Origin: Melioribacter sp.
GTDB taxonomy: Bacteria; Bacteroidota; Ignavibacteria; Ignavibacteriales; Melioribacteraceae
NCBI GenBank assembly: GCA_026417975.1
Contig: JAOACD010000007.1
Span: 167,572-231,571, forward strand
Reading direction: 5' to 3'
Length of the DNA: 64,000 bases
Positions 1 through 64,000 of this stretch are shown here, one piece after another. Under the pieces are notes generated by a model, which searched no databases, was not told where the DNA came from, and worked only from the letters and a program-made list of their open reading frames with translations. Each line of letters opens with the position of its first letter. The stretch's first letter is position 1. The position numbers were made by a program, and so were the translations under genes.

Positions 1-316
1 AAACAATTGCTTCTTTATCATTAATGTACTCTTCAAATCCCAAGTCATAGAGTTCTGTAATTTTTTTTATTCTATAAAAGTCGAAATGATAAATTTTTTT
101 CTTACCATGATATTCATTTACAATTGTAAAGCTTGGGCTCGATACATTATCAACTCCAAATAAACTGCAATATGATTTTACAAAGAAAGTTTTACCTGAA
201 CCAAGTTCTCCATTTAATGCTATGATGTCTCCACTGTCAATGACTTTTGAGAGTAATTTTACAACATTTTCAGTTTCTAATTCAGATTTAACTATAAACT
301 CTGCAGGAAACTTCAT
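1..316 (-). CDS. tsaE: TsaE, tRNA threonylcarbamoyladenosine biosynthesis ATPase (partial, runs off the left edge)
   Basis: Minus-strand reading gives MKFPAEFIVKSELETENVVKLLSKVIDSGDIIALNGELGSGKTFFVKSY...SSPSFTIVNEYHGKKKIYHFDFYRI, with the Walker A GELGSGKTF and SPSFTIVNEY motifs. Its ATG (314-316) overlaps the porX stop. Confidence 0.9.
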   Translation of the reverse strand, partial: MKFPAEFIVKSELETENVVKLLSKVIDSGDIIALNGELGSGKTFFVKSYCSLFGVDNVSSPSFTIVNEYHGKKKIYHFDFYRIKKITELYDLGFEEYINDKEAIV

Positions 317-1890
317 TAAGCTTTACTCTCCAATGTAACAATTGGTAGTATCATTTCTTCCATAGAAATACCACCATGCTGAAAGCTATCTTTATAATAG
401 CTTAGGTATTTATGATAATCTGTTGGATAAACGAAATAATAATCTTCTTTTGCTATTATATAACTGACTGCTACACCGCGTTTTGGCAATTTATATTCTT
501 GAGGATTCTTTATAAAGAATGCATGTTTATCGTCAACTTTTAGATTACGACCATATTTAAATCTTAAATTTGTAGAGGCTTCTTTATCTCCTAAGACTTT
601 TGCCCCTCTTAAAGTTCTTATGCTTCCATGGTCGGTTGTAATTATAATTCTTGCTTTTGGAATTTTTGATATTGCTCTAAAAGAATTCAAAAGATAAGAG
701 TGCTGGAACCAGCTATTTGTTAAAGAGCGATATGCAGATTCGTCAGGAGCAATTTCTTTTAATATTTGAGAGTCCGACCTCCCATGTGCAATCATGTCTA
801 AAAAATTTACTACAACTGCCACAAAATGATTTTTTTGAAACGATAAAATATTTTGTTCAAAATTTCTTCCTACGTCTGGATCAATAATTTTAATATATTT
901 TAATTCATTTGCCAATTTAATTCTTTTTCTATCTAGTAACAGCTGAAGTAATTCTTTTTCATACTTATTCATACTGTTTTCATCTTCATCTGGACTTGAA
1001 GTCCACAAATCAGGATAATATCTTTCAATTTCAGAGGGAAATAAGCCTGCAAAAAGTGCGTTACGTGCGTAAGGTGTTGCTGTAGGAAGTATTGAATAGT
1101 AATAATCTTTTTTAATATTGAACAAATCTTTCAAGTGTTTTTCCATTACAAACCATTGGTCTAATCTTAAGCAATCAATAACAAAAAGAAATAATGGATC
1201 GCTTGAATTAGCTAGTATTGGCAAAACATATTTTTCGAGGACAGAGACTGTAAGAGTAGGAGTCTCTTCACTTTTAAAATTATCAATCCAATTTTTGTAT
1301 TCATTCTCTATAAATTTAGAAAATTCTTGATTGCATTCTCGCTTTTGGTCAATCAAAGTTTGCCGCAAATCTATTTCAGGATGTATATCTAGTTCCATAT
1401 CCCAATAGACAAGTTTAAGATAAATCTCTATCCAATCAGAATAATCTGGATTCATTAATAATCTTTTAGATATTTCATTAAAATCATTTAAATAGTCTTT
1501 TGCTGTATATTCTTGGGATATTTTTTTGCTTTCAAGTATTTTTTTACAAACCATTAAAACTTGAGAAGGAACAATTGGCTTGATTAAATAATCAGTTATT
1601 TTGCTCCCAATTGCTTCGTGCATTAAAGATTCTTCTTCGCTCTTTGTAATCATAACTACAGGTATATCAGGATTTATTTCTTTAATTTGCGATAGAGTTT
1701 CTAAGCCACCAATACCTGGCATCATTTCATCTAAAAAAATTATATCATATTGTTTGTTTTTTACCTCATCAATTGCATCTTCTCCATTAGTCACAGTATC
1801 CACATCATAACCTTTCTCATTAAGGAAAATTATATGAGAGCGAAGAAGTTCTATTTCGTCATCAACCCAAAGTATTTTATTCTTTTTCAT
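316..1890 (-). CDS. porX: Response regulator with C-terminal PglZ domain, PorX-type (T9SS regulator)
   Basis: N-terminal REC domain (LWVDDE...DIIFLDEMMPGIGG...MITKS) plus PglZ/alkaline-phosphatase-like domain (FLFVIDCLRLDQW, TTDHGSIRTL). Adjacent to sprA. Confidence 0.9.
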   Translation of the reverse strand: MKKNKILWVDDEIELLRSHIIFLNEKGYDVDTVTNGEDAIDEVKNKQYDIIFLDEMMPGIGGLETLSQIKEINPDIPVVMITKSEEESLMHEAIGSKITDYLIKPIVPSQVLMVCKKILESKKISQEYTAKDYLNDFNEISKRLLMNPDYSDWIEIYLKLVYWDMELDIHPEIDLRQTLIDQKRECNQEFSKFIENEYKNWIDNFKSEETPTLTVSVLEKYVLPILANSSDPLFLFVIDCLRLDQWFVMEKHLKDLFNIKKDYYYSILPTATPYARNALFAGLFPSEIERYYPDLWTSSPDEDENSMNKYEKELLQLLLDRKRIKLANELKYIKIIDPDVGRNFEQNILSFQKNHFVAVVVNFLDMIAHGRSDSQILKEIAPDESAYRSLTNSWFQHSYLLNSFRAISKIPKARIIITTDHGSIRTLRGAKVLGDKEASTNLRFKYGRNLKVDDKHAFFIKNPQEYKLPKRGVAVSYIIAKEDYYFVYPTDYHKYLSYYKDSFQHGGISMEEMILPIVTLESKA

Positions 1891-1917
1891 AGATCTACAT
1901 TTTATTTGTAATTAATT

Positions 1918-4900
1918 TTACTGAATTGAAATATGAACATCAACACCAGCTTCGTTTGTTGTAGTTGGTGGAATTCTTGATGCTCCTTGCGGTTGAATAG
2001 TTGTTCTTCTATAAAATATTGACATTGTAACACGTGAACTCATAACATATCTAATTTTAGGCTCAATAACAATATTTGTTTTCCCATCTTGTGGGGTACC
2101 ACCTTCTTTGAAATTTTCCATGTCATAAATTACACTTGAAGTTTTCCCATTTGTATATGAAAAAGAAATTTCAAGATCGTTCTTCAAAGAAATTCCAAAC
2201 ATTGGTAGTTCAAATCCACTTTTTGAGTAACTAGCTGAAATATTTATATCACGAGATAAACTTTCTGTAATATTTCGTGTAGATGCACTTAAACTATAAG
2301 ATGTTCTTGATGTATATCTAATAGAGCTTTGAAATGCTCCACCAAATAATTTATCAAATTGAAATGTTATACCTATTAAAGGTGTAAAAGCATAATCAAT
2401 TTTTTGACTTTGAATTTCTTGCAAACCATCAGGATTAATTTTCCATCCTTCACTATAAGAAGATGTATATGTGTGAGTTATCGAAACTCGTTTTGCAAAA
2501 GAAAAGATTTCATATTTCTCAAGTCCTGACCAACTAAAATTCCAGTTTGGTCTAGGAATATATTTAGCAAATTTAGATAAAATTGGAATCTTTGATAGAA
2601 ATGAAGTCGTTTCAAATCCTTTAACAAATGCATCCGACAAGCTTTGGTTTGGATTAGGCGACTTTTTATCATAGAGTTCACTTACTTTTTTAATCCCATT
2701 ACCAAAAAACGAAAAAATTAAAGTTGAAGGGAATGTTAAAAACGATCTATCAATTGCTCCTGTTGAATTTATAACCGTAGAATAAATATTACCTATGGAA
2801 TCAGTTCTAAAAGTAATTGATTTATTTATTCCCCAGCCAATTTTCCAGTTGATATCTATTTGGGCTCCTTCCCAAAGAGGTCTCGAAGTTCTTAAATCAA
2901 TATCGTTTTTATGAGAATAATTATCTGACAGATTGCCATTCGGTGCGCGAGGGCCAATATCATTTGAAAATCCAAGCATAAACAATCTTGATGGGCCATT
3001 TAAAGGTTTTTGCTTCAAGCCCCAAAAATTATTAAAACCTGTACCTTCCCCTAATAGTCCACCTCCTGTATAACTACTCGACTGAGAAAAATTAACGGTA
3101 ATTTGATCATACTCAAAAAAGAGCCATTTAATTCCAAGCTTTAAATATGCAAGAGCAATTTGAAAATTACTTGGACCTATTATTGTATCTTTTTGAATTC
3201 CTTCATCCTTAGCTTGAAATTTTTGATTAGTAGAATCCTTAGATATATTTTCCTGGATTTTTAATTTTTCTTGAGCACTTTCTTGTGCTCCCCTAATTCT
3301 TTCATCTACATTTGTAGACCTTTGAGGTCTTCTTGCACCTCTTCTTCCTTCTGGACTAGTTTGAGGTTGCACTTGCTCCTGCTGAGTAGTAGATTCTTGG
3401 AATAATGGGGCAAATAAAGATTTAATTCGAAATATGAGACTACTTGATATCCTATTCGAATAACCTGCGCTTCTTCCCAAATCAGCCTGCTGAAAATTAT
3501 TTTGCCAACTATATGCAACACCATAAGAAAAATTCAAGTTTATATATCTATTTATATCCCACAGTGAAGGTAGTCTTGGATTTAATCTTACATCAAAATT
3601 TTGTCTATAATTAAAATCCTTCCCAAAAAGACTCTTATTAAATATATCGCGCCATATTTCACTTTCACTTCTTTCAATATCGTTTACAACCCATAAATGA
3701 ATTAACGAAGATTGCACATCAAAATTGTATGCGAAAGATAAATTAAGTAATCCCCCCTCGGTAACCATCCAATTAAATCCTGCACCTCTTGTTGCTGTAA
3801 AGTCTCTCTGAATATTTGGCTTACTTGCTAAAGTTCTGTTTAATGTAAAATTTCTTCTTCTCTGGGCAGTTATGGAAGCACTAAAAGTTTGAGGCAGAAA
3901 ATAAATTCTAAGATTATTATAATCCTTAAATACATTAATCAAGTCGCCTATTAGAGGAATATCTGCTGGTTTAAAATATAAATCCCGGCTTAAATTAACA
4001 GAATAGCTTGCGTTTGCATTCCATAACCAACCAGTATTACTCAAAACTGTTGGAGAACTACCAGAAGTCTTATTATAATTAAATCCAAAAGTTAAATTGT
4101 TAATGATATCTCTAATATACCATTTTTCCGAAGGCACTTTAAATCTGATGTTTTGAATTGACCATGTTTCGGATAAATTAACAGTTTGAGATTCTCTTTT
4201 AATACTTTGAACAGAATCTTCAATTACCTTAGGACTAAGATTTCTTTCTTCTAAGTACTTCCTAAGCTGATTCTGTGCTTCTTGTACTCTAACATCTGTT
4301 CCTGGTTTGAATAAAGGATTAATTGTTTGCTCTGTACGGGTATAATTAATTCTTAAATTACTTCCAGATAAATTAAACGGAAGTATTTTTAATAAATCAA
4401 AATCAACAGAGAACCCCCAATTTAATCTATCATCACGTGTACCAAATCTATCGTTTAATCTATGAAAGAAAGGATTAGATTTACTAATATTGAAATTAAC
4501 TTTCATTAAATCTGCAAAAGCCAATGAACCAGTTGCGTTATAAGCCCAACCTGGTGTGTCATCTGCTTCAAGTACCCGTAGTTCATTTATCCATACAGTA
4601 CCCGATATTCTTTGACCTGGAGTACCTTTATTGCTTGGGTTTAAAATTCCTATTATGAAAAATGAAATTCTTGTTAACGTTGGATTTCCTTTAATTCCAT
4701 AAGTATGCCCTTCTTTCCCCTCAACAGGGACTGTAAACAAGCTTTTAATTTGTGCTGAATCTCTTCTTTGTTTAATAGCAGTCAGTTCAGAAAATACTAT
4801 CTTTATTTCACTCCAGTTGTTATCCGTAATTTTTTCACTGGGTCTTAATGGTTGTCTATATTCATAGAAATTAGATGTATCGGAGCCAAATCTAATGTAA

Positions 4901-7900
4901 ACTTCTGCAGCATAATCGTTAAGATCTCTGTAATAAGATACATTTCCAGGAACAACATTTTCATCTGTATGAACAAACAATTTCATTTGCTTATAATTAA
5001 AAACATCTAATGGTTTATAAAGATAGCGTACTACTTCCCTTTTATCCCCGTCTTCCAATTCTTTTATTATTAATTCCAGAGATTGTTCGTTCTTATATAT
5101 CTGATAATCTGGTTGACTTCTATCCCGTTCGCGATGTACTCCTGGAGGAGACTTATACTCTGGATTATCTTCAACATTTACTACAGAAATTGTAAGTACT
5201 GTATCATCTGCTGTTACTTTATTAGGCTTTGTACTGTTTGGAGGGTCAAGAACTTTTTGCCATTGATTTCCTACAAGATTCATTTCAGCAAATCTTAAAT
5301 GAACAGGTTGACTAGAACCCGAAATCCAAAATCTAATAAATTCTACTACAGAAAAACTTGGATCACCAACTTTCTTAACAAAATCCTTCAGTGGGATTCT
5401 AAATAAATACCATCCTGAATTGCTACCTCCTCCTTGAACAAATGGGTTCACTTGTTTATTTGTATCAATTGGGACTTCATAATGAAAATAACTATTAACC
5501 TTATCCAGTGTAAAATTATGATTTAAATCTTCTGTATCAGGTAAGCGACCCAAATCTATCGAAACAGCATTTCCTTCTGTTCCATTAATGTTAGAATAAT
5601 CAGCATTTGCTGTTAAGCGAAATGAATAATTATCATGACTTGGGTCTGGATTATTTACTGGATCATATCCCGGTTCTTCAGAATCTTTAAGGCCATCCAT
5701 ACCCGTATCTTCACCTTGATCAACAAGGTCATTAAAATTTTTGTCCTCTGTATCAAGTTTACCGTTAGGTATAACATCTTCACTTATTTGACCTAAATCT
5801 ATATTTAATTTCAAATCTTTTGGCGCTTTTTCAATCTTAAGCCAAAATTCAATGAATTGAATGTTCTCTTCAACAAGGTTATTTGCTGTTGAAGAAAGAA
5901 CTTTCATTATACCAGCCCAATTTCTTTTTGTATCACTCAAATCTGGATACCAATTATAATAACCAGGCTTATCTGGTAAATAAACGAGGTCAAGTGCCGT
6001 AATTAGATTTTGATCAGGTGGTGCTTCTTTTCTATTACCATAAATGTCTCTTATAGTCACATCAGAAGGAGTTCTATTGAACCAATAGGCTTTAGCTTTA
6101 TAATTCATTTTTTGAATTTCACTCATTCCTTCTAGATAGGGAATTTCAACTGGAACACTTATATCCTTCCATGATCCATACTGCATACCAAGTGGTATAG
6201 TTCTTTTTGCACCTTCAAAATCGTCAATATATGCTATACTTTTACCTTCGTCACTTTCAATTGTGCTTTTTTTAGTGTTAGGGTCTGGATTTATATAAGC
6301 ATATTCAGCATTTATATTAAACGAAGAAGGAGCACTTGTAGAAATTACTTTATCAAGAGCTTTAGTTATAAAGGGCAAATTCACATTTGTTTTAAAATCT
6401 ATTCCAAACATCGAATTATTTAACGGTTCTTCGCCAATTCTTACTTTATCACTAAGAGTTTGTTGATTTAAATTAAAGAATGAAAACCCAAGTGTTGTTT
6501 CTCTATTAAATTCATATATTCCTCTTAAACCTACCAAAGTTTTAGATGCAAGCTGGAAAAGATCATTTTGTTCATATGTAATTCTTAAATCTGCACCAGG
6601 TACAAGAGCTTCTGGTTTTCGAATAATCACCTGACCAATATTATAATCTACAGTATAATCAATGCCTTCCTTTAATGGGTTTCCGTTTAGCAAAACTCTT
6701 ACAGAATTTTCAACAACATTAAAACCAATGTTATAAGATGATGTTACTGCAGCAGAATATTCACCTGTAATTATAAATTTATCCTTAGCTCTATCTTGTT
6801 TTGCAAATGTGACCGTTGTATCGTAAACCGACTGATATTTTAAATTATCAGGTAGATTTTTAGGAAAATCTCTTCCAAAAGGTTCAAGCACAGGAAAAAC
6901 TATTTCTCCAGTTTGAGGGAAAATAGTTCTTCCAGGGAAAAAATCGAATGCTCCATCAGGACCACTAGTTCCACTTTTATCTGTTTTATCCAAACCAAAA
7001 GCTTGTATTAATTTAATTCCATTATATTCACTTTGTGGCTCACCGCCTTCAAATTGAAACTTAATATCTAGAGTAAAACCATCCTCTTTAATATCCCTTC
7101 CACCAATAGGATAAATATTTCTTAATTGTAATTTCCAAGCTTTTTTGAATTGCGGTTGAAGATTAGGGGGTTTAACTAATTTCAAAACTATCCTTGCACT
7201 AGAATCTGCTGCTACATCTTGAAGGAATTCGCCATAATAAATATCGTCATCTGGAGAGGAAGTAGGACCTTCTATTCTATAAGCAACCGCAATAGCATCT
7301 TGGTCTTGAATTTGTGTTTTAAAACTTATAAAGCCAGTTTCCTTATGAATTTCATAATCAACTCCTTGTTGCAATAAAATCCAACGTCGATCAATTTCTT
7401 TTATTCCAGGTACAGTCTGATCTTCTGCCCCTCTTAAATTATCATATCTCTGATTTTTAGTTCTTCTTGGTAAATCGATATATGCATTCCCTTTTCTCTC
7501 ATTAGGGTTTACAAGACCTGTAATTGTTTTCCATACTTCTATATCTTTGACACGAATTGAGTCAATTACAATAGGCACAGGGTTACCATAATAATTATTA
7601 AACACGTTCAACTTTGGATCTGTATAAACATCGTTAATAAAAAAGTGGTTAGGCGAATAATCATAAGCACGAATTTGGAATTGTTGAGACTTTGCACCAC
7701 CACTAACCGACACTTCTTGAATTTCTCCTTTTTTCTGAGAAGCAAGTGCAGTCAATTTAAATGGTCCCATTTGCATCTGAGCTTTAACACCAAATAAAGC
7801 TTCGCTTCCGCCAACAAGTGGAGAAGTTTGAAGAGAAACATTTCCAGCTTCTATGCTTTGAATAATTTCGTCTTCATATCCAGTATATTTTATTTTTAAT

Positions 7901-8871
7901 TGATTTTCGTATTGAAATGTTCGTTCAGTATTCCAATCTGCAGATAAATTTAATTTATCTCCTATTGTTCCATTAAGATTAATTTGCACTTGTTGTCTAA
8001 AATCAGGTTCATTTCTTGTATTCCCCAAAGCAGAAGTGGTAATACCTTCTGTTGTTTCATTACGCCAAGCACCATGAATATCAACAGCTCCAGCAATTCT
8101 AATATTAATTTTGGGAGGACCAAAAATGCTAAATAGAGATGTACTAGGTAGCGGTATTTCAATGTTGGTTATATCAGTTATTAATTGAGTTAAATCTTTT
8201 TTAGTTTCTTTTAATTCATACTTATAAGCCAATTGTTCCCAGTTATCTCTTGTTATTGCTTCCAGTCTTAATTTTATATACTCTTCAAGCGGCATTTCTA
8301 GAAAAATCTTTGCTTCTTGTCCAGCTATTTTTTCCTTTATTATAACCTTTGTGCCCGTTGAATCAAGTTCTATTGTTCTTATTAACGTTGAGGAAGATGG
8401 GTAAACAAAGAATGCAGATTGTTTTTTAGGTCTAAATGGAACAACATAATAATCATTTCTATATGCACGAAAATATTTAATTCTTGCTGTAGAATCGGCA
8501 GCAAGCGAATCTATTCTTTTAATTGAATCTTGTTTTTCTTTAAGCTTTATTGAATCTGAATGTGATAACTTTACAAGAGATGTATCCTTATTAAAAGCTC
8601 TTTTAGTACTTTCTGTAGAATCAGGAATTGTTAGCTGTAAATTCAAATAAGAAAGATATTCTTTGAAAAGTTTTTCTTCTGGTTTAGGTGGGAAATTATA
8701 TTCTAAGGTTTTTGAGCTTTCATAATTAAAACAAGCATCAAATAAAATTAAATTTTGATTAATTCGATGTGAATTTGTAAAACCAAAAAAGGCTACAATA
8801 GTGACGAAAGCAAATGGGACAAAAAATACTTTAATTCCGGCTCTAAAGATATTTTTTACTTCAGGAGAAAT
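1918..8871 (-). CDS. sprA: SprA/Sov, outer-membrane translocon of the type IX secretion system (start re-called at an ATT codon, 8869-8871)
   Basis: Giant SprA-like protein (ORF track 1918..8646 from a TTG). The reading frame stays open upstream to a TAA at 8875-8877 and encodes ISPEVKNIFRAGIKVFFVPFAFVTIVAFFGFTNS..., which looks like a signal peptide. AGAAGG lies about 6 nt before the ATT. The gene identity is secure; the start is inference. Confidence 0.85.
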   Translation of the reverse strand: MSPEVKNIFRAGIKVFFVPFAFVTIVAFFGFTNSHRINQNLILFDACFNYESSKTLEYNFPPKPEEKLFKEYLSYLNLQLTIPDSTESTKRAFNKDTSLVKLSHSDSIKLKEKQDSIKRIDSLAADSTARIKYFRAYRNDYYVVPFRPKKQSAFFVYPSSSTLIRTIELDSTGTKVIIKEKIAGQEAKIFLEMPLEEYIKLRLEAITRDNWEQLAYKYELKETKKDLTQLITDITNIEIPLPSTSLFSIFGPPKINIRIAGAVDIHGAWRNETTEGITTSALGNTRNEPDFRQQVQINLNGTIGDKLNLSADWNTERTFQYENQLKIKYTGYEDEIIQSIEAGNVSLQTSPLVGGSEALFGVKAQMQMGPFKLTALASQKKGEIQEVSVSGGAKSQQFQIRAYDYSPNHFFINDVYTDPKLNVFNNYYGNPVPIVIDSIRVKDIEVWKTITGLVNPNERKGNAYIDLPRRTKNQRYDNLRGAEDQTVPGIKEIDRRWILLQQGVDYEIHKETGFISFKTQIQDQDAIAVAYRIEGPTSSPDDDIYYGEFLQDVAADSSARIVLKLVKPPNLQPQFKKAWKLQLRNIYPIGGRDIKEDGFTLDIKFQFEGGEPQSEYNGIKLIQAFGLDKTDKSGTSGPDGAFDFFPGRTIFPQTGEIVFPVLEPFGRDFPKNLPDNLKYQSVYDTTVTFAKQDRAKDKFIITGEYSAAVTSSYNIGFNVVENSVRVLLNGNPLKEGIDYTVDYNIGQVIIRKPEALVPGADLRITYEQNDLFQLASKTLVGLRGIYEFNRETTLGFSFFNLNQQTLSDKVRIGEEPLNNSMFGIDFKTNVNLPFITKALDKVISTSAPSSFNINAEYAYINPDPNTKKSTIESDEGKSIAYIDDFEGAKRTIPLGMQYGSWKDISVPVEIPYLEGMSEIQKMNYKAKAYWFNRTPSDVTIRDIYGNRKEAPPDQNLITALDLVYLPDKPGYYNWYPDLSDTKRNWAGIMKVLSSTANNLVEENIQFIEFWLKIEKAPKDLKLNIDLGQISEDVIPNGKLDTEDKNFNDLVDQGEDTGMDGLKDSEEPGYDPVNNPDPSHDNYSFRLTANADYSNINGTEGNAVSIDLGRLPDTEDLNHNFTLDKVNSYFHYEVPIDTNKQVNPFVQGGGSNSGWYLFRIPLKDFVKKVGDPSFSVVEFIRFWISGSSQPVHLRFAEMNLVGNQWQKVLDPPNSTKPNKVTADDTVLTISVVNVEDNPEYKSPPGVHRERDRSQPDYQIYKNEQSLELIIKELEDGDKREVVRYLYKPLDVFNYKQMKLFVHTDENVVPGNVSYYRDLNDYAAEVYIRFGSDTSNFYEYRQPLRPSEKITDNNWSEIKIVFSELTAIKQRRDSAQIKSLFTVPVEGKEGHTYGIKGNPTLTRISFFIIGILNPSNKGTPGQRISGTVWINELRVLEADDTPGWAYNATGSLAFADLMKVNFNISKSNPFFHRLNDRFGTRDDRLNWGFSVDFDLLKILPFNLSGSNLRINYTRTEQTINPLFKPGTDVRVQEAQNQLRKYLEERNLSPKVIEDSVQSIKRESQTVNLSETWSIQNIRFKVPSEKWYIRDIINNLTFGFNYNKTSGSSPTVLSNTGWLWNANASYSVNLSRDLYFKPADIPLIGDLINVFKDYNNLRIYFLPQTFSASITAQRRRNFTLNRTLASKPNIQRDFTATRGAGFNWMVTEGGLLNLSFAYNFDVQSSLIHLWVVNDIERSESEIWRDIFNKSLFGKDFNYRQNFDVRLNPRLPSLWDINRYINLNFSYGVAYSWQNNFQQADLGRSAGYSNRISSSLIFRIKSLFAPLFQESTTQQEQVQPQTSPEGRRGARRPQRSTNVDERIRGAQESAQEKLKIQENISKDSTNQKFQAKDEGIQKDTIIGPSNFQIALAYLKLGIKWLFFEYDQITVNFSQSSSYTGGGLLGEGTGFNNFWGLKQKPLNGPSRLFMLGFSNDIGPRAPNGNLSDNYSHKNDIDLRTSRPLWEGAQIDINWKIGWGINKSITFRTDSIGNIYSTVINSTGAIDRSFLTFPSTLIFSFFGNGIKKVSELYDKKSPNPNQSLSDAFVKGFETTSFLSKIPILSKFAKYIPRPNWNFSWSGLEKYEIFSFAKRVSITHTYTSSYSEGWKINPDGLQEIQSQKIDYAFTPLIGITFQFDKLFGGAFQSSIRYTSRTSYSLSASTRNITESLSRDINISASYSKSGFELPMFGISLKNDLEISFSYTNGKTSSVIYDMENFKEGGTPQDGKTNIVIEPKIRYVMSSRVTMSIFYRRTTIQPQGASRIPPTTTNEAGVDVHISIQ

Positions 8872-9056
8872 AGCTTACCTTCTGATTTTTTACAATAGTA
8901 GAAAGAATGTAATGAGTTTCCTCCTATTAATTTGGGCTTCAAATTTAATAAAAAAAATTTTTATTGCAATTAAGTCTATGGTTACAAATTAAGATTTGAT
9001 TAGGTTATCAAAAGAATTATTAAGGCATTTTTAACAATCCAAAACTAATAATTTTT

Positions 9057-9746
9057 CTAAATAATATCATTTAAATGAGTTTTTACTTCCAGAGTTTGAA
9101 TAATTTTACTTTGTTCTACTATAACCGCGCTTAATTTATTTCCCACACAAGCACCAGTATCAATGTAAACAGCATTAGAATCTTCAACAAAAGTAATTTC
9201 AGGTAATTTTGTATGACCAACCACCTGGAGTTTTCCAATGTTAAGTAAGGGATCTCGTGTCCACATAATTCCTCTATCACTTGAGATATCATTAATTAAT
9301 AATGGCGTAAGTAGATCCAAATTATTTTTAAAGTCTGGAGGCAAAAACTTCTCATAATAATTAGAGATTCCCGCATGAGATATAAAGCAATCTTCTAAAT
9401 TATGAAAGAGTGGGGCAGATTTAATAAACTCAATGTGTTCAAACATTTCTTTTTCATGTTTTTCGTATGAGAGTAAAGTTGTTTCATTTCCATTAAAAAA
9501 CCACGAACGAGCAAAAATACTTGATGGTTCTTTAAAGAAATGATAAAACATATAATCATGATTGCCAGGTGTTAGAATTATATTTTTTTCTTTAACAAAT
9601 TTCACTACTTCATAACTATAATTACCACGGTCAACCAAATCCCCAACAGTATAAATAGGAATATTCGGATAAAGCTCAATAATTTTATTATAAAGCTCAA
9701 CTAAAGTATAATAACACCCATGGATATCACCAATAATAGCAACCAT
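9057..9746 (-). CDS. Metallophosphoesterase (serine/threonine phosphatase / ApaH-like)
   Basis: GDIHGCY, GDLVDRG, GNHD and GHT motifs. Confidence 0.88.
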   Translation of the reverse strand: MVAIIGDIHGCYYTLVELYNKIIELYPNIPIYTVGDLVDRGNYSYEVVKFVKEKNIILTPGNHDYMFYHFFKEPSSIFARSWFFNGNETTLLSYEKHEKEMFEHIEFIKSAPLFHNLEDCFISHAGISNYYEKFLPPDFKNNLDLLTPLLINDISSDRGIMWTRDPLLNIGKLQVVGHTKLPEITFVEDSNAVYIDTGACVGNKLSAVIVEQSKIIQTLEVKTHLNDII

Positions 9747-9747
9747 A

Positions 9748-11100
9748 TTAAATATGATAAGTTTTTTTTGCGAATTCAGTTAGTTCATCTCTAAATGCTG
9801 GATGTGCTATTTCAATTAAGGCCCTTGCTCTTTCCTGGATGCTTTTACCAAAAAGATTTGCAATCCCATATTCAGTAACTACATAATGAACATCGCCACG
9901 AGTAGTAACCACTCCAGCACCAGGTTTAAGTGTTGGAACTATTTTAGAAAATTTCAAATCCTTAGTAGCAGAAGGGAGAGCAATAATGGGCTTTCCACCT
10001 TCTGAACGTGAAGCTCCACGGATAAAATCTAACTGGCCACCAATTCCACTAAAAAATTTTGTTCCTAAACTATCAGCACAAACTTGTCCAGTTAAATCAA
10101 TTTCTATAGCAGAATTAATAGCAACCATTTTATAATTTTGGGAAATTAAGAACGGGTCGTTTACGTATTCTTGTGGATGAAATTCAAAAATTGGATTATT
10201 ATCAATATAGTCATATAGTTTTTTTGTCCCAAGAACAAATCCAGCAATAACTTTTCCTGGATGCAAAGTTTTTTTCTCGCCGTTTACAACACCTTCTTCT
10301 ATTAAATCTATTAATCCATCCGAGAACATTTCTGTATGAACACCAAGATCATTCTTATTATGAAGATATCTCAGAACTGCATCTGGTATTGCACCTATTC
10401 CCATTTGCAAAGTCGAGCCATCTTCGATTAAACTTGCAACATTTCTACCAATTTTATCAAATATTTCGAGCATTTCAGATGTAATATCTGGATCTACCTG
10501 AGGCAATTCTTGAAGAGGTAAGTCAACTTCAACAATGTAGTCAATTTTATTAACATGAATAAAACTGTTTCCTAAACCTCTTGGCATTTGCTTATTAACT
10601 TGCGCAATTACGCATTTAGCTTTTTCTGCAGGAGTTTTAATATTTCCTACATCAATACCATAGCTGCAGAAACCATGTTCATCAGGAGGAGAAACATGTA
10701 TTAAAGCCACATCTGCTTGTATAATTCCTCTTTTAAATAACAATGTTACCTCAGAAAGAAATATTGGGATAAATTCTGCTCTACCTTCATTAATTGCTTG
10801 GCGAACATTAGCTCCAATAAAAAAAGCTTTGTGCTTAAAATGCTTTTCCATACCGGGCTTAACATATGGCAAATCCCCTACAACAAGAATGTGATAAATT
10901 TCAACATTATATAGTTCATCTTTTCTATTTACCATAGCATTAATTAATTCTAACGGAGCCGCACATCCAGGCTGCACAATAATTTTATCACCACTTTTAA
11001 TTATTTTAACTGCCTCTTCTGGAGTAGTAATTTTTGCATTATACTTTTTAATCCAAGCGGCGTTAGTAGGTTTATCAAATTTTATTTGTTCTGTTGTCAT
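9748..11100 (-). CDS. Acetyl-CoA hydrolase/transferase family (4-hydroxybutyrate CoA-transferase-like)
   Basis: Family-like sequence (MTTEQIKFDKPTNAAWIKKYNAKITTPEEAVKIIKSGDKIIVQPGCAAP...). Start moved from the 11163 ORF start to the ATG at 11100, because the longer ORF overlaps ald. Confidence 0.85.
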   Translation of the reverse strand: MTTEQIKFDKPTNAAWIKKYNAKITTPEEAVKIIKSGDKIIVQPGCAAPLELINAMVNRKDELYNVEIYHILVVGDLPYVKPGMEKHFKHKAFFIGANVRQAINEGRAEFIPIFLSEVTLLFKRGIIQADVALIHVSPPDEHGFCSYGIDVGNIKTPAEKAKCVIAQVNKQMPRGLGNSFIHVNKIDYIVEVDLPLQELPQVDPDITSEMLEIFDKIGRNVASLIEDGSTLQMGIGAIPDAVLRYLHNKNDLGVHTEMFSDGLIDLIEEGVVNGEKKTLHPGKVIAGFVLGTKKLYDYIDNNPIFEFHPQEYVNDPFLISQNYKMVAINSAIEIDLTGQVCADSLGTKFFSGIGGQLDFIRGASRSEGGKPIIALPSATKDLKFSKIVPTLKPGAGVVTTRGDVHYVVTEYGIANLFGKSIQERARALIEIAHPAFRDELTEFAKKTYHI

Positions 11101-11113
11101 AGGAAATATTATT

Positions 11114-12235
11114 TCAATTAGTTGGGAATACATGTAAACGTCGATACTCAAGCCCAAAAGCATCAGCTATTGCTTCATTAGTACAAAATCCATTATATGT
11201 ACAAACACCTTTAGCCAAACCAATATTGTTAATTAAAGCACGCGATAGACCATACTCAGCTATTTCATTTATATATTCCATTGATGCATTTGTTAATCCA
11301 TAACTAGCTGTTCTTGAAACAAGGGCAGGCATATTTGGTACACAATAATGAATAACATTATGTAAAATAAAAATAGGGTCTGAGAGAGTAGTAGGTCTAC
11401 TTGTTTCTACACATCCACCTTGGTCAATCGAAACATCAACAATCACTGCTCCTTTCTTCATAGATTTAACCATTTCTTCTGTTACTATGTGGGGTGTTTT
11501 ACCTGCCTTGATTTGAATAGCCCCTATTAATAAATCTGCGAACTTAACACCACGAGCAATTGTGTATTGATTAGCTGCAACTGTAGTTATGCTTTTAGAA
11601 ATTTCATCATTAATTTTTCTTAATTTTCTTAAATCTTTATCTAGGACAATAACATGAGCTCCCCTTGCATGTGCAGTTCTTGCAGCGTTAAAACCAACAA
11701 CTCCTGCCCCTATAATAACAACCGCAGCTGGAGCCACTCCAGCAATTCCCCCCATTAAAATACCTCTACCATATTTAAAATCACTACCAAGAAATCTTTC
11801 GCCTACTTGAACAGATAATTGTCCTGCAATTTCACTCATTGATTGTAATACTGGAAGTTGCTCATCTTTTTCAATTAATTCATAAGCTATAGCTGTAATT
11901 TTTTTTGACAATAATTTTTCAAGAATAATTTTCTTTCCAAGAGCCAAATAAAGAAAAGAAAAAATAATCTGTTCTTCTTGAAGCATATCTACTTCATCTT
12001 CAGTAAGTGGAGCTACCTTTACAATCATTTCTGAACGATGATAGACTTCCTCGACATTGTAGACTATTGTTGCACCCACTGCACGATATTCTTCATCTGT
12101 GAAATGACTTTCATATCCTGCGCCGGTTTCAATAAATACAGTATGTCCTGCTTGAACCAAAGTATTGACCCCTGCAGGTGCTAAAGCAACTCTTTTCTCT
12201 TCTCTATGTGTTTCTTTTGGTATCCCAATTCTCAT
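11114..12235 (-). CDS. ald: Alanine dehydrogenase
   Basis: MRIGIPKETHREEKRVALAPAGV...; GAGVVGFNAARTAHARGAHVIVLD Rossmann motif. Confidence 0.93.
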   Translation of the reverse strand: MRIGIPKETHREEKRVALAPAGVNTLVQAGHTVFIETGAGYESHFTDEEYRAVGATIVYNVEEVYHRSEMIVKVAPLTEDEVDMLQEEQIIFSFLYLALGKKIILEKLLSKKITAIAYELIEKDEQLPVLQSMSEIAGQLSVQVGERFLGSDFKYGRGILMGGIAGVAPAAVVIIGAGVVGFNAARTAHARGAHVIVLDKDLRKLRKINDEISKSITTVAANQYTIARGVKFADLLIGAIQIKAGKTPHIVTEEMVKSMKKGAVIVDVSIDQGGCVETSRPTTLSDPIFILHNVIHYCVPNMPALVSRTASYGLTNASMEYINEIAEYGLSRALINNIGLAKGVCTYNGFCTNEAIADAFGLEYRRLHVFPTN

Positions 12236-12318
12236 ATTAAAATGACTTCATTTTTCTTTTTTATTTCACCTTAAACAAAAATAAACATAATATATTTTCA
12301 AACAAATTGATCAAAGAA

Positions 12319-13275
12319 TTAAACTGGGGTTAATGGATTTTTACCATTTAAAACTGCAATAACATTCTTAGCAACAAGCTCTGCCATTTTTGTTCTAGTT
12401 TCTACAGTAGCACTACCAATGTGCGGTAATAAAAACACATTATCTAATTTTAATAATTCTGGATTGATATTTGGCTCGTTTTCATATACATCGAAACCTG
12501 CTGAAAATACTTTTTTCTTTTTTAATAATTCAATTAAAAATTTTTCTTCAATTACTTCTCCTCTGGAGGTATTAACAATAATTGCATTTTCCTTTAAAAA
12601 TCTAAGTTTCTCTCTATTCAACAGATGATATGTTTTCTCTGTTAAAGGGACATGAATTGAAATTATATCCGAATTTTTTAATAAATAATCTAAGCTCACT
12701 TTTTTTGCACCTATTACGTTTTCAATTTCTATATTACGTGACCTGCTATAGTATATTATGTTTGTTTTAAAAGCTTTCATACGAGAAGCCACTTCTGTAC
12801 CAATTCTACCAGCACCAATAATTCCTACTGTTTTATCTTTAATATCGTAACCAAGTAAAAGATCAGGTTTCCATCCTTTAAATTTTTTTTGACGCATCAT
12901 TTTGTTTGCTTCATTAAATCTTCTTGCACAAGCTAGAATAAGAGCAACTGCAACATCAGCTGTTGCATCAGTTAATACATCTGGTGTATTTGTTACAATT
13001 ATATTTTTGGATTTTGCATATTGTACATCAATATTATTATATCCAACAGCATAATTAGCTATAATCTTACATTTATTCAAATTATCTATTACTTCTTTAT
13101 CAATTTTATCGCTTAACAAACAAATTAAAGCATCAGCATCTTTAGCTCCTTTTATTAATTCTTTTTTTGTTATTGACCTTTCCTTATTAAACGTGTAGGT
13201 AATAAATCCATGCTTAGTAAGAAGAGCTTCAATGTTACCAGGCAATTTTTGAGTTATAAAAACTTTCTTTTTCAT
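12319..13275 (-). CDS. D-2-hydroxyacid dehydrogenase (glyoxylate/hydroxypyruvate reductase-like)
   Basis: GIIGAGRIGTEVASRMKAF NAD-binding motif; NTSRGEVI; LLPHIGSATVETR. Confidence 0.9.
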   Translation of the reverse strand: MKKKVFITQKLPGNIEALLTKHGFITYTFNKERSITKKELIKGAKDADALICLLSDKIDKEVIDNLNKCKIIANYAVGYNNIDVQYAKSKNIIVTNTPDVLTDATADVAVALILACARRFNEANKMMRQKKFKGWKPDLLLGYDIKDKTVGIIGAGRIGTEVASRMKAFKTNIIYYSRSRNIEIENVIGAKKVSLDYLLKNSDIISIHVPLTEKTYHLLNREKLRFLKENAIIVNTSRGEVIEEKFLIELLKKKKVFSAGFDVYENEPNINPELLKLDNVFLLPHIGSATVETRTKMAELVAKNVIAVLNGKNPLTPV

Positions 13276-13278
13276 ACT

Positions 13279-14889
13279 TCAACCAAAAATTAATTTAACA
13301 ATAAAAAAAGCACCTAATATTCCCGCAATATCAGCAAGAACACCTGCAGCTACAGCATGTCTTGTCCTCTTAATATTTACAGAACCAAAATACAAAGCAA
13401 GAACATAAAAAGTTGTTTCGGTACTACCCATAATAGTAGATACAAGAATTCCAATAAAAGAATCAGGTCCGTGCACTGAAATAATTTCAGACATAATTCC
13501 AAGCGACGCACTTCCTGAAAGAGGCCTCATTAATGCCATTGGTAAGGCTTCTGCAGGGAATCCTATTAAATTTGTAAGTGGGGACAATAAGTAAATTAAA
13601 AAATCCATAGCTCCGCTTACTCTAAAAATTCCAATTGCAATTAACATTGCAACAAGATATGGTATGATTCTTATTGCTACATTAAACCCTTCCTTTGCCC
13701 CTTCTATAAATACTTCATAAATTTTTATTTTTCTAGCAAAACCATAACAAACAAAAAGAAATATTATTAATGGAATAGCTAAAACTGAAATCAATTGTAT
13801 TGTTTCTCTAATAAGTTCAATATCAAAATTTATTAGTATATTTTTCAATTCTGTTAATGAAAGAAAAATTAGTAATGCTATAATAAAGACAAGGGTGATA
13901 ATTTTTTTATAATTCTTTCTTATCGATGCTATAACTTGTTCTAGATTAAACGGAAATTTCTCCAAAGTTTTTGCCGCAATTATTCCTGTTAAAGTTGCAC
14001 ACAAAGCACCAAAAAAAGAAGTCCCAATAATTATAGCAGGATTACTACTTCCTGCGGCAGCTCTTATAGCAATTGCTGTAGCAGGTATCAATGTTAACCC
14101 CGCAGTATTTATAGCAAGAAAAGTACACATAGCATTAGTTGCAACTCCCTTATTACTATTGAGTTTATCAAGTTCTTCCATAGCTTTAAGCCCAAAAGGG
14201 GTGGCTGCATTTCCTAAGCCTAACATATTTGCTGATATATTCATAATTATAGATGCAATTGCTGGATGGTCTTGTGGAACATCGGGGAATAAAAATTTTG
14301 TAATTGGCCTAACTAATTTCGAAATTAATGTTATTAAACCTGCTTCTTCTGCAATTTTCATTATCCCTAACCATAAAGCCATAATACCAATTAAGCCAAT
14401 AGCAATTTTTACAGCATTTTCTGCATAATCAATAATTGCATTTGTCACTTCTTTCATCTTCAAGAACGAAACTTTTTCCAAATACAAGTTAGCAGAATAA
14501 TTAAGCGAATCAAGTTTTTTACTTAAAATCAATCTTCCTGTTATATCATAATCTTTCCCAGAAGACTTAGCAATTTCTTTCCATATCTTAGGAGCTGTTT
14601 CATCTATTTTTAGGTAAACAGAAAAAGAATTTTTATTATCTCTAGCCAAAGTTATTTTTTGTTTAATGTCATGTTTAATAGTAGTTTTGTAGAAGCTATT
14701 AAACTCTTTTAAAGTTATTAAAACTTCTGCACTGATAGTTTTGGACTTATTAATATCATCTTCGAAATTTATTATAACATTTAATGGATGATTATTTTTA
14801 TACTTATCGTTAGAAAGGTCTTTAATGTCGAGAGTAAAAGCTGTTATAATTCCTAATGCCAATAATGTAAGCCAGATATAATTGAGCAT
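13279..14889 (-). CDS. Nucleoside-recognition (Gate) domain membrane protein, SpmA/SpmB-like fusion
   Basis: Two gate-like halves (ISANMLGLGNAATPFGLKAMEELD; MRPLSGSASLGIMSEIISVHGPDSFIGILVSTIMGSTETTFYVLALYFG) in one 536-aa polytopic protein. Confidence 0.85.
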   Translation of the reverse strand: MLNYIWLTLLALGIITAFTLDIKDLSNDKYKNNHPLNVIINFEDDINKSKTISAEVLITLKEFNSFYKTTIKHDIKQKITLARDNKNSFSVYLKIDETAPKIWKEIAKSSGKDYDITGRLILSKKLDSLNYSANLYLEKVSFLKMKEVTNAIIDYAENAVKIAIGLIGIMALWLGIMKIAEEAGLITLISKLVRPITKFLFPDVPQDHPAIASIIMNISANMLGLGNAATPFGLKAMEELDKLNSNKGVATNAMCTFLAINTAGLTLIPATAIAIRAAAGSSNPAIIIGTSFFGALCATLTGIIAAKTLEKFPFNLEQVIASIRKNYKKIITLVFIIALLIFLSLTELKNILINFDIELIRETIQLISVLAIPLIIFLFVCYGFARKIKIYEVFIEGAKEGFNVAIRIIPYLVAMLIAIGIFRVSGAMDFLIYLLSPLTNLIGFPAEALPMALMRPLSGSASLGIMSEIISVHGPDSFIGILVSTIMGSTETTFYVLALYFGSVNIKRTRHAVAAGVLADIAGILGAFFIVKLIFG

Positions 14890-14983
14890 TTTTATAATTT
14901 AATAGATTTTATATTGACAAATTAAAAATTAATATGAAAAAAGAAAGTTTTTTAATTAGGCATTAAAAAAAATAAGAGGTGAT

Positions 14984-15745
14984 ATGAAAATAGGACTTGT
15001 TCAATTTTCACCAATATGGGAAAACAAAGCAGCAAGCATACAAAAAATTGATTTTATGATAAATTCTATTAACGAAAAAATTGATTTATTAATTTTTCCC
15101 GAATTGACTTTAACTGGCTTTACAATGAATACTAATAAGTTTGCTGAGGAAATCGATGGCGAAGGAATGAAATACTTTATCGCGCTTTCTAAACGATTAA
15201 AGGCAAACATATTTTTCGGAATAATAGAAAAAAGTGAGAACGTTTTTTACAATTCATTAATACATTTAGACAGAAATGGTTTAATTAATGCATGCTATAG
15301 AAAAATACATCCTTTTACTCACACAAAAGAGGATAAGTTTTATAGTGCAGGGGATGAAATTGTAATTACTAAAATAGAACAGACAAAAATTGGATTGAGC
15401 ATTTGTTACGATTTAAGATTTCCAGAACTATTCAGACTATATGCCAAGCAACAGGCAGAAATTATGGTAAATATTGCAAATTGGCCTATTGATAGAATTG
15501 AACATTGGAAAACTTTATTAAAAGCAAGAGCAATAGAAAATCAATGTTTTATGTTAGGAGTAAACAGAACTGGTAATGACCCATATTTTCAATACAATGG
15601 TTTTAGTGCTATAATAGATCCATTAGGTAATATTATTCATATGGCAGAAAATGAAGAAAAAATAATAATAAGCGAATTAGACTTAAATAAAATAAACGAA
15701 ACAAGAAATAATTTTCAGTTTTTGAAAGATATAAAATTAATATAG
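14984..15745 (+). CDS. Carbon-nitrogen hydrolase (nitrilase superfamily, omega-amidase-like)
   Basis: FPELTLTGF, YRKIHPF and GLSICYDLRFPEL carry the Glu-Lys-Cys triad. Confidence 0.9.
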   Translation: MKIGLVQFSPIWENKAASIQKIDFMINSINEKIDLLIFPELTLTGFTMNTNKFAEEIDGEGMKYFIALSKRLKANIFFGIIEKSENVFYNSLIHLDRNGLINACYRKIHPFTHTKEDKFYSAGDEIVITKIEQTKIGLSICYDLRFPELFRLYAKQQAEIMVNIANWPIDRIEHWKTLLKARAIENQCFMLGVNRTGNDPYFQYNGFSAIIDPLGNIIHMAENEEKIIISELDLNKINETRNNFQFLKDIKLI

Positions 15746-15820
15746 TTGTAAATTAAGTATTCTTAAAATAAACTATGATTGATTACAAACCAATTTAATT
15801 ATATTACAAAAACTTATAAA

Positions 15821-16444
15821 TCAAAGTCCATTCAATTCGGTTCTATATTGATTTAAAACATAAACTAGATCCTTTGCTTCCATAATTGTAGACATAACAG
15901 CTACTCCTGCTGCGCCAGCAGATAAACATTCTTTAACTCTATCAGGAGTTACTCCACCAATAGCAAAAACGGGCAATTTTATAGAAGAAGTAATTTCAGC
16001 AAGTTTATCTATACCTTGTGGATTTCCATAATTTATTTTTGATGGAGTAGAAAATATTGGACCAAAAACAATAAAATCAGCACCTTCATTTTCTGCTTGA
16101 AAAGCACTTTCCAATGAGTGACAACTTACACCTATCAAGTGTTTAGGGTACATATATTTTACTAATTTTATGTTTAAGCCATTTTCTTTACAATGAATTC
16201 CATGAACGCTAACATTATTAACAACATTCAAATTATTATTAATAAAAAACTTCACTTTGTTCACAATTTTTGAAGTTAATTTTTTGGTTAAATATATAAG
16301 CTCATCATCAGATAAATCATTTTCTCGTATTTGGATTGCTTTCACACCATAATCAGCTGCTAACCCCAGAATCTCCTCTAATGTTAAAAACTTACACAAT
16401 TTGCGATTTGTAACTAAATATAGTTTAAAATCAATTTTACTCAT
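15821..16444 (-). CDS. thiE: Thiamine phosphate synthase
   Basis: KAIQIREND..., [42 protein letters not shown] at 16444 preferred over the upstream TTG. Confidence 0.9.
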
Positions 16445-17216
16445 GCCTACCAATTATTCCTTCTAATGGACTAGAAGCAGTAGCATATAATTTTTTAGGG
16501 ATTCTGCCAGCTTCGTAAGCCAAACGTCCTGCTTTCGCTGCATAGTTCATTGCTTTAGCCATTTTTACTGGATTTTGAGCACATGCTACAGCCGTATTTA
16601 ACAATACACCATCAACTCCTAATTCAAATGCAATTGATACATCCGACGCAGTCCCTACTCCAGCATCTATTATTATAGGCAAATCAATCAATTCTCTAAT
16701 AATCCGAATATTGTAAGGGTTCCTTATCCCCATGCCTGAACCAATAGGGGCACCTAAAGGCATTATAGCAGCACACCCAATATCTGCAAGTTTTTTACAT
16801 GAAACAGGGTCATCGTTACAATAAGGTAACACAACAAAGCCTTCTTTTACTAATGCATCTGCTGCCTTCAATAGTTCAGGAATATCTGGAAAGAGTGTTT
16901 CATCATCACCTATAACTTCCAATTTAATCCAATTTGTATTCAAAGCTTCTCTTGCAAGTTTAGCTGTTAAAATTGCTTCTTTTGCAGTATAACAGCCTGC
17001 AGTATTAGGTAATATAAAAAAATTATTGTCTAACAATATCTGTATTAAGTTTTCTTTTTCTTTATTATCTATATTGACTCTTCTTATTGCTACTGTAACA
17101 ATCTCCGTTTCGCTTGCTTTAAGCGCTTCTAATAATATTTTATAATTAGGATATTTAGCTGTACCTAAAATCAATCTTGATTTAAACTCTTTATCTGCTA
17201 TTTTCAAATTTTCCAT
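16437..17216 (-). CDS. thiG: Thiazole synthase
   Basis: [44 protein letters not shown]. Start at ATG 17216, preceded by AGGAAGG. Confidence 0.95.
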
Positions 17217-17247
17217 AATGCCTTCCTTTTTAATTAAAAAAATTAAT

Positions 17248-17463
17248 TTATCCACCTTGAACTGCTTTGACTATTTCTATTTGGTCGCCGTCTTTAATAA
17301 TCTGTTCCTTCCAATGTTCTTTAGAGATGATAGTCTCATTAATAGCTATAGCTATATTTTTATCGGTGATATCAAAGTATATTAATAAGTCTTCAACTGA
17401 TATATATTGACTATTAATATCTAATATTTTTTCTTTTCCATTTACTATCAATTTCATATACAA
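17248..17463 (-). CDS. thiS: Sulfur carrier protein ThiS
   Basis: 71 aa beta-grasp protein ending in AVQGG; located between thiO and thiG. Confidence 0.93.
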
Positions 17464-18621
17464 TCATGTTTTTTTATAAAATCTTGAAAGATGAAAATTA
17501 GTTAAAATATCAGCATATGATATACCTATATTGGAATCTTTGCCATAGAATTTTGATACTAGTAAATGAGAAATTGCATATGATGTTATAGGAGCTAATA
17601 AAATTCCGTGCCTATAATGACCAGTTGCATAAAAAAGGTTTTCAATTTCTGTATCGCTTACAATAGGACAGTTATCAGGTGTTGCTGGCCTTAAACCCAC
17701 TTTTATTTCTTTTATTTCAAGGTCATAAATCGAAGGTGCTGCTTCCCAACCACGTCTTAATAGCCACATTATTTCTCCAGCTGTAGGTTTTAAATCAAAT
17801 CCAACATCTTCATTAGAAGCTCCTATCAATAATCTTCCATCCGATTTCGGAGTAAGATAGACATCTGGCGCGCGTATAATATGTGATAACTTGTAGGAAT
17901 CTTTTGAAACTAAAGCTACAATTTGACCTTTTACAGGTCTTACAGGTGGTAATAAATATTCTGGAATACCTTTAATTTTTTTTGACCAAGCACCAGCAGC
18001 AATTACAATAAAGCAATTTGATACATCCAAGCATTCATTATCCAATATAATTCTAGAAGCTTTATAATTTTTTATTTCTAACTCATTAACACTTATGCCA
18101 TCTAAAATTTTTCCACCAAGTTTATTTACAGCATTTTTTAATAAGTGAATAAGTGTTCTATTATCTATTTCTCCCTCTTCTGGAATCCATATCCCCGCTA
18201 TAGTTTTAGGGGACAAGCAAGGTTCCTTCTGTCTAATTTCTTCTCCATCTAACCACGATACTGGAAAATTATTTTGCTCATAAAAATTAAATATACGCCT
18301 TATTCTTTCCACATCATCTCTATTAAAGCCTATTATTAATGAACCGCATTTATCAATTTTGAGCTCAATTCCTGTATCTTCTTTTAGCTCGTCTAAAAAT
18401 TTTGGATATAAATAAAAACTTTCTTTACAAAGATTAAATAATGTTAGTTCTTCAAAATAAGCTTCTGAAAATGGAGAAAGCATGCCTGCAGATACCCAAC
18501 TTGTTGAATTTTCTAAATGGTCTCTATTATAAACCTCAACAAAAAAACCTCTCTTTAGTAATTGCCATGCTATAGAAAGGCCTATTACCCCTCCACCTAT
18601 AATTACAACTTTTTGTTTCAT
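17464..18621 (-). CDS. thiO: Glycine oxidase ThiO (FAD-dependent)
   Basis: VVIIGGGVIGLSIAWQLLKRGF FAD motif; PVRPVKGQIVAL; GHYRHGILLAPITS. First gene after the TPP riboswitch. Confidence 0.93.
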   Translation of the reverse strand: MKQKVVIIGGGVIGLSIAWQLLKRGFFVEVYNRDHLENSTSWVSAGMLSPFSEAYFEELTLFNLCKESFYLYPKFLDELKEDTGIELKIDKCGSLIIGFNRDDVERIRRIFNFYEQNNFPVSWLDGEEIRQKEPCLSPKTIAGIWIPEEGEIDNRTLIHLLKNAVNKLGGKILDGISVNELEIKNYKASRIILDNECLDVSNCFIVIAAGAWSKKIKGIPEYLLPPVRPVKGQIVALVSKDSYKLSHIIRAPDVYLTPKSDGRLLIGASNEDVGFDLKPTAGEIMWLLRRGWEAAPSIYDLEIKEIKVGLRPATPDNCPIVSDTEIENLFYATGHYRHGILLAPITSYAISHLLVSKFYGKDSNIGISYADILTNFHLSRFYKKT

Positions 18622-18650
18622 ATGTTAAAAACTTTTTTTTACAAAAATAA

Positions 18651-18686
18651 AAAAGCCGTTTTCATTAAAATTAGGAAAACGGCTTT
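18651..18686 (-). terminator. Intrinsic terminator of the TPP riboswitch expression platform
   Basis: Minus strand AAAGCCGTTTTC-CTAATTTTAAT-GAAAACGGCTTT followed by T-rich sequence, 30 nt upstream of thiO. Confidence 0.85.
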
Positions 18687-18694
18687 AACTTTGT

Positions 18695-18780
18695 TTCCGT
18701 TTTCCTACGCAAGTATTACCTTGCTCAGGTTCAAGGGTATAATCTCAGCCTGCTATACGCAAGCACCCCTAACGGAAGTA
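18695..18780 (-). promoter_or_regulatory. TPP (THI element) riboswitch aptamer
   Basis: Minus strand TTCCGTTAGGGGTGCTTGCGTATAGCAGGCTGAGATTATACCCTTGAACCTGAGCAAGGTAATACTTGCGTAGGAAAACGGAA, with the conserved CUGAGA and ACCUGA blocks and a TTCCGTT/AACGGAA P1 stem. Confidence 0.96.
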
Positions 18781-18896
18781 AGAATTTATAAACTGAAAAG
18801 AACTATTAACAAACTTACTTAAAAAGTAAAGTATATAAAAAGTTTTACTCAAAGTTAATAAATTCTATAATAAAATACTTTTTCTAATAAATTAAT

Positions 18897-19628
18897 TTAA
18901 TTCTTTTTAATATAAGAGAAAAATAATTTCAAAAGCTTACTTGATTGTGGAGTATTTTTCAAGCTTTTTAAAATTGATAAAATCTTCTTTTTTCTTTCTA
19001 AATTTTTAACTCTATCGAGTGACTTTAACAAATATTCATTCATTATATTTTTATCAAACTCTGGATGGAATTGAACTCCCCAAATATTCTCACCAATTCT
19101 ATAAGCATATATTGAATCACTTTTATCATATGCAAGTATTTGAGCGTTCACTGGCAAAGAAAAAACAGATTGTGAGTGAGAGACATTCGCAAAAAATCTT
19201 TTAGGTAAACTTGAAAACAATTTATCATCATTTGCATTGTTGGTTAATTTAATTTGTATACTTCCCATCTTTTCGCCACCTGGATGATAATCAACATAAC
19301 CACCTAGAGCTTTTGCAATCAATTGATGTCCATAACAGATACCTAGAACAGGTATATTTTCAGTTAACAGCAATGGGATCCACTTTTCAACTTTAAGGCT
19401 CCAGTCTTTATTTTCTGTTACCATTGAATGTGAACCTGTAATTATAACACCTAAGCAATTCGATAACTTAGGCAAGGATTCGCCCTCAACAACATTTATA
19501 ACTTGAATATTGCTATTTAAATCCTTGCCCAAACCTTTAATAATCCAATCTTCAAAATCTCCATATTTTTTTCTTACACTATAAAAAGTGGATCCCATTT
19601 TAAGTATGTAAAGTTTCTTACCCTTCAT
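18897..19628 (-). CDS. Class I glutamine amidotransferase (GMP-synthase-type GATase domain)
   Basis: GVIITGSHSMV, LGICYGHQLIAKALGG, WGVQFHPEFD. Confidence 0.88.
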   Translation of the reverse strand: MKGKKLYILKMGSTFYSVRKKYGDFEDWIIKGLGKDLNSNIQVINVVEGESLPKLSNCLGVIITGSHSMVTENKDWSLKVEKWIPLLLTENIPVLGICYGHQLIAKALGGYVDYHPGGEKMGSIQIKLTNNANDDKLFSSLPKRFFANVSHSQSVFSLPVNAQILAYDKSDSIYAYRIGENIWGVQFHPEFDKNIMNEYLLKSLDRVKNLERKKKILSILKSLKNTPQSSKLLKLFFSYIKKN

Positions 19629-19631
19629 AAA

Positions 19632-19982
<351 letters not shown>

Positions 19983-19996
19983 TTATTTTTGAAAAA

Positions 19997-20704
19997 TTAT
20001 AGTGAAATACCTACGACATAAAAAATACTTTCTTGAGAAGGATTCAAAATAATCGAACCAAAAATTGGTAAACTAAATTCATTTGTTATGGTAATCGTTT
20101 TTGATACAGTAAATCCTAAATTAATAATGTCAAACTTATCAGTTAAATAATACTTATTTTCATCTCCTGGGGTAACTCCTGCAAAGATATTTAGAGCAAC
20201 TCCACTTATAGATGTACTATAGCCCAATTGAAAATAAATTGGATTATTAGGAATATTATGAACAAATATATTTGCAGAGAGACTTATCGGAAAAGATTCT
20301 GGGCCATTATAGTTTAAATTAATTTCCAAATTATGAGCTCCTGGGCCATCTTCAGAATCATAATTAGAAAAGTTAAAGAATTTAATACCATTATCTGGAT
20401 TAATATAATCTGTAAAGCCTAATGAAATGCTACCTGCACTTTGTAAAGAAATAGCATATGAAGCATAAATATCAATTTCGCTAAGTGCTGCATTTTTTAC
20501 TATTGGATATGCTCCCCAAAAACCAAGTGTAAAATTTCCAGCATTAAATTTAATATTAGGTTGAATACTCGGAACATTTCCTCCCAAATCTATACCACGC
20601 CATATATATCTACTAACAAAATCTGTATTTACAGAAATACTTTGTGAAAAAATGCTTGAAACAGAAAAAAGTAACACTAATAATATTTTATAGAAAGTTC
20701 TCAT
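19997..20704 (-). CDS. Putative outer-membrane porin (TorF-like family)
   Basis: Signal peptide, then SISVNTDFVSRYIWRGIDLGG...PSIQPNIKFNAGNFTLGFWGAYP, a beta-barrel pattern; lies between amt and PII. Confidence 0.7.
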   Translation of the reverse strand: MRTFYKILLVLLFSVSSIFSQSISVNTDFVSRYIWRGIDLGGNVPSIQPNIKFNAGNFTLGFWGAYPIVKNAALSEIDIYASYAISLQSAGSISLGFTDYINPDNGIKFFNFSNYDSEDGPGAHNLEINLNYNGPESFPISLSANIFVHNIPNNPIYFQLGYSTSISGVALNIFAGVTPGDENKYYLTDKFDIINLGFTVSKTITITNEFSLPIFGSIILNPSQESIFYVVGISL

Positions 20705-20721
20705 TTTTCCTCCTTTATAGT

Positions 20722-22014
20722 TTATTTTGCTACTTTTTCAAATTCTGGGTATGCTTCCATACCATGTTCACCAATATCAAGACCTTCAATTTCCTCTGAT
20801 GGAGAAACTCTTAAGCCTATTAATTTCTTCAATATCATCCATACAATGTAAGAAATTACAAAAGTAAATACTCCAACAGCAATTACTCCAATTAATTGAT
20901 TAAAGAACAGTTTTAAGCCACCACCAAAGAACAAGCCATTACCTGTAGTTCCTGGCATAAAATGGTCCTCTGCAAATAGTCCAACTGCTAAAGTTCCAAA
21001 AATACCATTAACTAAGTGGACAGCAAGGGCACCAACAGGGTCATCAATTTTAACTTTATCAAAAAATATTACTGCATAAACTACAAGAATACCTGCTATT
21101 GTACCTATAATTAAAGAACTCCATACACTTACATAAGCACATCCAGCAGTAATTGCAACAAGACCTGCTAAACATCCATTTATAGTCATACTCAAATCAG
21201 GTTTACCAAGTACTAACCAAGCAACTATTGTTGAAGATAAAATGCCAGCAATAGCAGCACTATTAGTTGTAATAACGATTCGTGATATGCTATTTATGTC
21301 TGCAGCCATTGTGCTACCAGGATTAAAACCAAACCAACCTAACCATAGCACAAAAACACCAATTGTAGCAGAAGTCATATTATGACCTGGGATTGGGTAA
21401 ATCTTATTATCACGATACTTATTTAATCTTGGTCCTAAAATCATAGCACCTGATAAAGCTGCCCATCCTCCTACTGAATGAACTACAGTAGAGCCAGCAA
21501 AGTCCCAAAATCCAAGTTTAGCTAACCAACCACCACCCCAAATCCAGTGTCCAGTAATTGGGTACATAAAAGCAACCAGAATAAATGAGAAGAGTATAAA
21601 ATCAATATATTTTATCCTTTCTGCTACTGCTCCTGATACAATTGTAGCAGCAGTACCTGCAAATACTAACTGAAAGAAAAACTTAGCAAGTAAAGGTACA
21701 CTTGCCCAACTAATTGCTGAATAAACACCTTGATATGCATCTCCAGTTGCAGGACTATTATCTGCCCCACTTAAGCCTATTAAACCTTTTAATCCTATAA
21801 AGTCATTGCCATCACCAAACATTAACCCCCAACCTATAACCCAAAATGCCAATGAAGAAATAGCAAATACAATAAAATTTTTCGACAGAATATTTACTGT
21901 ATTTTTACTTTGCGTAAATCCGGACTCTACTAATGCAAAGCCAAGATTCATAAAAAAAACAAGACACGCCGTTATAAGAACCCAGATTGTATCCATTACA
22001 ACTTTATAGTCCAT
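20722..22014 (-). CDS. amt: Ammonium transporter
   Basis: AmtB family sequence: FMNLGFALVESGFTQSKNTVNILSKN, GHWIWGGGWL, DFAGSTVVHSVGG, DDPVGALAVHLVNGIFGTLAVGLF. Confidence 0.96.
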   Translation of the reverse strand: MDYKVVMDTIWVLITACLVFFMNLGFALVESGFTQSKNTVNILSKNFIVFAISSLAFWVIGWGLMFGDGNDFIGLKGLIGLSGADNSPATGDAYQGVYSAISWASVPLLAKFFFQLVFAGTAATIVSGAVAERIKYIDFILFSFILVAFMYPITGHWIWGGGWLAKLGFWDFAGSTVVHSVGGWAALSGAMILGPRLNKYRDNKIYPIPGHNMTSATIGVFVLWLGWFGFNPGSTMAADINSISRIVITTNSAAIAGILSSTIVAWLVLGKPDLSMTINGCLAGLVAITAGCAYVSVWSSLIIGTIAGILVVYAVIFFDKVKIDDPVGALAVHLVNGIFGTLAVGLFAEDHFMPGTTGNGLFFGGGLKLFFNQLIGVIAVGVFTFVISYIVWMILKKLIGLRVSPSEEIEGLDIGEHGMEAYPEFEKVAK

Positions 22015-22088
22015 AAATGTTTCCTCCTTAATATTTATTAGTTAATTGAGCCTGTCAAAAAAATTGGATGAATTTTTAATTCAAAAAG

Positions 22089-22163
22089 CTATTGTTGGAT
22101 AAACCCTGTGTAATACGGGCGGTCTCTTAAAAAGAAAAAATATTTAATTGTTTTGCTCTTCAT
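22089..22163 (-). CDS. Short leader ORF (24 aa) upstream of amt
   Basis: ATG preceded by AAAGGAGGAGGTAAA; encodes MKSKTIKYFFFLRDRPYYTGFIQQ*. Not in the supplied ORF track because of its length. Confidence 0.6.
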   Translation of the reverse strand: MKSKTIKYFFFLRDRPYYTGFIQQ

Positions 22164-22249
22164 TTTACCTCCTCCTTTTCATTATTAGCAACAAAATAAT
22201 ATTAGGTTTTTTTTATATATTGACTTAATAATTAAGGTAATTCTAATTG

Positions 22250-22279
22250 CAAATATAATAAATTATTGTTATTTGTCAA
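22250..22279 (-). promoter_or_regulatory. Candidate Bacteroidetes-type promoter for the leader ORF/amt operon
   Basis: Minus strand TTG-N19-TATATTTG fits the TTTG/TAnnTTTG pattern; about 90 nt upstream of the leader ORF. Confidence 0.45.
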
Positions 22280-22379
22280 TAATGCCTTATTTATTTTTTT
22301 ATTAAAAAGATATAAAGGTAATAATTTTTTGAGTAGATATTATATCTTGGGAATACTTTTGAAGGCTATAAAGAAATGA

Positions 22380-24941
22380 CTATCTACGTCCTGAATATAA
22401 ACCGCGCGACTTGGTTATTTTAATGTCTTGAAGTTCTGGTGCTTTCATTCTAATCTCAAATCTAAACCCTTTATAATTTCCTACTGGATTCCAAATAAAG
22501 TTCATCTCCCAACAATGCAAATCCCTATAAATTGTAATTTGAGGTGTAGTAATTTGTTTCAATTCAAAATCGTAACTACCACGAATAGTAAATTTCCAGT
22601 TTTTTGTAAGACTAAAATTCAAACCAATTCCTAGGCTCGAATATTTTGAAAGAACGGCTGGATTGTATTTACTTAGATTAAAGTTGTAACTCAGACTTAA
22701 ATCCCAAGGACTAAACACATTAGTTACTAAACTATCTTCTTTTATAATTTTACTTACTCTTTCTAATGTTGAATTTTTTTTGTCAGTTTTAAAAATCTTG
22801 TCATTCAAATTAGTTGTTACAGAAATGCTAAAGTTCGTTAACCTTAGTAAACCCTTTTTTGCTGAAATTAAAAATCGATTAATTTTTGTATTATTTTCAT
22901 AATCGTAAAATGTATAATTTGATGAACCATAGAAGCTAATCAAATTTCCAATTTGTGTCCTATAAGTCAAATTTAAGTCCGATAACTTGAATTCAGTTTG
23001 AGCAAAATTATATCCTATACTTGCGGATAAATTTAATAACTGAATTTTATTACTTGACGTTTTTTTCAAAGTATCACTTTTTTCCTTTGAAGTTTTTATT
23101 TCAAAAACATTTCCCAAAGCAAAATTCAATGACTGTTGTTGGCCAGCGTCAGCACCTCTAAAAACTTCATTACTAAACTTATCATATTTTATTTTTTCAC
23201 CCTTTGATGTTGTGTAATAGTCATAATAATTCCAAAAATCACTTGAGAAATCTGGTTTATAAACATAGGTTATTGATGGTGTCAATGTATGTCTAAAGGC
23301 CTCTATACCAAATATATTTGGTTGAAATATTCCGTATAACTTTGTATTAGCTGTAACGCTAAAATCAAACGTTCTTACAAAATTAATTTCATTAATATCT
23401 CTTGTAACTATAGAATCTTTTTCTGTTACTTCTCCAGTAAGTGAATTGATTTTTTTTACTATAATATTTTCTTTTTTAATTCTTTTGTTATACCACTTTT
23501 CCGAATAATTCAACCTTGGAGCTATACTGAAATAACCAATTTTTGGAGATGCACTAATATTTAAGCTATGCTGAATGCCACCACGTAATGATAAATTGCC
23601 TTGACTTTTAGTCTTATTGTTTAAGAATTGACCTGTATAAGTATATCCAATTTGCTCATACCATTTTTGTTTACTAAGAACTTCAGAAGCTTCATTTCTG
23701 AAAGGGTAAGAAATATTTTTTGTGAAAGTGATATTAGGCAAACTTTCAAAAATATCACCGTTTACTAAATTTTGAGTTCTACTGTAATTAATTACTAAAT
23801 TATTTCCTGATTCTTCCCAAACTTTACTAAAAGTAGCATTTGAAATAATATTTTGTGAAAGAATATCATTATAATCTACGCTATTATTTTTCAAGTAACT
23901 AGAAGAATAAAATTGCAAATTCATATTAAGCTGTGTTGAAGGATTAATCTGATGATTATGATACCATGATAAACTCCAATCATTAACATCTTGTTTAAAT
24001 GCAATTGGGTCATTTGATTCTCCAATTTTAATTTTAGAATATCCTGCATTCAAGCTACCATTAAAATCATATCTTTTAGCATATCGTATTCTTGAACGCA
24101 AACCATATCCCCCTTTCGTATAATAATCTCCGTTGACAGTAAAGTCTATATAATCACTTATTGCCCAAAAATAACCTAAATTATAAAAATACTGCCCTCT
24201 ACGTATATCTTTACCATAACTAGGAACTATAATACCACTTCTTCTACCTCCTTCACTTGGAAATACAGCAAAAGGTAAAGGTATAGGAAATGGGACCCCC
24301 TCTATGTGCATAAATATCCAACGTGCAAAAACTTTGTCTTTTTGAATAACTTTCATTTCATCAGCTGTAAAATATGTATGTGGTGTATCCCTTTCACATG
24401 TAGTAAACATACCATGTTTAATAAAGTAAATATTTTTATCTATTTTCTTAACTTTTTCCCCTTCATACCTTGTTCCCTGCATTTCATTTTTTGCAAGAGA
24501 AATAAAACCTTTTTGAGTTTTAAAGTTATATTTTAAATAATTCCCTTCATAAGTTTCAGAACCCTCTTTCAGTACAGGCATTTGAATCAGAGAAGGCTTT
24601 CCCTTTTTCAAAGAGTCTAATATGCCAAAAGCCTCTAATTGGTTTGTATTATAATCAATTTCAATTTTGCCGCTTTTTAATTCTGTATCTTTATACTTTA
24701 ATTGTCCATTCCCATAAACAAACATTTTTTTTGTTGTAATATCAAATATTATTGAGTCAGAAGCTGAAGCATAAACAACATCATCAACATCAAATTTCTT
24801 TCCTGATTCTATAGTATCAACAGCTAATGTATCAGTATACATTTCTATGATACTTTTTATAACGTCAGTATTAGACAAACATAATTCCTTAGCATTAAGG
24901 ATTACATTAAAAAAGAAGATTATGACAATAATTCGTTTCAT
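22380..24941 (-). CDS. LptD-like outer-membrane LPS assembly protein
   Basis: OstA-like N-terminus (DDVVYASASDSIIFDITTKKMFVYGNGQLKYKDTELKSGKIEIDYNTN), then a large beta-barrel with GVPFPIPLPFAVFPSEGGRRSGIIVPSYG. Confidence 0.85.
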   Translation of the reverse strand: MKRIIVIIFFFNVILNAKELCLSNTDVIKSIIEMYTDTLAVDTIESGKKFDVDDVVYASASDSIIFDITTKKMFVYGNGQLKYKDTELKSGKIEIDYNTNQLEAFGILDSLKKGKPSLIQMPVLKEGSETYEGNYLKYNFKTQKGFISLAKNEMQGTRYEGEKVKKIDKNIYFIKHGMFTTCERDTPHTYFTADEMKVIQKDKVFARWIFMHIEGVPFPIPLPFAVFPSEGGRRSGIIVPSYGKDIRRGQYFYNLGYFWAISDYIDFTVNGDYYTKGGYGLRSRIRYAKRYDFNGSLNAGYSKIKIGESNDPIAFKQDVNDWSLSWYHNHQINPSTQLNMNLQFYSSSYLKNNSVDYNDILSQNIISNATFSKVWEESGNNLVINYSRTQNLVNGDIFESLPNITFTKNISYPFRNEASEVLSKQKWYEQIGYTYTGQFLNNKTKSQGNLSLRGGIQHSLNISASPKIGYFSIAPRLNYSEKWYNKRIKKENIIVKKINSLTGEVTEKDSIVTRDINEINFVRTFDFSVTANTKLYGIFQPNIFGIEAFRHTLTPSITYVYKPDFSSDFWNYYDYYTTSKGEKIKYDKFSNEVFRGADAGQQQSLNFALGNVFEIKTSKEKSDTLKKTSSNKIQLLNLSASIGYNFAQTEFKLSDLNLTYRTQIGNLISFYGSSNYTFYDYENNTKINRFLISAKKGLLRLTNFSISVTTNLNDKIFKTDKKNSTLERVSKIIKEDSLVTNVFSPWDLSLSYNFNLSKYNPAVLSKYSSLGIGLNFSLTKNWKFTIRGSYDFELKQITTPQITIYRDLHCWEMNFIWNPVGNYKGFRFEIRMKAPELQDIKITKSRGLYSGRR

Positions 24942-25030
24942 TCAAAATTCAGCTTTACTTTAATGAAACTTGCTTATTAAATATTATTATTTTTCTATTT
25001 ACAAAATTTTCAAAAATTCTTATCAAAGAT

Positions 25031-26035
25031 TTATATACTAATTTTGGCTCTGCTAATAGACTCTTCTATTTTCTTTATTATCATATCTGCTACCTTTAAT
25101 GCTTTCAATCCATCAGCTCCTGTTACAGGTGGGGGAGTATCATTTAAAACAGCATTAATAAAGAGTTGTAATTCGTATTGCAATGGGTTTATATTAATTT
25201 GAGAAGGGCTTTCGTAAACAACGTATTTCTTTTTTTCTCCTACTCCTATTTCACCAAGATTTAAATAACCACCTTTTGGCAAATTATTATGAGATAATAA
25301 TCGGATAATTTCAGTGTTGCCTTCAATAAAATCAATCGAAAAATATGTGTCCTTTTGAAATATTCTCATTTTTCTCATTCTTTTCTGAGAGATCCTACTG
25401 GCAGTAACATTAGCCACTGCAAAATTTTCAAATTCAATTCTTGCATTTGCTATATCAATATTATCTGAAACAACTGCAATTCCACTTGCCCTGATATCCT
25501 TTATTTCACTTTTAACAAGACTTAAAATAATGTCAATATCATGAATCATCAGGTCAAGTACTACTGCTACATCTGTACCTCTAGTATTAAATTGTGATAG
25601 TCTATCTGATTGAATAAACATTGGATTAAGTTCATACTTTTCTAAAGCTACAAGAGCAGGATTAAATCTTTCAATATGCCCAACCTGCAGCTTCAATTTT
25701 TTTTCTTCTGAAATTTTTACAAGTTCTTCTGCTTCCCAGATATGTACTGTAATTGGTTTTTCAACGAAAACATGTTTATTAAATTCAAAAGCCTTTTTAA
25801 CTAATTCATAATGAGCACTTGTAGTGGCAACTATTACTATTGCTTCTGAATCATTTAATAACGATTCGATTTCAAGATATTGCTTTGTATTAAATTCTTC
25901 GGCTACATTTTTTGACTTGTTAAAGTCTTTATCAAAAACCCCTATCAACTCACAATTTTCTATACCTTTTAGCAATCTAACATGAACTTTTCCTAAATGT
26001 CCTGTCCCTATTACTCCAACTTTCAGTTTATTCAT
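25031..26035 (-). CDS. Gfo/Idh/MocA family oxidoreductase
   Basis: LKVGVIGTGHLGKVHVRLL, VFVEKPIT, LDLMIHDIDIIL. Confidence 0.92.
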   Translation of the reverse strand: MNKLKVGVIGTGHLGKVHVRLLKGIENCELIGVFDKDFNKSKNVAEEFNTKQYLEIESLLNDSEAIVIVATTSAHYELVKKAFEFNKHVFVEKPITVHIWEAEELVKISEEKKLKLQVGHIERFNPALVALEKYELNPMFIQSDRLSQFNTRGTDVAVVLDLMIHDIDIILSLVKSEIKDIRASGIAVVSDNIDIANARIEFENFAVANVTASRISQKRMRKMRIFQKDTYFSIDFIEGNTEIIRLLSHNNLPKGGYLNLGEIGVGEKKKYVVYESPSQININPLQYELQLFINAVLNDTPPPVTGADGLKALKVADMIIKKIEESISRAKISI

Positions 26036-27264
26036 AATGCACCACTATTTATTTTTTTATAACCAATTATCTTATCATAACCTCCTTTTTCGGGAGTTTT
26101 ATAATAAAGAAAAATATGATAATCGTTATTTGTTTCCCAAAAATTTCCTTCAAGAATATACCAATCAATATTACTTATTTCGTTATTATTATTCGATGCA
26201 GTTACATATTGATAGTCATAAATTCCTCTTTTTAATTCAACAGTTAAATTTAGTAAACCATTGTCATTTAACATTTCATATTCAGGTAAAACCTCCCAAT
26301 TGGTAAAATCACCAACAAGAAAAACTGCAGACGTTATATTTTCTGGCTTACGCATTCTGAAAGTAACATTCAAATATTCTGCATAAATATTTTTATAGTT
26401 TACTAATATAGAACCTCCATTTAGATCTTCTCCCCTTTTCTTAAAAAAATTTGATACATCAATTCCATCAAATTGAGCATTTACATTTTTTTGATTAAAG
26501 CGATTTGTATCACGCAAATCTGTTTGGCGGTATTCATTGCCTGGTTTCAAATCCTTGGCTATAAATGAAAACTCATTTTTACCGTTCCACACGTAATAAT
26601 TTTTTTCAGTAGGCTTTTCTTTTTCAATTCTTATTGGATATGATATTTTTTTATTTTCAATAATTTCAATCATCATCAAATTAGATATGAATAAAGTATC
26701 AGGTAATTTAAATGAAGCTTTTAATGTAATTGTTCTTCCCAGAGCAGCCAACTCGGGGATTTCACTCTCCATTCTTGTTTTAATTATTGTAGATTTCATA
26801 TCGACTTCAGATTCAACTACAAAGAATTTGCCTACATAAAAAATCTTTTCAGGATTATGTGAATCAACAATAAAAAATTTCCATTTACCTGAGAAAGGGA
26901 ATGTTACATTTTTGTTTGGGAAAGTCCCTTTATAATGATATCGCGCATCTACAACTCTAAGTGGTAGCTTGTCTAACCATATATTATACTCTGTATTAAA
27001 TCCTAAATTAGCTAAAAATATATTTTCATATGGCTTCCAATCCTTATCACAGAATTTAAAGACAATATTTAAATTTGGTGCATAATTACATTGTACATCA
27101 AACTCTATTGTGATAAACTGCTTAGATGGGTCTGATTTATTTATTAAGGGGAAGGATGCTTCATAATTATTTGAGTATACACGTAAACTTTTTATAGTTA
27201 AGTCATCTGCAAAATTATTTTGAAATAAAATAAATAAAAAAATAATTAGAATATTTCTACACAT
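26032..27264 (-). CDS. T9SS Plug protein (DUF5103 family)
   Basis: Signal peptide plus DUF5103-like architecture (IKSLRVYSNNYEASFPLINKSDPSKQFITIEFDVQ..., FLVGDFTNW..., IDWYILEGNFWETNNDYHIFLYYK). Confidence 0.82.
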   Translation of the reverse strand: MCRNILIIFLFILFQNNFADDLTIKSLRVYSNNYEASFPLINKSDPSKQFITIEFDVQCNYAPNLNIVFKFCDKDWKPYENIFLANLGFNTEYNIWLDKLPLRVVDARYHYKGTFPNKNVTFPFSGKWKFFIVDSHNPEKIFYVGKFFVVESEVDMKSTIIKTRMESEIPELAALGRTITLKASFKLPDTLFISNLMMIEIIENKKISYPIRIEKEKPTEKNYYVWNGKNEFSFIAKDLKPGNEYRQTDLRDTNRFNQKNVNAQFDGIDVSNFFKKRGEDLNGGSILVNYKNIYAEYLNVTFRMRKPENITSAVFLVGDFTNWEVLPEYEMLNDNGLLNLTVELKRGIYDYQYVTASNNNNEISNIDWYILEGNFWETNNDYHIFLYYKTPEKGGYDKIIGYKKINSGAL

Positions 27265-27485
27265 TTCATTGAACTAAATGGTACAAAAATGTTGTAGCTT
27301 TGTTCATCCCGTTTTGCTTCGAGTAATAGTCCTTCGTCATAAGCAGCTACTAATTTACCTGTTTTAAATACTATCTCATAAAAAGTAGGATGTTCATTCT
27401 CTGATTTCCCATATACTACCCCATAATTCTCATACATAGTTATATTAAGCATTCTACCTATAAATTGTGACCAGTCCATTTTCAT
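27246..27485 (-). CDS. Hypothetical protein (79 aa)
   Basis: Open frame just upstream of and overlapping the Plug gene; no recognised family. Confidence 0.6.
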   Translation of the reverse strand: MKMDWSQFIGRMLNITMYENYGVVYGKSENEHPTFYEIVFKTGKLVAAYDEGLLLEAKRDEQSYNIFVPFSSMKCVEIF

Positions 27486-27666
27486 ATAGAATTCCTTGAA
27501 ATATTTTAAATAACTATTGAAAAAGTATGTAAAAATGAAGTCTTTTCCAACTAATAGGTTATAAAATTAGCCTGCACATATAAGATACGTGTTATTAAAT
27601 AAAAGTCTTAGAATTCCAAATAAAATTTGAAGAGTAAAAGCTTATTTTCTTATTGATATTAAAAAA

Positions 27667-28584
27667 TTATTTCTCTTTTAAGATAATATCACCTCCACTA
27701 GTTTTAGCTCTCAATTTTTCTCCTCCACCATTTAATTCTGCAATAAGACTGCTTTTTGTTAGCTTTTTACTTTTCATATTTGAAAAATTACATTCGATTT
27801 CTCCACCATAAGTTGAAATATCAGCATTAGCTTTTATATCAGACGGCAATTGTAATTCTATGTCCCCTCCAGAGGTTTCGACTTCAATACCATTAAAGTC
27901 TTTTTCTAATAAGATTTTAATATCACCTCCTGAAGTATTTGCCAAAATTTTACCCCCTAATGAATGTATTGTAATATCTCCACCTGAAGTTGAAGCTTTT
28001 AAATCACCTTTTACTAATTCACAGATAATTGCTCCCCCCGAAGTAGATACATTTAATTTACCTGAAGAATTACTTAGACTAATATCACCGCCTGATGTTC
28101 TCGCAATAATTTCCCCATAAACACTTTTTAATCTAATATCACCACCAGAAGTATATATATACTGCTCCCCATTCAAATCTTTCAATAAAACGTCTCCACC
28201 TGATGTTTCAACTTTTATATTGAATTTTTCAGGGATCACTGCTTCAATAGTAATGTCAAGGGGTCTCCAAAAACTAAAAATCGAAGAATTTTTTCTTTTT
28301 ACTATTACATAAATACCATTTTCCTTTTCCTCAATTTCAAAAAACATTTTATCTTCGCTGCTTTTATTCCCATAAATTTTTATTTGTGCTTCATTTTTAT
28401 TCCAAGACTTTACTTCAACATCAGCACTAGAGGCATTAATAAACAAGTTTCTTTCACTAGTAACTATAAAAGTTTTTTCTCTAAGAACTCTCTTTTCTTC
28501 TGCCTTAGAAACAGAGGTTATAGTTATAAAAGAACAAAGTGTTAATAAAAATATTAACTCATGCTTTCTTTTTAGTCCTATCAT
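27667..28584 (-). CDS. DUF4097-like beta-strand-repeat protein
   Basis: Signal peptide plus about eight TSGGD(I/V)-type repeats. Confidence 0.85.
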   Translation of the reverse strand: MIGLKRKHELIFLLTLCSFITITSVSKAEEKRVLREKTFIVTSERNLFINASSADVEVKSWNKNEAQIKIYGNKSSEDKMFFEIEEKENGIYVIVKRKNSSIFSFWRPLDITIEAVIPEKFNIKVETSGGDVLLKDLNGEQYIYTSGGDIRLKSVYGEIIARTSGGDISLSNSSGKLNVSTSGGAIICELVKGDLKASTSGGDITIHSLGGKILANTSGGDIKILLEKDFNGIEVETSGGDIELQLPSDIKANADISTYGGEIECNFSNMKSKKLTKSSLIAELNGGGEKLRAKTSGGDIILKEK

Positions 28585-28672
28585 TTTAATTTCTCCATTT
28601 TATTTATATCTTTAGACTAAGATATTCTTAAAAAGTTACATCTTATTTTTTTAAAAAAATTTCAAAAATAAA

Positions 28673-29476
28673 ATGCTCAAAAATATTTTTACTCAAATAT
28701 TAATTTCTTATTTGATAGCCATATCAATTAACACAAATACATTTTCTCAGAGTAATTATAATTTCTATCAATTCAAAGAAGAAACAATAAAATATTTTAA
28801 AAGGCCTTTAGAATGGGATAGCGAAGATTGGATAAAACTAAGTGCTATAAGTTTAGGAACTATTTTAGCTTTTAATATTGATCAAACAATAAGAGATGAG
28901 TGCTTAAAAAATAGAAGTTATTATAAAAGTTTTCCAATTGAAGCTGGTAGAAAGTGGGGAGAAATATACACAACGGTTATTTTTGGAACAACTGTTGGAT
29001 TACACAGCATTCTTACAAAAGATAAATCTACAAAGAGAATTGCATATGAAATTTTCCAATCTGCATTTTATTCGGGATTGATTACACAAGTAATAAAGAT
29101 ATCTTTTGGGCGGGCAAGGCCATTTACAAATTACGGCTCTAATTTTTATAAACCATTCACATTATTTAACGATGATTTTCATTCGCTACCTTCTGGACAT
29201 GTAACGCTCGCTTTTTCTCTTTCAACTATACTAGCAAAGAATTCTGATTCTGATGTACTAAAAACAATATATTACATGCCTGCATTACTTACTGCTATAT
29301 CAAGAGTTTATCAAGATAACCATTGGACTTCTGATGTAATCTTAGGGGCTACAATAGGTTACTTTGTAGGTGTTTGGGTCCATAAAATTCACGACGAAAC
29401 TAACTTACAAACTCCAAATCTCAGCCTTATAAATACTGGCAATTATAAATCTATAAATATTAGAATAATATTTTAA
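28673..29476 (+). CDS. PAP2 family phosphatase
   Basis: KISFGRARPF, SLPSGHVTLAFSL and RVYQDNHWTSDVILGATIG cover the three PAP2 motifs. Confidence 0.9.
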   Translation: MLKNIFTQILISYLIAISINTNTFSQSNYNFYQFKEETIKYFKRPLEWDSEDWIKLSAISLGTILAFNIDQTIRDECLKNRSYYKSFPIEAGRKWGEIYTTVIFGTTVGLHSILTKDKSTKRIAYEIFQSAFYSGLITQVIKISFGRARPFTNYGSNFYKPFTLFNDDFHSLPSGHVTLAFSLSTILAKNSDSDVLKTIYYMPALLTAISRVYQDNHWTSDVILGATIGYFVGVWVHKIHDETNLQTPNLSLINTGNYKSINIRIIF

Positions 29477-29688
29477 TGACCGACATAAACAAATTATTAA
29501 GTTCTTGATTACTGCATATTTCAGGATGATAGTATTAATCAGTTCTCTAATTAATTTCTCATTTTATCCAAACATTACATCAATATTTTTGTAGAAAGCT
29601 GCAAATCTTAATGCTACGCATTTATAAAACTCCAGAGAAAAAGTTGCCAATAAATTGACAGTCTTTTAATAGAGTTTCAAAGATGCTC

Positions 29689-31083
29689 TTAGTAATTTTT
29701 TATTTCGTGCACTAATTTTGTAATAGCTTCTTTAGCATCGCCAAAGTACATTAGTGCATTTGGATAGAAAAACAATTCATTATCAATTCCTGCATAACCT
29801 ACATTTAATGACCTTTTATTTATTACAACTGTTTTTGCATAATCAACATTTAGAATAGGCATACCATATATTGGACTATTCTTGTCATGGCGTGCTGCTG
29901 GATTCACCACATCATTAGCACCAACAACAAAAGCAATATCGGTATTAGGGAAATCATCATTAATATCTTCCATTGCAAGCATTTTATCATAAGGTATCTG
30001 AGCTTCTGCTAAAAGAACATTCATGTGCCCAGGCATTCTACCAGCTACTGGATGTATTGCAAAGCGTACTTTCTTTCCTCTAGCCTCTAAAACATTAACT
30101 AAATCTCTAACTGCATGTTGTGCTTGAGCAACTGCCATACCATAACCAGGCACGATAATAATTGATTCAGCAGCATCAAATAACATTGCTAATTCTTCAG
30201 CGTCTACAGATTTTACCTGTCCTTTTTGATTAGTAACTACAGCACTTGAGCTAGTAGAACCAGCAGATTCCCATCCACCTAAAACAACATTCATTAAAGA
30301 ACGATTCATCCCTTTACACATAATATTAGTTAAAATAATTCCTGAAGCTCCAACTAATGCACCAGCAATAATTAATTCATTATTTTGTAGAACAAATCCT
30401 GTTGCTGATGCTGCTAATCCTGAATATGAATTCAGTAGAGAAATTGCAACTGGCATATCTGCGCCACCAATTGGAAGTACAAGAAGCACTCCTAATATTA
30501 ATGAAATTATGCCTATTGAAATAATAAGCCACTGAAGTTCAGGATTAAGAACAAAGTAAGTTCCGCCAACAAAAACAGATAATAACAATAAAGCATTTAA
30601 TGGATGTTGCAAAGGATAACGTACTACTTTCCCAGTCACAAGTCCTTGTAATTTACCAAATGCAATTAACGAGCCTGTAAAAGTTACAGCTCCAATTAAG
30701 ATACTTAGTACAATAGTAATTGATGTTTGATAATCATGTGTAAATTGGGGGAAGTTGATTATCTTATAATATTCCGAATATGCAACCAACATTGATGCTC
30801 CTCCTCCAAAGCCATTTAACAATCCTACCATTTGGGGCATTCCTGTCATAGGCACTTTCAAAGCCATAATAGTTCCTACTGTAGCACCAATAATAAATCC
30901 CAACAATATCCATTCATATGTCAAAACATGCTGATCCAACAAAGTAGCAACAATTGCTATTAACATTCCAACTGCAGCAAGAAAATTACCATTTCGAGCT
31001 GTTTTAGGTGATGATAGTTTCTTTATTCCAAATATGAAAAGAACTGAAGAAAGCAAATAAGAAATTTCTATTAATAACTTCAT
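29689..31083 (-). CDS. pntB: NAD(P) transhydrogenase beta subunit
   Basis: GYGMAVAQAQHAVRDL, HPVAGRMPGHMNVLLAEA, GANDVVNPAA. Confidence 0.96.
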   Translation of the reverse strand: MKLLIEISYLLSSVLFIFGIKKLSSPKTARNGNFLAAVGMLIAIVATLLDQHVLTYEWILLGFIIGATVGTIMALKVPMTGMPQMVGLLNGFGGGASMLVAYSEYYKIINFPQFTHDYQTSITIVLSILIGAVTFTGSLIAFGKLQGLVTGKVVRYPLQHPLNALLLLSVFVGGTYFVLNPELQWLIISIGIISLILGVLLVLPIGGADMPVAISLLNSYSGLAASATGFVLQNNELIIAGALVGASGIILTNIMCKGMNRSLMNVVLGGWESAGSTSSSAVVTNQKGQVKSVDAEELAMLFDAAESIIIVPGYGMAVAQAQHAVRDLVNVLEARGKKVRFAIHPVAGRMPGHMNVLLAEAQIPYDKMLAMEDINDDFPNTDIAFVVGANDVVNPAARHDKNSPIYGMPILNVDYAKTVVINKRSLNVGYAGIDNELFFYPNALMYFGDAKEAITKLVHEIKNY

Positions 31084-31091
31084 AATTCAGC

Positions 31092-31376
31092 TCACTTTTT
31101 TTTGAACATTTTAAGCATTCTGTCAGTTACCAAAAAACCACCAACAACATTTATTGTTGCAAATATTACAGCTATTAGTCCAAGAATTGTACTTACTGTG
31201 AATTCATGCAACCCAGCACTTAAAATTGCCCCTACAATTGTAATTCCCGAAATAGCATTTGAACCAGACATTAAAGGAGTATGTAACGTTGGTGGTACTT
31301 TTGTTATCAACTCAAATCCAACAAAAATAGCAAGAACAAATACGTATATTAACATTAATAAACCAACCCCTTCCAT
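31092..31376 (-). CDS. pntA2: NAD(P) transhydrogenase alpha subunit, membrane part
   Basis: GFELITKVPPTLHTPLMSGSNAISGITIVGA. Confidence 0.93.
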   Translation of the reverse strand: MEGVGLLMLIYVFVLAIFVGFELITKVPPTLHTPLMSGSNAISGITIVGAILSAGLHEFTVSTILGLIAVIFATINVVGGFLVTDRMLKMFKKK

Positions 31377-31407
31377 TTTTAGACCTCTTAATTTGTTTTA
31401 ATTACAT

Positions 31408-32556
31408 TTAATTTTTTATAAGTAATTTTGTTCGTTCATGTACTATTTCACCACTTTTAACGATTGTAGCTCCACCTATAATTTCATCTGTTAAATCATG
31501 GAGAAATTTTCCGTCTTTACTTGCGTAATCTATTAAATTAAATAAATTTCTTGCATACATTTCACTTGCATGATATGGGACAAGACTTGGTAAGTTGGGT
31601 TCACCAATAATAGTTACATCATATTTTTTTACTATTTTCCCTTTTTCACTTAATTCGCAATTTCCTCCAAATTCAACTGACATATCAAGTATAACAGAAC
31701 CTGGCTTCATATTTTTTACCATTTCTTCAGTTACAAGGATAGGAGCTCTTTTGCCAGGAATTAAAGCTGTTGTAATTACAATATCGGCTTCGGTAACATG
31801 TTTAAAAATTAATTCTTTTTGCTTTCTTAAAAATTCTTCTGATTGTTCTTTAGCATAACCATTTTCGTCCTGCATAGAATCATCTGTAGGAACCTCGATA
31901 AACTTTCCACCTAAACTTAGCACTTCTTCTTTTACTTGAGGGCGCACGTCAGACACTTCAACAACAGCCCCCAATCTTTTTGCAGTACCTAAAGCAGATA
32001 ATCCAGCCACACCTGCCCCCATAATTACTACTTTAGCAGGTGAAATTGTACCAGCTGCTGTCATCATTAATGGAAAAATTTTATGAAGATAATTAGCAGC
32101 TAAAATTACACTTTTATAACCTGCAATAGTCGCTTGTGAACTTAATGCATCCATTCTTTGTGCAATTGTTGTTCTAGGAATTGCATCCATTGATATAACA
32201 TCAATGCCCAATTCTGCAGCTTTTCTTGCTACCTCTGGATAATGAAGCGAGTAGAAAAAAGAAATTAATAATTTACCACCCCCTATTAATTCTAACTCAT
32301 GCCTATTAAAATTAGGATGTTCAATTGGTCTTTGAACTTTTAATACAATATCTACATTATTATAAAGTTCTTCAACATTCTTTATTATTTTCGCACCTGC
32401 TAATTGATACTTTTCATCTGGGAAGCCAGCTTTAATTCCTGCTGATTCTTCAATATATATTTCAAAACCTTTTTTAATTAATTTGGAAACAACTTCGGGA
32501 ACTAAAGCTACCCTATTTTCGCCCAACATTATTTCTTTTGGTACTCCTATTACCAC
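31408..32556 (-). CDS. pntA1: NAD(P) transhydrogenase alpha subunit, NAD-binding part
   Basis: IGVPKEIMLGENRVALVPE, VVIMGAGVAGLSALGTAKRLGAVVEVSDVRP. Confidence 0.95.
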   Translation of the reverse strand: MVIGVPKEIMLGENRVALVPEVVSKLIKKGFEIYIEESAGIKAGFPDEKYQLAGAKIIKNVEELYNNVDIVLKVQRPIEHPNFNRHELELIGGGKLLISFFYSLHYPEVARKAAELGIDVISMDAIPRTTIAQRMDALSSQATIAGYKSVILAANYLHKIFPLMMTAAGTISPAKVVIMGAGVAGLSALGTAKRLGAVVEVSDVRPQVKEEVLSLGGKFIEVPTDDSMQDENGYAKEQSEEFLRKQKELIFKHVTEADIVITTALIPGKRAPILVTEEMVKNMKPGSVILDMSVEFGGNCELSEKGKIVKKYDVTIIGEPNLPSLVPYHASEMYARNLFNLIDYASKDGKFLHDLTDEIIGGATIVKSGEIVHERTKLLIKN

Positions 32557-32750
32557 TAGAAACTCCTATAATTTTTTATTTTCAGATAACATAACTTAAT
32601 AATATTCATTTTTATTTACTAATTTTGATTATTAAAAAAATCTTACACCTAACTTTTATTCTATTCAAATCAGTTTTAAATAAATTGCATTAAAATTCGA
32701 TTATAAATCTGAATATTATAATAAAATTGCTATACAATTTTTAATTTAAT

Positions 32751-35700
32751 ATGAACTTTCTTAAGACATGCACTATATTAATAAACTTATTACTTATTGA
32801 AGCATCATACGCTCAAAATTTGCGTTTTGAGAGTTTAACCTCAGAAGATGGTCTTTCTCAAAACACTGTCCTTTCAATCCTACAAGATAGTGAAGGATTT
32901 CTTTGGTTTGGAACTTATGATGGCTTAAATCGTTACGACGGCTATTCATTCAAAATTTATAAAATAGAAAAAGGAAATCCTAAAAGCATTCAAGGACAAA
33001 CTTTCCGCTCTATCGTTGAAGATAAAGATGGAAATTTATGGATAGCCTCTGTAGGCGGTGGACTTAATAGATATAATAGAATAACAGACGATTTTACTAA
33101 CTTCTTACCTCAACAAAATAACCCAAATTCATTAATATCCAATAGAGTTAGGACATTATTGATTGATAAAAAAGGAAGATTGTGGATAGGAACGGAAGAG
33201 GGCTTATGTAGATATGATTTTAAAGAAAACAAGTTTATTAATTACACTAAAATTTTGAATAACGACAAATATCCATATTCAAAATATGTTGTATCAATAT
33301 GTGAAGATTCATCTGGATTTTTATGGTTAGGCACACAAAATGGACTAATAAAATTCAATCCTGAAAATAACTTTTACAAATACTATTTTAATGAGCCTAA
33401 TAATGAATATAGTATAAGCGGAAACTTTGTAGGCAAAGTTTATGTAGATAAAAGTAATACACTTTGGATTGGTACGGGAGATTGCTTGCATAAATATGAT
33501 AGAAAACTTGATAGATTTATTAGATACATAAATCCATATACTGTCAATAGTAAAGATAAAACTATAACAGACATTATAGAAGATAAATTCGGAAACTTAT
33601 GGATCACAACCTTATTAAATGGCCTTCAAAGATTCGATAGAAATAATTCTTCTTTCACAGTTTATACGCATGACCCTTCTAACCCAGAAAGTATAGGTAG
33701 TAATATTTTATTTTCTTTGTATGAAGATAGAACTGGAATTCTTTGGATTGGCACAGAAGGTGCTGGTGCAAATAAACTTTATAGAATGAGATCATATTTT
33801 CAACTCTACAAAAACATTCCACTTAATAAGAATAGCTTGAGCTACAATAAAGTGTACTCAATCATTGAAGATAAGAATGGAATAGTTTGGATAGGCACTT
33901 TTGGTGGTGGACTTAATCGCTTTGACCCTGACTCAAAAGAACAAAAATTTACTAGATACAATTTTAACCCTCATAATAAAAATTCATTAGTTGACGATAG
34001 AATTAGAACAATGTGCGAAGATAACGAAGGAAATATTTGGATAGGGACTGAATACGGTTTATCAAAATTTAATCCTAAGAAAAACATGTTTACAAACTTT
34101 ATTAGCGACGGCTCAAATGGTAATCTAAGCAACAATATAATTTTTTCTATTTACCAAATTAAAACAGGAGAAATATTAATTGGTACTTTCGGTGGTGGAT
34201 TAAACATATACAATAAAAAAACTAATACTTTTACAGTTTATAAACACAACCCTAATAATCCAAAAAGTATAAGCAGCAATAACATTTGGTGTATATTTCA
34301 AGATAGCAAAGGAAATATTTGGATAGGAACTGATGATGGTGGATTAAACAGATTTGATATAAGCAAAGGTGATTTTTATCATTATAAAAGAAATCTAAAA
34401 GACCCAAATAGCATTAGCAGCAATAAAATTCTAAACATTACTGAAGATAGCAAAGGAAATTTATGGATTGGAACAATTGAAGGCTTGAACAAAGCAATTA
34501 TGAGCAATGATAATAGATTAAAGTTCATAAGTTACTCTGTAGAAGATGGCTTACCCGATAATAATATTCAAGCTATACTTGAAGACCACCGTGGTAATTT
34601 ATGGATTAGCACCAACAAAGGTATCTCGAAATTTAACCCCGAGAAAAAAACTTTCAAAAATTATGATGCACTGGATGGTCTACAAAGTAATGAATTTTTT
34701 GTAAGAGCGGCAGTAAAAAGGAAAAAAACAGGCGAGATGATTTTCGGGGGAAATAATGGATTTAATATTTTTCATCCCGATAGCTTGAAAGAAGACACCT
34801 CTATTCCAAATGTCTTTATAACAGAATTTTTAATACTTAATAAACCTGTAAAGATTGGAGAAAAATACAATGGTGAAATTGCCCTTACAAAAAATATTAC
34901 AGAAACAAAAGAAATTAAGATTTCATATAAAAGCAATATAATCACTATAAAATTTGCTGCTTTGCATTTTGCTAAACCTGGAAAAAATATGTATGCCTTT
35001 AAAATGGCAGGACTAGAATCAGATTGGAATTACGTTGGAAATCAAAACTTTGCATATTATGCTTATATACCACCGGGAGAATATACATTCTATGTCAAAG
35101 CAGCTAATCCTGATGGATATTGGAATACAAATGGTGCAAAACTAAAGTTAATTATTACACCACCATTTTATGAAACAACAAATTTTAGAGTAGCAGTAAT
35201 ATTGTTTATATTATCTATTGTATATGTTGGTTACTTATACAAACTAAAAAGTATAAAAAAGCATGAAAAAGAATTAGAAAATCTAATCCAAGAAAAAACA
35301 AAATTAAACGAAGAGCTCATACAAGAAATTGAAGAAAGAAAAAAAATTGAGAAAGAGTTAATAAAAGCAAGAGAAAAAGCAGAAAGCTCTGAAAGATTAA
35401 AATCTGAATTCTTAGCACAAATGTCACACGAAATTCGCTCCCCAATTCACACTATATTAAATTTTTCAGAATTAATAAAAGAACAAATCACACCAACTGA
35501 TAACGAAATAATTAAAGAAAGTTTCGATTCAATTGAAAGAGCTGGAGAAAGAATAGTAAGGACTATTGATTTAATTCTAAATATGTCCGAATTACAAGCA
35601 GGTAGTTATGAATGTATTTACAAAGATATTGATATAAATGACATTTTAAGAAAGCTGTACCCAGAATTTTCGTATAAAGCCAAAAAGAAAAATTTAGAAT

Positions 35701-36083
35701 TAATCTACAACATTAATGAAAAAGAATTAAAAGTAAATGCAGATGAATATTCAGTTACACAAATTTTCATTAATTTAATTGAAAATGCTATTAAGTATAC
35801 AAATACTGGAAAAGTAGAAGTATCAAGTTATCTAAATCAACAAAATCAAATTGTAGTTAAAGTTAGTGATACTGGAATTGGAATTTCAGAAGAATTTATT
35901 CCTAAATTATTTACATTATTCAATCAAGAACAAAGGGGCTATACAAGAGAATTCGAAGGTAATGGTTTAGGATTAGCATTAGTAAAAAAATATTGTGAAT
36001 TAAATAATGCCCAAATTAGTGTTGAAAGTAAGAAAGGTATAGGTTCAACGTTTACAGTAACATTCATTAAAAATAAAAATTAA
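32751..36083 (+). CDS. Two-component-propeller sensor histidine kinase (no REC or HTH domain)
   Basis: Many Reg_prop repeats (EDxxGNxWIGT), Y_Y_Y-like domain, one TM, HisKA (AQMSHEIRSPIHTILNFSELI) and HATPase (ENAIKYT, DTGIGI, GNGLGLALVKKY). Ends at the ATPase domain. Confidence 0.95.
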   Translation: MNFLKTCTILINLLLIEASYAQNLRFESLTSEDGLSQNTVLSILQDSEGFLWFGTYDGLNRYDGYSFKIYKIEKGNPKSIQGQTFRSIVEDKDGNLWIASVGGGLNRYNRITDDFTNFLPQQNNPNSLISNRVRTLLIDKKGRLWIGTEEGLCRYDFKENKFINYTKILNNDKYPYSKYVVSICEDSSGFLWLGTQNGLIKFNPENNFYKYYFNEPNNEYSISGNFVGKVYVDKSNTLWIGTGDCLHKYDRKLDRFIRYINPYTVNSKDKTITDIIEDKFGNLWITTLLNGLQRFDRNNSSFTVYTHDPSNPESIGSNILFSLYEDRTGILWIGTEGAGANKLYRMRSYFQLYKNIPLNKNSLSYNKVYSIIEDKNGIVWIGTFGGGLNRFDPDSKEQKFTRYNFNPHNKNSLVDDRIRTMCEDNEGNIWIGTEYGLSKFNPKKNMFTNFISDGSNGNLSNNIIFSIYQIKTGEILIGTFGGGLNIYNKKTNTFTVYKHNPNNPKSISSNNIWCIFQDSKGNIWIGTDDGGLNRFDISKGDFYHYKRNLKDPNSISSNKILNITEDSKGNLWIGTIEGLNKAIMSNDNRLKFISYSVEDGLPDNNIQAILEDHRGNLWISTNKGISKFNPEKKTFKNYDALDGLQSNEFFVRAAVKRKKTGEMIFGGNNGFNIFHPDSLKEDTSIPNVFITEFLILNKPVKIGEKYNGEIALTKNITETKEIKISYKSNIITIKFAALHFAKPGKNMYAFKMAGLESDWNYVGNQNFAYYAYIPPGEYTFYVKAANPDGYWNTNGAKLKLIITPPFYETTNFRVAVILFILSIVYVGYLYKLKSIKKHEKELENLIQEKTKLNEELIQEIEERKKIEKELIKAREKAESSERLKSEFLAQMSHEIRSPIHTILNFSELIKEQITPTDNEIIKESFDSIERAGERIVRTIDLILNMSELQAGSYECIYKDIDINDILRKLYPEFSYKAKKKNLELIYNINEKELKVNADEYSVTQIFINLIENAIKYTNTGKVEVSSYLNQQNQIVVKVSDTGIGISEEFIPKLFTLFNQEQRGYTREFEGNGLGLALVKKYCELNNAQISVESKKGIGSTFTVTFIKNKN

Positions 36084-36084
36084 A

Positions 36085-36113
36085 AAAGCTGTCAATATAA
36101 ATTGACAGCTTTT
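36085..36113 (+). terminator. Intrinsic terminator after the histidine kinase
   Basis: AAAGCTGTCAAT-ATAA-ATTGACAGCTTT, a perfect 12-bp stem. Confidence 0.75.
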
Positions 36114-36134
36114 AGCTAAAACACATTTGATAAA

Positions 36135-36398
36135 TTAATTAGTAAGAGATTCGTATACACTTATATATTTTCTATTATTCTTTTTCCTTTCAAACTTGAC
36201 ATAGCCATCAATTAATGCAAAAAGTGAATGATCACCTGCCAAACCTACATTCCTACCAGGATGAAAATTTGTTCCTTTTTGACGAACTAAAATTGAACCA
36301 GCAGTTACTTTTTCACCACCAAAAACTTTTACACCTAAATATTGCGGATTACTATCTCTTCCATTCCTTGATGAACCTTGACCTTTTTTATGTGCCAT
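36135..36398 (-). CDS. rpmA: 50S ribosomal protein L27
   Basis: [48 protein letters not shown]. Confidence 0.98.
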
Positions 36399-36414
36399 AA
36401 TTGACCTCCAATTT

Positions 36415-36723
36415 CTAAGCTATTTTTGTAATTTCAATTCTTGTTAAATGTTGTCTATGACCTCTTTTACGCTTGTAAGAGATTCTTCTTTTCTTTTTAA
36501 AAACAATAATTTTATCGTCCTTTAAATGTTCTAAAACCTTTGCATAAACTTTAACATTACCTATAACAGGAGTACCAATTTTAGTAGAATTATCATCATT
36601 TATTAATAGTACGTTATCAAAAACAATTTCCGAATTAGGTTCGGCTTTTAATTTAGGCACATAGTACTTTTGATTCTCTCTTACAATAAACTGTTGTCCA
36701 GCAATATTTACAACAGCAAACAT
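36415..36723 (-). CDS. rplU: 50S ribosomal protein L21
   Basis: [25 protein letters not shown]..., [22 protein letters not shown]. Confidence 0.97.
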
Positions 36724-36806
36724 TATTCCTCCAATTATTCAAGTTTTTGAATTACAAATATAAGAACGGCTTAACTATTAAGTCAATTTTTCTCGTTATG
36801 AACTAA

Positions 36807-36831
36807 AAAAGGGATGAATGCACATCCCTTA
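36807..36831 (-). terminator. Intrinsic terminator after tRNA-Phe
   Basis: Minus strand GGGATG-TGCATT-CATCCC-TTTTTT. Confidence 0.75.
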
Positions 36832-36837
36832 AATTTG

Positions 36838-36910
36838 TGGGCAGAGACGGAATCGAACCGCCGACACAAGGATTTTCAGTCCTTTGCTCTACCAACTGAG
36901 CTATCTGCCC
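36838..36910 (-). tRNA. tRNA-Phe (GAA)
   Basis: GGGCAGATAGCTCAGTTGGTAGAGCAAAGGACTGAAAATCCTTGTGTCGGCGGTTCGATTCCGTCTCTGCCCA; cloverleaf read by eye. Confidence 0.96.
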
Positions 36911-37014
36911 AACCAGTAGTCTTAAATTTGTGGCACAAATCTATAGAAAATGGAAATAATTTTCAAAATGTTTTTTGATATTTTCTCAAAAAGCTATGAT
37001 TAAAATCTTACCAT

Positions 37015-37431
37015 TTATCTTAATCTTTGCAAAACAGCTTTTTGTATTACAGAAAATCTATCTTTTATTCCAAAATCTCTGTACAAGCTTTGTGTTAAAG
37101 AGCCATTTGGATAATTTGTCTTCTCTTGAATTGCTATTAATTCTATAACTACTAATAAAAATTCAACTGAAAATTCACCTACTTCATCTAAACGATTAAA
37201 ACGTTCTACATGCTCATATCTAAAAAATTGTAAATTAGGTGGAAAAGAATTTACTGGTGTAATGTTTTCAAACATCCCTAAGATATGTTCTTTTAACTGT
37301 AAAGTTAAATCAGGATCATAAGCATGTTTAACATACATTTCTACAATAAGATGAATATGCTTTGGGGTTCTTTCTCTTCTGCCGGGCTCCAAGTAATTAA
37401 CAATAAAGTCATAAGGAGATTCAGGCTTTCT
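37015..37431 (-). CDS. ORF without canonical start, likely the C-terminal part of a protein that starts at 37576 in another frame; possible restriction endonuclease
   Basis: Frame encodes RKPESPYDFIVNYLEPGRRERTPKHIHLIVEMYVKHAYDP... with no ATG at its 5' side. The upstream frame (37576-37430) stops at the TAG where this one takes over. Function inferred only from its neighbour methyltransferase. Confidence 0.5.
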   Translation of the reverse strand, partial: RKPESPYDFIVNYLEPGRRERTPKHIHLIVEMYVKHAYDPDLTLQLKEHILGMFENITPVNSFPPNLQFFRYEHVERFNRLDEVGEFSVEFLLVVIELIAIQEKTNYPNGSLTQSLYRDFGIKDRFSVIQKAVLQRLR

Positions 37432-37576
37432 ACCTGGATAAACTCCTTATTTCAACATTATTTCTTGTCCTATAAATAACATCATCTATTTGTATCCTTT
37501 TAGTTTTCCAAACCTTATAAATGAGAACAAAATAGTAATATAAACCTTTTATTTTATTGATTACTCGATTTATCAT
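37430..37576 (-). CDS. Short ORF (48 aa), likely N-terminal part of the frameshifted protein
   Basis: MINRVINKIKGLYYYFVLIYKVWKTKRIQIDDVIYRTRNNVEIRSLSR*; its ATG overlaps the methyltransferase TGA (ATGA). Confidence 0.5.
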   Translation of the reverse strand: MINRVINKIKGLYYYFVLIYKVWKTKRIQIDDVIYRTRNNVEIRSLSR

Positions 37577-39111
37577 CTAACCTCATAAACAAGTAAATAT
37601 TGATGAATAATCTCAAGTTCATTATGTATTTTTTTGATATCTACATTATTGTTTTCTGGTACAACTATTATTATTTCTTTTAACCATAATTTAGTATGGT
37701 CGATATTCTCAATTATCTTTAATGCCAGTGGTACAATATAACCATTTATTCTAAAATCTCGTGCCTTTAACACTAAAAAACCTTCTTCGATTAAATTAGA
37801 CAATTTATTAATGATATCTTTCAAGGTAATAAGATAATTTTCAATGTCTAAAAGTGAATTAAATCCTTCTTCGGGTAATTTTACATATAATAACTCATTT
37901 TTATTAACTGACTTTTTTATTTGCATACTTAATTCATTAGCTTTGGAAGAATTTGTTTTAACAATTAAATAATTATTCCCATTTGAATATCTAAATATTA
38001 CATTTTTATCTACTAGTTCATCTGAATCTTTCTCTGGAAATACCCACACTGTAGTAGTTTCGAGTTTATTCAAGTCTTTTTTTAATTTTAATTTTTCTTC
38101 TTTAGCAGAAAAAAGATTATAATTTAGGGGTGCTTCTTTTACGTAAGTTAAAGTATTACTTCCCGGTTTTTCAAAAATTGGAAGATATTCATGAGCCAAT
38201 AAAAGGAAATTATACTTTATGCTATTATCATACCAAAATCCGGTGGTTTTACAATTATGCTGCCTTTTTATAATTAATTCTTTTAATAAAAACCCAGCTT
38301 TCAAGAAAACATTTATTAATTTAAATCCAAGTGGGACTATGTGCTTCTTTTTTCTTGTATCCCCAATTAATATTGCACATTTCGAATAAGGTTTCAAAAC
38401 TCTAAAGCTTTCTTTTGCCACCTTATACATTTCAGTTAAAAATTCATCAATACTAAGCAATGAAAGGTCGCCTTCTTTAAAATGTGTATAATGAATAATA
38501 TTTGCATAAGGTGGATGAGCACAAATTAAATCAACAGAATTATCTTCCAAAAAAGATAAATTTCTTGCATCTCCTACAAGCAATTTCGGCTCATAGAATT
38601 TTTCTGTTTTACTTTCATGATCAAAAAGAGTTTGCTGAGGTTCTACAACAAAATCCAAATTTTTCTTTGCTAATTGGATAGCATTTTCATTTATAACCAT
38701 TGCAATACATCTTCTTCCCAATAATTTACATTCAACAGCAGTAGTCCCTGCACCACAAAAATAATCAAGCACTAAATCCCCTTCTCTTGAGTACTTTAAT
38801 ATGATATTGCGAGGAATATATGGTGACCAATTGCCTCTATATTCTCCACTGTGTGTTGCCCAATTTCCTCTTTGTTTGAAACTCCATACGCTACTTTGTT
38901 CTTCACTAAAATTCTTTGGTGAATAAGTTTTTATTTTTTTATTATTATTTATTGAACTAACATTCAACCCTTTAATTTTTGTAATAACTTTTTCAATGTA
39001 TTTAGATGAAACACCATACTTTTTGCCAATTTCTATCTCTGTTGTGCCTTTTAACTTTTCATTTATTATTGCCAATTCTAATTCGTTGCAATGTAACCTT
39101 TTATTATTCAT
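37573..39111 (-). CDS. Site-specific DNA methyltransferase with N-terminal HTH-like segment and C-terminal extension
   Basis: DYFCGAGTTAVECKLLGRRCIAM (SAM motif) and DLICAHPPYANIIHY (variant catalytic [S/D]PPY-type motif). HTH-like segment ELAIINEKLKGTTEIEIGKKYGVSSKYIEKVI. Confidence 0.88.
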   Translation of the reverse strand: MNNKRLHCNELELAIINEKLKGTTEIEIGKKYGVSSKYIEKVITKIKGLNVSSINNNKKIKTYSPKNFSEEQSSVWSFKQRGNWATHSGEYRGNWSPYIPRNIILKYSREGDLVLDYFCGAGTTAVECKLLGRRCIAMVINENAIQLAKKNLDFVVEPQQTLFDHESKTEKFYEPKLLVGDARNLSFLEDNSVDLICAHPPYANIIHYTHFKEGDLSLLSIDEFLTEMYKVAKESFRVLKPYSKCAILIGDTRKKKHIVPLGFKLINVFLKAGFLLKELIIKRQHNCKTTGFWYDNSIKYNFLLLAHEYLPIFEKPGSNTLTYVKEAPLNYNLFSAKEEKLKLKKDLNKLETTTVWVFPEKDSDELVDKNVIFRYSNGNNYLIVKTNSSKANELSMQIKKSVNKNELLYVKLPEEGFNSLLDIENYLITLKDIINKLSNLIEEGFLVLKARDFRINGYIVPLALKIIENIDHTKLWLKEIIIVVPENNNVDIKKIHNELEIIHQYLLVYEVR

Positions 39112-39119
39112 ATTTCACT

Positions 39120-40052
39120 CTACATTAATAAAGCCATAATAGCTTTCTGTACATGCAATCTATTTTCAGCTTCATCAAAAACTACTGAATTTGGGGAATC
39201 AATAATTTCGTCTGTTACTTCTTCTCCTCTATGAGCTGGTAAACAATGCATAAAAAGATAATCATCTTTAGCTAATTTTATTAATTCTAAGTTTACTTGA
39301 AAATTCTTAAATATCTTTTTTCTTTCTTCAGCTTCTTTTTCTTGTCCCATACTTGCCCATACATCTGTATAAACTATGTCAGCATTTTTAATTGCTTCTT
39401 TAGGATCATTAATAATTTCAACTTTACTTCCAAAGTATTTAGCTATTTCAATGGACTCTTGTACAATTTCTTTTTTAGGTTCATAACCTTTTGGGGAAGC
39501 TATTACAATATCAATTCCCACTTTTGAACAACCGTGAAGTAAACTATGTGCAACATTATTTCCATCACCAACGTAAGCCAATTTTAGCCCTTGAAGTTTA
39601 TTTTTCTTTTCAAGAATTGTAAATAAATCTGATAATACCTGACATGGATGCATCAAATCTGTTAGTCCATTAATAACGGGAATTGTTGCGTATTTTGCTA
39701 AATCTATTACATCTTGATGAGAATAAGTTCTTATCATTATTCCATCTAAATATCTTGATAATACCTTTGCAGTATCATGAATATTCTCGCTTCTTCCTAA
39801 TTGTAAATCACTCTGGTTAAAATACATTCCATGTCCACCCAATTGATAAATACCTGTTTCAAAAGAGATTCTTGTTCTTGTAGAAGGTTTAGAAAATATC
39901 ATTCCAAGGGTTTTTCCTTTAAGAAAATGATGTTCTTCTCCAGTATAAAGTTTTCTCTTTAGAGATTTTGCTACATCAAAAATTTCATAAATTTCTTCTA
40001 AGGAAAGATCCATAATTGAAATTAAATCTTTCCCTTTCATATTAACAGCCAT
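39120..40052 (-). CDS. argF: Ornithine carbamoyltransferase
   Basis: FSKPSTRTRISFETG, HPCQVLSDL, DVWASMGQE, FMHCLPAHRGEEV. Confidence 0.95.
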   Translation of the reverse strand: MAVNMKGKDLISIMDLSLEEIYEIFDVAKSLKRKLYTGEEHHFLKGKTLGMIFSKPSTRTRISFETGIYQLGGHGMYFNQSDLQLGRSENIHDTAKVLSRYLDGIMIRTYSHQDVIDLAKYATIPVINGLTDLMHPCQVLSDLFTILEKKNKLQGLKLAYVGDGNNVAHSLLHGCSKVGIDIVIASPKGYEPKKEIVQESIEIAKYFGSKVEIINDPKEAIKNADIVYTDVWASMGQEKEAEERKKIFKNFQVNLELIKLAKDDYLFMHCLPAHRGEEVTDEIIDSPNSVVFDEAENRLHVQKAIMALLM

Positions 40053-40123
40053 ATTCCCACCTTTGTTGTTTTTTTTATAAATACAAAGTTGTAATTGCTA
40101 ATTTTAAAAAACGAAAATAAAAA

Positions 40124-41071
40124 TTATTCTAAAGTTATTCTTGTCCCACAATTATCTTTTTCAATCTCATCTTCATTTGTAATAATTGCTTCTTTACCTC
40201 CTCCTTCAATGAATTCTATTGCTGCTAAAATTTTAGGTCCCATAGTACCTTCAGGGAATTCACCCATAGCATAATATTTTTTAGCTTCTGAAACTGTTAA
40301 TTTATCTAACGGGCTTTGGTTTTGTTTTTTAAAGTTAATATAAACTTTAGGAACATCAGTAATGATATAAAATCTATCTGCCCCGATTTCTTTAGCTAAG
40401 AATGCAGAAGCCAAATCTTTATCAATTACTGCTTCAATAGCCTCAAGATATTTTGTATCTTCATGCCAATATACAGGTATTCCACCGCCACCAACTGCTA
40501 TAACAATATTACCTTTCTTTACCATATCTTTAATAACTTTTTTATTCATTATGTCAATTGGTTTTGGAGAAGGAACAACCCTTCTCCAACCTCTTTTGGC
40601 TGGATCTTCCTTAAAAATCCATCCGTTAGTTTTAGCTAAAAGCTCAGCTTCTTCTTTCAAATAAAACCTTCCAATCGGCTTTGTTGGATTTCGAAAAGCA
40701 GGATCATTAATATCAACTAATACCTGAGTTATAATTGCTACAACATTTCTTTTAAGATTAGTTTTACTTAATGCATTACGCATTTGTCGTTCTATCATAT
40801 ATCCTATACCACCTTGAGAATCTGCCACACAAATATCGAGTGGCATTTTAGGTATGTTGTATAGACTATTACCCGCTTCGTTTCTTAAAAGAATATTTCC
40901 TACTTGAGGGCCGTTGCCATGGGTTATAACTATGTTATATCCAAGTCGTAATAATCCTATAAGTTTTTTACAAGTTTGGAGTGTGTGTTTTTCTTGTTGT
41001 TCGATAGTTCCCGCTTCATTACTTCTTAAAAGAGCATTGCCGCCTAATGCGACAACTGCAATCTTTTTCAT
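40124..41071 (-). CDS. arcC: Carbamate kinase
   Basis: VVALGGNALLR, HGNGPQVGN, AVGGGGIPV, GTMGPKILAAIEFIEGGG. Confidence 0.95.
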   Translation of the reverse strand: MKKIAVVALGGNALLRSNEAGTIEQQEKHTLQTCKKLIGLLRLGYNIVITHGNGPQVGNILLRNEAGNSLYNIPKMPLDICVADSQGGIGYMIERQMRNALSKTNLKRNVVAIITQVLVDINDPAFRNPTKPIGRFYLKEEAELLAKTNGWIFKEDPAKRGWRRVVPSPKPIDIMNKKVIKDMVKKGNIVIAVGGGGIPVYWHEDTKYLEAIEAVIDKDLASAFLAKEIGADRFYIITDVPKVYINFKKQNQSPLDKLTVSEAKKYYAMGEFPEGTMGPKILAAIEFIEGGGKEAIITNEDEIEKDNCGTRITLE

Positions 41072-42399
41072 ATAATTCCTTTAGACTTCAGAATACTTTC
41101 TAAGGTATTTTGACCAACTTCTTGTAGTTCATACATAACTCTTGTTGTAGGCTTGTTTATTTTTAGAATTCTTCCTAAATCAATAGGAGTTGCTATTACA
41201 ACAGAGTCGCAATCTGTTCGATTAATTGTTTCCTCTAAATCTTTAATTTGCTTTTCACCATAACCCATTGCTGGAAGAAGAATACCAATGTGAGGATATT
41301 TGGCATAAGTATCTACTATTGATTTTACTGCATATGGCCTTGGATCTACAATTTCTCGTGCATTAAGTTTTTTTGCAATAACTGTTCCAGCTCCGTATTT
41401 CATTTCGCCGTGTGTCAAAGTAGGACCATCTTCAATAATTAGAACTCTTTTACCTGTTATTAGTTCAGGTCTGTCAACAGTAATTGGAGAATTTGCTTCT
41501 ATTATAATTGCTTTAGGATTTACTAAATGTACATTGTTACGAACAGTTTCTATTCCTTCTTTAGTGGCAGAATCGATTTTATTGATAATAACAACATCAG
41601 CTATTCTCAAACATGTATTACCGGGATAATAACGTAATTCGTGACCAGGGCGATGAGGATCTGTTACAGTAAAAATAAGGTCAGATTTAAAGAAAGGCAT
41701 ATCGTTATTTCCTCCATCCCATAAGATTATATCCGCTTCTTTTTCTGCTTCTCTTAATATAGCTTCATAGTCTACACCAGCATAAATTATACCACCTCTT
41801 GCAATGTGAGGTTCATATTCTTCTCTTTCTTCAATCGTGCAATTATATTTATCAAGATCAGAGAAATCGGCAAATCTTTGCACTCTTTGTTTTACCAAAT
41901 CTCCATAAGGCATTGGGTGACGAACAGCCACTACTTTTTTATTTGCATCTGTAAGAATTTTTACAAGCTTTCGTGATGTTTGAGATTTTCCACAACCTGT
42001 TCTAACTGCTAAGACAGAAATTACCGGTTTTGAACTTTTCAAAGTAGTTTCATTCATACCCATTAATCTAAACGAAGCACCTGCTGCATTAACAATAGAA
42101 GCCTTTGTCATAACATAATCAAATGGTACATCTGAATATGCGAACACAACTTCATCGACTTGATATTTTTGAATTAGCTCTACAAGTTTTGATTCCTCAT
42201 AAATATTTATACCTTTTGGATAAAGTTTACCAGCAAGTTCTGGAGGATAAATTCGTCCATCAATATTTGGAATTTGAGTAGCCGTAAAGGCAACTACTTC
42301 GTAGTTCTCATTATCTCTAAAAAAAACATTAAAATTATGGAAATCTCTGCCTGCAGCGCCCATAATTAAAACTTTTCTACGTGTCATAAAAAACCTCAC
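41068..42399 (-). CDS. Predicted GTPase / cyclic 2,3-diphosphoglycerate synthetase-like protein
   Basis: RKVLIMGAAGRDFHNFNVFFRDN..., P-loop-like VRTGCGKSQTSRKL, LWDGGNNDMPF. 4-nt overlap with arcC. Confidence 0.85.
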   Translation of the reverse strand: MRFFMTRRKVLIMGAAGRDFHNFNVFFRDNENYEVVAFTATQIPNIDGRIYPPELAGKLYPKGINIYEESKLVELIQKYQVDEVVFAYSDVPFDYVMTKASIVNAAGASFRLMGMNETTLKSSKPVISVLAVRTGCGKSQTSRKLVKILTDANKKVVAVRHPMPYGDLVKQRVQRFADFSDLDKYNCTIEEREEYEPHIARGGIIYAGVDYEAILREAEKEADIILWDGGNNDMPFFKSDLIFTVTDPHRPGHELRYYPGNTCLRIADVVIINKIDSATKEGIETVRNNVHLVNPKAIIIEANSPITVDRPELITGKRVLIIEDGPTLTHGEMKYGAGTVIAKKLNAREIVDPRPYAVKSIVDTYAKYPHIGILLPAMGYGEKQIKDLEETINRTDCDSVVIATPIDLGRILKINKPTTRVMYELQEVGQNTLESILKSKGII

Positions 42400-42405
42400 T
42401 TCTGT

Positions 42406-44238
42406 TTATTCAACCGTTACACTTTTTGCTAAATTTCTTGGTTGGTCCACATTTAATCCTTTTTTAACAGCAATATGATAAGCAAGTAACTGAAGTGGAA
42501 TTACACTTAAAATTGGTTGAAGCATATCTATGGTTTTAGGAATTCGAATTACATGGTCTACTAGTTTTTCAATATGGTCATCCTCTTCATTAACTATTGC
42601 TAATATTCTTCCTTTTCTTGCTTTAACTTCTTGTATATTACTTAAAACTTTTTCATAAACACTATCTTTAATTGCTAAAAATACAACTGGCATATTTTCA
42701 TCAATTAATGCTATAGGACCATGCTTCATTTCTGCTGCTGGATAGCCTTCTGCGTGTATGTATGAAATTTCTTTTAACTTTAGAGCACCTTCAAGAGCTA
42801 CTGGGAAATGATAACCTCTTCCTAGGTAAAGAAAATTTTTACAATCACTATAGATTTCTGCAATTTTTTTAATTTCATCATTAAGCTTTAGGATTTTCTC
42901 TACTTTTGAAGTTAAGTTTTGCATTTCTTTAATAATTTCTTGCCCCTCAATTAAAGTCATACTTCTTTTACGTGCTAAAAGCAAAGTTATAAGTGAAAGA
43001 ACAACTAATTGAGAAGTAAAAGCTTTAGTAGAAGCTACACCTATTTCAGGTCCTGCATGAATATAAACCCCTGCATCACTTTCTCTTGCAATTGAACTAC
43101 CAACTACATTACAAATACCAAGACAAAGTGCTCCTTTCTTTTTAGCTTCTCTTAGTGATGCTAATGTATCTGCTGTTTCACCACTTTGAGAAATAAAAAA
43201 TACAGTATCATTTGGAGTTATGATTGGTTTTCTATATCTAAATTCTGATGCATATTCAACTTCTACTGGTATACCTGCATATTGTTCTATCATATATTCT
43301 CCGACTAGCCCTGCGTGCCACGAAGTTCCACATGCCGATATGATTATTCTATTTGAATTAACTATTTTGTCTTCGTACCCTTGTAATCCACCAAGTTTTG
43401 AAATCCCTTCATCATAAAGCAGACGACCTCGCATTGAATTATAAATTGATTCTGGTTGTTCCATTATTTCTTTAAGCATGTAATGAGGATAACCACCTTT
43501 TGAAATTTCATCAACACTAATATCAACTTCGTGAATCTCCTTAATTATTTCTTCATCATGAATATTTTTTGCATGAAAATGATCTTTAAATACTTCTGCA
43601 ATATCTCCATCTTCAAGATATACAACTTGACTAGTATAAGTAATTAAAGCATTAACGTCAGAGGCAACAAAATTTTCATTTTTTCCTATTCCTATTACTA
43701 AAGGAGAGCCTTTTCTTGCAACCACAATCTTGTCAGGTTCATACTTATAAATTACAGCAATTCCATATGTACCTTCAACTTCATTCAGTGCGTATCGCAC
43801 TGCCTGAAACAAATTATGTTTTAACTTAAGGTAATGATCAATTAAGTGAGCTAATACTTCTGTATCAGTTTCGCTTATAAAGTTGTAACCTTCGTTTATC
43901 AATCCTTTTTTAAGAGAAGCATAGTTTTCAATAATTCCATTATGAATTACAAATAAAGTTTTATCATTATTCATATGAGGGTGAGCATTTTCAATACTTG
44001 GCTCACCATGTGTAGCCCACCTTGTATGACCAATCCCAAGATTTGCATATAAATTCTCTTTATAAATTAGTTTTTCTAAATCTGCAACTTTCCCTTTTGT
44101 TTTTACTACTTTGCTGTCATCTTGACTTATAATCCCAATTCCAGCAGAATCATATCCCCTATATTCAAGTCTCTTTAATCCTTCCAATAAAATTGGAATA
44201 CAATTTTTGTTGCCTATATAGCCAACAATTCCACACAT
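42406..44238 (-). CDS. glmS: Glutamine--fructose-6-phosphate aminotransferase
   Basis: MCGIVGYIGNK, LEYRGYDSAGI, SQSGETADTL, DQPRNLAKSVTVE C-terminus. Confidence 0.97.
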   Translation of the reverse strand: MCGIVGYIGNKNCIPILLEGLKRLEYRGYDSAGIGIISQDDSKVVKTKGKVADLEKLIYKENLYANLGIGHTRWATHGEPSIENAHPHMNNDKTLFVIHNGIIENYASLKKGLINEGYNFISETDTEVLAHLIDHYLKLKHNLFQAVRYALNEVEGTYGIAVIYKYEPDKIVVARKGSPLVIGIGKNENFVASDVNALITYTSQVVYLEDGDIAEVFKDHFHAKNIHDEEIIKEIHEVDISVDEISKGGYPHYMLKEIMEQPESIYNSMRGRLLYDEGISKLGGLQGYEDKIVNSNRIIISACGTSWHAGLVGEYMIEQYAGIPVEVEYASEFRYRKPIITPNDTVFFISQSGETADTLASLREAKKKGALCLGICNVVGSSIARESDAGVYIHAGPEIGVASTKAFTSQLVVLSLITLLLARKRSMTLIEGQEIIKEMQNLTSKVEKILKLNDEIKKIAEIYSDCKNFLYLGRGYHFPVALEGALKLKEISYIHAEGYPAAEMKHGPIALIDENMPVVFLAIKDSVYEKVLSNIQEVKARKGRILAIVNEEDDHIEKLVDHVIRIPKTIDMLQPILSVIPLQLLAYHIAVKKGLNVDQPRNLAKSVTVE

Positions 44239-44529
44239 ATTAACTCCTTTTAATTATAAAGTGAAAAAAGAGAAATTTAATGATCAGGGCAAGGACGTAA
44301 AAGTAGCAATCTCGACTTGATAAAAACCCTCAGGTTAATTTTTGAGAAAATAAGCCTTAGCATAAAATTACTTAATACTCTGAAACAAATTTCTGAAAAA
44401 GTTACTGGATAAGCAAATACTTTATGGACAAAAAAATTAGTATTATGTAAAAGTGAAGTCCTCAAAATTGAATGTTGGAAACAGTAGTTGTATATTTGTA
44501 AAGAAAATTAATACTTTTTTCTATTTAAT

Positions 44530-44603
<74 letters not shown>

Positions 44604-44824
44604 CTAAGTGCTATTCCTCAAAAATTCAAAAAAATAATTAGAAAGTAGAGAGGGTAATTTCTGATTAATTAAACTTAATTATTCATTTAAGAATAAAGAA
44701 TTAAAATGAATTTAACAAAAAATTATAAAATTACTTTCAGTCCTTTATTCTTAGTTATTGGTTTATAGAGATTTCTAAACTTACTCAATCAAAAAAAATA
44801 ATTCTTATCAAAGAAGGAGGGTTT

Positions 44825-45109
44825 ATGGCAGAGTTTATATTGATGGGTAAGTACTCACAAGAATCTATTAAACAAGTTAGTGCAGAACGCACAAAGCAAG
44901 CCAGCGAACAAATTGAAAAACTTGGAGGCAAAATCAAATCCATTTATGCACTGCTTGGAGAAAAAGACTTAATAATCATTGCTGAACTCCCCGATAATGA
45001 AAAAGCATTGCAAGCTTCACTAGCATTATTCAAAATAACAGGGATTGCATTTACTACTCATCCTGCATTTTCTGTTGAAGTCTTTGACAAGCTTGCAACT
45101 GAAATTTAA
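44825..45109 (+). CDS. GYD domain-containing protein
   Basis: 94 aa: MAEFILMGKYSQESIKQVSAERTKQASEQIEKLGGKIKSIYALLGEKDLIIIAELPDNEKALQASLAL. AAGGAGG SD. Confidence 0.85.
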   Translation: MAEFILMGKYSQESIKQVSAERTKQASEQIEKLGGKIKSIYALLGEKDLIIIAELPDNEKALQASLALFKITGIAFTTHPAFSVEVFDKLATEI

Positions 45110-45125
45110 ATAGTAATTGTAAAAT

Positions 45126-45150
45126 GGGTCACCTTGAATCTAGGTGACCT
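45126..45150. terminator. Hairpin between convergent genes
   Basis: GGTCACCT-TGAATCT-AGGTGACC perfect 8-bp stem between convergent CDSs; no clear T tract. Confidence 0.5.
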
Positions 45151-45162
45151 ATTAATATGAAT

Positions 45163-45828
45163 TTATTTTATAGTTTCTTCTTTCCTTAATTTTTTACTTT
45201 CCACAATAATTGAAATAATATAAATAACAAAAAATCCTATAGCTAAGAAAAGTGCAGCCAGGTCTAAAATTGTATACTTTTCTCCTTCATGAGCAAACTC
45301 GCTTGCTCCAAAAAAGTAAACTAATGTATTTAGAATAATTATTATTAATCTAACTTCTGTAGGACCAATTTTGTAATAAGAAATTTTAAAAACACCGTAA
45401 ACGTAAGTCCTTATATATACAAGAATTGACATTAACAAATAACCAACAAGAGCAAACATTACAAGATCAAACCTTGCATAAGGAGAAAGGCCTGCGCCTA
45501 CAGCAATTGCAATAATACTCAAAGAATCTAAGGTATGATCTATAAAATATCCATATTTTGGTCTCTCAATTTTTCTATAGCGTGCTAAAGTCCCATCAAG
45601 ACTATCACCAAACCAGTTAATAATTAAACCGAGATCAGCTAACCACAAAAAAAGTTCATCGAAAGATGTTAAATAATAACTTAATCCTGTAATAAAGGAA
45701 CCTATAACACCAATTAAAGTAAGAATATCAGGAGTAATATATCTAGGCATTTTTTGAGCTAACCAGTTTAATGCTGGTCGTTCCAGAGGGCCAAGTAAAA
45801 TGTCATTTATGCGAGTATGAGATTCCAT
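45163..45828 (-). CDS. CDP-alcohol phosphatidyltransferase family protein
   Basis: DSLDGTLARYRKIERPKYGYFIDHTLD matches the DG..AR...G...D...D signature. Confidence 0.92.
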   Translation of the reverse strand: MESHTRINDILLGPLERPALNWLAQKMPRYITPDILTLIGVIGSFITGLSYYLTSFDELFLWLADLGLIINWFGDSLDGTLARYRKIERPKYGYFIDHTLDSLSIIAIAVGAGLSPYARFDLVMFALVGYLLMSILVYIRTYVYGVFKISYYKIGPTEVRLIIIILNTLVYFFGASEFAHEGEKYTILDLAALFLAIGFFVIYIISIIVESKKLRKEETIK

Positions 45829-45839
45829 TAAAAATTCGT

Positions 45840-46439
45840 TTATAATGATTTTATTAAACTAATTAAAAATAAAATCCTATTTCTAAGTTCGTTTATATCA
45901 CAATTATTTTCCACTATAAAATCAGCTAACACTCTTTTTTTTTCATCAGGTATTTGATATTGCATTCTTTGACGAATCTTTTCTTCGTCTACATTATCTC
46001 GCTGCATGATTCTTTCTATACGAGTTTTTTCATCCGAATAAACAAGTATTATATAATCAAAGTAATTTTGAATTTTTGCTTCGTAAACTAAAGCAGATTC
46101 CACAAATACTAAATCATTTTTTTTGAAATGTTCCTTCGCTAAATTTAATACTCTTTGAATTGTAGGTGGATGAACAATAGAATTAATTTTTTCGACATTT
46201 TCTTTGGATGCAAAAATCTTTTCGGCAAGAAATTTTGTATTTAATTGACCATTTATGTAAGATTCTTTACCAAAGTAATCAATAATTTTTTGTCTAACAG
46301 ACTTATAATTTATCATTATTTCTTTAGCAATTATATCGGCTTTAAGTACAATAAAACCCTGATTTTCTACAATAGAACTAACTGTAGACTTTCCTGAACC
46401 TATTCCACCTGTTATAGCTATTAATAATTTTCTCTTCAT
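45840..46439 (-). CDS. coaE: Dephospho-CoA kinase
   Basis: IAITGGIGSGKSTVSSI, HPP, VFVESALVYEA. Confidence 0.95.
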   Translation of the reverse strand: MKRKLLIAITGGIGSGKSTVSSIVENQGFIVLKADIIAKEIMINYKSVRQKIIDYFGKESYINGQLNTKFLAEKIFASKENVEKINSIVHPPTIQRVLNLAKEHFKKNDLVFVESALVYEAKIQNYFDYIILVYSDEKTRIERIMQRDNVDEEKIRQRMQYQIPDEKKRVLADFIVENNCDINELRNRILFLISLIKSL

Positions 46440-46518
46440 AAAAAAAGAAAAGACTGTGCTTAATTCAAGTAATTAAAATAGAAAACAGAATTATAATTAA
46501 ACACAGTCTTCTTTAAGT

Positions 46519-48087
46519 TTATTTTGCGTAAGCTATTTTTCGTACTTCACGTATTACAGTTACTTTAATTTGTCCAGGGTATTCCATTTCATCCTGGATT
46601 TTTTGAGCTATTTCGTAAGATAATCTATCAGCAAGTGCATCATCTACTTTATCTGGTTCAACAACCACTCTAATTTCTCTACCAGCCTGAATTGCATAAG
46701 TTTTAGCAACACCTTCAAAAGATTTTGCAAGTGCTTCTAGATTTTCAAGGCGTTTTACGTAACTTTCTAAAGGTTCTCTTCTTGCACCAGGACGAGCACC
46801 ACTAATTGCGTCAGCTGCTTGTACCAAAGCTGCAATTGGATGTTCCATTTCAATATCTTCATGATGGCTTCCAACAGCATTGACAACAATTGGATGTTCG
46901 TTATACTTTTTTGTTAATTCATAACCAAGAAGTGCATGAGGGCCTTCAGCGTCTCTATCTATAGTTTTACCTATATCATGGAATAATCCAGCTCGTTTTG
47001 CAAGATTGGCATCTAAACCAAGTTCTGCTGCCATAATACCAGTTAAATAAGCAACTTCTATACTGTGCTGCAATAAATTTTGACCATAACTTGACCTATA
47101 TTTCATTTTACCTACATGTTTTATCAGTTCTGGATGTACTCCATGCAATCCCAGCTGAATAACTGTATTCTCGCCTACTTTCTGTATTTCTTCTTCAAGT
47201 TCTTGTTCAACTTTAGCAACTACTTCTTCTATTCTTGCTGGGTGAATTCTTCCATCGGCTATAAGGCGTTCTAGAGCAATTCTAGCTACTTCTCTTCTAA
47301 ACTGGTCAAAAGCTGAAAGGATTACGGCTTCTGGTGTATCATCAACAATAACATCTACACCTGTAGCAGCTTCGAAGGCCCTGATATTTCTTCCTTCTCT
47401 TCCAATTATTCTACCTTTCATTTCATCATTCTGAATTTGAACAACAGAAACTGTTGTTTCGACAGAATGATCGACAGCCGTTCTTTGAATTGCTTGAACA
47501 ATTATTTTTTGAGCTTCTTTTTTAGCCTCAAGTTTTGCTTGTTCCCGAATTTCCTTAATCATCTGAGAAGCATCTGCTTTTGCTTGATTAATCATATTTT
47601 CCATCAGCATTTTTTTTGCTTCTTCAGATGTTAATCCAGCAGTTTTTTCGAGGCGTAAATTCTGCTCGGCTATAAGTTTTTCTAATTCTTGATTCTTTGC
47701 TTCAATTTCCTCTTTTTGAAGTTGAAGCTGTTTTTCTAAATCCTTTAGAGTTTTTTCTTTTTGTAAGATTAGGTCATATTTTTTTTCGAGATTTTCTTCA
47801 CGCGATTCTAATTGTTTTTCATAAGCTTGAAGCTTTTGACGTTTAGTATTAACCTCGTTATCGAATTCTTGTTTCTTTTTTAACCATTCATCTTTAACCT
47901 CTAAGAGTTTTTCTCTCTTTATATGTTTAGCTTCTTTTTCAGCTTCTTCAATTATTCTTTGTGCTTTTTCTTTTGCAACAGCTATGTTATTCCTGCCGAT
48001 TTTAGTATTAACAAACCAACCCAGCAAGAACGAAACTACAGCAGTTACAGATGCAATAATAAGTACCATAAACATTTCCAACTGCAT
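46519..48087 (-). CDS. rny: Ribonuclease Y
   Basis: N-terminal TM, long coiled coil, KH domain ([21 protein letters not shown]), HD domain (GLFHDIGK). Confidence 0.97.
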
Positions 48088-48113
48088 ATATCCTCCATTA
48101 TAAGAAATTAATA

Positions 48114-48313
48114 CCGCAGCTGCCGACCATTTATATAAAAAGAACCCTTCTTATACACTGTGGGAAATTGCCCGGCGCTTTTTACTTCCACTGCCCCCGA
48201 ATAAATCGGGAGACCGTCTAAAAAGACGGTTGAGGCCTGTAATACACGCCGCGAGCCAATAACCCTATTTTCTTTTGCTGTTAGTTCTTTTATAAATTGG
48301 GTCGGCAGTGCGG
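48114..48313 (-). ncRNA. ssrS: 6S RNA (strand inferred from zapA neighbourhood)
   Basis: ~200-nt non-coding gap between zapA and rny folds into a long rod: CCGCA-CTGCCGACC..TTTATAAAAGAAC pairs with GTTCTTTTTATATAAAT..GGTCGGCAG-TGCGG, leaving a large GC-rich central/apical part. Confidence 0.8.
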
Positions 48314-48320
48314 AAACTTT

Positions 48321-48641
48321 TTATGATGGAGAGGATATAAAATTGGACTCACTCAAAAGAAGCTTAATTCTTTTTATTTTATCAGTTGCTTGTATACTAA
48401 ATTCACGAAATTTATTTTTTTCCATAAATAAATCGTATGCTATATTTAACGCAGCTATTATTGCTATTGTGTCTTTTGGTTGATCTGGTAACTCTTCTTT
48501 TGTCTCTTCCATAATATTATTTACATATTCAGCTAACTCTGTTGCAATCTCTTCGTTTTCTACAAGCAATGAATATTCTTTATCAAATATTTTTACTTTA
48601 AGCTTCTTTTTTTCGCCCATTTTTATATCTTCCATCATCAA
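48321..48641 (-). CDS. zapA: Cell division protein ZapA
   Basis: KKLKVKIFDKEYSLLVENEEIATELAEYVNNIMEE..., DTIAIIAALNIAYDLF. Confidence 0.88.
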   Translation of the reverse strand: MMMEDIKMGEKKKLKVKIFDKEYSLLVENEEIATELAEYVNNIMEETKEELPDQPKDTIAIIAALNIAYDLFMEKNKFREFSIQATDKIKRIKLLLSESNFISSPS

Positions 48642-48649
48642 ACAATATT

Positions 48650-48964
48650 TTAAGAACGCAAATGATAGTCAATCCTGGCTATCAATTCGCTTATTTTGTT
48701 TTTTAATGCTTCTCTACTTTCATTATTAAAGTTTTCTAAACTAAATAAATTCTCATTATTCAACAAGGGTTTTGATATTTTCGATTCAATTTCTGCTAAT
48801 CTTTTTTTTAGTATTTCATTTTCCTTTTCTAATTGATTAATTCTATTATTTAACATTTGATTCTGTTCTAAAAGTTCAGAACCTTTTTGTAAAAAATAAT
48901 AAATTTGTTTCTCTAGTGCATTTAGCTCTTCTAAAAACATATCATATTTTGAAATTTCTGCCAC
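48650..48964 (-). CDS. Coiled-coil protein between pheT and zapA (possibly ZapB-like)
   Basis: Heptad-rich LLEQNQMLNNRINQLEKENEILKKRLAEIE. Confidence 0.65.
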   Translation of the reverse strand: MAEISKYDMFLEELNALEKQIYYFLQKGSELLEQNQMLNNRINQLEKENEILKKRLAEIESKISKPLLNNENLFSLENFNNESREALKNKISELIARIDYHLRS

Positions 48965-51366
48965 TAAATGCCTCTCAGTTTTGCTTTAAGTTTTTCTTCT
49001 ACAGCTCTAATCGCATTCCAAAAATCTTTATCTACTTCCTCTTCCGTTAATGTCCTGCTTTCATCATAATACTCAAGTTGAAAAGCAAGACTTTTTTTAC
49101 CTTTACCTAAACTTTCACTTTGGAAAATATCAAATAACTTAATATGATGCAATAAGTTAGAACTGGAATTTTTAATCACTTCAATTACTGTCTCGGCTTC
49201 TATTGATTCATCAACAATAAATGCAAAATCTCGATACACTTTTGGAAATTTAAGAAGCTCCTTAAACTCTTTTTTAGTAGTAGGTATTGACTTTATTTCA
49301 TCTAAATCAAATATAAATGAATAAACATCTTGGTTTATATCATAAAGCTTTAATAGTTCTTTTTGAATTAATCCTCCCCTTCCAATTATCTTAGTATCAT
49401 ATTTTATTTCAATTCCAATATTGAAATCATTTGTATTAAAAATTTTATTTGTAATAAGTTTTTCGGAATTTAATAATTTCTCTAAAATTGTCTGAACATA
49501 TCCTTTTAAATCATAGAAATCAAATTGACGAGTTTTATCATACCATTCTCTATCAATAGCTTTACCTGTAATTGCAATGATTAAACTTTCTTTTTCATAA
49601 AAATCATCAAAACTTTTTAGTTGATCATTATGCTTTCTTTCGAAAACCTTACCTATTTCAAACAACTGCAAATTTTTTTCATTGACTTTTAGATTATTCA
49701 ATATTGCCTGTAACATGCCAGGAATCAAAGAAGGCCGCAAGTGCGTCATTTCTATGCTTTGCGGATTAAGTACTGCTATAGGATTCCCAAATTTATTTGC
49801 TATATCTTCTTTTAATAATGAGTTAGTTACTATCTCAAAAAATCCAAGTGATGTTAATATATTTCTTACATTGTCATTAAATTGTGATTGATCTATTTTT
49901 TCTTCTAATGTAACAGAAATTTTCTCTACTTCAGGAATTTTATCGTAGCCGTAGATTCTTGCTGCTTCTTCAATTAAATCAACTTCTCTTTCAATATCGT
50001 GTCGATAAGTTGGGATTTCTAATGTAATCTTTTCCTTATCATGCTTAGTAATATTAAAACCAAGGTTTACAAAAATCTTTTTTATTTTTTCTTCTGGTAT
50101 TTCATAACCTAAAACTTTTTTAAGTCTATCGAAACGAAGACCAATATATTTTGTTTGAAATGGATTAGGATATACGTCAATTTCATCCTTTGCAACATCA
50201 CCACCTGCTATTTCATAAATCAATTGTGCAGCACGTCTTGCAGCCCAAATTGTTATGCCATAATCAGTTCCTCTTTCAAAACGATATGATGCATCTGTTT
50301 GTAATCCCAATCTTTTTGCAGTTTTTCTAATGGATGATGGATTAAAAAAAGCGCTTTCAATCAAAATATTTTTTGTTGAATAAGTTACTTCAGAATTTTC
50401 TCCACCCATTACACCTGCAATTGCAACAGACTTTTCTGCATCACATATCATCAAATCTTTAGATGTTAATTTCCTTTCTTTTGAATCAAGTGTAATAAAC
50501 TTTTCTCCATCAGCAGCACATTTTACAATTATTTTTCTTCCACTTAGTTTATCTAAATCAAAAGCATGTAATGGCTGACCAATTTCATATAAAACATAAT
50601 TCGTAACATCGACTACATTGTTAATTGGTCTTAAACCAATACTTTTCAGTCTCTTCTTAAGCCATTCAGGAGATTCCTGTATTTTAACATTCATTATAAC
50701 TTTTCCAACATACCGAGGACAATTAACTATATCAAAAATTTCTACTGAAGCTATCTCATCAGACTTAAAGTTCGATTCCTTAAGTTCAACTTTCGGTATT
50801 TTAATTGGTCTATCAAAAATTGCAGATAAATCTCTTGCAATACCAATATGACTTAGCGCATCTGCCCGATTAGGTGTAATTGCAATATCAAATAAAATAT
50901 CATTCATACCTAAGGCTTCAGAAAGAGGCATCCCTTCTTTCAACTCTGAGTTTAGAACCATAATTCCTTCGTGGTTATCACTTATTCCAAGTTCTTTTTC
51001 AGAACAAATCATTCCTTCGGAAATTTCACCACGTATTTTTGCTTTTTCTAATTTAATACCTTCCGAAGGGATTATTGCCCCAACTTTTGCGAATGGAACT
51101 TTTTGACCTACTTGAACATTTGATGCACCACAAACAACATTAAAATCATTATTCCCATCTGTAACAATACAAACCGAAAGTTTATCTGCATTAGGATGTT
51201 TCCTTTTGTCTTTAATATAACCTACAACAATATTTTCAAAATTTTTAGACTGATCAATTATCTCTTCTACTTCCAATCCAGCTAGAGTTAATCTATTAAC
51301 AATTTCATCAAGAGGAATATCTTTTAAATCGATATAATCATTTAACCAATTAAAGGAAACTTTCAT
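48964..51366 (-). CDS. pheT: Phenylalanyl-tRNA synthetase beta subunit
   Basis: MKVSFNWLNDYIDL, VVCGASNV, TPNRADALSHIG. Confidence 0.97.
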   Translation of the reverse strand: MKVSFNWLNDYIDLKDIPLDEIVNRLTLAGLEVEEIIDQSKNFENIVVGYIKDKRKHPNADKLSVCIVTDGNNDFNVVCGASNVQVGQKVPFAKVGAIIPSEGIKLEKAKIRGEISEGMICSEKELGISDNHEGIMVLNSELKEGMPLSEALGMNDILFDIAITPNRADALSHIGIARDLSAIFDRPIKIPKVELKESNFKSDEIASVEIFDIVNCPRYVGKVIMNVKIQESPEWLKKRLKSIGLRPINNVVDVTNYVLYEIGQPLHAFDLDKLSGRKIIVKCAADGEKFITLDSKERKLTSKDLMICDAEKSVAIAGVMGGENSEVTYSTKNILIESAFFNPSSIRKTAKRLGLQTDASYRFERGTDYGITIWAARRAAQLIYEIAGGDVAKDEIDVYPNPFQTKYIGLRFDRLKKVLGYEIPEEKIKKIFVNLGFNITKHDKEKITLEIPTYRHDIEREVDLIEEAARIYGYDKIPEVEKISVTLEEKIDQSQFNDNVRNILTSLGFFEIVTNSLLKEDIANKFGNPIAVLNPQSIEMTHLRPSLIPGMLQAILNNLKVNEKNLQLFEIGKVFERKHNDQLKSFDDFYEKESLIIAITGKAIDREWYDKTRQFDFYDLKGYVQTILEKLLNSEKLITNKIFNTNDFNIGIEIKYDTKIIGRGGLIQKELLKLYDINQDVYSFIFDLDEIKSIPTTKKEFKELLKFPKVYRDFAFIVDESIEAETVIEVIKNSSSNLLHHIKLFDIFQSESLGKGKKSLAFQLEYYDESRTLTEEEVDKDFWNAIRAVEEKLKAKLRGI

Positions 51367-51376
51367 TTTCTCCTCT

Positions 51377-52366
51377 TCAGAATTGGCTTAAGAAGCGTAT
51401 ATCGCTATCAAATAAAATTCTAATATCATCAATACCATACTTTCTCATAGCAGTTCTTTCTATCCCCATTCCAAATGCATAACCAACATATTCCTCTGGA
51501 TCAATACCAACATTTATAAAAACATTAGGGTCTACCATACCGCAACCTAAAACTTCTAACCATCTTCCTTCTTTACCTTTAGGTTGCCACCAAACATCTA
51601 ATTCTGCACTTGGGTCTGTAAAAGGAAAAAAGCTTGCACGAAAACGATATTTAACATCTTTTCCAAAAAATTGCTTGAGGAATGCAACCAATGTGCCTTT
51701 TAATTCGGCGAAAGTCACGTCCTTATCAACATAAAGTCCTTCTACCTGATGAAAAAGACAATAACTCTTTGCGCTTATAACTTCATTACGATAAACCTTT
51801 CCAGGCATTATTGCACGAATTGGGGGTTTCATTGATTTCATTAATCTTATTTGAACAGGGGAAGTATGTGTTCTTAAAAGAAAATTTTCATTAATAAAGA
51901 AAGTATCCTGCATATCCCTTGCAGGATGGTCTGCTGGGAAATTTAATGCTTCGAAGTTATTATAATCTGATTCTATTTCTGGACCTTCGTAAACAGAAAA
52001 TCCCAAGCTTTTAAATATGGACTTTATTTCATTAAGTGTTTGAGTAATTAAATGTTTACTTCCAATAGTTTTTACTCTTCCGGGTAATGTAACATCAAAT
52101 AATAATTCTTGTTTTGATTTTTCTTCTTCAAACTTAGCTTTAAGTTCTTCATATCTTGACTGTATATAATTTTTTAATTCATTAAGTGCTTGCCCAACAA
52201 CTTTTTTTTCATCTCTTGGTATTTCCTTAAACTCATCAAAAAGTTGTTGGATTATCCCTTTGCGACCCAAATATTTTATACGAAGTTCTTCAAGACTTTG
52301 GGGATCAGAGATTTGCAAAAAATCATTATCAAAAATACTTCGGGTTTCAGAAATTTTATTTATCAT
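51377..52366 (-). CDS. pheS: Phenylalanyl-tRNA synthetase alpha subunit
   Basis: EGPEIESDYNNFEALNFPADHPARDMQDTFF, LLRTHTSPVQIR, GFGMGIERTAM-like C-terminus (YAFGMGIERTAMRKYGI). Confidence 0.97.
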   Translation of the reverse strand: MINKISETRSIFDNDFLQISDPQSLEELRIKYLGRKGIIQQLFDEFKEIPRDEKKVVGQALNELKNYIQSRYEELKAKFEEEKSKQELLFDVTLPGRVKTIGSKHLITQTLNEIKSIFKSLGFSVYEGPEIESDYNNFEALNFPADHPARDMQDTFFINENFLLRTHTSPVQIRLMKSMKPPIRAIMPGKVYRNEVISAKSYCLFHQVEGLYVDKDVTFAELKGTLVAFLKQFFGKDVKYRFRASFFPFTDPSAELDVWWQPKGKEGRWLEVLGCGMVDPNVFINVGIDPEEYVGYAFGMGIERTAMRKYGIDDIRILFDSDIRFLSQF

Positions 52367-52385
52367 GATAATTCCCCGAGAATTT

Positions 52386-52430
52386 AAAAAAAAATCCCTT
52401 CCTTTATTAGAAAAAAATAAAGGAAGGGAT
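52386..52430 (-). terminator. Strong intrinsic terminator/attenuator between rplT and pheS
   Basis: Minus strand ATCCCTTCCTTTATT-TTTTTCT-AATAAAGGAAGGGAT, perfect 15-bp stem followed by TTTTTTTT. Confidence 0.9.
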
Positions 52431-52434
52431 AAAA

Positions 52435-52782
52435 TTAGTTCATAGCAAAACTTACTATATCTGAAAAAGCTTTTGGGTTCTCTACAGCAAGACTTGCAAG
52501 AATTTTTCTATTTATTTCTATTCCTTTTTTATGCAAAGCACCCATTAAGCGAGAATATGTTGTTCCATTTTCTCTAGCAGCTGCATTAATTCTGACAATC
52601 CATAAAGAACGAAATTCTCTTTTCTTTCTTTTTCTATCTCTGTAAGCATGAAGCAATGCTTTTTCTACGTGGTGTTTTGCTATAGTGTAGACTTTACTAC
52701 GGGCTCCCCAGTAACCCTTAGCTAATTTCATTATTTTTTTTCTTCTTCTTCTAGAAGCAACATGATTTACTGAACGTGGCAT
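52435..52782 (-). CDS. rplT: 50S ribosomal protein L20
   Basis: [51 protein letters not shown]. Confidence 0.98.
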
Positions 52783-52799
52783 TTCTATTCCTCTCCAAT

Positions 52800-52991
52800 T
52801 TATTGAATCATAATTTTAACTCTTTTTAAATCTGCCTTAGATACAAGAGTAGCTTTTCTTAATCTTCTTTTTCTTTTTCTTGACTTTGTAGTAAGAATAT
52901 GTGATTTGTATGCTTTTGTTCTTTTAATTTTTCCCGTGCCAGTAACTCTAAATGTTTTTTTGGCACCACGATTACTTTTCATCTTTGGCAT
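52800..52991 (-). CDS. rpmI: 50S ribosomal protein L35
   Basis: [46 protein letters not shown]. Confidence 0.97.
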
Positions 52992-53003
52992 TATGTCACC
53001 TAT

Positions 53004-53531
53004 TTATTTTTTCTTTTTTCCTTTTTGCGGTGCTAATATGGCAAGCATCGCTTTGCCTTCAAACTTTGGTTCTTGTTCAACTTTAGCTATATCAGATAAT
53101 CTTTCTATAAATTTTCTTAAAAGTTCTTCCCCAATTTCTGTGTAAGCCAATTCTCTCCCCTTAAATATCACAGAAACTTTAACTTTATTACCTTCCTCAA
53201 TAAAATTAATTGCATGGCGTACTTTAAACTCAAAATCATGTGTATCTGTATTAGGATGCAATCTTATTTCTTTGAGTACACTAACATGTTGTTTCTTTTT
53301 CTGGAGCTTTTCTTTTTTTTGTAATTCATAGACGAATTTACCATAGTCAATTATTTTGCACACTGGTGGATTTGCTTGAGGTGCTATTTCAACCAAATCC
53401 AACCCACTTTCTTCTGCTCTTTTTAATGCTTCTTGTATTGTTACTATTCCTACTTGTTCTCCATCAGCACCAATTAGTCTTACCTGTGGAGACTTAATTT
53501 CCTGATTTACTCGATGTTTTATTTGTGTAAT
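53004..53531 (-). CDS. infC: Translation initiation factor IF-3, ATT start codon
   Basis: Extended ORF: (ATT)TQIKHRVNQEIKSPQVRLIGADGEQVGIVTIQEALKRAEESGLDLVEIAPQANPPVCKIIDYGKF. In-frame TAG at 53535-53537; AGAGG lies 6 nt upstream of the ATT. ORF track shows only a truncated version from an internal TTG. Confidence 0.95.
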   Translation of the reverse strand: MTQIKHRVNQEIKSPQVRLIGADGEQVGIVTIQEALKRAEESGLDLVEIAPQANPPVCKIIDYGKFVYELQKKEKLQKKKQHVSVLKEIRLHPNTDTHDFEFKVRHAINFIEEGNKVKVSVIFKGRELAYTEIGEELLRKFIERLSDIAKVEQEPKFEGKAMLAILAPQKGKKKK

Positions 53532-53542
53532 ATACTACCTCT

Positions 53543-55474
53543 TTAATTGTGATTAATTCTGTTTTTTATTTCTGTCAAAATTAAGTTTATAAACTCTTCT
53601 ACTGAAAAACTTCCTTTATCCCCTTCTTTATGTTTTCTTACGGAAACAGTGCCTGAACTTCTTTCTTTTTCTCCTACAATTAACATATATGGTACTTTCT
53701 GTGTTTCCCAATCTCTTATTTTGTACCCAATTTTCTCATTTCTTTCATCTAGTTCTGCAAAAATATCTAATTCTTTCAATTTTTTGTAGACCTCTTTTGC
53801 ATAATCAAGAAAATGTTGTGATACAGGTACAACTGCTACTTGAATAGGAGCAAGCCATGTTGGAAAAGCTCCAGCATAATGTTCTATCAAAATTCCCATA
53901 AACCGTTCTATAGAACCAAGAAGAGCACGATGTATCATAAATGGCCTATGTTCTTTTCCATCTTCACCAATATATTTCATATCAAAGCGTTCTGGTAAAT
54001 TAAAATCAAATTGAACAGTACTTAATTGCCATTGTCGATTTAGAGCATCACTAATTTTTATATCTATTTTCGGCCCATAGAATGCACCTCCACCTTCATC
54101 AATTTCATATGTTAAATTTTCTCTTTCAAGTGCGCGTTTAAGCGAACTAATTGCTTTACTCCACAATTCATCATCACCAATAGCATCTTCGGGTTTAGTA
54201 GCTACATAAAATTTCATGTCAGAAAATCCAAATTGCTTAAGCATAAAAATTGAAAATCGAACAACTTCTATAATCTCATCTTCCATTTGCTCGTGTGTAC
54301 AAAAGATATGAGCATCGTCTTGTGTAAAACCACGTACTCTCAGCAAACCATGTAGTACACCACTTTTTTCGTAACGATATACCGTGCCAAGCTCTGCCCA
54401 TCTTAATGGTAACTCACGATAAGAACGAAGTTTAGATTTATATATCATTATATGAAATGGGCAGTTCATAGGCTTTATATAATAGTCCTGTTCATCAACT
54501 GTCATAGGAGCATACATATTATCCTTATAGAAAGAGAGATGCCCACTTGTCTCCCATAGCCAACTTTTACCCATATGAGGAGAATAAAGTAGCTCATAGC
54601 CATTTTTAATATGTTGAGCACGCCAAAAAGTTTCGATAGTATTACGAATCCTTGCCCCTTTTGGATGCCAATATATTAAACCTGCACCTGCTTCTTCATG
54701 AATACTAAATAAATCAAGCTGCTTACCCAATTTTCTATGATCACGTTTTTTTGCTTCTTCTAAAAATTGGAGGTAATCATCAAGCATCTTCTTTTTAGGG
54801 AAAGAAATGCCATATATTCTTTGTAATTGCTTATTCTTTTCATCACCTCTCCAGTAAGAACCAGATACACTCAGAAGCTTAATGTATTTTATTTTTCCAG
54901 TATCAGGTAAATGAGGACCAGTACACAAGTCTATAAAATCACCCTCCTGATAAATACTTATTATATCCTTCGAATCATCAAGTTCGCTCAAGATTTCTAA
55001 TTTATAATTATCACCCTTTTTCTGAAATAATTCCACAGCTTCAGCTTTACTTAATTCTCTTCTAATAAAAGGATTTTTTTGTTTTGTAATTTCAAGCATT
55101 TTGTTTTCAATTTTAACAAGATCTTCTTCTGTAAGTTTTGTATCAATATCAACATCGTAATAAAATCCAGAGTCGATTGCAGGACCAACACCGAATTTTG
55201 CTTCTGGGAAAAGAGTTTGAATTGCATGTGCCATCAAATGCGAAGTAGAATGCCAATAAGTCTCTCTTCCTTCTTTATCTTCAAAAGTCATTATTGCAAT
55301 TTCTGCATCATCATTTATTTTAGTAGAAAGATCTTTTACTGTCCCATTTATTTTTGCAACAAGTGCTTCTTCTGCAAGACGAGAAGAAATACTTTGTGCT
55401 ATTTCTAATGGAGTAATACCTTTAGGGTATTCCTTTTGTGAACCATCAGGAAATTTTATTTTAACAATTTCCAT
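53543..55474 (-). CDS. thrS: Threonyl-tRNA synthetase
   Basis: TGS domain (FPDGSQKEYPKGITPLEIA), HSTSHLMAHA, MNCPFHI, RALLGSIERFMGILIEHYAGAFP. Confidence 0.98.
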   Translation of the reverse strand: MEIVKIKFPDGSQKEYPKGITPLEIAQSISSRLAEEALVAKINGTVKDLSTKINDDAEIAIMTFEDKEGRETYWHSTSHLMAHAIQTLFPEAKFGVGPAIDSGFYYDVDIDTKLTEEDLVKIENKMLEITKQKNPFIRRELSKAEAVELFQKKGDNYKLEILSELDDSKDIISIYQEGDFIDLCTGPHLPDTGKIKYIKLLSVSGSYWRGDEKNKQLQRIYGISFPKKKMLDDYLQFLEEAKKRDHRKLGKQLDLFSIHEEAGAGLIYWHPKGARIRNTIETFWRAQHIKNGYELLYSPHMGKSWLWETSGHLSFYKDNMYAPMTVDEQDYYIKPMNCPFHIMIYKSKLRSYRELPLRWAELGTVYRYEKSGVLHGLLRVRGFTQDDAHIFCTHEQMEDEIIEVVRFSIFMLKQFGFSDMKFYVATKPEDAIGDDELWSKAISSLKRALERENLTYEIDEGGGAFYGPKIDIKISDALNRQWQLSTVQFDFNLPERFDMKYIGEDGKEHRPFMIHRALLGSIERFMGILIEHYAGAFPTWLAPIQVAVVPVSQHFLDYAKEVYKKLKELDIFAELDERNEKIGYKIRDWETQKVPYMLIVGEKERSSGTVSVRKHKEGDKGSFSVEEFINLILTEIKNRINHN

Positions 55475-55489
55475 AATTTATTCCTTAAT

Positions 55490-55512
55490 AAAAAAAAACG
55501 GAGGTAACTCCG
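55490..55512 (-). terminator. Intrinsic-terminator-like hairpin between tRNA-Val and thrS
   Basis: Minus strand CGGAG-TTAC-CTCCG-TTTTTTTTT, ending 15 nt before the thrS ATG. Confidence 0.7.
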
Positions 55513-55519
55513 GTTTATG

Positions 55520-55593
55520 TGGGTTCTGCAAGATTCGAACTTGCGACCTTCTGCACGTCAAGCAGACGCTCTGACCAGCTGAGCTAAGAACCC
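55520..55593 (-). tRNA. tRNA-Val (GAC)
   Basis: GGGTTCTTAGCTCAGCTGGTCAGAGCGTCTGCTTGACGTGCAGAAGGTCGCAAGTTCGAATCTTGCAGAACCCA. Confidence 0.95.
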
Positions 55594-55658
55594 AAATAAA
55601 TAAATATTGCCATTTATTAGAAATCCTATAGTTTGTACAAGAGTTAATTTGAAAAGCG

Positions 55659-55745
55659 TACCGAGGGCCGGACTCGAACCGGCACGGGTGTATTCCACCC
55701 ACAGGATTTTAAGTCCTGTGCGTCTACCACTTCCGCCACCCCGGC
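55659..55745 (-). tRNA. tRNA-Leu (TAA)
   Basis: GCCGGGGTGGCGGAAGTGGTAGACGCACAGGACTTAAAATCCTGTGGGTGGAATACACCCGTGCCGGTTCGAGTCCGGCCCTCGGTA, with a long variable arm. Confidence 0.95.
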
Positions 55746-55960
55746 TAATTACACTATAATAAGAACAATTAAATTGCTTGCAAATATAAACTTTTTTTTT
55801 AATTCTTTGCAATAATCTATTTGAATGCAAATAGACTAATTTTTAACAAAAAATATTACTCTGTTTACTCCACAAGGGAAAAAACTAAAAAATGCTAAGA
55901 TTTATAAAATAAAATTTGCATAGATTCTTATAAAGCATTATTTTTGCAACGCTTTAATAA

Positions 55961-56034
55961 GGGCCCATAGCTCAGTTGGTTAGAGCAGCTGACTCATAAT
56001 CAGCGGGTCGGAGGTTCAAGTCCTTCTGGGCCCA
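55961..56034 (+). tRNA. tRNA with CAT anticodon (Ile2 or elongator Met)
   Basis: GGGCCCATAGCTCAGTTGGTTAGAGCAGCTGACTCATAATCAGCGGGTCGGAGGTTCAAGTCCTTCTGGGCCCA; isotype not resolved by eye. Confidence 0.93.
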
Positions 56035-56389
56035 CTAATTTATCAAAGTTTAGAAGTTTCCTATAAATCAATTAAATATACTTTTAATTTTTGTTAAGAC
56101 TACCTTAAAAATTTATTTTGAAAGAAACTCCAATTCAAATTGTAAAAATGTTTCTTTAGCAGTGTAATTAGCATTTTTTACTTAGTTTCAAAACCTACCA
56201 ATTTGGTACTTCTTCTACAATTAATAAAGACCCCTAAAAATAAAAGCATCATGCTTTATTTACATAAATTAGCAATTAGTATGGAATTATGATTTCTTGA
56301 TGCTTATTCTTTTATAAATTTTTGGAAATTATACTTAAGTATAATTATTAAACTCATCTAGTTACAATAAAAAATAGGTAGTTGATTTA

Positions 56390-57100
56390 TTATAACCGCA
56401 CTTTATTTACTTCTTTAAGCAATAAAAATTTTTCAGGTGTTAACTCTTTGTTTGTAAAACTAATAATACCAATCGTGCCCTTAAACCATGATTTCTTATT
56501 TTGCCTTACACCTATTGAAAGAGTGCTACCTTTTTCAAAAGGTTGAAAATCAACTTTGCCACAAAGCTCTTGTTCACCATTTACAAAATGTTTCATTATA
56601 CCATCATGATACGTGAGAGCCACATGAAACCATCTGTTCGTTGGATGAAAGATGGATGTATCTATCAATGTACAACGTGAGTTCCCTGATTTTATAAATG
56701 TATCGAGAGACCATAAATTCTTCTTAATAAGTCTTGTCTCAATCAAAACTCTCTTACTATCATCTTGATTTTTAATGTGAAGAAATCTCTGTTCATAATG
56801 CTGAAGATTAGATGATGAATCGGGCATAAAAACTATTTCGATAGTAAAACTTTCCCAATCAGAAATTGGATTTAAATTTAAAAGCAAGCCATCATCGTTG
56901 CCATCAAAATAAAGTGAATTACCAAATGGGGATTTAATTTTAACTGGTTTGTCTGTAAGAGGAGTTGTTATAGCACCACTTATAGTATCAGGATTGTTAA
57001 GGTACCATATTGTATTAATATCTTGTTGAGGATAAATGACACAGTAAAAGAACAAAATAAAGCTAAAAAATATTGAACAAAAAATTTTTTTCATTAACAC
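56390..57100 (-). CDS. LamG/concanavalin-like domain secreted protein
   Basis: Signal peptide; SLYFDGNDDGLLLNLNPISDWESFTIEIVFMPD..., WFHVALTYHDGIMKHFVNGEQEL. Confidence 0.75.
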   Translation of the reverse strand: MLMKKIFCSIFFSFILFFYCVIYPQQDINTIWYLNNPDTISGAITTPLTDKPVKIKSPFGNSLYFDGNDDGLLLNLNPISDWESFTIEIVFMPDSSSNLQHYEQRFLHIKNQDDSKRVLIETRLIKKNLWSLDTFIKSGNSRCTLIDTSIFHPTNRWFHVALTYHDGIMKHFVNGEQELCGKVDFQPFEKGSTLSIGVRQNKKSWFKGTIGIISFTNKELTPEKFLLLKEVNKVRL

Positions 57101-58728
57101 TATTTTTTTATCTCTTTTGCACCTAATTTTCCTATAATTTCATTAACAAGTGGGTTATTATCTTTATTAAGGTTTCCGTTTAATGATGTATCACCATTAT
57201 TAAGCTTGTCTTTATGTGCAATCTCAAATTCAATTTTTTTTCCAAATATTTCTTTTGTTTTCTTCTCAAGGTAATCTTTATTATCACATATCATATCCCA
57301 ATCTTCAGGTTTTTCTACATCTATTCTCAATTTATTATTCATAAAATCAACCGGATTGGAATTCAGTAGAACAGAGCCAAAAAAAAGTTTCTCACTTTTT
57401 ACTTGTTCAACAAACTCTTGCCATTTTGTTATAATGTTTTTAAAATCATCTGTATCCTTAGCTATTGGGGGAATAAACTCTTTTACTTCGGGAATTTTTA
57501 TTTCATTTTTAAACGCAGGTCTAACATTTGAAATTTCTTTTCTAGTAATTTGATTAGAACTAGAATAAATCACATCTTTTTCTTTCAATGAATTTAAATT
57601 GTCACTATCGATTTTAGAAATTAATTCACTAATAGTAGAAGATTTCTCAAGTCCGATCAAGTGACACAAAGCTACTTCAATCTTTAATTTAGGATTGGAA
57701 GACATCCTTAATTCGAACTGTGTTTTATTTAGGAATGAAAGAATTCTTAACAGATCACTTTCAGAAAATTTATCAGCATATGATAAATATTTTTCTTTAT
57801 ATACTTCAGCACTTTCTACCAATTTAACATCTTTTCTTATTACTACTGTTAAAATGTTTCTAAAATGTTCATTAAGGCCAGTTAAAAAGTCAACATAATT
57901 CCAGCCATTATCATAAATTTTTTGAGAAATATCAAAAGCCAACTTAAAATCTTTACTTAGTATTGCATCTGAAATTTCAAAGTAAATATCCTCATCAATT
58001 AAATTAAACATTTTAGTAACAATAGCAGCATCAACTTTGGTCCCACTAAATGATATAGCTTGATCAAAAAGGCTTTGTGCATCTCTTAAGGCACCATCAG
58101 CTTTTTTTGCTATAATAGTTAAAGCAGTATCATCTATATCAATTCCTTCTTTAGTAGCAATGTCTTTCAACTGTTTCTTTATAACATTCAACTCAATTCT
58201 CCTAAAATCAAATCTTTGACATCTAGATATAATTGTTAGAGGAACTTTATGAACATCTGTTGTAGCAAATATAAAAAGTGTATGTTCTGGTGGTTCTTCT
58301 AAAGTCTTAAGAAGTGCATTAAATGATTCGGTTGTAAGCATGTGCACTTCATCTATAATGTAAACCTTATATTTGCCTTTTGTAGGAGCATACTTTACAG
58401 ATTCTCTTAAGGTTCTTATTTCTTCTATTCTTCTATTAGAAGCGCCATCTATTTCAATTATATCAAGTGTTTGTGAATTCAGAAAGGCTTTACACATTTC
58501 GCATTCATTACACGGTTCACCATTTTGCGGATTCAAACAATTTAATACTTTTGCAAGTATTCTTGCAGTTGTAGTTTTTCCTACACCTCTTGGTCCTGCA
58601 AACAAATATGCATGTGCAACTCTATTATTGATAATAGCATTTTTCAAAGTAGTTGTTATATGCTCCTGTCCAACTACTTCATCAAACCTTTGTGGGCGCC
58701 ATTTACGTGCTGTTACTAAGTAATTCAT
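57100..58728 (-). CDS. dnaX: DNA polymerase III subunit gamma/tau
   Basis: RPQRFDEVVGQEHITTTLKNAI, AYLFAGPRGVGKTTTARILAKVLNC, YIIDEVHMLTTESFNALLKTLEEPP. Confidence 0.97.
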   Translation of the reverse strand: MNYLVTARKWRPQRFDEVVGQEHITTTLKNAIINNRVAHAYLFAGPRGVGKTTTARILAKVLNCLNPQNGEPCNECEMCKAFLNSQTLDIIEIDGASNRRIEEIRTLRESVKYAPTKGKYKVYIIDEVHMLTTESFNALLKTLEEPPEHTLFIFATTDVHKVPLTIISRCQRFDFRRIELNVIKKQLKDIATKEGIDIDDTALTIIAKKADGALRDAQSLFDQAISFSGTKVDAAIVTKMFNLIDEDIYFEISDAILSKDFKLAFDISQKIYDNGWNYVDFLTGLNEHFRNILTVVIRKDVKLVESAEVYKEKYLSYADKFSESDLLRILSFLNKTQFELRMSSNPKLKIEVALCHLIGLEKSSTISELISKIDSDNLNSLKEKDVIYSSSNQITRKEISNVRPAFKNEIKIPEVKEFIPPIAKDTDDFKNIITKWQEFVEQVKSEKLFFGSVLLNSNPVDFMNNKLRIDVEKPEDWDMICDNKDYLEKKTKEIFGKKIEFEIAHKDKLNNGDTSLNGNLNKDNNPLVNEIIGKLGAKEIKK

Positions 58729-58734
58729 ATTATT

Positions 58735-59250
58735 TTAAGCTAAAATTTTGTTAATATTATCAACATTAATTTTATTTAATAAAAAATTGCAAAGAGCTTC
58801 TAAATTTTTTTTATCCACATCATTAAACGCTGAATATTGGTAACTATCCAAATCAAGTACACCATACAGTTTATTTTCTTTTACTAGTGGAATAACTATT
58901 TCAGATTTCGAGTTGCCATCACATGCAATATGCCCTGGGAATTTATTTACATCTTCAACAATAATAGTTTCTTTTTTCAGTGCAGAACTTCCACAAACAC
59001 CTTTACCTAATTCAATCTCTGTACAAGCAATTTTACCTTGAAATGGACCAAGTACCAATTTATTATCTTTCAAAAAATAAAAACCAACCCAGCTTATTTT
59101 ATCAAAAGCATTCTTTAATATTGCAGTAAAATTTGAAAAAGTAGAAATAAGTGCATCATTATTATTAATTAAATTTTCCAGTTGAGTTATAATAGTTTTA
59201 TAAATTTCTTCCTCTTTTAATTGCTTATTTAATACAAACTGTTTATTCAT
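58735..59250 (-). CDS. GAF-domain protein, free methionine-(R)-sulfoxide reductase-like
   Basis: WVGFYFLKDNKLVLGPFQGKIACTEIELGKGVCG..., HIACDGNSKSEIVIPL, GVLDLDS. Confidence 0.88.
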   Translation of the reverse strand: MNKQFVLNKQLKEEEIYKTIITQLENLINNNDALISTFSNFTAILKNAFDKISWVGFYFLKDNKLVLGPFQGKIACTEIELGKGVCGSSALKKETIIVEDVNKFPGHIACDGNSKSEIVIPLVKENKLYGVLDLDSYQYSAFNDVDKKNLEALCNFLLNKINVDNINKILA

Positions 59251-59251
59251 T

Positions 59252-61663
59252 TTAACGAATTCTATCTTTTATTTTTTTCTTTTTCCCATCACCAAAGACA
59301 TAAGATATAGCTTCTTTAATTGTTGATATAGGAATAATCTTTAAGCCTTCTTTCACTTCTGGTTTAATTTCACTTAAATCTTTTTCATTTTCTTTAGGAA
59401 TAAGAACAATTGAAATATCATTTCTTCTTGCAGCAAGTAATTTTTCATTCAATCCTCCAATTGGCAATACATTACCACGAAGTGTAATTTCACCAGTCAT
59501 TGCTATATCATTTCTTGCAGGTTTACCACTAAAAGCTGAATATAAAGCCATAGCCATTGTTATTCCAGCTGATGGTCCATCTTTTGGGATCGCACCTTCT
59601 GGTATATGAATATGAATTTCTTTACCTTTGTTAAAGTGAGTTGGCAATCCAAACTCTTTTGCATGAGATCTTAAATAACTCAATGCAGCCATAGCAGATT
59701 CTTTCATTACATCGCCTATTTGACCTGTAATTGTTAATTTTTCAGAACCAGGCATCACGGTTGCATCTACTTGCAATATTTCTCCACCTACACTTGTCCA
59801 AGCCAAACCTGTAACACTTCCAACTTGTAATTCTTTATTCGCTTTTTGTCTTCTATATTTTGGCACTCCCAGAAATTTTTCGATAGTTTCTTCATCAATT
59901 ACAAATTTTCTTTTTGATTTTTTTGTTCCATTCTTATATTGCTCTAAAACAATTTCCTTTGCTGTTTTTCTAAGAACAGAAGCAATTTCTCTTTCAAGAT
60001 TTCGTACACCTGCTTCTCTTGTATACTCATTAATAATTTTATTTATAGCTTCATCCTTAAAATCAATATTAAATTTTTCTAAGCCGTGAGCTTTTAACTG
60101 TTTTGGAATAATATGTCTTTTTGCAATTTCAAACTTTTCAAATTCTAGGTAGCCAGGTAATTCAATTATTTCCATTCTATCCTGCAAGGGGAGTGGAATA
60201 TTGTATCTAACATTTGCTGTAGTAATAAACATTACCTGAGAAAGGTCATAATCAACTTCAAGGTAATGATCATTAAATGTATGATTTTGCTCTGGATCAA
60301 GAACTTCTAACATAGCAGAAGATGGATCTCCTCTAAAATCCATACTCATTTTGTCTATTTCATCAAGCAACATAACAGGATTTATAGTCTTTGCTCGTTT
60401 CATAGATTGAATAATTTTACCCGGCATCGAGCCAATATAAGTTCGTCTATGACCTCTAATTTCAGCTTCATCTCTTACACCCCCTAAAGAAATTCTAACA
60501 AAATTTCTACCTAAGGCTCTAGCTATAGATTTTCCTAAGGAAGTTTTTCCTACTCCCGGAGGTCCAACAAAGCATAATATTTGTCCACGCATGCTTTTTA
60601 CAAGATTCAATACTGCTATATGTTCAACTATTCTTTCTTTTGGTTTTTCTAAGCCATAATGATCTTCATCTAAAATTTTTCTGACATTATTTATATCAAG
60701 GTTATCTTTTGTCTTTTTATACCATGGAACATCTATTAACCAATCGAGATAGTTTCGAATTACAGTCGCTTCTGGAGAACTTGGGGGTGTTTTCTTAAGT
60801 TTATTTAATTCTTCCATTGCTTTTTCATGAACTTGCGGAGGCATCTTTGCTTTTTGAATTTGCTCTTTTAATTTTATAAACTCTGGGGAAGTCTCTTCTT
60901 CTTCACCAAGTTCTTCTTGAAGTATTCTTATTTGTTCTTGAATAATAAACTTACGTTGAGTTTTAGCAATATTTTCTTGTACTTTGCTTTCAATTTCTTT
61001 CTCAATTTTTAATATCTCTATTTCCGAATTAAGTATTCTTATAACTTCATAAAGTTGTTCTCTTAAAGAAAATTTTTGAAGTATTTTTTGTTTTACTTCT
61101 ATTGATTGATTGATATTCGCAGCAACATAAAAAAGTTTTCTATCTGGTTCTTCAATATTTTCATAAGCTGTTAAAGCTTCCGGTGGTAGTGCTTTATTAA
61201 TCTTTACATACTCTCTAAAAAGATTAGACATTTGACGGATTAATGCTTTTAATTCTCTTGGGTCTTCAATACTTGGTGTTATTACTTCAACTTCTGCTTC
61301 GAAAAAGTTTGTTCTCTCAGTAAATCTTACAATCCTTCCCTGAATTACTCCATCTACTAATATTTTCAGAAGTCCATTAGGCAGTTTTAATATTTGTATT
61401 ATTTTAGCTACTGTTCCTTCGGGGTAAATATCATCTTGCGTAGGTTCGTCAATATTAGAACGTTTTTGAGCCGCAAGAAATATGTATTTCGAATTTTCTA
61501 ATGCATAATTTGCAGCTCTAATAGATTGTTCTCTTCCAACTAACACAGGAAATATCATATACGGAAAAATAACTGTATCTCTCAAAGGCAATACTGGCAA
61601 CACTTTAGGGATATCTTCAATTATCGAATATTCGGTTTCTTGTGCATATAGCTTTTCTTCCAT
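59252..61663 (-). CDS. lon: Lon protease
   Basis: [49 protein letters not shown] (catalytic Ser). Confidence 0.97.
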
Positions 61664-61859
61664 TGTTTACCCTGATTATAATTTTCAACTTATATTTTAC
61701 AACTCAAAATATACCAAAATGTTAAAGTGCTATCAAGGAAAAGAAATGTAATAATTAAAAACCTACCAACCAAACTTAGTATCAAATAAGTTTTTAATTA
61801 TGTAAAACGAAAAAATATAACTAATTTTGTGTGTTTATTATCAAAAATTTTCTAAAAAA

Positions 61860-62633
61860 ATGATCAACAAAGTTATTGAAATTGCTAAAGAAGCAGGAGA
61901 GATAATAAGAGAAGGATTTAGAAAAAATTTTTTAATAGAATATAAAACAAATGCCTCTAATCTTGTAACAGAAATTGACAAAAAATCCGAAGAATTAATA
62001 ATAAATTACATTAGAAAGGAATATCCATCACACTCAATTATAGCAGAAGAAAGTGGCATTCAAAAATTTTCTTCTGAATATGTTTGGGTTATTGATCCGC
62101 TTGATGGTACAACAAATTTTGCTCATGGGTTACCAATATTTTCTGTTTCAATAGGTATTCAAAAAAACAATGAAACAATTTGTGGTGTAGTTTATGATGT
62201 AATGAGAAACGCAATGTATCAAGCCGAATTAGGTAGTGGAGCTTATTGTGAAAATCGTAGATTACACGTAAATAATAATGAAGATTTAGAAAAGAGTGTT
62301 TTAGTAACTGGGTTCCCTTATAACATTAAGGAAAATCCAGATTATGCAATAGAGAGATTTATTGCTTTTCTTAAATGCACACGTGCTATTAGAAGATTAG
62401 GTTCAGCTGCAATTGATATGTGTTATGTGGCAGAAGGAGTCTTTGACGGCTTCTGGGAAGTTTTTTTAAATCCATGGGACGTATGTGCTGCAAAGTTAAT
62501 AGTAGAAGAATCAGGAGGAATAGTTACTGATTTTAATGGAAATAAAGCAACAATCTTTAGTAAGCAATTTCTAGCAAGCAACCCTAAAATACACCCCAAG
62601 ATGCTTGAGGTACTTAAGTTAAATGAAAGATAA
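61860..62633 (+). CDS. Inositol monophosphatase family protein
   Basis: WVIDPLDGTTNFAHGLPIFSVSIG, NPWDVCAAKLIVEESGG. ATG at 61860 preferred over the TTG at 61827. Confidence 0.93.
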   Translation: MINKVIEIAKEAGEIIREGFRKNFLIEYKTNASNLVTEIDKKSEELIINYIRKEYPSHSIIAEESGIQKFSSEYVWVIDPLDGTTNFAHGLPIFSVSIGIQKNNETICGVVYDVMRNAMYQAELGSGAYCENRRLHVNNNEDLEKSVLVTGFPYNIKENPDYAIERFIAFLKCTRAIRRLGSAAIDMCYVAEGVFDGFWEVFLNPWDVCAAKLIVEESGGIVTDFNGNKATIFSKQFLASNPKIHPKMLEVLKLNER

Positions 62634-62635
62634 AA

Positions 62636-63664
62636 TTAGTACAAATTTTTATGCATATGAATAGATAATAAATCACTAAGAATAGCAAAGCCAGTCTCTA
62701 TTTTACCAGCTCCTTTGCCTACAATAGTTACATCCCCAAGTAAATCTGTTTTAAAAGTAATTGCATTTGTAGATTCCAAAACTCCTGCCAGTGGATGTGA
62801 AAGAGGAAGCATTTCAGGCTTTACAGAGGCTTTTATTTCGTCCCCAATTTTTTCAACAGTAGCAACTAATTTCCATCGTGCATTATTTCTTTTTGCCTCT
62901 TCAATATCTAATTGTGTTAATTTAGTTATTCCTTCACACTGTACATCATGAAATTTCAAGTTCAAATTCATTAATACGTTTGCCAAAATTGTTATTTTTG
63001 CTTTTGCATCGTAGCCCTCAACATCATTTGTTGGATCTGCTTCTGCATAGCCAAGTTTTTGAGCCTCTAATAGTGCATCATTATAACTCATTCCTTCTTC
63101 CATTTTAGTAAGAATAAAATTTGTAGTCCCATTTAAGATTCCTTTTGCAGATAAAATTTTAATCCCCGCAAGAGGACCTTTTACTAGATTTAAGACAGGT
63201 GTACCACTCATCACAGTCCCCTCTATTAAAAACTTAACGTTATTCTTCTTTGCAAGTTTGGACAATTTTTTATATGCAAAAACAGCAGGACCTTTGTTGC
63301 TTGTAACTACATGTTTTTTAAGAGAAAGAGCAGTTTTACAATATTCTATTGCTGGTTGCCCGTCAATCAAATTTGTGTAGGATAATTCACATATAATATT
63401 GGCATTAGACTTTTTTATTGTTTGAATTGCATCCCATTTCACTGTATTACTTATAAACTTACGATGTTCATTAATTTCTTTAAGAAGATTTTTTATATTA
63501 AGTCCTTTGGGGTTATAAGCAGTACCATATTTTATATCGTTGATAGCAACTATATCAAATTCATAATTATAATTTTTTTTAAGTTCATTTTTCTTATTAA
63601 GTAAAATTTCGCACAAACCTTGTGCTACTGTACCAAAGCCAATTAATGCTATCCTTTGTTTCAT
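62636..63664 (-). CDS. hom: Homoserine dehydrogenase (no ACT domain)
   Basis: IALIGFGTVAQGLCEIL, TSNKGPA, GTTNFILTKMEEG, GYAEADPTNDVEGYDA. Confidence 0.94.
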   Translation of the reverse strand: MKQRIALIGFGTVAQGLCEILLNKKNELKKNYNYEFDIVAINDIKYGTAYNPKGLNIKNLLKEINEHRKFISNTVKWDAIQTIKKSNANIICELSYTNLIDGQPAIEYCKTALSLKKHVVTSNKGPAVFAYKKLSKLAKKNNVKFLIEGTVMSGTPVLNLVKGPLAGIKILSAKGILNGTTNFILTKMEEGMSYNDALLEAQKLGYAEADPTNDVEGYDAKAKITILANVLMNLNLKFHDVQCEGITKLTQLDIEEAKRNNARWKLVATVEKIGDEIKASVKPEMLPLSHPLAGVLESTNAITFKTDLLGDVTIVGKGAGKIETGFAILSDLLSIHMHKNLY

Positions 63665-63722
63665 ATCTAGAAAAATTTTTATTTATTAGTCAAATCTATA
63701 ACAAAAGTAAAATATATAAAAC

Positions 63723-63752
63723 AAAAAAACCCCACAAAATAAGTGGGGTTTT
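63723..63752 (-). terminator. Intrinsic terminator of the rRNA operon
   Basis: Minus strand AACCCCACTTATTTTGTGGGGTTTTTTTG, directly after 5S rRNA. Confidence 0.85.
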
Positions 63753-63763
63753 AAATTATAAAT

Positions 63764-63878
<115 letters not shown>

Positions 63879-63954
63879 AAAATTAAAGAACAAATTTTAT
63901 ATGAAAGATTGAAAGAGAGAGTCAAGAATAAACATCTATCCTTTAATAAAATTT

Positions 63955-64000
63955 ATGGCTAAGTCTCACGACCTATTAGTACTGCTCGGCTCAATCCGTT
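63955..64000 (-). rRNA. rrl: 23S ribosomal RNA, 3' end (partial)
   Basis: Minus strand GAGCCGAGCAGTACTAATAGGTCGTGAGACTTAGCC matches the conserved 23S 3' terminus. Confidence 0.93.

What the first reader, a model, noticed from the sequence alone, without database searches (positions are those of the whole stretch)
8640..8890. sprA appears to start at a non-canonical ATT codon
Seen: upstream of the TTG that opens the ORF-track entry (8646), the frame stays open for 75 more codons to an in-frame TAA (8875-8877). That stretch encodes ISPEVKNIFRAGIKVFFVPFAFVTIVAFFGFTNS..., which looks like a signal peptide and which an outer-membrane SprA needs. I scanned every codon in it and found no ATG, GTG or TTG. 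AGAAGG sits about 6 nt ahead of the ATT at 8869-8871. Knowledge: AUU starts are documented for E. coli infC and pcnB, where IF3 discriminates against them. Inference: sprA translation could be held low or made IF3-responsive, coupling T9SS translocon synthesis to initiation-factor level.
Basis: partly seen in the sequence, partly recalled or inferred. Interest (0 to 1): 0.78.

Follow-up and report, generated by a model that had tools for sequence, protein, structure and literature searches.

The report
Secretion gene sprA starts at AUU
Across a whole order of bacteria (Ignavibacteriales) the gene for the giant outer-membrane secretion channel SprA appears to begin with AUU or AUC instead of AUG, a rare start best known from the initiation-factor gene infC, so its synthesis is probably held low by the fidelity factor IF3.

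Summary
On the minus strand the sprA frame opens after TAA 8877-8875 and has no ATG, GTG or TTG before TTG 8646, a start that would lose the signal peptide. It is not a sequencing error: two same-genus genomes and most order-level relatives show the same. Anchored on the best Shine-Dalgarno (SD) sequence, in-frame codons at spacing 6-8 are ATT/ATC/ATA in 47 of 64 cases. At the best SD-spaced ATH site per locus the counts are ATT 42, ATC 22, ATA 2; no SD-spaced in-frame ATG was seen. In the same genomes infC, the classical IF3-controlled gene, opens with SD-led AUC/AUU in 29 of 30, including infC in this window (ATT 53531-53529). sprA is thus a second gene of the infC start-codon class, conserved through Ignavibacteriales; the nearest family outside uses ATG or TTG. 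IF3 repression is the likely consequence, but it is inferred and untested. A second conserved block, E1 (8925-8898), lies in the leader. It recurs in sprA leaders elsewhere in the phylum and before a lipoprotein/beta-propeller operon; its role is unknown and it is not the sprA start.

The parts
1918..8871 (-). sprA coding sequence, read from the ATT start (T9SS outer-membrane translocon Sov/SprA)
   Evidence: TIGR04189 1072.6 bits, Pfam SprA_N
8869..8871 (-). ATT, proposed start codon
   Evidence: SD-spaced in-frame ATT/ATC conserved in the order
8878..8883 (-). AGAAGG, Shine-Dalgarno sequence 6 nt before the ATT
   Evidence: read directly; aligned with GAAGG in both same-genus genomes
8875..8877 (-). 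TAA, in-frame stop directly upstream of the start region
8898..8925 (-). E1: conserved leader element, AGGAGG ... ATTACATTCTTTCTAC in this genome
   Evidence: found in about 50 order-level leaders; frame to sprA random
8940..8969 (-). promoter-like match, TTG-N19-TAAATTTG, to the Bacteroidota TTTG/TAnnTTTG consensus
   Evidence: read directly, conserved block in the leader alignment; consensus from general knowledge
53529..53531 (-). ATT start codon of infC (IF3) in the same window, the positive control
   Evidence: L094; coordinates; TIGR00168

Best explanation
sprA of this Melioribacter-like bacterium is translated from AUU 8871-8869, placed by the SD AGAAGG. The AUU or AUC start is conserved through Ignavibacteriales (shown by comparison). 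It is presumably read by initiator tRNA as fMet (inferred). AUU/AUC belong to the codons that IF3 discriminates against, and infC of the same genomes uses them, so sprA translation is probably kept low and made sensitive to IF3 activity (inferred). I put the AUU start at about 0.92 and IF3 sensitivity with a regulatory meaning at about 0.45.
For: No canonical start before the signal peptide here or in both same-genus genomes. In-frame SD+ATH in 36 of 51 and 55 of 74 loci, far above the other frames. With the SD as anchor, ATH makes up 21/25, 16/20 and 10/19 in-frame codons at spacing 6, 7, 8, against 1/25 at 9 and 1/20 at 4. ATT 42, ATC 22, ATA 2 at the site, although ATA is 25% of Ile codons downstream. 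Close pairs swap ATT and ATC. In-frame stop between E1 and the ATH in 48 of 66 loci. 30 of 74 loci have no canonical start at all in the region. infC opens with AUC/AUU in 29 of 30 of the same genomes. IF3 represses non-canonical starts (PMC5472188).
Against: No protein or ribosome-profiling data. 19 of 74 named loci lack the SD+ATH in frame, and some of these have TTG instead. In 13 of 66 loci a canonical codon lies between the stop or E1 and the ATH. The SD of sprA is weaker than that of infC. IF3 control is untested.
Confidence: 0.8

Rival explanations
1. Translation starts at TTG 8646 or another downstream canonical codon, and the upstream open frame is untranslated.
For: TTG 8646 is the first canonical codon.
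Against: It leaves SprA without a signal peptide. The codon is not conserved: the first canonical codon is number 107 in L004 and 54 in L005. The hydrophobic N-terminus is kept across the order.
Confidence: 0.03
2. A sequencing or assembly error removed an ATG.
For: The genome is a draft, 79% complete.
Against: The same lack in same-genus genomes and throughout independent assemblies, including single-contig ones.
Confidence: 0.01
3. Translation starts in the upstream element E1 (strong SD followed by AUA/AUC/AUU) and reaches the sprA frame by frameshift or bypass.
For: E1 has GGAGG with AUH 3-6 nt behind it in many genomes.
Against: The frame relation between E1 and sprA is random, 14/15/16. 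The peptides are not conserved and several stop after two codons. E1 also heads operons with ATG starts.
Confidence: 0.03
4. AUU/AUC is the start, but only as a weak codon that sets a constantly low rate; IF3 changes have no regulatory meaning.
For: SprA is very large and presumably needed in few copies (general knowledge). Outside the order sprA often has TTG, another weak start.
Against: If only weakness mattered, GTG or TTG would do as well, yet the clade keeps AUU/AUC and swaps between them.
Confidence: 0.45

Closest known systems
infC (IF3) with AUU in E. coli and AUC in Streptomyces
   Same: Start-codon class AUU/AUC, SD ahead of it, conserved over long evolution; present in these very genomes
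   Different: infC encodes the factor itself and closes a feedback loop; sprA encodes a secretion channel and cannot feed back on IF3 directly; its SD is weaker
Streptomyces sigR with GTC start (PMC5472188)
   Same: A non-initiation-factor gene whose non-canonical start makes it subject to IF3 repression
   Different: GTC, not AUU/AUC; shown by experiment; a sigma-factor gene
E. coli pcnB with AUU start (general knowledge)
   Same: AUU start in a gene other than infC
   Different: A small cytoplasmic enzyme; breadth of conservation not compared here
rpsU (bS21) with an extended SD in Bacteroidota (PMC9976891)
   Same: A single gene with an exceptional initiation signal used for control, in the same phylum
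   Different: Control is by SD strength and bS21, not by the start codon

Membership tests
Genes with infC-class (AUU/AUC/AUA) start codons | No canonical start available for the full-length protein | tested here: met
   30 of 74 relatives likewise
Genes with infC-class (AUU/AUC/AUA) start codons | In-frame AUU/AUC/AUA at SD distance, conserved in relatives | tested here: met
Genes with infC-class (AUU/AUC/AUA) start codons | Initiation with fMet at that codon | not testable with these tools
   needs N-terminal proteomics or initiation profiling
IF3-regulated genes | Expression falls with excess IF3 and rises in infC fidelity mutants | not testable with these tools
   reporter experiment needed
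IF3-regulated genes | infC of the same organism itself uses a non-canonical start | tested here: met
   29 of 30 genomes, own window included
T9SS translocon SprA/Sov | Match to the curated model over nearly the whole length | tested here: met
   TIGR04189, residues 162-2316, 1072.6 bits against a cut-off of 200
Known structured leader RNA (riboswitch or similar) | Rfam match or conserved base pairing in the leader | tested here: not met
   No Rfam family near its gathering score; no consensus pairs in E1; folding z about 0

The most novel reading that the evidence does not exclude
In Ignavibacteriales IF3 is a regulator of protein secretion: sprA carries an infC-class AUU/AUC start that ties translocon synthesis to IF3. 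In addition, a leader motif (E1), also seen in sprA leaders elsewhere in the phylum, joins sprA and a conserved lipoprotein/beta-propeller operon into one regulon controlled during early transcription or in the mRNA leader.
Probability: 0.25. Interest if true: 0.85.

Novelty: new member of a known kind. Interest (0 to 1): 0.74.

Why it matters
Conserved AUU/AUC starts outside infC are hardly known, and this one holds through an order, on a very large secretion gene. It gives a naturally tested second case for studying IF3 discrimination, with the prediction that secretion capacity follows initiation-factor level. It also means that gene callers limited to ATG/GTG/TTG will misplace the SprA N-terminus in this clade and lose its signal peptide.

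Tried and rejected
E1 as the sprA start with frameshift or bypass: rejected, frames random, peptides not conserved. E1 as a decoy ribosome site or upstream ORF: weakened, because E1 with only a GGRA sequence also heads lipoprotein operons with ATG starts. E1 or the leader as a hairpin: no conserved pairs, folds no better than shuffled. Rfam: nothing. E1 by loose pattern in 58 genomes: not above the reversed control; a pattern meant for the window's own E1 was badly written and found nothing. E1 as an ECF-type promoter: considered, not excluded, but a housekeeping promoter match lies just upstream in both gene groups. Literature: no report of a non-canonical sprA start found, but most subscription papers are not held.

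Full report
What is there. On the minus strand the sprA frame is open from 8874 to the stop that ends at 1918. It is bounded by TAA 8877-8875 and has no ATG, GTG or TTG before TTG 8646. AGAAGG 8883-8878, six bases, then ATT 8871-8869 leads into a basic and then hydrophobic N-terminus, as an exported protein needs. The product is the T9SS translocon Sov/SprA (TIGR04189, 1072.6 bits). The neighbouring genes look ordinary: of 39 ORFs, 26 were assigned ATG starts, and SD-like pairing precedes 23 chosen starts against 6 at a mock position (starts were partly chosen for their SD, so this is indicative only). SD sequences thus seem to be used in this genome, unlike in Bacteroidia, whose ribosomes do not recognise them (PMC9976891).

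Relatives. 57 of 58 related genomes hold sprA. Named relatives place the group in Ignavibacteriales, next to Melioribacter. In both same-genus genomes no canonical start precedes the signal peptide, and the alignment keeps the SD (GAAGG) and CTAT(T/C)TCT. The same holds widely: an in-frame ATT/ATC/ATA behind an SD in 36 of 51 loci, against 6 and 0 in the other frames, and in 55 of 74 named loci, against 12 and 5. The two sets overlap in species. With the best SD of the leader as anchor, and without choosing a codon, ATH makes up 21 of 25, 16 of 20 and 10 of 19 in-frame codons at spacings 6, 7 and 8. At the other spacings from 0 to 15 it makes up 0-21%, except 32% (6 of 19) at spacing 5. The best SD-spaced ATH site per locus is 42 ATT, 22 ATC and 2 ATA, although ATA makes up a quarter of the Ile codons downstream. 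Close pairs switch between ATT and ATC. No SD-spaced in-frame ATG was seen in either set. 48 of 66 loci have an in-frame stop between the leader element E1 and the ATH, and in close pairs 5 of 7 indels in that stretch are not multiples of three, so the stretch is not translated in frame. 30 of 74 named loci have no canonical start at all in the region.

Positive control. infC of the same genomes opens with SD-led ATC or ATT in 29 of 30 cases, among them infC of this window, ATT 53531-53529. That is the classical IF3-sensitive start. IF3 represses non-canonical starts in E. coli and Streptomyces, infC and sigR being the examples (PMC5472188).

Boundary. In the nearest family outside the order (f13) sprA has ATG in L207, L210 and L212, TTG followed by ATG in L208, and TTG in L205 and L206. 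Farther out TTG is frequent at a like distance from the leader element. As far as sampled, the AUU/AUC start is a feature of Ignavibacteriales.

Leader element E1. Upstream lies a second conserved block, 8925-8898 in this window, with the rough consensus GGAGG-N3-6-TATMGA-N5-9-TTYTAC. Its frame to sprA is random and it has no conserved pairing. It follows a match to the Bacteroidota promoter consensus (TTG-N19-TAAATTTG, 8969-8940; consensus from general knowledge), so it is probably near the 5' end of the mRNA. Its core, CTATMG ... GCTAC, recurs in 22 of 72 sprA upstream regions outside the order, against 3.7 expected from mononucleotide shuffles. It also recurs before a lipoprotein/beta-propeller operon present in the order: 12 of 30 upstream regions at E < 0.1, none in the reversed control. 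It is probably a regulatory element of its own. What reads it is unknown.

Mechanism. Shown by comparison: the AUU/AUC is the conserved start. Inferred: initiation with fMet, discrimination by IF3, low and IF3-sensitive SprA synthesis. Whether the sensitivity has regulatory meaning or only sets a low rate cannot be decided here.

Limits. There are no expression or protein data, the two relative sets overlap, many genomes are metagenome-assembled, and only open-access literature was searched.

Noticed in passing
window 8898-8925; L289, L299, L304, L313-L342: The leader element E1 of sprA also stands before a conserved lipoprotein plus beta-propeller operon (12 of 30 leaders, none in the reversed control), often behind a TAnnTTTG promoter element; E1 may define a small regulon.
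   Followed up: partly
window 53529-53531 and L089-L118: infC of Ignavibacteriales opens with SD-led AUC or AUU in 29 of 30 genomes; L103 is the exception.
   Followed up: yes
L205, L206, L207, L208, L210, L212: In family f13, outside the order, the sprA start region has a different conserved string, ATAAGATACTYT, just before or at the start, with ATG or TTG.
   Followed up: no
L273: One phylum-level sprA also has no ATG, GTG or TTG before its signal peptide, so a non-canonical start may occur elsewhere in the phylum.
   Followed up: no
L026, L164: This sprA has CTG behind GAGG where relatives have AUU/AUC.
   Followed up: no
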